Under the pieces are notes generated by a model that searched no databases, was not told where the DNA came from, and saw nothing but the letters and a program-made list of their open reading frames with translations. A DNA stretch of 43,229 nucleotides from Candidatus Poribacteria bacterium (GTDB lineage: Bacteria > Poribacteria > WGA-4E > WGA-3G): assembly GCA_003635185.1 (NCBI GenBank), contig PYJA01000141.1:22949-66177 (forward strand), read 5' to 3'. Within the stretch, counting starts at the first letter, position 1. Each line of letters begins with the position of its first letter. Both the position numbers and the translations under genes were made by a program. This document shows, one piece after another, positions 1-43,229 of this stretch.

Positions 1-1
1 C

Positions 2-442
2 ATTGACAATCACGGGTTCATCATCTGCCCGATAACTGTGCAACCTGTCAACCGCCATGATACAAAACTTTTGCCTGAAGCATTTACCGGTCTTATAGAC
101 TGGACGCATCGTATTGGAATAGACCTGAGGGTTTCCCCGCTAACACTGGATTCTGCCTTTGATTCCAAAGAGAATCATCAGATTATCAAACAACACGGAC
201 TGCTCCCTGTGATTTATCCGAACCGGCGGAATACCAAAGAAGCTATTGCCTTCGCTCGCAAGTTCCGATGGTTTAACAAAGATATGGACAAAGAACGATA
301 TAAAGTAGAACGAACTTTCGGATGGCAAGGGACTTATCGGAAACTTGCACTGAGTTATGATAAACTCAAAGAAACCCGTTTAGGTTTTCGTAACTTAGCA
401 TATTCTATGATAAACTTTCGGGCAACTTTTAACGATTCTTAA
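2..442 (+). CDS. IS4/IS5-like DDE transposase, C-terminal part
   Basis: The reading frame is open to the left edge of the window (it reads IDNHGFIICPITVQ before the first possible GTG start at 38), so only the C-terminal ~146 residues are present and the start lies outside. The fragment shows a DSAFDSKENH segment and a late RYKVERTFGW block. The glutamate in this block is where IS4/IS5 transposases carry the third catalytic acidic residue, followed by a basic helix (YRKLALSYDK). These features are typical of the catalytic RNase H-fold domain of a DDE transposase, which cuts and rejoins the element's ends. The protein ends cleanly at TAA 440-442. Whether the full gene is intact cannot be judged. 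The exact IS family is uncertain. Confidence 0.8.
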   Translation: MDNHGFIICPITVQPVNRHDTKLLPEAFTGLIDWTHRIGIDLRVSPLTLDSAFDSKENHQIIKQHGLLPVIYPNRRNTKEAIAFARKFRWFNKDMDKERYKVERTFGWQGTYRKLALSYDKLKETRLGFRNLAYSMINFRATFNDS

Positions 443-830
443 CCCGTACTCGCTATGAGTTCTATTATTCCCCGCAACTTCTCTGAACATCAAGGTTTCT
501 ACAAAAACTTTACACACCCCGTTTATGTGTTGTCAGAATCTCGAAAATCGCGGAGAACCCGGAAGACGCGGATTATTCCTATCCACCTCTTGGACACACA
601 CCCAAGGAATCTATTCCGCATCAAACATGCGGACACCTTTAGCAGCAAACGGACGAAAAACGACTTGGCAGCACTAAAAACATAATCCGCGCATGAGGCG
701 TTGATTCGTCGTGTCCAATAATTATGGATTTTACTATAAGAGCACCCGTGTTTGTAATCGCGTAATTCATCTGAATATAGGATAAGCAATAGAAAGCACG
801 TATAAAATAGAAAATAAAGGAGATATTATC
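443..830. other. Intergenic stretch with degenerate repeat debris
   Basis: I see no convincing gene; the small open frames here have no ribosome site and no family resemblance. The stretch holds fragments of sequence also seen elsewhere in the window: GTGTTTGTAATCGCGTAATT (about 747-766) resembles 5832-5851, and the AATCGCGGA/TAATCCGCG words (around 547-580 and 682-692) belong to the inverted-repeat family at 22710-22855. It is probably eroded mobile-repeat sequence beyond the transposase end. Confidence 0.5.
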
Positions 831-2540
831 GTGGCACAACCTAACTTAGTTTTTGTTATTACAGATGACCAAGGCTACGGTGATTTAGGATGCACCGGAA
901 ACTCTGTTATCAACACGCCGAATTTAGACGCACTTGCAGGAGAGAGCGTCCAACTGCGAAACCTGCATGTCGGCCCTACCTGTTCCCCGACGCGCGCAGG
1001 CATCATGACCGGTAGATACTGCAACTCAACAGGTGTGTGGCATACCATCGGAGGCAGATCACTTCTACGAAGCGATGAGGTCACGATGGCAGATATTTTT
1101 AGCCGCAACGGTTATAAAACTGGCATGTTCGGCAAATGGCATCTCGGCGATAACTATCCGTTCCGTCCGCACGACCGCGGCTTTGAAGAGGCACTCTACC
1201 ACGGTGGGGGCGGTATCAGTCAAACGCCTGACTATTGGGGAAACGACTATTTTGATGATACCTACTTTAGCAATGGGTCTGAACAACCGTTTGAAGGGTA
1301 TTGTACAGATGTATGGTTTCAAGAGGGGATGAAATTTATTGAGCGGAATCAGAATCGTCCATTTTTCTGCTATATTCCAACCAATGCACCGCACGGTCCG
1401 TTCCGTGTTCCTGATGCCTATAGTGAGGTATACCGCAGGAAAGGAGAACCAGAATCGCGAGCTTGTTTCTATGGCATGATTACCAACATAGACGACAACA
1501 TGGCACGACTCCGACATCATCTCAAAGTGCTTGGACTTGAGGAAAATACTATCCTAATCTTTATGACCGATAACGGATCTGCTAATGGCTGCGATTTAGA
1601 TGGACAGCAGTTTGTCAAGTCTGGATACAATGCTGGGATGCGTGGTAAAAAAGGCTCACCTTATGAAGGTGGACATCGTGTGCCGCTTTTTATGCATTGG
1701 CCCGGCGGTAGCTTCTCACAAAAGAAAGAGGTTGACGAACTCACAGCTAACATTGATCTGCTGCCAACGTTAATTGACCTCTGCGATTTAGAGGTGTCTG
1801 ATTCCTCTCGTTTCCACGGCACCAGCATCGCACCGTTATTGCAAGATGAACCGGTGGAATGGGAAGATCGCGTGATTGTTACAGATTCACAACGGATTGA
1901 AAATCCGATTAAGTGGAGACAGAGTGCCACAATGTCTCAAAGATGGCGGCTTATCAATGGCACCGAACTTTATGACATCCAAGCAGACCCTGAACAACGA
2001 GAGGATATTGCTGGTGAACATCCCGAAGTTGTCGCAGAACTACGCGAGCATTATGAAGCATGGTGGACGTTAGTTTCGGAACGGTTTGATGAAGAGTGTC
2101 CAATTGTTATCGGCACCCAAAACGAGCAACTTGCATGTATAACGACACATGATTGGCACGGTAGTGGGAATGCTTGGAATCAAGGGTCAATACGGAACGG
2201 TATGGAATGCAACGGGTATTGGGCAATTGAGATTCCTGAAGATGGGGCGTATAGTTTCGAGTTGCGCCGCTGGCCCCGTGAAGAAAACAGAGCCATTACA
2301 GAAGGGATTCCTGGTGAGAAAATTGATCTCTATAACGGTGGCCGCGCATTAGATTTAAAATCTGCACAAATCCGTATTGGCGATCAGTCAGAGACACAAT
2401 CTATTGATCCTGATGCAGTTGGTGTAACCTTTACGTTCAACCTCAAAGCAGGACAAACACGTCTGCATACACTGTTCTCTGATGAAACAGGAGAATTGAC
2501 ACTTGGCGCATATTATGTCTATGTAAAACGAGTGATTTAA
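831..2540 (+). CDS. Arylsulfatase (formylglycine-type sulfatase)
   Basis: A 569-residue hydrolase of sulfate esters. The start is GTG at 831, placed by AAAGGAG about 8 bases upstream. Metal-binding DD lies at residues 12-13 (VITDDQGYGDLG), and the sulfatase signature C51-S-P-T-R carries the cysteine that a formylglycine-generating enzyme converts to the catalytic aldehyde. GKWHLG and FMTDNGS further on match the other active-site blocks. After about residue 430 there is an additional beta-rich tail (WHGSGNAWNQGS onward) of the kind seen on Planctomycete-type arylsulfatases. There is no signal peptide at the chosen start, unlike the three Tat-sulfatases at 30.7-37.0 kb, so it may act in the cytoplasm. 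The substrate cannot be told. No formylglycine-generating enzyme gene is in the window. Confidence 0.93.
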   Translation: MAQPNLVFVITDDQGYGDLGCTGNSVINTPNLDALAGESVQLRNLHVGPTCSPTRAGIMTGRYCNSTGVWHTIGGRSLLRSDEVTMADIFSRNGYKTGMFGKWHLGDNYPFRPHDRGFEEALYHGGGGISQTPDYWGNDYFDDTYFSNGSEQPFEGYCTDVWFQEGMKFIERNQNRPFFCYIPTNAPHGPFRVPDAYSEVYRRKGEPESRACFYGMITNIDDNMARLRHHLKVLGLEENTILIFMTDNGSANGCDLDGQQFVKSGYNAGMRGKKGSPYEGGHRVPLFMHWPGGSFSQKKEVDELTANIDLLPTLIDLCDLEVSDSSRFHGTSIAPLLQDEPVEWEDRVIVTDSQRIENPIKWRQSATMSQRWRLINGTELYDIQADPEQREDIAGEHPEVVAELREHYEAWWTLVSERFDEECPIVIGTQNEQLACITTHDWHGSGNAWNQGSIRNGMECNGYWAIEIPEDGAYSFELRRWPREENRAITEGIPGEKIDLYNGGRALDLKSAQIRIGDQSETQSIDPDAVGVTFTFNLKAGQTRLHTLFSDETGELTLGAYYVYVKRVI

Positions 2541-3005
2541 AATACAGAGTCCAAAAATGTTATGGGACAGCAGCCTGCTGTTCCATGCACCTTCTTTTCA
2601 ACGCCGCTTGCACAAAATCGTGCAATCATCTCTTCTGCTTGTTCCTTTTTGGGAATTTAATCTTGATATACCAGACTTATGAATAGAACCAATGGCAACT
2701 GCAAAGTAGTAAGCACATGCCGCGTGCTGTCCATCCAAAATGTGAAGCGGACGGCACGCGGATGAAGTTTAAATAAATATTTCAGTAAGGGGGCGAGGTT
2801 AGGAAACCTCGCCAGCAGCAGGTGTACATCTCTGCTGGCGAGGTTTCTAACCTCGCTAAATTACCCAATTTATTTTTTAATCTTCATGAGCGTGCCTGCT
2901 ACCTTTAAAAATGGAATATTCAGATAAAGAATTCAAATTTGCCTCAATTATGACAATCATGCAACCTTTCAACTTTTAAATCGCGTCATTAATTAGTGTA
3001 AACAC
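2541..3005. other. Intergenic region with gene remnant and palindromic element
   Basis: This holds no complete gene. On the minus strand, about 2537-2656 reads as roughly 39 clean codons containing KEQAEEMIARFCASGVEKKV with no start. It looks like the tail of a lost gene, and its stop overlaps the sulfatase stop. A GC-rich hairpin GGACAGCAG..CTGCTGTTCC sits at 2565-2585. The 126 bp element at 2762-2887 is described separately. It sits between GGCACGC and GCGTGCC, the two arms of a hairpin that appears uninterrupted at 5879-5897. Confidence 0.5.
2762..2887. repeat. 126 bp palindromic MITE-like element, copy 1
   Basis: The ends are ATGAAGTTTAAATAAAT on the left and ATTTATTTTTTAATCTTCAT on the right, which are imperfect inverted repeats. 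Inside are two strong hairpins, GGCGAGGTT-agg-AAACCTCGCC and a second formed around GCAGCAGG..CTGCTGG. Copy 2 at 8112-8238 is nearly identical and in the same orientation. It encodes no protein, so any movement would need a transposase acting in trans. Confidence 0.85.
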
Positions 3006-5741
3006 ATGCGTATAATGAGGTCTCTAATGAAAAAAAGCGATGCTGAATTAATTCACCAAATCTTATCTGGCAACGAGGCGGCTTTCAGTGACTTAGTCCA
3101 AAAATACCAAAAAAGCGTTCATGCGCTTGCATGGCGAAAAATCGGGGATTTCCATATCGCTGAAGAAATTACACAAGATATTTTCCTACATGTATACAAA
3201 AAACTGCCAACTCTGAAAGACTCGAATCAATTTGCGGGATGGTTATATGTGATCGCTAACAGACAATGCATTGCATGGCTGCGTAAGAAAAAACAGCCAG
3301 TGCAATCCCTTGAAGCCACAAGCCAAGATACATTAGAAGAAACAGCTTATGCGTGTTATATTTCGGAACAACGTGAAGAGGCGGAAGCTGAGCGCCGCCG
3401 CGAAATTGTTCAAAATCTACTGGAAAAGCTACCGGAAAGTGAACGCACGGTCATAATTCTGCACTACCTCGGAGAGATGACTTGCGAAGCGATTAGCAAG
3501 TTTTTAGGCGTGTCACCGAACACGGTTAAAAGTCGGTTGAGCCGCGCAAGAAAACGTCTAAGAGAGGAAGAATCTCTAATTCGTGAAACTCTTGGCACTG
3601 TCCCATTATCTCCGAATCTGACTGCAAATATCATGCGGGATATTAGCAACGTAGAACAGACACCCCCCTCAGTGAGTAAGCCGTTGTTACCATTCGGGGC
3701 TTTAGGTTCATCTGTCGTTCTAATTATTTTATTGCTGGGCGCGAGCAATCAATACCTGACTTACTTTCAATTGCCCTATAGTTTTGACGCGCAATCAGAA
3801 ACCGCTATTGAAATCGTTGAAGTATCCGTTTTTCACGACATACAGTCAAAACCTAATATGCAAAAGCGTGTTAGGAGTGATGCTACCCCTAATCAAACCA
3901 GCAAAGACGGTTTACAAAAAGGAAAATCATCTATGCAAAATAACCTTGCCCAAGATTCTACAAAATGGAAATTGCCGGAAGGTGCAAAAACGCGTCTCGG
4001 AAAAGGACACATATTTGATATGGTTCACTCACCTGATGGCAAACTACTTGCTGCCGCAGGAACGATCGGTATATGGATTTATGATGCACACACCGGTGAA
4101 GAACTCAATCTGCTCACAGAACACATGGAAAGTGCTTCAACAATCGCTTTCAGTCCTGATAACAGCCTTTTGGCAAGTGATGGAAAAGATAACACCATAC
4201 TGTTATGTGATCCGCATACAGGAAAACATAAAATGACTCTCACAGGACATACTGAAGGTATTAGTTCGGTAGCGTTTAGTCCCGATGGGAAAACACTGGC
4301 AAGTGGGAGTGAAGATGAAACAATCCGTTTGTGGGATGTGGTTACAGGAGAACAACTTCTTGTCTTTGCTGGACATGCGGGTCGTGTCTCTGAGGTCATA
4401 TATTCTCCAGATGGCGAAATGCTTGCCAGTCACGGCAGAGATGAAATGATTCATCTGTGGGATGCAGAAACTGGCGAATTCATACGCACGTTCACTGGAC
4501 ACACAGATTTAATTTGGTCTATAGCATATTCTCCTGACGGTAAAGCTATAGCAAGTGGCAGTGAGGACAGGACAATTCGGTTCTGGGATACCGACACCGG
4601 ACACCTTAAGACAACCTTAACACATACAACAAATTCCGACGGTGTCACGTTAGTCGTATTCAGTCCGGATGGACAAACTCTGGTTAGTGCCGATTACGCT
4701 GACGATATGATTCAGTTTTGGAATGTGGCTTCAGGTGAACGACTCGAAACCATAAAAAGCCCACCAGATACGACCAATCATATAGTGTTCTCCCCAGATG
4801 GTAGAACATTGGTAAATGCTGGCAGTGATGGTACAATTCGGTTCTGGGATGTTGCCACCACTAATCCGATTCGAACCCTTGATGGATATGCAGAAATGTT
4901 TCGTGATATGGCATATTCACCAGATGGAAATACACTTGCTACTGTAAGCACTGGTCCAAGCTTGCGATTATGGGATCCGCACACTGGCAGACTAAAAAAG
5001 ATCTACGCTCCAGGTTCGGTTAGTATCGCTTGTATTGCTTATGCTCCAGATGGCGTAACGCTTGCATGTGGACCTGGGCCAACTGAATATGACACAGTGT
5101 ATCTATTCAATACTGAAACAGGAGAGCGTGGACGCGTTTTCACAGGACACAAAAAGAATGGCGCTGTATCGGTAGCGTTTAGTCCTGATGGGCAAATACT
5201 TGCAAGTGGAGGCTCTGACGGTGCTATTCACTTATGGGATGTGTCTACCAGCAAAACCTTAAAAATACTTGAATGGCACAACGATTATGTCAGAACTTTG
5301 GCGTTTTCACCTGATGGAAAGATGCTTGTGAGTACAAGTGATTCAGGATCACGTTTTTGGAACATTGCCACTGGGGAGCCCGTAAAGGACCTTAAGGCGG
5401 ACACAATTGTACTTTCCCCGGATTGGGAAAAGTTTGTAAGCATTGATATGGTAAGTCGCATTACCCAATTTTGGAATATGGATAGTGAGGATCCGCTAAA
5501 GACTATCACATCAGAAGAAAAAACATACTTTCGGGCATATTCACCAGACGGGTGTACAATTGTTGGCATTGATTCGGACGGTCAATTATCGTTTTGTGAT
5601 GCCAGCACTGGTGAAGTAATTCATACTTTCGAGAATGGACATATACAAGGTGTCTGGTTTATGTCATATTCACCGGATGGACGCACCCTTGCCACTGGCG
5701 GATGGGACAGCACAGTTCTACTATGGGATGTTCCGCAGTAA
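3006..5741 (+). CDS. Membrane-anchored ECF sigma factor fused to a double WD40 propeller
   Basis: Three in-frame ATGs occur at 3006, 3015 and 3027. The last has GAGG six bases upstream and is the likeliest start (904 aa). In numbering from 3006, residues ~20-95 are sigma-70 region 2 (AELIHQILSGNEAAFSDLV, then QFAGWLYVIANRQ), and ~136-188 are region 4 with a helix-turn-helix (CEAISKFLGVSPNTVKSRLS). Residues ~226-246 form one hydrophobic helix (GSSVVLIILLL). Residues ~320-911 hold 14 WD40-type blades ending in xxxWD, enough for two seven-bladed propellers. The expected topology is sigma domain in the cytoplasm and propellers outside the membrane. No zinc-binding anti-sigma motif is visible. ECF-WD40 fusions are known in Planctomycetes; the signal is unknown. 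The next gene encodes a secreted paralogue of the propeller part. Confidence 0.92.
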   Translation: MRIMRSLMKKSDAELIHQILSGNEAAFSDLVQKYQKSVHALAWRKIGDFHIAEEITQDIFLHVYKKLPTLKDSNQFAGWLYVIANRQCIAWLRKKKQPVQSLEATSQDTLEETAYACYISEQREEAEAERRREIVQNLLEKLPESERTVIILHYLGEMTCEAISKFLGVSPNTVKSRLSRARKRLREEESLIRETLGTVPLSPNLTANIMRDISNVEQTPPSVSKPLLPFGALGSSVVLIILLLGASNQYLTYFQLPYSFDAQSETAIEIVEVSVFHDIQSKPNMQKRVRSDATPNQTSKDGLQKGKSSMQNNLAQDSTKWKLPEGAKTRLGKGHIFDMVHSPDGKLLAAAGTIGIWIYDAHTGEELNLLTEHMESASTIAFSPDNSLLASDGKDNTILLCDPHTGKHKMTLTGHTEGISSVAFSPDGKTLASGSEDETIRLWDVVTGEQLLVFAGHAGRVSEVIYSPDGEMLASHGRDEMIHLWDAETGEFIRTFTGHTDLIWSIAYSPDGKAIASGSEDRTIRFWDTDTGHLKTTLTHTTNSDGVTLVVFSPDGQTLVSADYADDMIQFWNVASGERLETIKSPPDTTNHIVFSPDGRTLVNAGSDGTIRFWDVATTNPIRTLDGYAEMFRDMAYSPDGNTLATVSTGPSLRLWDPHTGRLKKIYAPGSVSIACIAYAPDGVTLACGPGPTEYDTVYLFNTETGERGRVFTGHKKNGAVSVAFSPDGQILASGGSDGAIHLWDVSTSKTLKILEWHNDYVRTLAFSPDGKMLVSTSDSGSRFWNIATGEPVKDLKADTIVLSPDWEKFVSIDMVSRITQFWNMDSEDPLKTITSEEKTYFRAYSPDGCTIVGIDSDGQLSFCDASTGEVIHTFENGHIQGVWFMSYSPDGRTLATGGWDSTVLLWDVPQ

Positions 5742-6022
5742 GTACCATTGCATAATATAGTGAAAGCCATAATTATTTTTACGTTTTATTCTTATACCAT
5801 TTCTTAAAAATAACTGCCCTTTTAGAAATAGAGTGTTTGTAGTCGCGCAATTCATTGCGCCTCTTTGAACTTGTGGACGGCACACGGCGTGTGCCTACTA
5901 CCTTTAAGCGCATATTTAAATGGGAATTATTTATGCACACCCTCAATTAAATCATTATAATGTCTAATATGTCTAATATAAATATAGACAACAGACACAA
6001 TTTTCAAAGGAGTTTAAATTAC
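5742..6022. other. Spacer between the two WD40 genes with a small hairpin repeat
   Basis: There is no gene. The hairpin GGCACAC-ggc-GTGTGCC lies at about 5879-5895 and is followed by TACTACCTTTAA. The same unit, split by the 126 bp element, surrounds copy 1 (GGCACGC ... GCGTGCCTGCTACCTTTAA). The spacer also carries GTGTTTGTAGTCGCGCAATT at 5832-5851, related to 747-766. Confidence 0.55.
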
Positions 6023-8020
6023 ATGAAAATATTAAACATCGTCCTGGTTTTTTTGCCACTAATCTCTACATTCTATCTGTTAACTTTTTTGTCTGCCACT
6101 GCTTTCTCTCAAAACCATATCCACTTAGGACTACCAGCAGGTGCAAAAGCACGTCTCGGAAAAGGCAGAATACACCAGGTAAAGTATTTTCCTGATGGCA
6201 AACGCCTGGCTGTTGCTACTTCTATCGGTATCTGGATTTATGATGTTCAAACAGGGGAAGCACTTGACCTGCTTACAGGACATACGGAGCCGGTAAAAAC
6301 GATAGTATTCAGTCCAGATGGCGAAACTTTTGCTTCTGGGAGTAAGGACAACACTATTCGATTATGGGACACACGCACGGGTAAACTTAAGTCTACCTAT
6401 GTTGCCTATAAGCGCCAAAAAGGTGTCGCAAGAGGTGTTAATTTATTAGCGTTTAGTCCTTCCGGGAAAACACTCGCCAGTAACGGTGATATTTGGGTGA
6501 TCAAGATTTGGGATTTACTAACAGGAAATCCCATACAAACTTTCAGCTCTGATGTGAACCCACTAAGCGCAATGACATATTCCCCTGATGGTGCAATGCT
6601 CCTCACCATCGGTAGTGCTGAAAAAAACGAATCTCTGATTGAGTACTGGGATGCACAGACCGGTGATCATATAGAAGATGTTGTGATTGAAGAGAATTTC
6701 AATGCTGCAGCAATTTCACACGATTGTAAGATTCTTGCGACTGGTGATGATGGTAATCCACTTCAATTTTGGGATGTTGAGACGGGTAAACTCTTAAGAA
6801 GCTACACAGAGTGGGTAGGAGAGTTTAAATCAATGGAGTTTTCATCCGATGGGAAGACGCTCATCACAGGTAGCCGTTGGGATAGAGTTGATGTATGGGA
6901 GATAAGCACTGCAAAACTCCTGAGAAGCATGACACATGGAGATGAGGTCGTATCTGTGACGTATTCACCGGATGGAAAGACAATCGCAAGTGGAAGTGAC
7001 GATGGCACAATCCGGTTTTGGGATGCCGACACCGGTGATCTCATAAAAACCATTACTGGACACCTATATTCAGAATTCTACTCTGCAGCATATTCACCCG
7101 ATGGCAGCATGCTCACTTGCGGCAGCAAATCCGAAATTCAATTTTGGGATGCACAGACTGGTGAACGTTTAAAAACGATCAAAGAACCGAGTTGTGATGT
7201 CCATTCAATTGCATATTCTTCGGAGGCAAAGCTGCTCGCAACTGGTGGTACTTCTATGAAAGCGCGCTTATGGGACGTGCAGACCGGACGGTTCCTCGGC
7301 AGTTTTGCGGAACATAAGCATAAGACTTCTTACCCGTATAAGTTTACGATTCTTTCAGTAACATTTTCACCCGATGGCAGGACGCTTGCAAGCGGAGGTG
7401 GCCACAAAAGGTCTGGCAATGCTATCCAGAATACAATTAGTGAGAATAATATTGTTTCTTTGTGGAAAATTCGCATAGGCGAATTGTACCCAATTGGTGA
7501 ACGTTTGGCAACCTTTACCGAACATACGGACTGGGTCTCTGCGGTAGCATTTTCACCTGATGGCACTACACTTGCCAGTGGTAGCCAAGACAAGACAATT
7601 CAACTTTGGGATATAAACACGCGCAGCCACTTGAAAACGCTCACAGGACACGAAGACGGTGTTACCGCTGTGGTATATTCGCCAGATGGTAGCACACTTG
7701 TCAGTGGTAGTCAGGATGGGACTATTCGTTTATGGCACGCGCACACGGGCGACTTGATGCTGCCACCAATTGAAGGAGCGGGACAAGTAACTTCTTTGGC
7801 ATATTCTCCAGATGGGAATTTGCTTGCGAGTGGTAGTGAGGACGACAACGCTGTGCATGTCTGGAATGCACAGACTGGGAAACGCCTGCAAACCTTTACC
7901 GGACATACACAGAGCGTCAACGCTGTTGTGTTTTCTCCAGATGGCGAAACGCTTGCAAGTGTGAGTGAAGATGGCACAATTCTTTTGTGGGATCTCACAC
8001 AATTGGTAAGCGATCAATAA
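6023..8020 (+). CDS. Secreted WD40-repeat protein, paralogue of the sigma-fused propeller
   Basis: The frame is open from ATG 5960, but AAAGGAG at 6006-6012 places the start at ATG 6023, giving 665 residues that begin with a signal peptide (MKILNIVLVFLPLISTFYLL, cleavage near SATAFS-QNH). The mature part starts LPAGAKARLGKGRI, matching LPEGAKTRLGKGHI in the preceding sigma fusion. It contains 14 WD40 blades (for example FSPDGTTLASGSQDKTIQLW), consistent with two seven-bladed propellers. There is no catalytic domain. Such proteins are binding scaffolds. Being exported and adjacent to the sigma fusion, it could bind the same ligand or the sigma sensor itself; that is inference. The blade near residues 470-500 carries a long loop insertion (GGGHKRSGNAIQNTISENN). 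Confidence 0.9.
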   Translation: MKILNIVLVFLPLISTFYLLTFLSATAFSQNHIHLGLPAGAKARLGKGRIHQVKYFPDGKRLAVATSIGIWIYDVQTGEALDLLTGHTEPVKTIVFSPDGETFASGSKDNTIRLWDTRTGKLKSTYVAYKRQKGVARGVNLLAFSPSGKTLASNGDIWVIKIWDLLTGNPIQTFSSDVNPLSAMTYSPDGAMLLTIGSAEKNESLIEYWDAQTGDHIEDVVIEENFNAAAISHDCKILATGDDGNPLQFWDVETGKLLRSYTEWVGEFKSMEFSSDGKTLITGSRWDRVDVWEISTAKLLRSMTHGDEVVSVTYSPDGKTIASGSDDGTIRFWDADTGDLIKTITGHLYSEFYSAAYSPDGSMLTCGSKSEIQFWDAQTGERLKTIKEPSCDVHSIAYSSEAKLLATGGTSMKARLWDVQTGRFLGSFAEHKHKTSYPYKFTILSVTFSPDGRTLASGGGHKRSGNAIQNTISENNIVSLWKIRIGELYPIGERLATFTEHTDWVSAVAFSPDGTTLASGSQDKTIQLWDINTRSHLKTLTGHEDGVTAVVYSPDGSTLVSGSQDGTIRLWHAHTGDLMLPPIEGAGQVTSLAYSPDGNLLASGSEDDNAVHVWNAQTGKRLQTFTGHTQSVNAVVFSPDGETLASVSEDGTILLWDLTQLVSDQ

Positions 8021-8111
8021 CTATACTGGTATGGTTGGGAAACCACACCATAACTGTCAATTTAAGAAAAGAATTATGCGCTAAATGCCCCAGGCCGGTA
8101 GGTTCGGTTTG

Positions 8112-8238
8112 ATGAAGTTTAAATAAATATTTCGGTAAGGGGGCGAGGTTAGGAAACCTCGCCAGCAGCAGGTGTACACCACTGCTGGCAAGGTTTCCTA
8201 ACCTTGCCAAATTACCTAATTTATTTTTTAATCTTCAT
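8112..8238. repeat. 127 bp palindromic MITE-like element, copy 2
   Basis: It is nearly identical to 2762-2887 along its whole length and in the same orientation, with the same ATGAAG...CTTCAT ends. It is inserted between GGTTCGGTT and AACCGAACC, the two arms of another palindrome that occurs uninterrupted at 8335-8355 and 40690-40711. Confidence 0.85.
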
Positions 8239-8334
8239 GTAACCGAACCGGATCCTACACAGAAACCTTCACCTATCCTGTCCACTCAGCAGTGCTGCTG
8301 AACAAAACACCCAGGATTCGCCTGGGCTCAGTCC

Positions 8335-8355
8335 GGTTCGGTTACAAACCGAACC
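8335..8355. repeat. REP-like hairpin GGTTCGGTT-aca-AACCGAACC
   Basis: A perfect 9 bp stem with a 3-base loop, followed by TACCGGGCCTGG. It belongs to the same family as 8391-8411 and 40690-40711, and it is the family into which element copy 2 is inserted. Confidence 0.8.
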
Positions 8356-8390
8356 TACCGGGCCTGGATGCACGCTAAATTGACGCTTAT

Positions 8391-8411
8391 GGTTCGGTTA
8401 GAAACCGCACC
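8391..8411. repeat. REP-like hairpin GGTTCGGTT-aga-AACCGCACC
   Basis: Same family as 8335-8355 with one stem mismatch, followed by TACCGGCCTGGGG. Confidence 0.7.
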
Positions 8412-8847
8412 TACCGGCCTGGGGTATATAGCAGGTGTCCAAAATTCGTCCGAAAAACCGAAAACTAAATAACCCTGCGAGAGAAAGTTGATAACTTGAC
8501 AAGCTTTTCTTTGCGTTCAGCACTAAGGATATAGCAAGAAACCACTTTTGTAACGGTACCTTTGTCCCGTGAAAAATTGTGCCACAGGTTACCTTATTCG
8601 GAGTTGCTTTTTCTGAAGGATTTCTGATACAATATCAGATAAGACAAAACCGTTGAAAAAACAACTCGCTTTTTTGGTTCTGTTAGGGGTTACAGTCCCT
8701 AATTTCTTACCTAAATTGTCCCATATTTGCACAATAAAAACAAGCGAAAAATGTAGTCTACATCTATATTGAGAGCGATTTTAAAATTTTGTTGTAAGTC
8801 CAAAACTACTTATTCCGTAGTAATTTGCATTTCATATAGGAGGATTT

Positions 8848-9816
8848 ATGTCAGACGTTAGATTAGGTTTTATCGGTACAGGTGGCAACATGAATCGCCA
8901 TCTACGTGAATTAACTCAAATAGGCGGCAACAAATTCGTTGCCTTTTGTGACATTGTGATTGAAAAAGCGGAGCGTGCCGTTGAACAGTATGGTGGTAAG
9001 GCTTACGCGGATTACAACGAGATGCTTGCAAAAGAGGAGCTGGATGCGGTTTATATCTCAATTCCACCGTTTGCACACGGGGCTCCAGAGAAGGCTGTTG
9101 TTGCAGCCGGACTGCCGATGTTTGTGGAAAAACCTGTCCACATGGATGCCGACGAAGCAAAGGAAATTGCAGCACAAGTTGAGGATAAGGGCATCATTAC
9201 CGCCTGCGGTTATCAGGAACGTTATCTTGATATTATTGACAAGGCACAAGAACTTCTTGCCTCAAGGCGTGTTGGCTTTTTCATGGGGTATTGGATGGGC
9301 GGCATGCCTGGTGGATGGTGGCGTGAGAAAGCAAAATCTGGTGGGCAACTTATGGAGCAGACGACCCATGAATTTGATATGGCGCGTTATCTTTTTGGTG
9401 AAGTCAAAACCGTCTATGCCGTTGCAAGATATGACCTGATTCCGAATACCGATTACGATATTGAGGAAGCATCTGCTGTCTCATTACAATTTGAGAGTGG
9501 CGTGTTTGGCATTATGTTTTCTGCTTGTTTCACAACAAACGGATTACGGCGTTCTGGGTTAGACATCTTCTGTGAGGACGGTTCGCTGGAATATCACCTG
9601 AGACGTGCTCTTGTGCTTTCCACAGCTGATGGAAAAGAAACGTGGAATCCGGAAAATAATTGTACGATAGATATGGATAGCACTTTTATTGAGGCAGTTC
9701 GCACTGGAGACGGTAGCGCAATTCGTTCTCCGTATCCTGATGCTGCGAAGACTGCTATATTGTCCATCGCAGCGAATCAATCTTTGGCAACTGGTGAACC
9801 TGTTCATCTGGCGTAA
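8848..9816 (+). CDS. Gfo/Idh/MocA-family NAD(P)-dependent oxidoreductase
   Basis: A 322-residue protein with AGGAGG six bases before its ATG. The N-terminus is a Rossmann fold with the dinucleotide loop GFIGTGGNMNRHL (residues 6-18). MFVEKPVHMD at about residue 92 is the EKP motif, whose lysine takes part in catalysis in this family. The C-terminal half (GGQLMEQTTHEFDMARYLFG onward) is the usual alpha/beta substrate domain. The length is typical. These enzymes oxidise or reduce sugars, cyclitols and related polyols; the substrate cannot be assigned here. The copper ATPase follows after 22 bases and may be cotranscribed, though no functional link is obvious. Confidence 0.93.
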   Translation: MSDVRLGFIGTGGNMNRHLRELTQIGGNKFVAFCDIVIEKAERAVEQYGGKAYADYNEMLAKEELDAVYISIPPFAHGAPEKAVVAAGLPMFVEKPVHMDADEAKEIAAQVEDKGIITACGYQERYLDIIDKAQELLASRRVGFFMGYWMGGMPGGWWREKAKSGGQLMEQTTHEFDMARYLFGEVKTVYAVARYDLIPNTDYDIEEASAVSLQFESGVFGIMFSACFTTNGLRRSGLDIFCEDGSLEYHLRRALVLSTADGKETWNPENNCTIDMDSTFIEAVRTGDGSAIRSPYPDAAKTAILSIAANQSLATGEPVHLA

Positions 9817-9838
9817 GATCAACCTTGTGTGAAGTCCA

Positions 9839-12064
9839 ATGCAACAGCAGATTACTCTTCCCATCACTGGCATGCATTGCGAAGGTTGTGCTGCCACTAT
9901 CACGCATAGTCTTGAGGAAATGGCGGGGATCTCCGTAGCAAATGTTAGCATTGCCACGGAGCAGGCGGCGATCACCTTCAATCCGTCTGATCTTAGTGAG
10001 GCAGCAATCGTTGACAAAATCCGATCCCTCGGATATGACGTTATTGATGCGGATTCTGAAGCAACCGCACGTGCTGCAGAACTCCAACGACAAAAGTTGC
10101 AATTCAGTGTCGGTGTCCTTTTTACACTACCACTTTTCCTACTCAGTATGAGTAGAGATATGAAATTAGTAGGTGAGTGGGCACACGATCCTTGGGTCAA
10201 CTGGGTGATGTTCGTTTTGGCATTACCAGTGCAGGTCTACGTCGCTTGGGATTACTATGTCGGTAGCGTCAAGGCATTGCGAAATCGTTCTGCCAATATG
10301 GATGTGCTCGTTGCAATGGGGTCATCTGTTGCATTTCTCTATAGCGTTGTTGTGATGATTGCCCTCACATTTAATCTACAAGGGTTTGGAAACCATGTCT
10401 ATTTTGAAACGGCGGCTGTTATCATTACCCTCATTAAACTGGGCAAGTTTTTGGAAGCACGTGCGAAAGGACAGACAAGTGCCGCCCTCAAAAAACTGAT
10501 GCGACTCTCTCCGAAAACAGCGTGTCTTCTCAAAGATGGTGAAGAACAACACATCCCGATTGAACAGGTAGCCGTTGGTGATCTACTGATTGTTCGTCCT
10601 GGTGAAAGCATGCCTGTTGACGGAATTGTGCGCGAGGGTTCAAGTGCAGTTGACGAAAGTTTGTTCACTGGTGAAAGCATGCCTGTAGACAAGTCAGTCG
10701 GGGATACAGTGGCAAGTGCAACAATCAATCAAAGCGGCATGCTCACAATTGAGGCAACGCGCGTCGGTTCAGAGACATCTCTTGCCCGCCTTGTTCAGTT
10801 AGTTCAACAAACACAACAGAGCAAAGCACCTATTCAACGCACTGCGGATGCAGTTGCAAGTGTGTTTGTGCCTGTTGTGTTATGTATCGCCGCAGTGACC
10901 TTTTTCGTATGGTGGTTTTTCGTTGGCGAGGGATTTACACCAGCGATGCTGCGATTGGTAGCAGTTTTGGTCATTGCGTGTCCGTGTGCTTTGGGATTAG
11001 CTACACCGACTGCGATTATGGTAAGCACAGGCATTGGCGCGCATCGCGGTATCCTTTTTCGGAACAGTGAAGCATTAGAACATGTAGGAGCATTATCGCG
11101 AATTGTTCTTGATAAAACTGGCACTTTAACACAAGGACAACTGACACTCACTGACATTATTACAAACGATGGAGATGAGAATCGATTACTTCAGATAGCT
11201 GCTTCTGCAGAACGTGGCAGTGAACATCCTATCGGCAAAGCGATTGTTCTTGCTGCTGCTGAACGCGGGATTGACACCCCTGCACCTACGGAATTCACCG
11301 CTGTTGCTGGTAATGGCATAATTGCACAACTCGGTGAGAATAAAGTGATAATAGGCAATTTATCCTTGATGGAACAACATCAAATTCAGACTCAGATGTT
11401 TGAAACGGAGGCGGAACGATTACAGGCAGATGCTAAGACAGTTTTGTGGGTGGCAATTGATTCGGAAGTAAACGGACTCCTTGCTGTTGCAGATACGGTG
11501 AAGTCGGAAGCGAAAGCTGCTGTTGCCGAACTCCGGCAACTCGGATGTGAAGTTACAATGATGACTGGGGACAACCTTGGGACTGCCGCTGCTATTGCAA
11601 AAAATGTTGGGATTACTAATGTGATGGCGGAACTTCTGCCTGAAGACAAAGCTACTGCTGTCAAAGAAGCGCAAGAAGAGACAGGTGGATATGTGGCGAT
11701 GGTAGGAGATGGTATCAACGATGCACCTGCGTTAGCGCAAGCAGATGTGGGCATGGCACTCGGCACAGGGACGGATATTGCTATGGAAACAGCCGATTTA
11801 ACGTTGATGCATGGCGACCTGCGCGCTATTCCCGATGCTATTCGACTGAGTCGTGCTACACTCCGCACGATTAAACAGAATCTATTTTGGGCATTTTTCT
11901 ACAATGTGTTGTTAATTCCTGTTGCTGCAGGTGTGTTGTTTCCGCTTTCGTTTTTGCCTGAGATGTTACGTGAGTTACATCCGATGCTTGCGGCGTTTGC
12001 GATGGCGTTTAGTAGTGTTTCGGTTGTGCTAAATAGTCTGAGGTTGCAGTGGAGGAAATTATGA
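9839..12064 (+). CDS. copA: Cu(+)-exporting P1B-type ATPase
   Basis: A 741-residue ATP-driven metal pump of the inner membrane. One N-terminal heavy-metal-associated domain carries GMHCEGC (C14, C17). Membrane helices follow, with the transport-site motif C381-P-C in the sixth segment. D425-KTGT is the phosphorylated aspartate, SEH463P is the P1B histidine-proline nucleotide motif, and [10 protein letters not shown] (D624) completes the hinge. FFYN in helix 7 and [11 protein letters not shown] in helix 8 are the residues that distinguish the copper(I) subgroup (P1B-1) from zinc/cadmium pumps. It is about the usual length for a pump with a single HMA domain. No separate copper chaperone or CueR/CsoR-type regulator is adjacent. 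The start has only a weak ribosome site (GTGTGAAG). Confidence 0.95.
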
Positions 12065-12096
12065 CACAAAGTATCATCTTGAGAACAAAAATCAAT

Positions 12097-12125
12097 TTGA
12101 CAGACTAATTTTCCTATGGTATATT
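12097..12125 (+). promoter_or_regulatory. Near-consensus sigma-70-type promoter for the DUF262/HNH pair
   Basis: TTGACA at 12097-12102, exactly 17 bases, then TATATT at 12120-12125. It lies about 30 bases before the DUF262 start and is the best promoter match I noticed in the window. Confidence 0.75.
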
Positions 12126-12155
12126 TTGAATGAATCCTTCACAAAGGAGAACCAC

Positions 12156-13397
12156 ATGGCTGAAAACAATTTGAAAATTGCACCAATCGTTAGGGAAGCA
12201 ACTCGAGCACAGGGTGAAAATGTGCAGTCTATTATTATCCGTTTAAACAATGACCGGATAGTTATTCCGGATTATCAACGTGATGCGGAGCAATGGGACT
12301 TGCGGAAAGAATCACTTTTCATAGAATCGTTGCTGAATAATCTAACGACCCCCTCTCTCTTTTTTTGGGAGAATCTTGATACCGGGACTATTGAGGTTGT
12401 TGATGGACAACAGCGGTTAAGCACAATTCTGAAGTATGCAAATGACGAACTTCGCTTGATGGCAAGTGGTGCAATTAACTATTTCTCACCAGAAAGTGTT
12501 CACTATAGTGGAAAGAAGTTTTCGGAAATTCCAAAAACGCTTCAAAATGTTTTCAACGATTACCCGCTTGCAATCATTTACCTTCCAGCGAGTCTTCAAC
12601 TTTCAACTAAACTTGAGATATTCCGGCGTATCAACGAAGGTGGTACCCCTTTAACAGCGCAAGATATTCGGCTTTCGTATTACAGCGAATCTCGGTGTGT
12701 CTACTTCATCCGACTCGCCGGCATTTATGCTGAAACGGACTCTGCTAATAGAATGATAGAAGCCGCCGCCGAAAAAAACGTGGAGAACCCATGGGGGCAG
12801 TATCCAGATGCGTGGGAACTTTGGAAAGATTGGTGGGACGGAAAAGACCGCGCGAAAGGACAAACTCCCTCTGCAATGGTCTTGTGGTACCTCGCGTTTT
12901 TGCATAGAGAAAAGTTGAATCAACTCATCTGTTCTCCAAGTTCAATGAAGCATCTCCCGTTGGTATTCCACGGTTCAACGGAAGAGGCATTAGACATCTA
13001 CTGCGCGCAGTTGCAATTTACGGACACACAAGGCGGCACACCTGTTTTTCCTACTTACGGGGATGGACTTGAAGGTGAGTTCCACAATTTCGTTGAATGG
13101 CTTGATGCTATCCTCCGACGTGGACTGCCTGGGATTAGTGTTGATAAATACAAGCAGATGGCACTCTTGATTGGTGCCGCAGTCGAATTGAAAATTGATC
13201 CAGATCAGTTGAGCCATGATGCGTGGGATGCAATCGCCAACTTTATTGAAACCCCTCGCCAGGCAGGTGAAAAGTGGCTTGAAAAAGAAGGCGGGTACCC
13301 TGAATCAAGAGGACGGTGGAAAGGTGAGCGCGGCCAGAAAGCCCAATGTGATATGGCAAGGATCCTTTTATCTCGAATTGTGAAGGAATACCCTTGA
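12156..13397 (+). CDS. DUF262 (GmrSD/SspE N-terminal-type) NTPase-like protein
   Basis: The frame opens at ATG 12126, but AAGGAG at 12144-12149 places the start at ATG 12156 (413 aa). IPDYQRDAEQWD near residue 40 and D83-GQQRLSTI are the hallmarks of the DUF262 ParB-like fold. In GmrS and SspE this region binds or hydrolyses a nucleotide and senses modified DNA. EIFRRINEGGTPLTAQDIRL further on is the family's second block. In most GmrSD proteins a DUF1524 HNH nuclease domain follows in the same chain; here it is absent and a separate HNH gene starts inside the stop codon. This arrangement suggests a split DNA-modification-dependent restriction system, but the target is unknown. Confidence 0.88.
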   Translation: MAENNLKIAPIVREATRAQGENVQSIIIRLNNDRIVIPDYQRDAEQWDLRKESLFIESLLNNLTTPSLFFWENLDTGTIEVVDGQQRLSTILKYANDELRLMASGAINYFSPESVHYSGKKFSEIPKTLQNVFNDYPLAIIYLPASLQLSTKLEIFRRINEGGTPLTAQDIRLSYYSESRCVYFIRLAGIYAETDSANRMIEAAAEKNVENPWGQYPDAWELWKDWWDGKDRAKGQTPSAMVLWYLAFLHREKLNQLICSPSSMKHLPLVFHGSTEEALDIYCAQLQFTDTQGGTPVFPTYGDGLEGEFHNFVEWLDAILRRGLPGISVDKYKQMALLIGAAVELKIDPDQLSHDAWDAIANFIETPRQAGEKWLEKEGGYPESRGRWKGERGQKAQCDMARILLSRIVKEYP

Positions 13398-13666
13398 GCG
13401 CACGCCCATCAAGTCTTCCGCCTTGCAATCCACGCGCTCAGAATTTCCCAAAAACATGGAAACAATCATATTTCCGTAGGCACTACGACAGCATCCACGG
13501 TGGATACGTTTGCCCGGACTGCAAGCAGGTTTTCTCTGGCCCCGCAGGTTTTCATCAGCTTGATGCTGATCACAAAATTCCATATTCTCAAGGCGGACTA
13601 ACTGAATGGGAAAACCTGACCTTACGCTGCAAACCTTGTAATGTAGCAAAGGGGGATAAGATGTAA
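13394..13666 (+). CDS. Small HNH endonuclease, partner of DUF262
   Basis: A 90-residue protein starting at TTG 13394, which overlaps the TGA of the DUF262 gene (TTGA), so the two are translationally coupled. C40-P-D-C43 and C79-K-P-C82 would hold a structural zinc. D59-H60, N74 and the following region form the HNH active site (LDADHKIPYSQGGL, then ENLTLRCKPCN). HNH nucleases cut DNA through one metal ion. The protein is little more than the catalytic core, consistent with its depending on the DUF262 partner for specificity. No later start would keep the overlap, and the first zinc pair lies only 39 residues in, so the TTG start is plausible but unproven. Confidence 0.88.
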   Translation: MSARPSSLPPCNPRAQNFPKTWKQSYFRRHYDSIHGGYVCPDCKQVFSGPAGFHQLDADHKIPYSQGGLTEWENLTLRCKPCNVAKGDKM

Positions 13667-13732
13667 GTTGCACTTTATAGACCAATCTAAAACATGTGAA
13701 CGTTTCCTGATAGGTGCGGTTAAGAAACCATA

Positions 13733-13924
13733 TCTATCACAGCATCTAACACCTATTCCACCGTAATCGCATCAATCACAGCGCAGCTACCCACACCGCA
13801 CCCGCCAGGATGCCTGCCCGGATGACACGGATTGCACCCCAACTCTATCCCACTCTGCACAACTGTCTGCTTATCACCATAGGGACCGCTCCGAATGTGA
13901 TTTGTTGAACCGAAAAGCGCAACC
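13733..13924 (-). pseudogene. Truncated duplicate of the GT9 glycosyltransferase 3' end
   Basis: This ~190 bp stretch is almost identical to 15284-15474, the 3' end of the GT9 gene, and lies in the same orientation. It covers the codons for the last ~60 residues, including the cysteine-rich CNPCHPGRHPGG region. There is no 5' part. Identity stops abruptly after AAAGCGCAAC on one side and near CTATC on the other. The Rpn nuclease gene lies between the two copies. Confidence 0.85.
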
Positions 13925-13996
13925 GCTCACAAGTCAAGTAAGGGTGTGTAAGGTTTCAGATATAAGCAAAAGTTTTCACAATCCTCAAATACAAGA

Positions 13997-14026
13997 TTTA
14001 CATTGCATTTCGCTTCATCTTATGCT
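13997..14026 (+). promoter_or_regulatory. Candidate promoter for the Rpn nuclease gene
   Basis: TTTACA at 13997-14002, an 18-base spacer, then TATGCT at 14021-14026, about 33 bases before the likely start. Confidence 0.45.
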
Positions 14027-14058
14027 ATCCTATAGTTAGATCAATGATAGGAGCGAAC

Positions 14059-15171
14059 ATGCCACAAGACGAAACATCTAAAGAGCAGGAACTTCGTGAG
14101 TTTTACCGTTCTCTGATTACACATTTTCCAGACAGAAGCATGAAATGGTTATTACAAGACAAGGAGAATGTGCGCTGTCTGATAGAAATCGTTGCGAGTG
14201 AATTGGTAGAACGCATTGATTTCAGTCAGCTTGAACTACAAAATAGGAGTTTTGTCTCAAACACGTTGCGCGAACAGGAGTCAGATCTGCTTTTTAGTGT
14301 CCCTTTCAAAAAAGGGGATGATACGGATGAACTCCTTATCTACATACTTATAGAGCATCAATCGGTAGTAGATGTGTCAATGGGGTTCCGTATGTTGTTT
14401 TATATGATGAATATTTGGGATGCACAACGGAAAGAGTGGGTGTCAGAAAACGTGCCGAAACGAGAATGGAAACTGAGTCCGATTCTGCCTATCGTGCTTT
14501 ATAGTGGTGATCGCAGATGGCGTGTGCCGTTGTCGCTCACAGCAATCATGGAGATACCGGATATCCTGACACGATTTGTCCCGACTTTTGATACGGTTTT
14601 TCTCAGTGTAAAAGAAACAGGAACCGAGGAACTCACAAAAACCGGACATCCGTTTGGATCGTTGCTCACCGTGCTAAAAAATGAAAAGGCGGATAAAGAC
14701 ACCATAATTCGTAGCTTGAACGAGGCGATCGCACATCTCAACACGCTTGAACCCGAACAATCGGAACAAAGGTTGAATGCGCTTCACTATCTGGTCTTAT
14801 TGATTACCAACCGACGACCCCAAACAGAACATGAGGAATTGATAGATTTCGTCAAACAGAACGCAAACGATATGGAGATAGATACGATGGCAAAGACAAT
14901 GGCAGAAGTTTACATTGAACAAGGCAAGATGCAAGGTATTGAACAAGGCAAGAAAGAAGGCAAGAAAGAAGGCATTGAACAAGGTGAGACACTGGCAAAA
15001 CAGACGAATGTTATCAAACTCCTAACACATCAGTTCCCAGAGACCTCAGATACCATTGTCAATGCAATACTTGAAATCAAGGAATGCTCGCAACTTGATG
15101 CATTGTTTGATCAAATTCTGAATGCAAAAACTTATGATGATATTGATTTGAACGGGATAGGAAGTCAATAG
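14059..15171 (+). CDS. Rpn-family PD-(D/E)XK nuclease (recombination-promoting nuclease / putative transposase)
   Basis: ATG 14044 is possible, but AGGAG at 14049-14053 points to ATG 14059 (370 aa). Counting from there, D76 (QESDLLFSV) and E99-H-Q101 (YILIEHQS) form the PD-(D/E)XK active site in the variant typical of Rpn proteins. The middle is helical. Near the C-terminus comes a low-complexity tract built from EQGK and KKEG units, encoded by repeated 12-base words, a common site of length change in this family. E. coli Rpn proteins are DNA endonucleases that promote RecA-independent recombination and are toxic. An internal ATG at 14887 has GGAG nine bases before it and would give a 94-residue C-terminal product. 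The gene is flanked by two copies of a neighbouring gene's 3' end. Confidence 0.88.
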   Translation: MPQDETSKEQELREFYRSLITHFPDRSMKWLLQDKENVRCLIEIVASELVERIDFSQLELQNRSFVSNTLREQESDLLFSVPFKKGDDTDELLIYILIEHQSVVDVSMGFRMLFYMMNIWDAQRKEWVSENVPKREWKLSPILPIVLYSGDRRWRVPLSLTAIMEIPDILTRFVPTFDTVFLSVKETGTEELTKTGHPFGSLLTVLKNEKADKDTIIRSLNEAIAHLNTLEPEQSEQRLNALHYLVLLITNRRPQTEHEELIDFVKQNANDMEIDTMAKTMAEVYIEQGKMQGIEQGKKEGKKEGIEQGETLAKQTNVIKLLTHQFPETSDTIVNAILEIKECSQLDALFDQILNAKTYDDIDLNGIGSQ

Positions 15172-15245
15172 AAACAGGATCTAACAAAGACAATTTTGGT
15201 CATCTAATAATACTGTTTGAACAAGGATACGTAGAGTTTATAGAT

Positions 15246-15274
15246 GTTGGGTTTCGCAAGCTCGACCAACCTAC
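15246..15274. repeat. REP-like hairpin in the GT9 downstream spacer
   Basis: GTTGGGTTTCGCAAGCTCGA followed by CCAACCTAC forms a short imperfect hairpin (GTTGG...CCAAC with an inner TCG/CGA pair). It lies just past the 3' end of the GT9 gene and could act in transcript termination, although no T-run follows. Confidence 0.5.
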
Positions 15275-16278
15275 AAGACTAACCTATTCACAGCATCCAA
15301 CACCTGTTCCACCGTAATCGCATCAATCACAGCGCAGCTACCCGCACCACACCCGCCAGGATGTCTGCCCGGATGACACGGATTGCACCCCAACTCTATC
15401 CCACTCTGCACAACTGTATGCTTATCACCATAGGGACCGCTCCGAATGTGATTTGTTGAACCAAAAAGCGCAACGACAGGTGTTCGAGCAGCAGCAGCAA
15501 TGTGCATTGGTCCCGTATCGTTACCAATGTAGACATCACACGCTGCAATCAACGCTGCGACTTCACGCAAATTTTCGGTTTTGACAAGAATCGGTGATAT
15601 ATCCATTCCCCCTTGATAAGGGGGGGGAGGGGGGTTTGTCATCATACTTGCAACTTGCGATTGTAGTTTCCGTTCATTTGGACCGGCGAAAAGCAAAATT
15701 GAGGCATTTTTCTCTTTTGATAAAGCGGTCCCGAGTTGTGCGTACTTCTCTGCTCCCCACAATTTGTAAACCCAATTCCCGCCTGGGTGAATGCCAATTA
15801 AAAATCTTTCTGATGTAACACCTGCTTCGGCAAGGAAACGGTGAGCCGTGGCATGATCTGCTTCGGTTACTTGTAAGTGCGGATGTGCATCCGTTGTGTC
15901 AACGCCTTGCGCACTCAGGACTTCCAGATACCGGGTAACAGCATGCCGTTCTCTATTCCCGCGCACTAATCCCCAATGTTCCGCTCCGATACACCGTGCA
16001 GTAAAACTATCCCGCAGATTCACAACAAGGTCAAATTTTTCGCGGCGTAAAGTTTTTATGAGTTTTATCCGCCCTTTTAAGCCTGCATGTTCACCTCGGT
16101 TGTCGTAAATATGGGTAGTATCAAGTTGCGGGTCGTTGGCAAGAAGGTCAAACGCGTTCGGTCCCACAAGAAAGGTAATGTGGGAATTTTGGAAGTGCGA
16201 TCGTAACGGTTGAATAACAGCAGTAGATAGCACTGCATCGCCAATAAAACTGAAACTGAAGACAAGGATTTTTTTCAT
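15271..16278 (-). CDS. GT9-family glycosyltransferase (ADP-heptose:LPS heptosyltransferase-like)
   Basis: A 335-residue cytoplasmic enzyme of the GT9 family, which transfers heptose or related sugars to lipopolysaccharide cores. The N-terminus has the FSFIGDAVLSTAVIQPL acceptor-side motif. GIHPGGNWVYKLW near residue 175 and GNDTGPMHIAAAA near 255 are the donor-binding blocks. The ATG at 16278 overlaps the stop of the upstream gene (ATGA), so the two are coupled. Compared with the paralogue at 17519-18676, it has an extra TNPPPPPYQGG segment (codons near 15605-15640). Its DNA is a palindromic repeat of the kind found in the spacer at 23.8 kb, so a repeat seems to have inserted in frame. The last ~60 codons are duplicated at 13733-13924. 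Confidence 0.9.
   Translation of the reverse strand: MKKILVFSFSFIGDAVLSTAVIQPLRSHFQNSHITFLVGPNAFDLLANDPQLDTTHIYDNRGEHAGLKGRIKLIKTLRREKFDLVVNLRDSFTARCIGAEHWGLVRGNRERHAVTRYLEVLSAQGVDTTDAHPHLQVTEADHATAHRFLAEAGVTSERFLIGIHPGGNWVYKLWGAEKYAQLGTALSKEKNASILLFAGPNERKLQSQVASMMTNPPPPPYQGGMDISPILVKTENLREVAALIAACDVYIGNDTGPMHIAAAARTPVVALFGSTNHIRSGPYGDKHTVVQSGIELGCNPCHPGRHPGGCGAGSCAVIDAITVEQVLDAVNRLVL
15605..15637. repeat. Palindromic repeat inserted in frame within the GT9 gene
   Basis: CCCCCTTGATAAGGGGG followed by a G-rich run. The same word occurs in the intergenic repeat at 23799-23820 (CCCCTTGATAAGGGGG). On the coding strand it encodes the PPPPPYQGG stretch that the GT9 paralogue lacks. Confidence 0.7.
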
Positions 16279-17522
16279 TTTTTGGACAAAGGAAAGGATT
16301 CAATCAGATTAACTGCTGTAGTTAAGCCATCTTCAGATTCCATTTGTGTCCCTAAGGTTTCTGCTTTTTCTGTCATTGAAGGTGTGACAAAAACCTGTTC
16401 AATCCGTTTTGCTAAGCGTTTCGCGGTAAGTTTACGCCGATGTAAACTTTTCGGTGCAACCCCCAAATCAAAGAGTAACTTTCCCCAATAGAGCTGATCG
16501 GCGATGTGTGGCACTACGACAGACGGGACTTTAGCTCGACAAACTGATGCTGTTGTGCCTGCCCCTCCGTGATGCACTACGCAACACGCTTTTGGAAACA
16601 GCCATTGATGCGGTACATACTCCGTGCAAAAGATGTCCTCTCCAGCATCCTGATCACCTAAAAGGCCCCATCCTGCTTGAATGATAGCGCGCTGTTTTGT
16701 CATTTTGATAGCGTTAATTAAGATTCCTGTTGTTTCACGACCATCACTTCCGCCCATTGATCCGAAAGTAATAACGATAGGCGGCGGTCCGTCTGCTAAA
16801 AAATCTGTGAGTTCGGATGGAGGGACATAATCTGGCTGCGCAAGGTGCCAAATGCCTGTGAACTTGTGGTTCGGTGGATAGTTAGCTGGTGGGCAAAGCG
16901 CAGGGGATGCTGCGATAAGGTTTATGTGCGGTGAATACATTTCATCTAATGCCATTGATGCCCTCGGTTTTCCACCAACAGATGTGATAAACTTATTAAA
17001 AAGCGGGTCAACAGCATATCTGAGACGAAGTCGGACCAATTTCCATATAATAGCGTTGAGTGTTCGACTCCAATTCGGGAACGGATACGGCGCATTATCT
17101 GGGACTTTAATGAAGCCTGGGCAATACGTCACAGTTATCCACGGCAGTCCATTTCGGATAGCTGCCTCCTGTCCGGGGATGTCTATGGAATGGCAAATAG
17201 CCAAATCAAACCCTTCCATTGCAGTGAGGCAATCGGTATACCACTTTTTGCCGCGACGTAGAATACCCTCCTTCGCGATGAGCAGTAGTGGTGCCATAGG
17301 ATCGCGCATCGCCAGGACGGTATCCATCGTTTGATGAAATTCTGCCAAATCAAAGGCAATCCCCACTTCATAGAAGTCTGCTCCGATTCCAAGAATCTTG
17401 TCTTTGTAGATGGTTGGCGCACATACGCGCACATGATGTTTTCTTTGGAGCAAACGTTCAGCGAGTGCTAAAACTGGATAGACATCTCCCGTTGTTCCCC
17501 AAGCTGCTATAGCAATCTTCAT
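16275..17522 (-). CDS. GT1-family glycosyltransferase (MGT / sterol-glucosyltransferase-like)
   Basis: A longer frame reaches 17633, but the true start is ATG 17522: it overlaps the upstream stop (ATGA) and begins the family's standard N-terminus MKIAIAAWGTTGDVYPVLAL (415 aa). The C-terminal half carries ITFGSMGG, then VPHQWLFPKACCVVHHGGAG, with the HHGGAG donor-binding histidine and glycines of UDP-sugar transferases such as MurG-like, macrolide and sterol glycosyltransferases. It is about the usual length and has no signal or membrane segment. Lying between two GT9 genes, it probably acts in the same glycolipid or LPS-core pathway; the acceptor is unknown. Confidence 0.92.
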   Translation of the reverse strand: MKIAIAAWGTTGDVYPVLALAERLLQRKHHVRVCAPTIYKDKILGIGADFYEVGIAFDLAEFHQTMDTVLAMRDPMAPLLLIAKEGILRRGKKWYTDCLTAMEGFDLAICHSIDIPGQEAAIRNGLPWITVTYCPGFIKVPDNAPYPFPNWSRTLNAIIWKLVRLRLRYAVDPLFNKFITSVGGKPRASMALDEMYSPHINLIAASPALCPPANYPPNHKFTGIWHLAQPDYVPPSELTDFLADGPPPIVITFGSMGGSDGRETTGILINAIKMTKQRAIIQAGWGLLGDQDAGEDIFCTEYVPHQWLFPKACCVVHHGGAGTTASVCRAKVPSVVVPHIADQLYWGKLLFDLGVAPKSLHRRKLTAKRLAKRIEQVFVTPSMTEKAETLGTQMESEDGLTTAVNLIESFPLSKK

Positions 17523-18676
17523 TTTCGACTCGCTTCTACGGTCATTGCCGTTGTCTGCCAAACCATTTCGACGGGGAGTTTTTTGGTGCATTCCCATCCG
17601 ATTTTGCACTTGTGAGCACTGCAGGGCCAACACGGCATATCGCGCCGCACTACAGATGCGTTTTCACTCATCGGATGCCATGCAACATGATCGGTGGGAC
17701 CGAAAATTGCTACCGTTGGCACATCAAGCGCTGCAGCGAGGTGCATCGGACCGGAATCATTACACACGACCAAGTTGCAGCGGGAAAGCAGTGCCCCCAA
17801 TTCACGAATTGTCTTTGGCGCGTACGTGGTAGCATCGGACTGCATTGCTTCTTGAATGTTGTGTGTTAGTTCTGCTTCGTCAGGACCGTGTAAAAGGAGT
17901 ATCGTAGCGTTGTAATTTTGAACGAGTCTATCGGCAAGTTCAGCATACTGCTTTTCGGGCCACCGTTTATCAAAAGAACTGCCACCAGGGTGAATGCCGA
18001 TTAGAAAAGCATCGTTCCCGATACCTAAAGACGCAAGACGTGTTTCGGCATTCGCAATCTCATCGGGCAACAAGTTGAAAACAAGTTGTCGGTCGCCTTC
18101 ACCTTCACAGATTAGCCGGACTAATTCCAAGTTTCTATCAACTTCGTGGGTTTCGCCTTTTTGATACTTGCCACGCCACGCATGTGTGAGTGTAGATTTT
18201 AAACCTTTCTGATAGCGACCTAAACGATAGGGAGCACCAGAGAGAAAAGCAATAAGATGCGGCCACGTAGCGGTCTGCATCGCAACAACGAGGTGAAACT
18301 GCTCACGGCGTAGGGCGCGATAGAATTGAAGTCGCTCTGTCAATTGACGATGTTCCCCTCGCCTGTCAAACACGATCACCCGGTCAACATCAGGATTTCC
18401 GAGTAGCACTGGCGCATTGAGTGGTCGCGCCAGGACCGTGATTTCTGCCGATGGGTAGTTTTGTCGCAACAACGCGATCGCTGGTGTGGAGTTCAGCAAA
18501 TCGCCTATACCATCCGCGCGGATGATGAGAATCTTCTCAATGTCAGAGAGGACCTTTCCGTAGATAGGTTTATCACGACATCCCCATTGGGCTGCCTTCT
18601 TATGTTCCGAAAGTTTCGCATGTGCGTCAAAGAAACCTAACACTTCTTTCATCATAGCAATCCGTTCAACAACCAC
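17519..18676 (-). CDS. GT9-family glycosyltransferase, first gene of the operon
   Basis: A 385-residue frame starting at GTG 18676; ATGs at 18655 and 18652 (MMKEVLGFF) are equally plausible, since no start has a strong ribosome site. ILIIRADGIGDLLNSTPAI is the GT9 N-terminal motif, preceded by an extra ~45-residue helical extension absent from the paralogue at 15271. GIHPGGSSFDKRWP and CNDSGPMHLAAAL are the donor-site blocks. The C-terminus is cysteine-rich (MPCWPCSAHKCKIGWEC), as in many family members. It is the promoter-proximal gene of a three-gene unit with 4-base overlaps. Its first codons lie in sequence homologous to the tail that follows the PD-(D/E)XK gene at 21118, so the duplication border runs into this gene's start. 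Confidence 0.9.
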   Translation of the reverse strand: MVVERIAMMKEVLGFFDAHAKLSEHKKAAQWGCRDKPIYGKVLSDIEKILIIRADGIGDLLNSTPAIALLRQNYPSAEITVLARPLNAPVLLGNPDVDRVIVFDRRGEHRQLTERLQFYRALRREQFHLVVAMQTATWPHLIAFLSGAPYRLGRYQKGLKSTLTHAWRGKYQKGETHEVDRNLELVRLICEGEGDRQLVFNLLPDEIANAETRLASLGIGNDAFLIGIHPGGSSFDKRWPEKQYAELADRLVQNYNATILLLHGPDEAELTHNIQEAMQSDATTYAPKTIRELGALLSRCNLVVCNDSGPMHLAAALDVPTVAIFGPTDHVAWHPMSENASVVRRDMPCWPCSAHKCKIGWECTKKLPVEMVWQTTAMTVEASRK

Positions 18677-18708
18677 TCCCGAATTAGATTCTCATGGACT
18701 GGAATACT

Positions 18709-19329
18709 TCACGCCTTTTGCTCTACCATGCTTGAGAGGATACCGAGAATTTTGTCACAATTTGAGATTTGGTAAAGTGCCATATCAATGTGGAGACTTT
18801 GCCCTTCCAATTTGAGAAAGTGCCAATTTATTCCTGAAGTAGTAGATCCATAAATGCAAGGGATTTCGTTCCCTTTTGTCTTATTAAAGCGTTGTGCGGC
18901 GATCATCTCTGCAACACATGCCCCGAGCCCAATTATGTGGGACTCATCTTTTCCGGAAATATTGGGAACCTTAACAGAAAGGCTAACAGGTGCCTCTACA
19001 ATAAATGACAGTGGGTACAGACTTATCAAAAAATCACACATACCGGCCAAACCCTTTTCAGGATCGACATTGAATTCAATGCCAGAAAAAAGAGTCGGAC
19101 GGCGATCCAAGTGTGCCAACAACTCAAAAAGGATATAAGAAATAACAAATTCTGACTTCGCTTTATCTGTATTTACTGCAAAAGCTAATTGCAGCCTTTC
19201 CTTAAGATCTGTCGTGAAATGGGAACGCGGTATAATCGGTTCAATGTGAGAAAAGAGGCCTAATGTTTCAACGACTTCGAGTTGAAACGTTTTGACTGCT
19301 GTTTCTAAGGTAAAATCGTTATAAACCAT
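18709..19329 (-). CDS. PD-(D/E)XK-like protein, active site apparently lost
   Basis: A 206-residue paralogue of the protein at 21118-21726, similar along its whole length (GLAGMCDFLIS, AEMIAAQRFN, IYGSTTSGINWHFLKLEG). The family resembles a nuclease-like group common in cyanobacteria and other large genomes. Here the expected E-x-K strand is changed: where the sister has VEAKK, this one reads VKVPN, with a short insertion after it. The catalytic glutamate and lysine are therefore missing and the protein is probably inactive or has a binding role. There is no signal or membrane segment. After the stop, the reading frame continues with NLIREW, as it does after the sister gene. Confidence 0.7.
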   Translation of the reverse strand: MVYNDFTLETAVKTFQLEVVETLGLFSHIEPIIPRSHFTTDLKERLQLAFAVNTDKAKSEFVISYILFELLAHLDRRPTLFSGIEFNVDPEKGLAGMCDFLISLYPLSFIVEAPVSLSVKVPNISGKDESHIIGLGACVAEMIAAQRFNKTKGNEIPCIYGSTTSGINWHFLKLEGQSLHIDMALYQISNCDKILGILSSMVEQKA

Positions 19330-19387
19330 TGTGAGATAATCTCCTTCTAAAGATTTGGTATAGCAACCCTACTCCTATATGTTCAAG

Positions 19388-21031
19388 TTATCTGCGGAAC
19401 CGTGAGTGTTTCACATTTGATTCAGATAGCAGCCGGTTTATGTGTCTTATAGGAATAGCTGCAGCATTCATGAGTTGATCGCTGCGTGCTACAATGCCGA
19501 TTAGGATACCCTGTTTGTTAAGCACTGGTCCGCCACTGTTGCCACCGAACACATCGGACTGAATATGCAGGAAATCCTCGTGATCGTTCAGAAATTCGCC
19601 AAGAGTCCAACGCCACAACTCCTGTTTCGCAGGATTGCCAAGGATGTAGACCAATTCGCCTACTTTTGTTGTAGGTGGCGTGAAGTTCCAATCAATTTCG
19701 CGGGCGGTTTCGGGGAATCCGTCAAGCCTGATGATTGCTAAATCCGTTTTCTCATTTCTCGCGATGACGTGTGCTTTGGTGTAATAACCGAGCCGCTTTA
19801 GCACGCCGCCGTTTGTTAGGTAGAAGTTTCTGTCTTTTATGAGTTCACCTTTTTCGTCTGGTGCGGGGAAATATACGTCTATCGTGTTCTGTGGACCTGT
19901 GACGTGTGCATTAGTAACGGCAAGTTTGTGTTTTTTATCAAGTAGCACGCCGCTGCCTTCACCTATTCCGGGGTTGACTATCCACATGACTGCACGGATG
20001 GCGTTGGTGTAGACTTGGTTGGCGGTGGGTTTTGGTGGTGTAGGGGAATCAGGCTTTGTTGTACGCGGGGAAGTTAATTTCCATAAGCGAATAGTTTTGT
20101 CCGAACTTCCACTGGCAAGTGTTTTCCCATCCGAACTGAACGCTACACTAACGACCTGATATGAATGTCCTGTAAGCGTTCTCTTATGTGTGCCTGTCCT
20201 CACATCCCATAAATGGATGGTGCTGTCCCTACTTCCACTTGCAAGTATCTGTCCATCCGGACTAAACGCTACACTTGAGACTCCATCTGTATGTCCTGTT
20301 AGGGTGCGCTTGTTTGTACCCGTTGACATATCCCATAGGCGGATTGTGTTGTCGTAACTTCCACTTGCAAGTGTCTGTCCATCCGGACTAAACGCTACAC
20401 TTGAGACACTACTTGTATGTCCTGTTAGGGTGCGCTTGTTTGTACCCGTTGATACATCCCATAGACGGATTGTCCCCCCAACAAAACCTCCGCTGGCGAG
20501 TGTTTGCCCATCAGGACTAAACGAGATAGTCGAAACGAAATCTGTATGCCCTGTGAGTGTTTTTTTATGCCGACCTGTGACAGCGTCCCACAAGCGAATA
20601 TTACAGTCCCAACTTCCATTGGCGAGTGTCTGTCCATCCGGACTGAACGAGACGCTTGTCACACTCTGAGTATGTTTTGCGAGTGTTTTTAAGTGTCTGC
20701 CTGTAACAACATCCCATAAACGGATAGTATGGTCGTAACTTCCACTGGCAAGTGTTTGTCCATCTGAACTGAACGCTACACTACGGACCCAATCTGAATG
20801 TCCTGTGAGTGTTTTCTTATGTGTGCCTGTCCTCACATCCCATAAATGGATGGTGCCATCCGAACTTCCACTGGCAAGTGTTTGCCCATCCGGGCTGAAG
20901 GCTACACTCCAGACCGACGTTGAATGTCCTGCAAGGGTTTTATAGTGAACATAATCTTGCGCAAAACCATTAGCAAGGAAAAGGACTGGAACAAGAAGGA
21001 GCATTGAAATGAGAAAACGGGTTTGTTTCAT
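19388..21031 (-). CDS. Secreted WD40 propeller fused to a trypsin-like serine protease
   Basis: A 547-residue protein. A signal peptide (MKQTRFLISMLLLVPVLFLA, cleavage near GFAQ) precedes seven highly uniform WD40 blades (residues ~30-325, each about 42 residues, consensus FSPDGQTLASGS..TIRLWD), enough for one closed propeller. After a proline-rich linker (~330-345) comes a trypsin/HtrA-like domain with H376 in TNAHV, D430 in TDLAII and S499 in GGNSGGPV, a complete catalytic triad. It would act in the periplasm or outside the cell, with the propeller recruiting substrate. No PDZ domain follows. GTAGGAA before the ATG is a reasonable ribosome site. It sits between two paralogous PD-(D/E)XK-like genes. 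Confidence 0.92.
   Translation of the reverse strand: MKQTRFLISMLLLVPVLFLANGFAQDYVHYKTLAGHSTSVWSVAFSPDGQTLASGSSDGTIHLWDVRTGTHKKTLTGHSDWVRSVAFSSDGQTLASGSYDHTIRLWDVVTGRHLKTLAKHTQSVTSVSFSPDGQTLANGSWDCNIRLWDAVTGRHKKTLTGHTDFVSTISFSPDGQTLASGGFVGGTIRLWDVSTGTNKRTLTGHTSSVSSVAFSPDGQTLASGSYDNTIRLWDMSTGTNKRTLTGHTDGVSSVAFSPDGQILASGSRDSTIHLWDVRTGTHKRTLTGHSYQVVSVAFSSDGKTLASGSSDKTIRLWKLTSPRTTKPDSPTPPKPTANQVYTNAIRAVMWIVNPGIGEGSGVLLDKKHKLAVTNAHVTGPQNTIDVYFPAPDEKGELIKDRNFYLTNGGVLKRLGYYTKAHVIARNEKTDLAIIRLDGFPETAREIDWNFTPPTTKVGELVYILGNPAKQELWRWTLGEFLNDHEDFLHIQSDVFGGNSGGPVLNKQGILIGIVARSDQLMNAAAIPIRHINRLLSESNVKHSRFRR
20105..20930 (-). repeat. Tandem ~126 bp repeats encoding the WD40 blades
   Basis: Seven consecutive units of about 126 bp, unusually alike at the DNA level. 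The word ACTTCCACTTGCAAGTGT and close variants recur once per unit, as does CTAAACGCTACACTTGAGAC. This suggests recent amplification or ongoing conversion, unlike the divergent blades of the two larger WD40 genes. Confidence 0.8.
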
Positions 21032-21117
21032 AAGATTTATTCCTACACGGAGTACTACTTTCCCTCAATACGTTCAACAACCCACTCCCGAATTAGATTC
21101 TTAGGTACTGACAGACA

Positions 21118-21726
21118 TTATACCTCTTGTTCTACCATTCTTGAGAGGACACCGAGGATTTTGTCACACTGTCCAATTGAATAGGGAGCTTTATCAATGT
21201 AGAGCTGCTGCCCTTCCAATTTAAGGAATTGCCAGACTGTACCTGTTGTAGATGCACCATAAATGACAGGGATATCGTTGCCTTTTTGGGTATTAAAGTG
21301 TTGGGCAGCGAGCATTTCTGCAATGCACTGTCCGAAACCTGTGGTTGGTTCATCCTTCTTTGCTTCAACAAGAACGATAATAATAGATGCCTCTAAATAA
21401 AATTGCGTAGGTGAGTTGCTTATCAGAAAATCGCATACACCGGTTAACCCCTTTTCAACATCAACATTGAAGTCGATTCCAGAAAAGAGGCTAATACGCT
21501 GTTCAAACTTTTCTCGGAGTTCAACAAGTACATTGGTAACAATAAGTTCGGACTTCGCCTTTTCTGTTCCGATAGCAAGGGCTAATGGGACATTGCGTGA
21601 CAAAGTTGTAGTGAGATGCTCGCTTGGAACTATTGACTCTATTTCAGAAGAGATGTCTGCTGCTTCATCCGTTTCTAACTGAAACGTTTTAAGTACTTCT
21701 TCAATGGTAAAATTGCTATAAGCCAT
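21118..21726 (-). CDS. PD-(D/E)XK nuclease-like protein with intact active-site motif
   Basis: A 202-residue protein with GAGGAGGG before its ATG. GVCD99FLIS followed by VLVE121-A-K123-K fits a PD-(D/E)XK active site (D...E-x-K), and GFGQCIAEMLAAQHFN is the conserved helix after it. The C-terminal half (VIYGASTTGTVWQFLKLEG) is shared by the family. No function is established that I can name; restriction, repair or mobile-element roles are all possible. Its sister at 18709 has lost the E-x-K residues. After the TAA the same frame reads on as SVPKNLIREWVVERIEGK before another stop. A similar tail follows the sister, which suggests that this tail was once coding. Confidence 0.75.
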   Translation of the reverse strand: MAYSNFTIEEVLKTFQLETDEAADISSEIESIVPSEHLTTTLSRNVPLALAIGTEKAKSELIVTNVLVELREKFEQRISLFSGIDFNVDVEKGLTGVCDFLISNSPTQFYLEASIIIVLVEAKKDEPTTGFGQCIAEMLAAQHFNTQKGNDIPVIYGASTTGTVWQFLKLEGQQLYIDKAPYSIGQCDKILGVLSRMVEQEV

Positions 21727-21788
21727 TACTACGGTCCCTCCTCTGTGTCAAATTTTTCTCAATCTTCCAGCATATTAAAGTTATGTTA

Positions 21789-21817
21789 AGTGTATCATGC
21801 AAAGTTTCTTATCTCAA
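21789..21817 (-). promoter_or_regulatory. Candidate promoter for the 21726 gene
   Basis: On the minus strand TTGAGA (21817-21812), 17 bases, then TACACT (21794-21789), about 60 bases before the start codon. Confidence 0.4.
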
Positions 21818-21843
21818 GTGAAACTGAACAAGTGTTCATGTCG

Positions 21844-22623
21844 CTATTCCTGCACAGCACTAATCTCATCTTCAGAAATCTTGTGGACACTTTTCGGATT
21901 GAATGTCTGTGTTGTCCCAACGCGCAGCGCAACCTCAATTCTGCCGCCAGTTAACACAAAAAACTGAATTAGGAATCCCCCACCCTGCATGGATTCAACT
22001 TGATATTCCGCTTGGTCAAAGTCACCAATCCATTCAGGAAGTGCATCTTCAAATTTTGGATGTGTCATGACGTTCTCAGGGAGAGCAATAATCAGGGTGC
22101 CCGGTTCATCGCCGATTGCATTGCCGATAACCTCTCGTTTTTGGACCATAAACGGCACAACAATGCCTGCATATTCAAAATCATCTGCGGTGGTGCGGTC
22201 TGGTGGCACAAGTCCCCATGTCAAGTGATGGATAAACGGATTCCCATATCCCTGTCCGAGCATGTGCTGCAGCGCTACTTTGTCAACAGGATGCACAACG
22301 GCAACGTAGTCAAACCATCCATCATCGTGTGATGCACTATCCGCAGACAACTGTGCAGAGACGTTGATATAGTCGCATCCGTCAACAGGGGAAGGATAAC
22401 ATCGGACATCCCATCCATTCACATAACCGAGTTGTTTTAAACCATCGGCGACAAGATGCGGCGGGTCACAGAAAATGGCGGCGTGATCCATGTTCGGATA
22501 GATTTGGACACCTGCTTCCGTGATATGTTTTGCGACATTGGTTGCCTCGTCAAAACGTAACTCAGCGTTTTCAATTTGCAAATAATCAGCAAAATTTGTG
22601 GGTAATTTAATTTTGTTTTTCAT
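21844..22623 (-). CDS. Conserved-looking protein of unknown function
   Basis: A longer frame exists to 22692, but GGAGGAATCTT directly before ATG 22623 fixes the start (259 aa, MKNKIKLPTNFADYLQI). I do not recognise the family. The protein is soluble, without signal peptide or membrane helix, and rich in His/Asp/Trp clusters (NMDHAAIFCDPPHL, GCDYINVSAQL, NPFIHHLTWGLVPPDR) that could bind a metal or cofactor. A vicinal-oxygen-chelate-like fold is a guess I cannot support further. It is divergent from the aldolase gene at 22970. The shared upstream region contains a 146 bp inverted-repeat element. Confidence 0.75.
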   Translation of the reverse strand: MKNKIKLPTNFADYLQIENAELRFDEATNVAKHITEAGVQIYPNMDHAAIFCDPPHLVADGLKQLGYVNGWDVRCYPSPVDGCDYINVSAQLSADSASHDDGWFDYVAVVHPVDKVALQHMLGQGYGNPFIHHLTWGLVPPDRTTADDFEYAGIVVPFMVQKREVIGNAIGDEPGTLIIALPENVMTHPKFEDALPEWIGDFDQAEYQVESMQGGGFLIQFFVLTGGRIEVALRVGTTQTFNPKSVHKISEDEISAVQE

Positions 22624-22709
22624 AAGATTCCTCCGTTCTGTTCGCAAGTTGCGATGCACTATCAGTTTAACAAAAATTGCGTCTATTCGCAAACGTAATT
22701 CGTTTATCT

Positions 22710-22855
22710 TCTGAATCGCGGATTTTCGCAGATTTCACAGATTTCGCGGATTATATCTTCACACATCTACAATCATTCTCAAAAGGTGGGGTTGTAATAA
22801 GATTCCTCTTTAATCCGCGTCCATCCGCGTTATCTGTGATAATCCGCGATTCAGA
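22710..22855. repeat. 146 bp inverted-repeat element with perfect 15 bp ends
   Basis: TCTGAATCGCGGATT at 22710-22724 is the exact reverse complement of AATCCGCGATTCAGA at 22841-22855. Further inverted words (TTTCGCGGATTA / TAATCCGCG, CACAGAT / ATCTGTG) lie inside. No coding capacity. A one-sided copy of the end (AATCCGCGATTCAGA) is at about 24120-24135, and eroded pieces are near 547-580. It lies in the divergent control region between 22623 and 22970. Confidence 0.85.
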
Positions 22856-22884
22856 TGAATGCCTCTGCCCTGGTTATTTTTCCA

Positions 22885-22914
22885 TTGAAAAAAAATAGTG
22901 ATTCTTGTTAATAT
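22885..22914 (+). promoter_or_regulatory. Candidate promoter for the HpcH/HpaI aldolase gene
   Basis: TTGAAA at 22885-22890, 18 bases, TAATAT at 22909-22914, 55 bases before the ATG and just outside the 146 bp element. Confidence 0.45.
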
Positions 22915-22969
22915 AGATACCGAAGCATCGCAATTGTAGATTGTTTACAATACATAAAGAGGAAAATTG

Positions 22970-23758
22970 ATGAGAAAAAATACCTTTCGAGAGTTACTCA
23001 ATGCTGACAAACCGACCGTTGGTACGCATATCCACACCACTTGGCCCTCCATCGTTGAGGCGATTGGACACACAGGAATGTATGACTATGTTGAATTTGT
23101 GGGGGAATATGGCCCATTTGATCTGCACGATTTGGATAATTTGTGTCGCGCAGCGGAACTACACAACATCTCAACAATGATAAAAGTTGACCAAGAGCCA
23201 CGCGGTTTCATTGCACAGCGCGCAATCGGTTCCGGCTTCCAAAGCGTGCTATATGCCGATTGCCAAAACGTTGAAGATGTGAAAGAGTGTGTTCGAACTA
23301 CACGTGCGGATACGCCAGAAGATGGCGGTAGTTATGGCGTTGCAACCCGCAGATTCGCCTATATGGGATACGGTGGTGGACCGGAATACGTCCAAGCACT
23401 TCGTGATGTTGTCGTTGTGATTATGATTGAGAAGAAAGGAACAGTTGAAAACTTAGAAGAAGTATTATCTGTTGAAGGTGTTGACATGATTCAGTGGGGC
23501 GGATCAGATTATTCTATGAGTATCGGGAAGGTTGGTCAAAGTGGATCCCCTGAAGTACGCGAAGCACAAGAAAAGGTGTTCAAAACTGCTATAAAGATGG
23601 GGGTGCCGCCGCGCGCTGAAATTGGAAGTGCTGATGGCGCGAAACGTTTTCTTGATATGGGCGTGCGGCATTTCTGTATCGGCACCGATATTTCTATTCT
23701 CTACGGTTGGTGGCGCGAACATGGAGATGGATTACGGAAAGCACTTGAGGGACATTAG
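22970..23758 (+). CDS. HpcH/HpaI-family class II aldolase
   Basis: The start is ATG 22970 with GAGGAAAA upstream (262 aa); a TTG at 22967 is less likely. The protein follows the (beta/alpha)8 HpcH/HpaI family throughout: GTHIHTTWPSIVEAIGHTGM at the N-terminus, YVEFVGEYGP, KVDQEPRGFIAQRAIGSGFQ, then VVVIMIEKKGTVENLEEVL. The IEK glutamate is in the position of a metal ligand of these Mg/Mn-dependent aldolases, and GGSDYSMSIG resembles the GxNDLSxSxG block. Family members cleave 2-keto-3-deoxy sugar acids or 4-hydroxy-2-oxo acids to pyruvate or a related enolate and an aldehyde. The substrate here is undetermined. The length is normal. Confidence 0.9.
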   Translation: MRKNTFRELLNADKPTVGTHIHTTWPSIVEAIGHTGMYDYVEFVGEYGPFDLHDLDNLCRAAELHNISTMIKVDQEPRGFIAQRAIGSGFQSVLYADCQNVEDVKECVRTTRADTPEDGGSYGVATRRFAYMGYGGGPEYVQALRDVVVVIMIEKKGTVENLEEVLSVEGVDMIQWGGSDYSMSIGKVGQSGSPEVREAQEKVFKTAIKMGVPPRAEIGSADGAKRFLDMGVRHFCIGTDISILYGWWREHGDGLRKALEGH

Positions 23759-23805
23759 AAAGATTCCACATCAGGACGGACGCATTTTCTCTTGAAGTCC
23801 CCTTG

Positions 23806-23899
23806 ATAAGGGGGATTTAGGGGGCGGGTCCCCATAGCGATAGCGTATGGGGAGATAGATCGTTGAAATAGCACCATTTACCCTCCCTAACCCCCTTAT
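23806..23899. repeat. 94 bp element bounded by ATAAGGGGG inverted repeats
   Basis: ATAAGGGGGATTTAGGGGG on the left and CCCTCCCTAACCCCCTTAT on the right are imperfect inverted repeats. The CCCCTTGATAAGGGGG word is shared with the insertion inside the GT9 gene at 15605. Confidence 0.7.
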
Positions 23900-24075
23900 A
23901 TGAAGTTTAAGAAAATATGGCAAGGTTCGGAAACCTTGTCGGCAGGGGAGATGCACCTGCCTCGTACGGACCGAAAAGGTCCGAATTAATAAATTAATCT
24001 GGCTAATAAATCTGTATAATAATATGGCGAGGTTCGGAAACCTTGCCAGCGTGATGGTGCCGGAATTGTTGTTCA
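23900..24075. repeat. Diverged relative of the 126 bp palindromic element
   Basis: It starts ATGAAGTTTAAGAAAATATGG, like the left end of copies 1 and 2. It contains GGCAAGGTT-cgg-AAACCTTGTC and again GGCGAGGTT-cgg-AAACCTTGCC, plus CGGACC-gaaa-AGGTCCG between them. The right end is diverged and no clear CTTCAT terminus is seen. Confidence 0.6.
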
Positions 24076-24230
24076 TTGAAATGTCCACATATTTTCGGAT
24101 TGGACTATAAAATCCGCGATAATCCGCGATTCAGACAACACACATGCCACAAACTTTACACACCCTACTCAATATAACCGTATTATAGTGGATCCTACAA
24201 TTAACTTTACATCTGATCTGTAGGAGGGAA

Positions 24231-24271
24231 CTCCGATTCCCGACTATTAGTGGTTTTGTCGCGATTCGGAG
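24231..24271. repeat. Hairpin CTCCGATTCCCGAC ... GTCGCGATTCGGAG
   Basis: 14-base arms with 12 pairs and a 13-base loop. It is preceded by GTAGGAGGGAA and lies upstream of the kinase promoter. Confidence 0.6.
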
Positions 24272-24332
24272 ATCGCTCGGACAGAATATATGTAAACTTA
24301 TTTACATAATTTACTATAATACCGTTTTAACG

Positions 24333-24361
24333 TTGACAGTTGATTTTATTTTTGCTAATTT
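24333..24361 (+). promoter_or_regulatory. Candidate promoter for the Ser/Thr kinase gene
   Basis: TTGACA at 24333-24338, 17 bases, TAATTT at 24356-24361. The leader to the ATG is about 60 bases. Confidence 0.55.
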
Positions 24362-24428
24362 TAAAAACAGAGACAATAAACCCGCAGAAATTTGTTAAAC
24401 CCGAGATATAACTTAGCGAATAATCGTT

Positions 24429-26405
24429 ATGAAGATTAACGAATTGATATCAGGTAAATATAGGTTGCTTGAGCATCTTAGTTCTGGCAGCTTTTCGTCT
24501 GTTTTTCGTGCGCGCGAAGAGATGACGGACCGTATCGTTGCGATCAAAGCACTTTCCAAAGATGCGTATCCAGCGGACAGAATGCGCTATCTTTTAACCG
24601 AACTTCAAGCGATGTCAAATATATGGGGGCATCCTAATATTGTCTCGATCCATACTGTTGAACCCGGTAAAGATAACTGCCTTGCCTTGATAGTTATGGA
24701 ATATATTGATGGAACTAATCTCAATCAACTTGTTCAACAAGGCGACTTAACATTAAACGATGTCCTTAATATTGGTTTAGATATATGCAACGGTTTAAAA
24801 GCTGCGCATGCCCACAATATTCTCCACCGTGATATTAAGCCACAAAATATACTCCTCACTCCCGAAAAAGAAGCTAAAATAGCCGACTTTAGTATTGCCC
24901 GTATTTTTGGTGAAACAACCGAATTCGCTGTAACAATGACGGGTACCCGCCGCTATATGGCACCCGAGCAACACTATGGTGCTTATGATTTTCGTGCTGA
25001 TTTGTATGCTACCGGTTTAGTGCTTTATGAGGCACTCACAAAACAATTTCCTTTTTCTGGTGAAGCCGATGAAATCGATAGAAAGAAGGCATCGGGTGAA
25101 ATAGAGAACCTCGAAAAATGCCCAGAGGAATTCCGGAATTTTTCGTTAAAAGCACTCCATAGAGATGTTGATAAACGTTACCAAACAGCATCTGAAATGT
25201 ACGAAGAACTTGACCGCATTCGCCGCTGGCAATACGAACAGCAAGCCTCTGCCCTTATTGCAGAAAGTGCTAATTCTCCCGCAACTGAACTTGCAAGTGC
25301 CCTCGAACGTTGCCGAAAAACATTTCGATTACAAATTGATGTTGCCGAATTCATTAACCAAAACCTTTTCTTTGAGATGCGTAGCAAAGATGAGAAGGAG
25401 AAACGCGAACGTGTTAAGATACGACTTAGGCAACACTATACCGAAGCGATTAAGTACCTACGGAACGAAAACATAGAGAACGCACTTCGAGAACTCCATA
25501 AGGCACATAACCTCTGTTTACAGGATGCGGAACTTGTTGCACAAGCAGACACCCTCTTCAAGGAAGCGAGTACAGCGACATCGCTGCCGAATGCTTCAAC
25601 AGTTCAGGATATTGCTGCACTGATTGAGAAGCTCTCTGAAACAGAAAAAACAAATCTATTTGATACGTTAAACATATCGGAAACCCAGACGGAACCTGAA
25701 GTTTATCAGGAGCCCCCCGAAGTTTACCAGAGGGAATTAAATACAATTTCTTTCCCTAAAACTGAGGCACAACAAGTAGACAATTACCGTGTCTTAATAG
25801 AAGAAGCTTCACCTGAATTTTTATTGGATAAAGTTCACGAAGACATACAATATCCACATGAGGAAGAAGCAGCGTATATCTATCAACAAGCACAAATTTT
25901 TATGCAACAAGAAAACGTCCGCGGATGTCTCGGACAGTATAAAAGACTCGGGGCTTTTTATTACAGACACGCCAGACGGTTCATTCGGATGGACGAAATA
26001 GAACTCGTCGCGAATTGTTATACACGCGCGCGATTTGCTTACGCAGCAGCCCAAAAACAACGGAACGCACGAAAAAACGCAAGAAATGGTGCCGCGTACT
26101 ACGTTCATCTTGCACGACAATTAGAAATGCAACGCTCATGGATAGAAGCTGGTATGTCATACATATTCGCTGCCGACAATTACCGTTTTGCCCAGCTAAG
26201 TTTGGAAGTTGAAAAGTGTGAATCTTCCGCGTCTGTTTGCTATTTCAATGCTGCTGAAAGCGCACATCTCATCGGTGATCTTCAAACCGCTTATGAATAT
26301 TATATGTTAATTTTATCTATCGGTGAGAAATTGCCAAATCCGCCGAGAGCGGTAATTGAAGCACAAAAATTGCTTGATGAAATTCGGAAAGGCGATCATA
26401 AATAG
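24429..26405 (+). CDS. Soluble Ser/Thr protein kinase with helical C-terminal extension
   Basis: A 658-residue protein. Residues ~11-270 are a Hanks-type kinase domain: SSGSFSSVF (glycine loop, ~18-26), K40 in VAIKAL, D135 in HRDIKPQN, and GTRRYMAPEQ as activation-segment anchor. The metal-binding DFG motif reads D153-F-S (IADFSIAR), so its glycine is replaced by serine. The glycine loop is also poor in glycine. The key K, D and N are present, so activity is plausible but may be altered. Residues ~280-658 are helical and TPR-like (AYEYYMLILSIGEKL and similar) with acidic, proline-bearing linkers. There is no membrane helix, unlike PknB-type receptors. No ribosome site is evident. It lies 83 bases ahead of the Rpn gene on the same strand. 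Confidence 0.92.
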   Translation: MKINELISGKYRLLEHLSSGSFSSVFRAREEMTDRIVAIKALSKDAYPADRMRYLLTELQAMSNIWGHPNIVSIHTVEPGKDNCLALIVMEYIDGTNLNQLVQQGDLTLNDVLNIGLDICNGLKAAHAHNILHRDIKPQNILLTPEKEAKIADFSIARIFGETTEFAVTMTGTRRYMAPEQHYGAYDFRADLYATGLVLYEALTKQFPFSGEADEIDRKKASGEIENLEKCPEEFRNFSLKALHRDVDKRYQTASEMYEELDRIRRWQYEQQASALIAESANSPATELASALERCRKTFRLQIDVAEFINQNLFFEMRSKDEKEKRERVKIRLRQHYTEAIKYLRNENIENALRELHKAHNLCLQDAELVAQADTLFKEASTATSLPNASTVQDIAALIEKLSETEKTNLFDTLNISETQTEPEVYQEPPEVYQRELNTISFPKTEAQQVDNYRVLIEEASPEFLLDKVHEDIQYPHEEEAAYIYQQAQIFMQQENVRGCLGQYKRLGAFYYRHARRFIRMDEIELVANCYTRARFAYAAAQKQRNARKNARNGAAYYVHLARQLEMQRSWIEAGMSYIFAADNYRFAQLSLEVEKCESSASVCYFNAAESAHLIGDLQTAYEYYMLILSIGEKLPNPPRAVIEAQKLLDEIRKGDHK

Positions 26406-26488
26406 ACCTTTACAGATAAAATTTTTTTGAAATTTATAACCGTTGTAGCGCAACAGAAGGATTTGCTGAAAAAACTCGAAAAGACGTT

Positions 26489-27403
26489 ATGGCTACAGAA
26501 CTTACTGAACCTGACATAGCACCACAGCTAATTGGACAATTTGATACTGCTTCAAAGCAAATTGTCCGTAAAAATGCTGATGAATGTATCCAATTTTGCC
26601 TCGGCACCACGGATGCTGAAGCAATTAATGTGATAGAAACTGAACAACCTGTCGTCAAATGGTATCGTGCAGATAGTTTCATACATGCAAATGTGCGCGG
26701 TGAAGAAGCCATCGTCCACATGGAATTTCAGACACACGATAGCACAGAGGTACCGATGCCTTACCGCATAGCAGGTTACGCTGGTTTAGGGATACGGACA
26801 TATCAATTGCCGATCTATTCACACGTGATTTACCTGCATCCGAATGCGGGACTCAATGACCCAGGCGAATACGTGCAAAATGTGCCAGGGTATGAGATTG
26901 CCATTAAATATAAAGTCATCAGGCTCTGCAATATAGATGGGCAAAATGTTTTAGACGCGAAACTAAAAGGACTTATCCCTTTTGCACCGCTGATGAAACC
27001 ACCAGAAGAAATGGATGCTGATCAGTGGTTGCGGAAATGTATTGAGGTGGCACAAACTATTCCAATGGACGAGGCAGACAAACCGGATTATCTTGCCGCT
27101 ACGGTCATTTTGTCTGATGTTATATTTGATTTTCACGACATTTATGATATTTTATCGGAGGAAACCATGAAAAAATCATCTTTTGCCGAATACTTTACAG
27201 AAAAAGCTGAACGAAAAAATACTATTGAATTGCTCCTTGATGTGTTAGAAGTGAGATTTCAACCTAACAACGTGCAAACACTAAAACCCACACTTGAGAA
27301 CATCCAAGAACAGCAGGAATTGAAGCAGCTGTTCCTTGAGGCAGTTCAAGTATCAAGTTTTGATGAATTTAAGCGTATCTTGGCATCAAATGGAGCCGGA
27401 TAA
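26489..27403 (+). CDS. Rpn/DUF4351-type PD-(D/E)XK nuclease with internal start site
   Basis: A 304-residue protein. D62 (RADSFIHANV) and E79-F-Q81 (VHMEFQTH) form the PD-(D/E)XK variant active site of the Rpn/DUF4351 group, followed by YRIAGYAGLGIRTY. The last ~78 residues are a separate helical module (MKKSSFAEYF to FDEFKRILAS). That module has its own ATG at 27167, with a strong CGGAGG-aaacc spacing, which is far better than the ribosome site of the main start (none visible). In E. coli rpn genes, C-terminal fragments made from internal starts act as antitoxins of the full nuclease. The sequence here predicts the same arrangement, and the module is duplicated as a free gene immediately downstream. 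Confidence 0.88.
   Translation: MATELTEPDIAPQLIGQFDTASKQIVRKNADECIQFCLGTTDAEAINVIETEQPVVKWYRADSFIHANVRGEEAIVHMEFQTHDSTEVPMPYRIAGYAGLGIRTYQLPIYSHVIYLHPNAGLNDPGEYVQNVPGYEIAIKYKVIRLCNIDGQNVLDAKLKGLIPFAPLMKPPEEMDADQWLRKCIEVAQTIPMDEADKPDYLAATVILSDVIFDFHDIYDILSEETMKKSSFAEYFTEKAERKNTIELLLDVLEVRFQPNNVQTLKPTLENIQEQQELKQLFLEAVQVSSFDEFKRILASNGAG
27157..27403 (+). CDS. Predicted intragenic product: C-terminal module of the Rpn nuclease
   Basis: GGAGG at 27157-27161, five bases, ATG at 27167, in frame with the host gene, giving 78 residues (MKKSSFAEYF...). The entry starts at the ribosome site. The detached downstream copy at 27408 begins at the equivalent codon, which supports this ATG as a genuine translation start. 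By analogy with intragenic antitoxins of E. coli Rpn proteins, it would neutralise the nuclease; this is inference. Confidence 0.6.
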
Positions 27404-27407
27404 AACC

Positions 27408-27620
27408 ATGCAAAAATCATCTTTTGCCGAATACTTTGAACGAAAAAATACTATTGAATTGCTCCTTGATGTGTTAGAGATCCGCTTTCAACCTAACAAC
27501 GTGCAAACGTTGAAACCTATGATTGAAAGCATTGAGGAATTGCAAACGCTTAAGCGATTGCATCGCGAAGCAGTTCAAGTGCCAAGTTTTGATGAATTCA
27601 GGCGCATCTTGGAATCATAA
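27408..27620 (+). CDS. Free-standing copy of the Rpn C-terminal module
   Basis: Seventy residues (MQKSSFAEYFERKNTIELLL...FDEFRRILES), about 80% alike to the last 78 residues of the preceding Rpn protein, minus an eight- to nine-base-in-codons gap (TEKA missing). The DNA similarity begins at the ribosome-site region (CCGGATAAAACC here versus CGGAGGAAACC there) and runs through the stop, so the duplicated unit is the small reading frame with its leader rather than a random gene piece. It starts four bases after the Rpn stop. It is probably an antitoxin-like or regulatory partner of the Rpn nuclease. It contains no catalytic residues. Confidence 0.75.
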   Translation: MQKSSFAEYFERKNTIELLLDVLEIRFQPNNVQTLKPMIESIEELQTLKRLHREAVQVPSFDEFRRILES

Positions 27621-27705
27621 GGAAATTGAACCTTATCACAAAAGGTTTACTACAACAAGTCACAAAGGCACTATGAAGACATTTTACCGATACTTCAATC
27701 CGTTT

Positions 27706-27714
27706 TGGTATAAT
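27706..27714 (+). promoter_or_regulatory. Extended -10 promoter of the OB-nuclease-macro gene
   Basis: TGGTATAAT is a perfect extended -10 (TGn-TATAAT) with no good -35. It would start transcription about 17 bases before the ATG at 27738, leaving room for the GGGAGAG ribosome site. Confidence 0.6.
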
Positions 27715-27737
27715 ATGAAGTAAAAGGGAGAGATAAT

Positions 27738-29441
27738 ATGCCAACAGAGTTTAAAAATGTTAGTGAAATTACACAACAAGTATTGGATATCGTAAAACCT
27801 AATCCCAAGTTAAAAGATGTTTGGATACAAGGCAAGGTTTCAGGGATCAGACAGACACAAAATAACACCCTCAATTTTACGCTCACGGATAACAATCAGA
27901 AAATTCAGTGTGTCATTTTTAACGATAGAGAATCCCTGCAAGAGAATTTACCTGAAGCAGGAAACAACGTATCTGTCAAGGGAGAGATTTATGTCAATGA
28001 AAAGAAAAGCGAATATCGGTTTATGGTTACAGACGTAAAATTGCCTGAAGATCCTCCGCAGTCTCAACCTATTTCTGTTAATGATCTAACAGAAACCTTG
28101 AGAAATACCCTAAAGACACATTCGGACGAAGTTCAAGGTGAAATTGAAAGACTTTTTGTGACACCTGCTGGTTATACAATCTTGAAACTTAAAGATGTAA
28201 CTGCAGATGGACAATCTAATGATATAATCGAATGTGTAATCCCGCCAACGATTGAGCCCCCTTTCTCTCTTGAAAAAGGTGGAAAAGTTTACATAAAGGG
28301 ACAATTTGGAATTTTTCCGGACGCAAGTGCATATCGGATTAAAATTGACGATGCAAACGACATAGCACCAATTGCAAAACCACCAAAGCCAGCACCACCA
28401 AAGCCAGGCAAATGTCAGGAATGCCAGGAGCGTTATAACAACTTGCAAGATCAATTGTGTCATATATGTTATTATGCCAGTTTAACTTATGAAGGAATTG
28501 TTGTCGGTGCAGTCCTCCGTTATTTTAATGCACCGAAATTTGCAAATTTTACTACAAAGCGGGAACATCGAATTGATTTTACTCCAAATATAAAAGGGCG
28601 CGCGGATATTGCATTGTTGAATAGTAAGGGAAATCCAGTAGCCATTGCAGAGTGTAAACGAATCGAAGATAATAATAGGGACGATGGGATAAATAATCAG
28701 TTGAAACCTTACCTCAATGTGAGTGAGACCAATTTAGGACTATTTGCCGATGATACAGACCCTTATGAATGGATTTTTCTTAAGAGAAATGTTGAGAAAG
28801 CAAGATATGATAAGATCAACCGTTCTCAATTTGAGGAAGAACTCGGTGTAGAACCACCATCAGAAATATCACCAAATAAAACTCGTTTCGAACTTATTCA
28901 CGGCAATATAATTGAGGCAGAGGTAGATGCCGTTGTGAACGCGGCAAAGGCTGAACTAACCAAAGGCAGTGGGATAGATGCTGCAATTCGGGATGCTGGT
29001 GGTGAAGAAATTGAGAGAGCAATCCAAGAAATTATCGAACGTGAAGGTGTCTGTCCTCCAGGTAGAGCTGTGATTACGACAGGGGGTAACCTACCTGTAA
29101 GACATGTTATTCATGCTGTAGGACCAATTTATGATGATGGGGAACAACATGAAGCGGAGACACTTGCCCGTTGCTACAAAAATTGCCTGAAGATTGCAGC
29201 AGAAAAAGAAATTAGGTCTATCGCTTTCCCTGCTATTAGTACGGGTAACTACGGTTATCCTATTGAAAAAGCAACCCCTATCGCCCTAAACACCGTGAAA
29301 GAATTTGTAGAAAATGCACACCAGCATAACGAAATGGTCCCAGAACGCATTCAGTTTGTCTTGCTTCATGAAGAAGCTTATAACTGTTATGTCAAGGAGT
29401 TTTTAAAACTCGGATACGGTTTATCTTGTCTAATCGGGTAA
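27738..29441 (+). CDS. Multidomain protein: two OB folds, zinc knuckle, PD-(D/E)XK nuclease, macro domain
   Basis: A 567-residue protein with GGGAGAG before the ATG. Residues ~1-110 resemble the nucleic-acid-binding OB fold of exonuclease VII large subunit (LKDVWIQGKVSGIRQTQNN, VSVKGEIYV). Residues ~125-210 are a second OB-like unit. After a proline-rich linker, C226-x2-C229 and C241-x2-C244 form a zinc knuckle. Residues ~250-375 look like a restriction-type PD-(D/E)XK domain (GRAD290IALL, AE305-C-K307). Residues ~381-560 are a macro domain (ELIHGNIIEAEVDAVVNAAK, GSGIDAAIRDAGG, FPAISTGNYGYP) that would bind ADP-ribose. In its NAAN motif the last Asn is Lys (K404). I know of no named family with this order. 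DNA cleavage coupled to an ADP-ribose-type signal is inference. Confidence 0.88.
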   Translation: MPTEFKNVSEITQQVLDIVKPNPKLKDVWIQGKVSGIRQTQNNTLNFTLTDNNQKIQCVIFNDRESLQENLPEAGNNVSVKGEIYVNEKKSEYRFMVTDVKLPEDPPQSQPISVNDLTETLRNTLKTHSDEVQGEIERLFVTPAGYTILKLKDVTADGQSNDIIECVIPPTIEPPFSLEKGGKVYIKGQFGIFPDASAYRIKIDDANDIAPIAKPPKPAPPKPGKCQECQERYNNLQDQLCHICYYASLTYEGIVVGAVLRYFNAPKFANFTTKREHRIDFTPNIKGRADIALLNSKGNPVAIAECKRIEDNNRDDGINNQLKPYLNVSETNLGLFADDTDPYEWIFLKRNVEKARYDKINRSQFEEELGVEPPSEISPNKTRFELIHGNIIEAEVDAVVNAAKAELTKGSGIDAAIRDAGGEEIERAIQEIIEREGVCPPGRAVITTGGNLPVRHVIHAVGPIYDDGEQHEAETLARCYKNCLKIAAEKEIRSIAFPAISTGNYGYPIEKATPIALNTVKEFVENAHQHNEMVPERIQFVLLHEEAYNCYVKEFLKLGYGLSCLIG

Positions 29442-29500
29442 CTATCGCTTAGTAATGTTTCATCCCTGGTCTTTGTAATACTTAAAAGTAAGGAGAACTA

Positions 29501-30688
29501 ATGATTTCACTATCACAACGCAGTCAAAACGTAACACCATCGTCAACCTTAGCCATCACAGCGAAAATCAACGCGATGATCGCGGATGGCGTAGATGTCG
29601 TCAAATTCGGGGCAGGCGAACCCGATTTTGATACACCCGACTATATCAAAGCCGCCGCAATCACTGCACTTGATGCAGGATTCACAAAATATACACCTGT
29701 CCCCGGTATTCCTGAACTTCGGGAGGCAATCGTGGACAAATTCAAAAATGACAACGGGCTGGATTATACAACATCCCAAGTTATCGTTTCGTGCGGAGCA
29801 AAACACACACTCTATAACATCATGCAAGCGATCTGTGACCCGGACGATGAAGTCATCTTTGCTGCGCCTTATTGGGTAAGCTATCCACAGCAGATTAAGT
29901 TGGCAGGTGCAGTCCCACGTGTGATTGAAACCACTGCCGAACAGAACTTCTGCATGCAACCCGATCAGGTAGAAGCAGCAATCACATCAAAAACAAAAGC
30001 GATTCTGATTAACAGTCCGAGCAACCCCACTGGTACTACTTATGATGTGGAAACACTGAAGCAGATAGCAGCACTTGCAGTCAAACATCAGGTCTATCTC
30101 ATATCAGATGAAATTTATGAAGCACTGCTTTATGACGGTGCGACACATCAGAGTCCCGCTTCATTCAACGAGGAGACGAAAGCGATTACCTTTGTCGTCA
30201 ATGGCGTATCCAAAGCGTATTCTATGACAGGCTGGCGTATCGGGTATACCGCAGGTCCCGAAGATGCGATTTCAGCGATGTCCCGTATCCAATCACACAG
30301 CACTTCAAACCCGACCTCCATTGCACAGAAAGCTGCTGTCGCCGCACTCAATGAACCGCAAGATGCCGTTGAGGAAATGCGACAAGCATTTGAAGAACGC
30401 CGTGATGTTATCTGTCAACGTTTTGATGAGATTGACGGTGTGAGCTATGTCAAACCGCAAGGTGCATTCTACATCTTTCCCGATTTTTCTGAGCATTATG
30501 GCAGAACACTTGACGGTAAAAAGATTGAAGGGTCAATGGATATTACCGATTATCTGCTCGGTTCAGCAGGTGTCGGTGTTGTGCCGGGTGACGGATTCGG
30601 TGCGGATAACAATTTGCGCCTCTCCTTCGCTACCTCTCTGACGGAGATAAACCGTGGATTAGATCGGATTAAAAAGGCGTTGGGATAA
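29501..30688 (+). CDS. Class I PLP-dependent aminotransferase (aspartate aminotransferase-like)
   Basis: A 395-residue enzyme with AAGGAG before the ATG. It aligns with aspartate aminotransferases of the Ib type throughout: GAGEPDFDTPDYIKAAA, YTPVPGIPELREAI, INSPSNPTGTTYDVETL, and K238 in VSKAYSMTGWRIGY, the lysine that holds pyridoxal phosphate. The arginine in the C-terminal LRLSFATS binds the substrate carboxylate. It moves amino groups between aspartate or related amino acids and 2-oxoglutarate in the cytoplasm. It is a normal-length, complete housekeeping-type gene beside an accessory region. Confidence 0.95.
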   Translation: MISLSQRSQNVTPSSTLAITAKINAMIADGVDVVKFGAGEPDFDTPDYIKAAAITALDAGFTKYTPVPGIPELREAIVDKFKNDNGLDYTTSQVIVSCGAKHTLYNIMQAICDPDDEVIFAAPYWVSYPQQIKLAGAVPRVIETTAEQNFCMQPDQVEAAITSKTKAILINSPSNPTGTTYDVETLKQIAALAVKHQVYLISDEIYEALLYDGATHQSPASFNEETKAITFVVNGVSKAYSMTGWRIGYTAGPEDAISAMSRIQSHSTSNPTSIAQKAAVAALNEPQDAVEEMRQAFEERRDVICQRFDEIDGVSYVKPQGAFYIFPDFSEHYGRTLDGKKIEGSMDITDYLLGSAGVGVVPGDGFGADNNLRLSFATSLTEINRGLDRIKKALG

Positions 30689-30710
30689 GGTAATTCTTTT
30701 GAGGGAATAA

Positions 30711-32777
30711 ATGTTAAAAACGAGCACAGAACAAGGTAATTTCTCACGAACCTTTACACGACGCGGCTTTCTCACGGCCGGCCTGAAAGCCGGCGCAGCA
30801 GCTTTCACAACAGCACTCCTACCCAGATTCCATGCAGATGCTGCAGGACAATATAATGTGTTGTTTATCATGGTTGATGACCTACGTCCTATGTTAGGCT
30901 GCTACGGACACTCAGAGATGCATACACCTAATATTGATAGGCTTGCCCAACGTGGTACACTTTTCAACCGTACGTATTGTCAAGCTCCTTTGTGCAATGC
31001 ATCTCGAACATCAATTCTTACGGGATTAAGACCTGACACAACAAAAGTGTTTTTCAATGCAACAGAATTTCGGCAGACACTACCAAACGCTGTGACACTC
31101 CCACAACACTTTAAAGCGTCCGGTTATCATACCCAGTCTGTCGGAAAAATTGGTCATAGCGCGGCAACACAGGATGATGCATACTCATGGAGTGTGCCTT
31201 CATGGTTACCACCATGGATCCCCTTTAATCCTTTACATATTCCTGTCTGGCAGTCGCTTGATGTTGAAGATAACGATCTGTCAGATGGTAGAACTGCCGA
31301 AAAAGCGATTGCGGTTTTAGCTGAAATACAACACACACAATTTTTCCTTGCAGTTGGTTTTGAGAAACCGCATCTGCCGCTCTATGTACCACGGAAATAT
31401 TACGATCTCTATACACATCAAGACTTCTCTCTTCCTGTGACGACTACGCTGCCGAATGATGCGCCTGAGATTGCAAATAACAAATTGGATGGGCTGAGAG
31501 CATACCTTGATATTCCAGATGAAGGACCTATATCAGATGAGAAAACATTAGAATTGATTCGGGCTTATGCTGCATCAACAAGCTACATGGACGCACAAGT
31601 TGGGCGTGTAATTCAACAGTTAGACATACTGGGGCTTTCTCAAAAAACCGTGATTGTTTTTGTCGGTGACCATGGGTTCCATCTTGGCGAACACGGAACT
31701 TGGCGGAAAAATACGCTTTTTGAAGTCGCTCTCCGATCTCCGATGATTATAAGTGTTCCAGAACAACAACCTAATGAAACAGATGCTTTGACAGAACTCG
31801 TTGATATATATCCAACGTTATGTGAAGCGTGTCAAATACCTGTGCCTTCACAATTAGAAGGTTTGAGTCTGATGCCTATTATTGAGACACCGAGTCGTCC
31901 ATGGAAAACAGCCACTTTTAGCCAGCTGAAACGAGGTCGCACAAATGGGATGTCTATACGAACTACCCAATACCGATACACTGAATGGGGAAATAAGGGG
32001 ATAAAAGGAAAAGAACTTTACGATTATCTCACTGATCCAGATGAAACAGTCAATATTGCTAATCTACCGGAAAATGCTGAACTTGTAATACATCTTAGTG
32101 AACGTCTGCATGCTGGTTGGCAAGAAGCTTTGCCTGATATACAAGAACCAAAAACGTCACCTTGGGATATAAATGACGATGGTGTTGTCAATATCCAGGA
32201 CCTGGTTCTCGTTGCCAACGATTTTGGTGCAGAGGTCCCAGTACACGCGAAAACAGACGTGAATCAAGACGGTAGTGTTGACATTCTTGACTTAGTTCTG
32301 GTTGCAGCACATTTTGGTGAATCTACACACAAGTCAGCACCGCAAAGTTCAATTGGTTTTTTGTCGAGACATGTTGATGACATTGAAAAATGGGTCATTG
32401 AGGCACGTTTAGTCGATGACGGTTCAGCTATTTTTCGCAAGGGCATTTCGAAACTGGAAGAGCTGATGAATGTTGTTGTGCCACAAAAAACCGTTCTTTT
32501 ACCCAACTATCCAAATCCCTTTAATCCAGAGACATGGATACCCTACGATCTGGCACAAGATACAAACGTCAATATTGACATCTATAATCTAAAAGGTGAA
32601 ATTATTAGAAAGCTTGTTATCGGTTTCCAAGTTGCTGGCACGTATCGTACCCAATCGCGCGCAGCGTATTGGGACGGACGGAATGCTGCTGGTGAACAGG
32701 TTGCAAGTGGGATTTACCTGTATACACTTCAAGCAGGGAAATTCAATTCGACACGGCGAATGCTGATTCTCAAATAG
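30711..32777 (+). CDS. Tat-exported sulfatase with dockerin-like repeats and C-terminal sorting-type domain (copy 1)
   Basis: 688 residues; GAGGG precedes the ATG. A twin-arginine signal (TRRGFLTAGLKAGAAAF, R17-R18) sends the folded protein out. The sulfatase domain (~45-470) has FIMVDDLRP metal ligands, and C95-N-A-S-R as formylglycine site, with Ala where the other two copies have Pro. VGDHGFHLGEHGTW matches the iduronate-2-sulfatase-like group. Residues ~486-540 hold two Ca-binding dockerin-type loops (DINDDGVVNIQDL, DVNQDGSVDILDL). Residues ~597-688 are a FlgD/T9SS-like domain starting YPNPFNPETWIPY and ending RRMLILK, probably for outer-surface attachment. It is the first of three tandem paralogues. 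Confidence 0.93.
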   Translation: MLKTSTEQGNFSRTFTRRGFLTAGLKAGAAAFTTALLPRFHADAAGQYNVLFIMVDDLRPMLGCYGHSEMHTPNIDRLAQRGTLFNRTYCQAPLCNASRTSILTGLRPDTTKVFFNATEFRQTLPNAVTLPQHFKASGYHTQSVGKIGHSAATQDDAYSWSVPSWLPPWIPFNPLHIPVWQSLDVEDNDLSDGRTAEKAIAVLAEIQHTQFFLAVGFEKPHLPLYVPRKYYDLYTHQDFSLPVTTTLPNDAPEIANNKLDGLRAYLDIPDEGPISDEKTLELIRAYAASTSYMDAQVGRVIQQLDILGLSQKTVIVFVGDHGFHLGEHGTWRKNTLFEVALRSPMIISVPEQQPNETDALTELVDIYPTLCEACQIPVPSQLEGLSLMPIIETPSRPWKTATFSQLKRGRTNGMSIRTTQYRYTEWGNKGIKGKELYDYLTDPDETVNIANLPENAELVIHLSERLHAGWQEALPDIQEPKTSPWDINDDGVVNIQDLVLVANDFGAEVPVHAKTDVNQDGSVDILDLVLVAAHFGESTHKSAPQSSIGFLSRHVDDIEKWVIEARLVDDGSAIFRKGISKLEELMNVVVPQKTVLLPNYPNPFNPETWIPYDLAQDTNVNIDIYNLKGEIIRKLVIGFQVAGTYRTQSRAAYWDGRNAAGEQVASGIYLYTLQAGKFNSTRRMLILK

Positions 32778-32799
32778 ATTTCTCTTGGAAGGGCAATTG

Positions 32800-34890
32800 A
32801 TGAAAAAAACATGCACTGATAAAGGAAATATCTCACGAACCTTTACGAGACGAGGCTTTCTCTCGACCGGTCTGAAAGCTGGTGCTGCTGCCTTCACAAC
32901 GGGTTTGTTGCCGAATCTTAGAGCAGAGACAGCGGGCCGTTATAATGTGCTTTTCATCATGGCAGATGATTTACGTCCTTTGTTAGGGTGCTATGGTCAT
33001 ACAGAGATGCACACGCCCAACATTGATGCCTTGGCGAATCGGGGAACACTTTTCAACCGTGCCTATTGTCAATTTCCTGTTTGTAATCCTTCTCGATCTT
33101 CTATTCTTACTGGCTTGAGGCCCGATACCATTGGTGTGCATGATAATAACACATATTTTCGGAATATTCTACCTAACGCTGTGACGCTGCCTCAGCATTT
33201 TAAAGTGCATGGTTACCATACACAATCAATTGGTAAGATTGCACATGGTCTTGCCTCATTATTTGACCAGCTATCCTGGAGTGTTCCAATTTGGAGGAAA
33301 TGGTCAACACCTCCTCATACAAAAACTATTCCATCGTGGAGTGCTCTTGATGTTGCTGACCATGAACTAAGGGACGGACAAACTGCGGACAAGGCAATAG
33401 AAGTCTTAGAGGTTTTAGCGGAATTCCCAAATACGCCTTTTTTCCTTGCTGTCGGCTTTTATAAACCACATCTCCCTTACAATGTCCCGCGAAGATATTA
33501 CGATTTATACGATTCTGTAACCTTTAATATACACACCGATTCTATGACACCAAAAGGAGCACCGCGTATAGCAAGAACAATTTGGAATGAGATAAAAAAC
33601 TACCACGATTTTCCGATTGGGGTAACATCAATTTCTGATGAAAAAATATTGGAATTTACCCGCGCTTACGCTGCATCAACAAGTTATATAGATGTTCTCG
33701 TCGGCCGTGTCCTTCAGCAATTAGACACACTAGGCCTTGCCGAAACCACAATTATCGTTCTCGTTGGGGACCATGGATACCATCTCGGCGAACATGGGAC
33801 TTGGAGCAAAAATACGCTTTTTGAAGTTGCCCTTCGTGCACCGCTGATTATCAGCGTTCCAGGGCAACAGTCTAACCGAACCGATGCTCTCATTGAACTC
33901 GTTGATATCTATCCGACTTTGTGTGATGCATGCCGCCTCCCGATACCTTCACAGTTAGAAGGGGTGAGTCTGAGTCCTGTCATTGAACAACCCACACGAC
34001 CGTGGAAAGCCGCTGCTTTTAGCCAATTAAAGAGAGGTAATATAAACGGTGCCTCTATCCGTACGGAACAATACCGATATACCGAGTGGGGAACTGATAG
34101 TAGACACGGACGTGAACTCTATGATTATCATGCCGACCCAAATGAAACAGAAAATATTGCTAATTTTCCAGAAAACAAAGAACTTGTAGCGCAGCTTAGC
34201 GAGCAACTCCAATTAGGGTGGCAAGCAGCTTTACCCGATGTATCGAAACCAATCCCAACACCGCAAGTGTTACCGTGGGATATAAACAATGATGGAATTG
34301 TCGATCTTCAAGACCTTGTCCTGATATCAAACAATTTTGGTGCCGAGATACCAGATAATCCGAAAGTTGATGTGAACAAGGATGGCAGCGTTGACATCAT
34401 TGATCTGCTTATAGTTGCTGCACATTTAGGAGAATCTACCAATATGGCGACACCGCCAACACACACCAATATTTTACCAATACATCTTAACCTATTAGAT
34501 AAACGGCTCACAGAAGCACACTTAATGAATGACGGTTCTGATGTTTTTAAACAGGGAATTGAAAAGTTGGAAGATTTACTAAATGTTGTTGTGCCAGAAA
34601 AAACCACCCTCTTGCCCAACTATCCAAATCCTTTTAATCCAGAGACATGGATACCCTACGATCTGGCACAAGATACAAACGTCAATATTGACATCTATAA
34701 TCTAAAAGGTGAAATTATTAGAAAGCTTGATATCGGTTTTCAAGTTGCTGGCACATATCGCACTCAATCGCGCGCAGCGTATTGGGACGGACAGAATGCT
34801 GTGGGGGAACGGGTTGCAAGTGGGGTTTACCTGTATACACTTCAAGCAGGAAAATTCAATTCGACACGGCGAATGGTGATTCTCAAATAG
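32800..34890 (+). CDS. Tat-exported sulfatase with dockerin-like repeats and C-terminal sorting-type domain (copy 2)
   Basis: The start is ATG 32800 (GGAAGGGCAATTG upstream); a TTG 15 bases earlier is less likely. 696 residues. Tat signal TRRGFLSTGLKAGAAAF, FIMADDLRP, C95-N-P-S-R formylglycine site, and VGDHGYHLGEHGTW. Dockerin-type loops lie near residue 493 (DINNDGIVDLQDL) and 30 residues on (DVNKDGSVDIIDL). The C-terminal YPNPFNPETWIPY domain is almost identical in DNA to that of copy 1, whereas the region around KRGNINGASIRTEQYRYTEW is almost identical to copy 3. The gene follows copy 1 after 22 bases, so the three form an operon. Likely substrates are sulfated polysaccharides; the specificity is unknown. 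Confidence 0.93.
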   Translation: MKKTCTDKGNISRTFTRRGFLSTGLKAGAAAFTTGLLPNLRAETAGRYNVLFIMADDLRPLLGCYGHTEMHTPNIDALANRGTLFNRAYCQFPVCNPSRSSILTGLRPDTIGVHDNNTYFRNILPNAVTLPQHFKVHGYHTQSIGKIAHGLASLFDQLSWSVPIWRKWSTPPHTKTIPSWSALDVADHELRDGQTADKAIEVLEVLAEFPNTPFFLAVGFYKPHLPYNVPRRYYDLYDSVTFNIHTDSMTPKGAPRIARTIWNEIKNYHDFPIGVTSISDEKILEFTRAYAASTSYIDVLVGRVLQQLDTLGLAETTIIVLVGDHGYHLGEHGTWSKNTLFEVALRAPLIISVPGQQSNRTDALIELVDIYPTLCDACRLPIPSQLEGVSLSPVIEQPTRPWKAAAFSQLKRGNINGASIRTEQYRYTEWGTDSRHGRELYDYHADPNETENIANFPENKELVAQLSEQLQLGWQAALPDVSKPIPTPQVLPWDINNDGIVDLQDLVLISNNFGAEIPDNPKVDVNKDGSVDIIDLLIVAAHLGESTNMATPPTHTNILPIHLNLLDKRLTEAHLMNDGSDVFKQGIEKLEDLLNVVVPEKTTLLPNYPNPFNPETWIPYDLAQDTNVNIDIYNLKGEIIRKLDIGFQVAGTYRTQSRAAYWDGQNAVGERVASGVYLYTLQAGKFNSTRRMVILK

Positions 34891-34911
34891 ATTTTTCTCG
34901 GAGGGCAATTG

Positions 34912-36999
34912 ATGAAAAAAACATGCACTGATAAAGGAAATATCTCACGAACCTTTACAAGACGCGGCTTTCTCTCTACCAGCCTTAAAGCAGGTGCTGC
35001 TGCCTTCACAACGGGATTATTGCCAAATTTTAGCGCAAAAGCAGCCGGACAATACAATGTCCTGTTTATCATGGTTGATGACCTACGACCTCTGCTCGGG
35101 TGCTATGGTCATGCAGAGATGCACACGCCCAATATTGATGCCTTGGCGAATCGGGGGACACTTTTCAACCGTGCTTATTGCCAATACCCACTTTGTAACC
35201 CGTCACGAACTTCGATTATTACAGGTTTGCGGCCGGAAACGACTGGTGTAATAGATAATTCAGCGGATTTTCGGGATCAGTTGCCAAATGCTGTGGCACT
35301 ACCACAACGTTTCAAAGTGCATGGATATTATACTCAGGCAATTGGTAGAGTTTTGCATATTCATGAACTCCAACATGATGAACGAGCATGGAGCGCGCGA
35401 TCTTGGGGACCACGATGGACTCCTATTGATAGAGCTAAAACGCCTTCATGGAATGCTTTCGATGTAGCTGACCATGAATTGCGAGATGGCCAGACAGCGG
35501 AAAAGGTTGCAGAAGTATTAGCACAAATTCAAAATCACCCTTTTTTTCTTTCTGTTGGTTTTTACAAGCCACATTTACCTTACAACGCTCCGAAAAAATA
35601 CTTCGACTTATACAATTCCCAGACTTTTAATATACATACTGATACTACAACACCAGAGAACGCACCGCGTATCGCACAAACAAATTGGAATGAAATTAGA
35701 TCTTATAAAGATATTCCTAATGGAACAATCCCTATTTCCCAAGAAAAAATATTAGAGTTGACGCGTGCTTATGCTGCATCTGTAAGTTATACAGATGCTC
35801 TCGTTGGCCGTGTTCTGGAACAATTAGATGCCCTTAACCTAATAGATAATACAGTTGTCGCTCTTGTCGGTGACCACGGCTATCACCTTGGAGAGCATGG
35901 AACATGGGGTAAAAATACTCTTTTTGAGGTATCTACCCGTTCACCGTTAATTATCAGCGTTCCAGGACAAACTTACCCTGGGACCAAAACTGATGCCTTA
36001 GTTGAATTGGTTGATATCTATCCGACGTTGTGTGATGCTTGTCAACTACCTATTAGCTCTGAACTGGAAGGGATTAGTCTGATGCCTATCATTGAACAAC
36101 CCACACGACCGTGGAAAGCCGCTGCTTTTAGCCAATTAAAGAGAGGTAATATAAATGGTGTCTCTATCCGTACGGAACAATACCGGTATACCGAGTGGGG
36201 AACTGATGGTAGACACGGACGTGAACTCTACGATTATGATACTGATCCAAATGAAACAGTAAATATTGCGAATCTGCCAGAAAACAAAGAACTTGTAGCG
36301 CAGCTCAGCGAGCAACTCCAATTAGGTTGGCAAGCAGCTTTACCCGATGTATCGAAACCAATCCCAACACCGCAAGCGTTACCGTGGGATATAAACAGTG
36401 ATGGAATTGTCGACCTCCAAGACCTTGTCCTGATATCAAACAATTTTGGTGCTGATACACCTGAAAATCCGAAAGTTGATGTGAACAGGGATGGCAGCGT
36501 TGACATCATTGATCTGCTTATAGTTGCTGCACATTTTGGTGAATCCGACAATCTAACAGCACCCGCAATACATGTTGAGATTTCCCAAAAACATATTAGA
36601 TTCTTAAGTGAATGGCTCACAGAGGCACGTTTAGCAGACGATGGCTCTAATGTTTTTAAACAGGGCATCGCTACCTTAGAACGATTACTTAATATTGCAA
36701 TTCCAGACAAAACGGTGCTTTTACCGAACTTCCCAAATCCTTTCAATCCAGAAACTTGGATTCCCTACGATTTAGCACAGGACACAGATGTAAACATCAG
36801 TATCTATAATCTAAAGGGAGAAATCATTAGAAAACTAAATATAGGCTATCAGGCTGCTGGTACTTATCGGACCAAAAACAGGGCAGCATATTGGGACGGA
36901 CGTAATTCCGCTGGAGAATTTGTTGCAAGTGGTGTCTATTTTTATTCTCTCAACACAGGTCCGGTAAAAGCAATCCGCCGGATGACAATTCTTAAATAA
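34912..36999 (+). CDS. Tat-exported sulfatase with dockerin-like repeats and C-terminal sorting-type domain (copy 3)
   Basis: The start is ATG 34912, with GGAGGGCAATTG before it (695 aa). Tat signal TRRGFLSTSLKAGAAAF, FIMVDDLRP, C95-N-P-S-R formylglycine site, VGDHGYHLGEHGTW. Dockerin-type loops are near residue 492 (DINSDGIVDLQDL) and after (DVNRDGSVDIIDL). The C-terminal domain begins FPNPFNPETWIPY and is the most diverged of the three (ends IRRMTILK). The central catalytic region differs most among the copies (the WGPRWTPIDRAKTPSWNAFD stretch), as expected if each copy prefers a different sulfated sugar. The Wzi-like outer-membrane gene follows after 41 bases. Confidence 0.93.
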   Translation: MKKTCTDKGNISRTFTRRGFLSTSLKAGAAAFTTGLLPNFSAKAAGQYNVLFIMVDDLRPLLGCYGHAEMHTPNIDALANRGTLFNRAYCQYPLCNPSRTSIITGLRPETTGVIDNSADFRDQLPNAVALPQRFKVHGYYTQAIGRVLHIHELQHDERAWSARSWGPRWTPIDRAKTPSWNAFDVADHELRDGQTAEKVAEVLAQIQNHPFFLSVGFYKPHLPYNAPKKYFDLYNSQTFNIHTDTTTPENAPRIAQTNWNEIRSYKDIPNGTIPISQEKILELTRAYAASVSYTDALVGRVLEQLDALNLIDNTVVALVGDHGYHLGEHGTWGKNTLFEVSTRSPLIISVPGQTYPGTKTDALVELVDIYPTLCDACQLPISSELEGISLMPIIEQPTRPWKAAAFSQLKRGNINGVSIRTEQYRYTEWGTDGRHGRELYDYDTDPNETVNIANLPENKELVAQLSEQLQLGWQAALPDVSKPIPTPQALPWDINSDGIVDLQDLVLISNNFGADTPENPKVDVNRDGSVDIIDLLIVAAHFGESDNLTAPAIHVEISQKHIRFLSEWLTEARLADDGSNVFKQGIATLERLLNIAIPDKTVLLPNFPNPFNPETWIPYDLAQDTDVNISIYNLKGEIIRKLNIGYQAAGTYRTKNRAAYWDGRNSAGEFVASGVYFYSLNTGPVKAIRRMTILK

Positions 37000-37040
37000 A
37001 AAGTTTTTGATTAATATCATTTCCTGGAGGCAGAAATCCC

Positions 37041-38681
37041 ATGTTTGGACGAATCTTTCTTACATTCTGTATAGTTACACATATCTGGTGTTTGCCGTGC
37101 GTCGATGCCGCATCACTTATAAACGTGCCACTTAACCCAGATATAACCGATTTTAATAGTGAAACCTACCGCTTTATTCATCGTTTACTTAATAAACGTG
37201 TCGTGTCCGGTGTAGCGCGAGGTTCTTTACCGTTTACGCGAAAACAGGTTGCATCTTTTTTGGTGGAGGTGTCTCAAAAACTGGATAGTGGTGAATTGGC
37301 GTTGAGCATCAACGACCAAAAACGCTTGAATGAATTGTTAGCTTTTTACGCAGAGGCTGGAACACAAACGCCTCCCAATCGGCGATCACATTTATTTTCG
37401 CTCAGTGACAACGCCACCTATCGCTTTTCATTTGATTTAAGAGCGAGACAGCGAACAATCACCAGGTTAGTGGACAACATGTCTGAAAAAGAACCTGTTG
37501 AAGGAACTATGTTTGTGACAACATGGTTCCCACATCTTTATGGGCAAGTCAAAGAGGGATTCGCGTTTACAACAAATATGGCATACAGATGGTTATACGG
37601 TGATGTTTTTGACGATTTTTATCCGGATGAATCAAAATATCGGCAACTGGAAGGTGAACTAAAAATTGGACAGAAATATCGAACAGCGATCAATGCTTAT
37701 CTTAAGTTTAACTTCCCTTGGTTTGAGTTACAACTTGGACAAGACAATCTGCAGTGGGGCCCAGGTTATCACGGCAATCTATTGATTTCTCCAAACCCTA
37801 TTGCTATAGATATGCTGAAGTTGCAAACTACATACAAAACTACCACCTTCACTGCATTCACCGGTATTTTAGAAGACATGGCAGATGAAATCAATGAAAA
37901 ATATATTTCAGGACATAGGCTTGAGGGGTATTTCTGGGATAGGGTTGGGTTTGGTATTTCTGAGGTAATCATTTTTGGAAACCGTTTTGAGCCAGGATAT
38001 CTCAATCCAGTCAATATATACTTGATAAACGAACAGACCATTTCACGGGCCGATAGCCGAGTTCCGGGTAGTGGCGACAATATACTGATAAGTGCTGATA
38101 TGCGGATTCGTCCTATAGACAATTTTGAAATTTATGGCGAGGTAATGGTTGATGATGGAAATCCAATATCCGTTTTTAAACATTGGGATACGAAATTCGG
38201 AATCCTCGGAGGTATTTATATTACGGACCCTTTTGGATTGAAAGATACCGATTTCCACGCCGAATACGCTTTTATCAACCAATACGCCTATACACACGTC
38301 AATCCAGTAAACGTCTATAAACACTTTACGACACCCATAGGACATCGTATTGGTGCTGATGCAGATAATCTATGGATTGAATTACGTCGTCGATTTACTG
38401 ATAAGCTTGAAACTGTTTTTGGCTACGAACTTGAACGTCACGGTCAAGGAAACATAGACAAAAACCATCCGCCTGATGCACCAAGAGATGACGTGTGGAC
38501 ACCATTATCTGGAATTACACAAAGTGAGCATCGCTTAAAGATCGGTTTTAATTGGGTTACCGTTGGTCATTATTCATTCTATGGTGAATGGGCAAGGATT
38601 TGGAGACGAAACATTGAAAATCGCCAAGATGTACATGAAACTGGAAACGAAATTCAAGCGAAAGCCTTATATCGATTTTAA
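37041..38681 (+). CDS. Wzi-like capsule-assembly outer-membrane beta-barrel protein
   Basis: A 546-residue protein with CTGGAGG before its ATG and a signal peptide (FLTFCIVTHIWCLPCVDA, cleavage near AAS). The family motif GQDNLQWGPGYHGNLLISPN is at about residue 234, as in Wzi-type proteins. Alternating hydrophobic strands (LEGYFWDRVGFGISEVIIFG, GHYSFYGEWARIWRR) run to a C-terminal aromatic residue (YRF), typical of outer-membrane barrels. Wzi helps anchor capsule or exopolysaccharide at the outer surface. The following glycosyltransferase and sugar-phosphate transferase genes fit a surface-polysaccharide role. Preceding residues ~40-110 form an extra periplasmic helical region (ETYRFIHRLLNKRVVSGVAR). 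Confidence 0.85.
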   Translation: MFGRIFLTFCIVTHIWCLPCVDAASLINVPLNPDITDFNSETYRFIHRLLNKRVVSGVARGSLPFTRKQVASFLVEVSQKLDSGELALSINDQKRLNELLAFYAEAGTQTPPNRRSHLFSLSDNATYRFSFDLRARQRTITRLVDNMSEKEPVEGTMFVTTWFPHLYGQVKEGFAFTTNMAYRWLYGDVFDDFYPDESKYRQLEGELKIGQKYRTAINAYLKFNFPWFELQLGQDNLQWGPGYHGNLLISPNPIAIDMLKLQTTYKTTTFTAFTGILEDMADEINEKYISGHRLEGYFWDRVGFGISEVIIFGNRFEPGYLNPVNIYLINEQTISRADSRVPGSGDNILISADMRIRPIDNFEIYGEVMVDDGNPISVFKHWDTKFGILGGIYITDPFGLKDTDFHAEYAFINQYAYTHVNPVNVYKHFTTPIGHRIGADADNLWIELRRRFTDKLETVFGYELERHGQGNIDKNHPPDAPRDDVWTPLSGITQSEHRLKIGFNWVTVGHYSFYGEWARIWRRNIENRQDVHETGNEIQAKALYRF

Positions 38682-38837
38682 GCCGTAACCTGAAAATTTT
38701 ACTGTTGTCTCCTTTGTCATTTAAGCGGAGCTGAGAATTCCAATTGAAATAGCATTTTTAATGAAGATTCATATCGGTTAAAGCATCAAAGAAATTGTTT
38801 TGTAGGTACATCTTGGTATTATTCAGAAGGATTTAAG

Positions 38838-39959
38838 ATGAAAATTCGCGTGTTGGGTATTCGGGGACTTCCGGGAACTTATAGTGGGTTGGAAACTATC
38901 ATGGGTGAACTTGCACCGCGCTGGGTAGAAGCAGGGCATGAAGTCACCGTCTATTGTCGAAAAGCAGTTTTTAAAGAGAGGCCCTCCGAATGGAAAGGCA
39001 TCAAGTTAGTCTATCTCCCCAGCATTGAACATAAAATGTTTAGTACCCTCAGCCACAGTTTTTTAGCCACTTTACACGCTTCGTTTTCACCTGCTGATGC
39101 TATTCTGGTATGGAATGCTGGCAACGGTCCCTTTGGCTGGTTTTTCCGTATTGCTGGTAAAAGTGCTGTTATCAACGTTGATGGAATGGAGTGGCTTCGT
39201 CCAAAATGGAAAGGTATAGGTGCGGTCTATTTCAAATGGGCAGCAAAAATGGCTACTGCCGCGTTTCCAATTGTGATAACCGATGCCGAAGAAATGAAAA
39301 GGCTTTATCTTGAAGAATTAGGCGCTGAAACTACATATATCGCTTACGGAGCAAACATTGAACCATCTGAGCATCCAGAAATACTTGAAAATTATGGACT
39401 TGAATCACGGAATTACTATCTAATAGCGAGTCGTCTTGTCCCCGATAATAATGCAGACCTGATTTTGGAGGCATTTGTTAACTCAAATAGCCAGAAAAAA
39501 CTTGCAATAGCTGGAGGGGCAGACTACAAAGGCAACAAACTTGAAAATCAATTTTTAGATAAATTGAAAAGCATTGCGAATGAAAACGTCATGTTTCTCG
39601 GACACATTGATAATTCAGAACATATAAAAGAACTTCACCATCACTGCTTCGCTTACATTCACGGACATCAATTTGGTGGTATCAATCCTTCTATTTTGAA
39701 GGCATTAGGGTTTTCTAACTGCATTCTTGCTTTAAATACACCATTCAACCATGAAGTCCTGGAAGGCGGAACTTACGGCGTGCTATTCGACAAAACCTCA
39801 GAATCTCTCAAAAATGAGATAGAAGTATTAGAACAGAACCCCGAGAAGGTTGACGACTTCCGACAGCGTGCCCCTGAACAGATACGGAAACGATTCAACT
39901 GGGACCATATTGCAGAACAATATATTGATGTTTTTGAAAAACTACAGAACAAAAAGTGA
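38838..39959 (+). CDS. GT4-family glycosyltransferase with DUF1972-type N-terminus (rhamnosyltransferase-like)
   Basis: A 373-residue enzyme; AAGGA precedes the ATG. The N-terminus KIRVLGIRGLPGTYSGLETI with INVDGMEWLRPKW is characteristic of the DUF1972/rhamnosyltransferase group. HGHQFGGINPSILKALGFSN near residue 274 is the E/H-containing donor site of GT4 retaining glycosyltransferases. It probably adds a deoxyhexose or hexose to a lipid-linked repeat unit at the cytoplasmic face of the membrane. It forms a likely transcription unit with the polyprenyl-phosphate sugar transferase 30 bases downstream. The donor sugar is unknown. Confidence 0.92.
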   Translation: MKIRVLGIRGLPGTYSGLETIMGELAPRWVEAGHEVTVYCRKAVFKERPSEWKGIKLVYLPSIEHKMFSTLSHSFLATLHASFSPADAILVWNAGNGPFGWFFRIAGKSAVINVDGMEWLRPKWKGIGAVYFKWAAKMATAAFPIVITDAEEMKRLYLEELGAETTYIAYGANIEPSEHPEILENYGLESRNYYLIASRLVPDNNADLILEAFVNSNSQKKLAIAGGADYKGNKLENQFLDKLKSIANENVMFLGHIDNSEHIKELHHHCFAYIHGHQFGGINPSILKALGFSNCILALNTPFNHEVLEGGTYGVLFDKTSESLKNEIEVLEQNPEKVDDFRQRAPEQIRKRFNWDHIAEQYIDVFEKLQNKK

Positions 39960-39989
39960 AACTCACTAATTTCGTAAAGGTAAAGGATA

Positions 39990-40649
39990 ATGGCACATTT
40001 GCCAACAAAATTTTACATCTCCAAATCTGACTTTGCATATATGAACGACACAGCACAGCCTTCAGTTAAAAGACTTTCCTCCTTCTACGCAAAGCGAGGA
40101 AAATATTTACTTGATTTTGTGGCAGCATTTTTTTTAATTCTCCTCTTTGCCCCACTAATGATTCTCATTTCAATATTGGTTAAATTATCTTCGCGTGGAC
40201 CAATTTTTTTCTCACATAAACGGGTTGGGATAAATAATAAACTTTTTGTCATTCACAAGTTCAGAAGTCTTCATATTGATACGCCCTCCTATTCAGAAAA
40301 ACCGGATTCAACAGAAGATGTTCGCATTACGCCAATCGGTAAATGGATTCGAAAAACAAGTTTAGACGAGTTGCCTCAGTTATTTAACGTGATTAAGGGT
40401 GAGATGAGTCTTGTCGGTCCCCGTCCTGAGATGCCTTTCCTCGCTGAGCATTACGAGGATTGGGAAAATCAACGCCATCTCGTGCGCCCCGGAATGACAG
40501 GGCTCTGGCAGTTAAGTCCACGGCGTCGCGGATCAATCCGTGAAGGTATTCCTGTTGATCTGGAATACATTGAGAATTTGTCTCTGTGGAACGATTTTAA
40601 AATATTGCTCCGGACGTTCAAAGTTTTTTGGGATGATAACACCTATTAA
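39990..40649 (+). CDS. Polyprenyl-phosphate sugar-1-phosphate transferase (initiating enzyme)
   Basis: A 219-residue protein with AAAGGA before the ATG. After a short cytoplasmic N-terminus, a hydrophobic hairpin (FVAAFFLILLFAPLMILISI, ~47-66) anchors it to the membrane. The catalytic part has HKFRSLHID, SLDELPQLFNVIKGEMSLVG with the essential Asp-Glu pair, PRPEMPF, and RPGMTGLWQLSPRR. This is the minimal, monotopic form without the N-terminal multi-helix region of WbaP. It links the first sugar phosphate to undecaprenyl phosphate to start exopolysaccharide, capsule or O-antigen units. Together with the upstream GT4 and Wzi-like genes it makes a small polysaccharide set; no polymerase or flippase is in view. 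Confidence 0.94.
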   Translation: MAHLPTKFYISKSDFAYMNDTAQPSVKRLSSFYAKRGKYLLDFVAAFFLILLFAPLMILISILVKLSSRGPIFFSHKRVGINNKLFVIHKFRSLHIDTPSYSEKPDSTEDVRITPIGKWIRKTSLDELPQLFNVIKGEMSLVGPRPEMPFLAEHYEDWENQRHLVRPGMTGLWQLSPRRRGSIREGIPVDLEYIENLSLWNDFKILLRTFKVFWDDNTY

Positions 40650-40689
40650 CTTATATAGTAGACTTTAGAATTAATTGGACATTATGTTC

Positions 40690-40711
40690 GGTTCGGTTAG
40701 GAAACCGAACC
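40690..40711. repeat. REP-like hairpin GGTTCGGTT-agg-AAACCGAACC
   Basis: Perfect stem; same family as 8335-8355, followed by TACCGGGGG. It lies downstream of the sugar transferase gene and may stabilise the transcript's 3' end. Confidence 0.8.
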
Positions 40712-40724
40712 TACCGGGGGTGTT

Positions 40725-40780
40725 GTAGAGCAAACTGTCAGCTTGCGTCCTCACAGACGCAATCTAACAGATTGTGCTAC
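40725..40780. repeat. Long imperfect hairpin with 25-base arms
   Basis: GTAGAGCAAACTGTCAGCTT(GCGTC) pairs with (GACGC)AATCTAACAGATTGTGCTAC with about 20 of 25 matches and a short loop. It is 14 bases after the previous hairpin, so the spacer before the DUF983 gene is almost entirely palindromic. Confidence 0.75.
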
Positions 40781-40838
40781 ATGGGGCAACTTGAGTTAAC
40801 TTTTAGTGTATTGATTCTAACTTACAATTGAAACATAT

Positions 40839-41201
40839 ATGAAACGAACTCTTGGGAATCTCAAAAAGATTTTTCAGTGTGGTTTTGGACTCAAATGTCC
40901 ACGATGTGAGATAGGTCCACTTTTTCAAAAACGGTTCACGATGTATTCTCATTGCACTCAATGTGGATTGAAATTTGAACGCGAACAAGGATATTTTATA
41001 GGTGCGATGTATATCAACTATGGTGCAACGGTATTCCTTGTCTTTCCAGGCTATTTTATTTTTGATATTTTCACATCTATCCCTTTCTTATTCAACTTTG
41101 GTGTGTGGGGTTTAGTTTCCGCCGTTTTTCCGATCTTTTTCTATCGCTACTCAAAAAGTTTGTGGTTGAACATTGACTACACACTTAATCCAAGTAGTTA
41201 A
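40839..41201 (+). CDS. DUF983-family small membrane protein
   Basis: A 120-residue protein of the DUF983 family. C-P-R-C near residue 20-23 and C-T-Q-C-G-L near 40-45 form a zinc-ribbon-like pair of knuckles. FEREQGYFIGAMYINYGATV is the family signature. Two hydrophobic segments follow (VFLVFPGYFIFDIF and WGLVSAVFPIFFY). The function is unknown. The length is normal, and the gene stands alone on the plus strand. There is no strong ribosome site before the ATG, but the frame begins at the usual position relative to the zinc motif. Confidence 0.9.
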   Translation: MKRTLGNLKKIFQCGFGLKCPRCEIGPLFQKRFTMYSHCTQCGLKFEREQGYFIGAMYINYGATVFLVFPGYFIFDIFTSIPFLFNFGVWGLVSAVFPIFFYRYSKSLWLNIDYTLNPSS

Positions 41202-41228
41202 TAGTTTTCAAAACTATTTTAGAGCCAA

Positions 41229-41978
41229 CTATCTTGTGAAAATCTGCCCACGAATGTAAGATGCCTCGTCAGAAGCAAGGAATGTCAGTATTCGGGCAAC
41301 ACCCGCTGGATCACCGAGTGATTTCAGCGCATTGGCAACTGCAGCCTCCGGATCATTTCCATCTCGCTTTGCTGATTCAGCAATCTGCCCAAGTTTGAGC
41401 GGTGTAGCAAGTCCACCTGGACATATTGTGTGCATGCGGATGTGTGACCCAACTTGGCCTTCTACAGTCATCACAAGACCGTTTACGCCTCCCTTACTTG
41501 AAGCATAAGCAACTGAGGAACTTCCACCGCGAACGCCTGCGCCAGAAGCAATACAGAGGATAACCCCTCCACCACTTTCGCCCATTATTGGGACAGCATG
41601 CTTGATCGCAAAGAAAGTGCCTTTAAGATTGACATCAATTACGGAATCAAAGGTAGCAGCTTCAAAATCTTCAATACGAACGCTTGCCCCTTCCAAGATA
41701 CCAGCACACGTTACTAAGGTATCAATTCGACCGTATGTTTCTTTAGCAGTCCGCATTAGATCGGCAACTTCTGTTTCGGCAGTTACATCGGTGCAGCAGA
41801 ATTTAGCCACACCTCCGTTTTTTACAATTACCTTTAACGTTTCTTGCCCATCAAGTTCGTTTACATCTCCCATGACAACTTTTGCACCAGCTTCTGCATA
41901 CGCGATGGCAGTTGCAGCGCCAATACCTGTGGAAGCACCCGTAATAACCGCTACTTTATCTGAGAGTCGAATATTCAC
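41229..41978 (-). CDS. Short-chain dehydrogenase/reductase (SDR), C-terminus cut short
   Basis: A 249-residue NAD(P)-dependent oxidoreductase that starts at GTG 41978, with AGGAG eight bases upstream. TGASTGIGAATA (~12-23) is the cofactor loop, followed by CCTDVTAE and CIASGAG with the catalytic serine. YASSK carries the catalytic Tyr and Lys. SDEASYIRGQIFT matches the conserved end of classical SDRs, but it stops there with R instead of continuing as VDGG plus the usual tail, so the last ~10 residues are missing. This may still be functional. The substrate is not evident. Confidence 0.92.
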   Translation of the reverse strand: MNIRLSDKVAVITGASTGIGAATAIAYAEAGAKVVMGDVNELDGQETLKVIVKNGGVAKFCCTDVTAETEVADLMRTAKETYGRIDTLVTCAGILEGASVRIEDFEAATFDSVIDVNLKGTFFAIKHAVPIMGESGGGVILCIASGAGVRGGSSSVAYASSKGGVNGLVMTVEGQVGSHIRMHTICPGGLATPLKLGQIAESAKRDGNDPEAAVANALKSLGDPAGVARILTFLASDEASYIRGQIFTR

Positions 41979-42055
41979 AGATTATTCTCCTGAGTGGATT
42001 AAGATATAAAAAAGTATAGAATGAATCTGTTTACAAGGCAAGAGATTTCTGAATC

Positions 42056-42195
42056 AGGATTATTTAGTTTTAATAATTTTTAGTTAATGTGTGTTACTCA
42101 TAGTTATAGTTTAGGCAGGAACGTTTATGCGGCAATTTATGTAGAAATATGAGCAAACGCCAGGGTTATTTAGTTTTAAAAACACTCAGTTATCA
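42056..42195. repeat. Pair of ~33 bp direct repeats
   Basis: AGGATTATTTAGTTTTAATA at 42056-42075 and AGGGTTATTTAGTTTTAAAA at 42167-42186, each followed by a TTAGTTA/TCAGTTA word. They lie between the SDR gene and the insertion sequence. The 254 bases before the element hold nothing else I can recognise. Confidence 0.5.
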
Positions 42196-42232
42196 AGTTA
42201 ACTGCAAGTAAAGGTTTTGAAGCATAATATTT

Positions 42233-43229
42233 TGGCTCATGTCGAGATTGAATGCATTTCTATGCTTGAACGAGTTCTGATATAAAGTTGACAGAAACAG
42301 ATTTCCGATTGATGAAGAACTCACAGATAGCAATATAGCCAGAGAGAAACTTCTTATGAACACCCCGAAAACGGCGAAGGAAGTTCCGAACCGTCGTCCA
42401 GACACCTTCAATGCCATTCGTGTGAACCTCGCGAATACCATCAGCATCGTCATCTCGTGCCCACTCACCCGCTTGATGCCTGACCACAGCGTGTGGACGA
42501 TCAAGACCGTTATACCCACGCCACCCATCTGTATAAACGACAGTATCTTGGTGCGTGAACTGATGCACATGAGTTGTTAGCGTCTCTTTATCCGTGTGAT
42601 GAACCACACGCAATCTAACCTGACCACACTCGCGCCCGAGAGTGCCTACCACCGGAGGCCGGTCGTTGGCATAGGTGCCGTGCCCTCTCCGTTTGTTGCC
42701 GCGCCGACGGGGCGGATCGTCTGGGTCTCAATGCCGATCCCCTTTCTCGCCAGCGTTTTGGAACATCTCATCGGTTTCAACGCACTTATCCGGTAAGACT
42801 GAATGTGGCTGCATCGTTTCCGCATTCGCCTGAAGCACGCGGCGCATTGACATCACTGTTTGACGATCTACACCGATTTCACGAGCAATTTTCGCACTCG
42901 GAACACCTTGGCAAACGCCACGCAACAACAACACCACCTGGGGAGGTGTAAACTGCTTCTGCTGGAAAACCGTACCACTATAAAGATTATAGGTGCCATC
43001 ACAAGAAAGACACCGATAGATTTGCAAATGGCTATTTTGGGTTTTGCCAAAAAGACGTGCCTCCTCCACGCCTGCACCGCAATGTGGACAATGTAATCCT
43101 TCGGGGTGGAAATGTTTCAGCAACCAAGCAGTCGCTTGTTCTTCATCTATGAGTTCTATTATTGGGAAATCCATACCTTAAAGTATAAACGATTTTAAAG
43201 AACTTTGCATTAAAATTATTCATGAGCCA
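42233..43229 (-). mobile_element. IS1595 (ISXO2-like) insertion sequence
   Basis: The left end TGGCTCATG...ATTGAATGCA (from 42233) is matched in inverted orientation by TGCATTAAAATTATTCATGA(GCCA) at the right edge of the window, so the element spans nearly the whole interval and may end at or just past 43229. Its only gene is the transposase below, reading leftward. No target-site duplication can be checked because the right flank is outside. Confidence 0.75.
42260..43174 (-). pseudogene. IS1595-family transposase interrupted by one in-frame TGA
   Basis: The upstream half (43174-42728) has the N-terminal zinc ribbon (C-P-H-C near residue 35, C-L-S-C near 60) and the first catalytic block VETDEMFQNAGEKGDRH. 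Then TGA at 42728-42730 stops it. The same frame goes on as DPDDPPRRRGNKRRGHGTYA through VYTDGWRGYNGL (second Asp) and HTNGIEGVWTTVRNFLRRF to a stop at 42260. Without the stop it is a normal-length 304-residue protein, so the only visible lesion is one codon, possibly an Arg CGA changed to TGA. Both halves lie in the same frame, so it is not a frameshift. Confidence 0.88.

Follow-up and report, generated by a model that had tools for sequence, protein, structure and literature searches.

Ligand-gated PD-(D/E)XK effectors such as Can1/Card1 and Cap4 join a nucleotide sensor to a nuclease, as we propose here for a protein from Candidatus Poribacteria, but use CARF or SAVED domains as sensors where our protein has a macro domain. 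The nearest published idea that we found is that of the ARG-centred conflict systems, which, as outlined in PMC9503650, contain variable REase, Macro and NADAR genes and couple ADP-ribose-processing domains to rapidly evolving restriction-endonuclease-fold domains. Such a coupling is also seen here, but the domain architecture differs, and no match to ARG, NADAR or their regulators was present among the profiled neighbours of our module. In Thoeris, ThsA combines a transmembrane part with a macro domain whose described role within the effector is to read an NAD-derived nucleotide without hydrolysing it; the domain bound ADP-ribose with hydrolase activity undetected, and an N114A mutant still bound (PMC11204291). 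In the Poribacteria protein, by contrast, the macro is joined to OB folds and a nuclease.

Part by part, the protein also resembles three well-known families. It has the N-terminal OB fold in common with XseA, but PD-(D/E)XK and macro domains replace the exonuclease VII catalytic domain. It shares the PD-(D/E)XK family with the N-terminal nuclease of Type I restriction R subunits (HSDR_N_2), which have a helicase motor that the fusion protein lacks. The nearest sequence family of the macro part are the YmdB/MacroD hydrolases, from which the macros of the module differ in the loss of the second Asn of the NAAN motif (13 of 14) and in being fused or linked to a nuclease. A literature search, which mostly covered journals outside subscription, returned neither a description of an OB-nuclease-macro protein in titles or abstract openings nor a paper treating Poribacteria together with a macrodomain.

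We tentatively regard the protein as part of a conflict module, accessory in nature and probably directed against phages, in which a nuclease carries an altered macro domain that reads an ADP-ribose-type ligand; this appears to us a realistic possibility, if somewhat short of an even chance. With less confidence, we suggest a more specific version, where the macro is an eraser turned reader and would act as the sensing or targeting arm of a PD-(D/E)XK defence nuclease guided by its OB folds; this nuclease, encoded with its macro as a gene pair or as a fusion, would respond to an NAD-derived signal or to ADP-ribosylated nucleic acid. We infer ligand binding, loss of hydrolysis, gating, cutting and defence alike from residue loss, genomic context and evolutionary pace. 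Of the parts, the two OB folds would bind single-stranded nucleic acid and the zinc knuckle would brace the linker, while the PD-(D/E)XK domain would cut. The macro, presumably a duplicated and altered YmdB, would have given up its usual hydrolase role and instead read its ligand, for which free ADP-ribose, another NAD-derived nucleotide or ADP-ribose on nucleic acid or protein are candidates. Binding would then either switch the nuclease on or bring it to a modified target. If this is true, ADP-ribose reading would be tied directly to nucleic-acid cutting within one protein, and bacterial sensing or targeting of ADP-ribosylation by an altered macrodomain during phage infection would become testable. 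The locus also illustrates a route by which a housekeeping-type macrodomain is duplicated into a fast-evolving accessory system.

Domain architecture of the fusion protein

The window (the whole stretch of 43,229 nucleotides that was analysed) encodes the fusion protein in one uninterrupted frame (Table 1). The original prediction had described a 567-residue chain of five domains, namely two XseA-like OB regions, a C2-C2 zinc knuckle, a restriction-type PD-(D/E)XK core and a complete macro domain, and all of them are backed by profiles, fold or conservation. The domain architecture and the existence of the module are solid; this part of the prediction was right, and its interpretation as a whole is supported in part.

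Table 1. Positions of the fusion gene, its domains and its immediate neighbours (window coordinates; aa, residues of the fusion protein)
Feature	Position	Strand	Details and basis
OB-OB-zinc-PD-(D/E)XK-macro fusion	27738..29441	+	567 aa, no internal stops
First OB fold, aa 7-100, exonuclease VII large subunit N-terminal type	27756..28037	+	tRNA_anti_2 E 3.7e-23; TIGR00237 (xseA) E 7.3e-22
Second OB fold, aa 113-207 approximately (borders drawn by eye)	28074..28358	+	second stretch matched by tRNA_anti_2
Zinc knuckle C-x2-C...C-x2-C, C226/C229/C241/C244	28413..28469	+	kept in homologues
PD-(D/E)XK core, aa 249-369, D290/E305/K307/Q321	28482..28844	+	HSDR_N_2, model and Foldseek, conservation
Macro domain, YmdB/MacroD-like, aa 379-567, NAAK (N401, K404)	28872..29438	+	Pfam Macro, alignment, trees
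AspC, aspartate-aminotransferase-type, conserved right border of slot	29501..30688	+	Aminotran_1_2 E 9.3e-82
Neighbour of 304 aa called Rpn-like, recurrent in slot	26489..27403	+	cluster c3
TGGTATAAT, extended -10-like box (27706-27714), with purine-rich ribosome-binding-like site (27724-27732)	27706..27732	+	by eye

In two fused homologues, the first OB is also matched by the second OB of the window protein (E 1.5e-4 and 1.7e-6). The protein does not qualify as an exonuclease VII large subunit: TIGR00237 reaches 78 bits where 180 are required, over the N-terminal part only, and PF02601, the catalytic domain, gives no Pfam match at E up to 1. The four cysteines of the knuckle are present in 11 of 12 homologues and absent in L041.

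The nuclease part belongs to the PD-(D/E)XK (HSDR_N_2) group, although the assignment is borderline for this particular protein. Against a cut-off of 25 bits, HSDR_N_2 scores 21.8 in hmmscan and 24.8 in the genome search, or 25.1, just above the cut-off, when neighbours in frame are counted. Homologues from the same module score 30.1-35.2 bits (L040, L041, L044, L045) or 23.3 and 24.2 bits (L037, L047), and the same genome holds ten further HSDR_N_2 matches, six of them above the cut-off. The AlphaFold model of the whole protein (three rows) was poor (pLDDT 50.5) and was left out of fold searching. The nuclease part alone (aa 216-372) gave a better model (mean pLDDT 77.5), with which the first 19 Foldseek rows were all nucleases of the PD-(D/E)XK fold; the best row (3ijm) had E 1.8e-3, no row fell below E 0.001 and TM-scores stayed under 0.5. 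In the alignment, D290 and Q321 are found in 12 of 12 homologues and E305 and K307 in 11, while in L043, a locus with an inserted AriA/AriB pair (see below), both of the latter positions are lost. No helicase domain was matched in the fusion protein (Pfam, E up to 1), and it fails as a Type I restriction R subunit, the motor behind the nuclease being missing.

The macro domain and its second NAAN asparagine

Pfam Macro matches aa 400-516 (E 3.6e-41; 140.2 bits against a gathering score of 22), which places the C-terminal part in the macro superfamily. Several YmdB-type macro models of NCBIfam match as well, all under their equivalog cut-offs. Two functional labels do not apply: for a YmdB-type O-acetyl-ADP-ribose deacetylase, NF001660 yields 166 bits instead of 271 and the motif is NAAK, not an intact NAAN; for a DarG antitoxin, the NCBIfam score is 11.8 bits against 250, the PADLOC match has E 0.018 and DarT is encoded elsewhere.

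The change from NAAN to NAAK, which, it had been suggested, could convert a hydrolase into a reader, is confirmed by the alignment. We counted as module macros all fused macros and all separate macro genes of at least 191 aa, and compared them with free-standing macros, of which 15 came from the family (retrieved stretches only) and ten were picked outgroups. The second Asn is kept in every free-standing macro (15/15 within the family, 10/10 outside). The corresponding position in the 14 module macros is Lys in three (window, G004 and G049), Asp in ten and Asn in a single case, the broken copy of G030, whose motif reads NSTN. Loss in 13 of 14 module macros versus 0 of 25 free-standing ones lends support to a putative shift from hydrolase to reader. 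In a coronavirus macrodomain, the equivalent Asn is reported to contact both distal-ribose hydroxyls and to restrain the catalytic loop (PMC7729036).

With outgroups included, 13 of the 14 module macros (L034 of G030 was omitted) formed one clade (100/99) nested among the free-standing macros of the family, with the ten outgroups beyond. In the macro tree without outgroups, the fused group did not fall on one side because of L034, which has a long branch. Their position in the tree places the origin of the module macros within the YmdB-like macros of the family itself, and the second Asn may have been lost in one or few events within a single clade.

The window macro retains VNAA, Asp414, VIHAVGP and STGNYGYP of the ADP-ribose cleft motif. 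Counterparts of the functional YmdB residues Asn25, Asp35 and Tyr126 were placed by alignment. Asp414, the counterpart of Asp35, is found in all 14 slot macros, and the GGGG loop is mostly retained in the separate-gene macros, where the fused forms have GSG instead. Some residual hydrolase activity is therefore possible. The position of Tyr505 is occupied by Tyr in five and by Phe in nine module macros; since Phe also occurs in 3 of 8 free-standing macros, this change is not peculiar to the module.

Module forms, distribution and pace of change

A search of 145 genomes revealed full-length fused relatives in G004 (66%) and G049 (62%). Another fused relative, in G037, is split over two contig ends, with the OB part ending another contig. 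In a second form of the module, a separate macro gene lies upstream of an OB-OB-zinc-nuclease gene. We surveyed the slot, that is, the stretch upstream of AspC, in 55 loci; AspC was found in 55 of the 58 family genomes. Fourteen loci contain a module macro, 13 of them together with OB and nuclease parts. The macro is fused in five (G000, G004, G049, G037 and G030, the last interrupted) and separate in nine (G028, G018, G048, G035, G054, G043, G045, G052 and G008). OB and nuclease parts likewise occur in 14 loci, the same set without G030 but with G024, the only one missing the macro; in G043 each of the two has its own ORF. G025 and G036 retain short macro remnants. The slot is empty, without labelled ORFs or ORFs of at least 90 aa between DnaJ and AspC, in 12 of the 55 loci (G002, G005, G007, G010, G011, G012, G014, G029, G033, G038, G046, G053), and the other slots carry Rpn-like, DUF433, nuclease-only or unlabelled ORFs, several being cut by contig ends. 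The window protein is one form of a wider module that is optional and patchily distributed. In the stretches retrieved from G000, G001 and G004, the upstream gene is a kinase, not DnaJ.

Other ORFs lie within the module at two loci. In G008 (L043, 7122-9292), the macro gene is separated from the OB-nuclease gene by an AriA-like and an AriB-like gene (PADLOC E 6e-36 and 2e-14). Together with the slot analysis and the evolutionary pace described below, this inserted PARIS-like pair supports the view that the module is variable and defence-like. The fused gene of G030 (L034, 408-2753) has two opposing ORFs between a nuclease fragment and a nuclease-macro part.

To cover a wider range, we used the first 374 aa as query against 84 genomes of the phylum, and an alignment of 11 OB-OB-nuclease regions against 386 genomes. 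Among the matches listed, those spanning all or most of OB-OB-nuclease came only from family f1, and those outside f1 reached over just the nuclease or just the first OB. Matches to the alignment outside the phylum were weak, the best (E 1.2e-18) lying in the range of XseA matches. Phages gave no match to the first 374 aa, and 41 pattern stretches in viral_contigs included no confirmed relatives. The whole protein found 121 plasmid records, none reaching 80% query coverage. In the best 15 of these the macro part was matched, with H11 also matching a stretch upstream of it; this record reads as a macro stretch interrupted by a stop. An OB-nuclease homologue retrieved five plasmid records with a single OB each, four annotated as xseA and one unannotated. 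In genome_contigs, the whole protein matched three loci, all from Candidatus Poribacteria, of which one encodes just a macro.

The nuclease module also recurs away from OB folds and macro. An RpoB frame of 2256 aa in G047 (L114, 702-7472) contains nuclease-module matches at aa 575-689, 726-840 and 1776-1826; among 35 further f1 genomes with a match to its N-terminal part, the frame measures 1613-1895 aa in 34 and 637 aa in one. In G021 (L087, 6297-7361) and G019 (L092, 7789-8850), the module sits between two DnaJ C-terminal-type stretches, adjoining AspC, and by eye the catalytic Glu is replaced by Val in both. Further loci (L003, L004, L005, L006, L008, L110-L113, L115 and L116) combine it with TPR, transmembrane-like, coiled-coil, helix-hairpin-helix or primase-like partners, several of these labels having been assigned by eye.

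The ratio dN/dS was 0.26-0.37 for the whole fused gene (three pairs) and 0.11-0.52 by domain, with each of the four parts below 1. In the comparison of the window with G004, dN and dS were 0.29 and 0.83 for the OB-nuclease part, 0.12 and 0.36 for the macro part and 0.0055 and 0.28 for AspC; dS was 0.28 for the kinase and 0.11 for the Rpn-like gene. Over most flanking 200-base steps, DNA identity between the two is 0.85-0.99; at 27101-27500, where the alignment is rich in gaps, it drops to 0.64-0.82. It falls from 0.94 to 0.74 at the gene start, remains at 0.64-0.76 across OB-nuclease and rises to 0.80-0.90 across the macro. At the separate-gene loci (ten pairs, from five of nine loci), OB-nuclease dN is about 7-13 times that of AspC and about 2-4.5 times that of the macro. 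The OB-nuclease part evolves much faster than AspC, a pattern consistent with exchange or an arms race. Because dS is elevated as well, the divergence may stem from swapping of old alleles and not from fast change alone.

The occurrence of the nuclease module in many non-defence-like contexts, in some of them with catalytic residues lost, counts against a defence function. It could instead be a selfish or domesticated mobile nuclease, moving between Poribacteria genes with macro and OB folds as passengers that have no regulated function. We consider this unlikely. The insertions in an RpoB frame and between DnaJ-type stretches, the TPR, helix-hairpin-helix and coiled-coil partners, the Rpn-like genes that also occupy the slot and the broken copies in G030 and G043 would agree with such mobility, but the macro is linked to OB-nuclease, dN/dS is below 1 in every part, and the catalytic residues are conserved in 11 of 12 OB-nuclease copies.

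Genomic partners and neighbours

A reader of an ADP-ribose-type signal as proposed above might be accompanied by a gene that makes the signal, but no signal-making or fixed partner was found for the module by TIR and DarT tests in the family genomes. TIR_2 is present in 52 of 58 genomes and DarT in 34. With the 14 genomes that have a module macro taken as carriers, neither TIR (12/14 carriers versus 40/44 others, p 0.62) nor DarT (10/14 versus 24/44, p 0.36) was associated with the module. Among the matches listed, no DarT lies near the slot, and the DarT match of G004 contains an internal stop. The window genome has one DarT match on contig C140, away from the contig of the fusion gene, and, among the matches listed, four to TIR_2 on contigs C120, C135 and C65, again not that of the fusion. 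The locus does not represent Thoeris (a TM-macro ThsA with an adjacent TIR protein, ThsB), as PADLOC reports none and TIR_2 is on other contigs; the only PADLOC match of the fusion protein at E up to 1 is the weak one to DarG.

These data also bear on a role in repair or clean-up, where the macro would bind or remove ADP-ribose on DNA, for example after DarT action, and OB-nuclease would trim the damaged strand. Such patchiness and fast evolution are rare in repair genes, and a repair role appears doubtful to us given that the macro is YmdB-like with weak similarity to DarG, has lost the second NAAN Asn and is not associated with DarT. It would, however, suit the XseA-like OB folds, the retained Asp414 and the presence of DarT in more than half of the family, window genome included, and a Streptomyces macrodomain is reported to cleave ADP-ribosylated DNA (PMC9411070). 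It is quite improbable that the nuclease is a ligand-independent, restriction-type enzyme with the macro as a mere fold for dimerisation or protein contact, for although the ribose-contacting loops are changed in fused forms (NAAK; GSG for GGGG), much of the ADP-ribose cleft motif is retained and evolution is slower in the macro than in the OB-nuclease part.

Two claims about the surroundings of the fusion gene did not gain good support. An extended -10 promoter of its own had been proposed; TGGTATAAT is indeed present, yet unlisted by the promoter scan, which requires a -35 box and finds no more sites than in its shuffles, and the box is altered in G004 and unrecognisable in G049. The upstream gene, described as an Rpn nuclease, has no Rpn match in Pfam or NCBIfam. 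The Rpn-like label comes from its look, and its cluster comprises 13 ORFs in the loci compared. A 94-aa ORF that follows it (27336-27620) looks as if partly copied from its C-terminal region. Downstream, positions 30711-36999 contain three tandem large genes that resemble sulfatases with dockerin-like ends.
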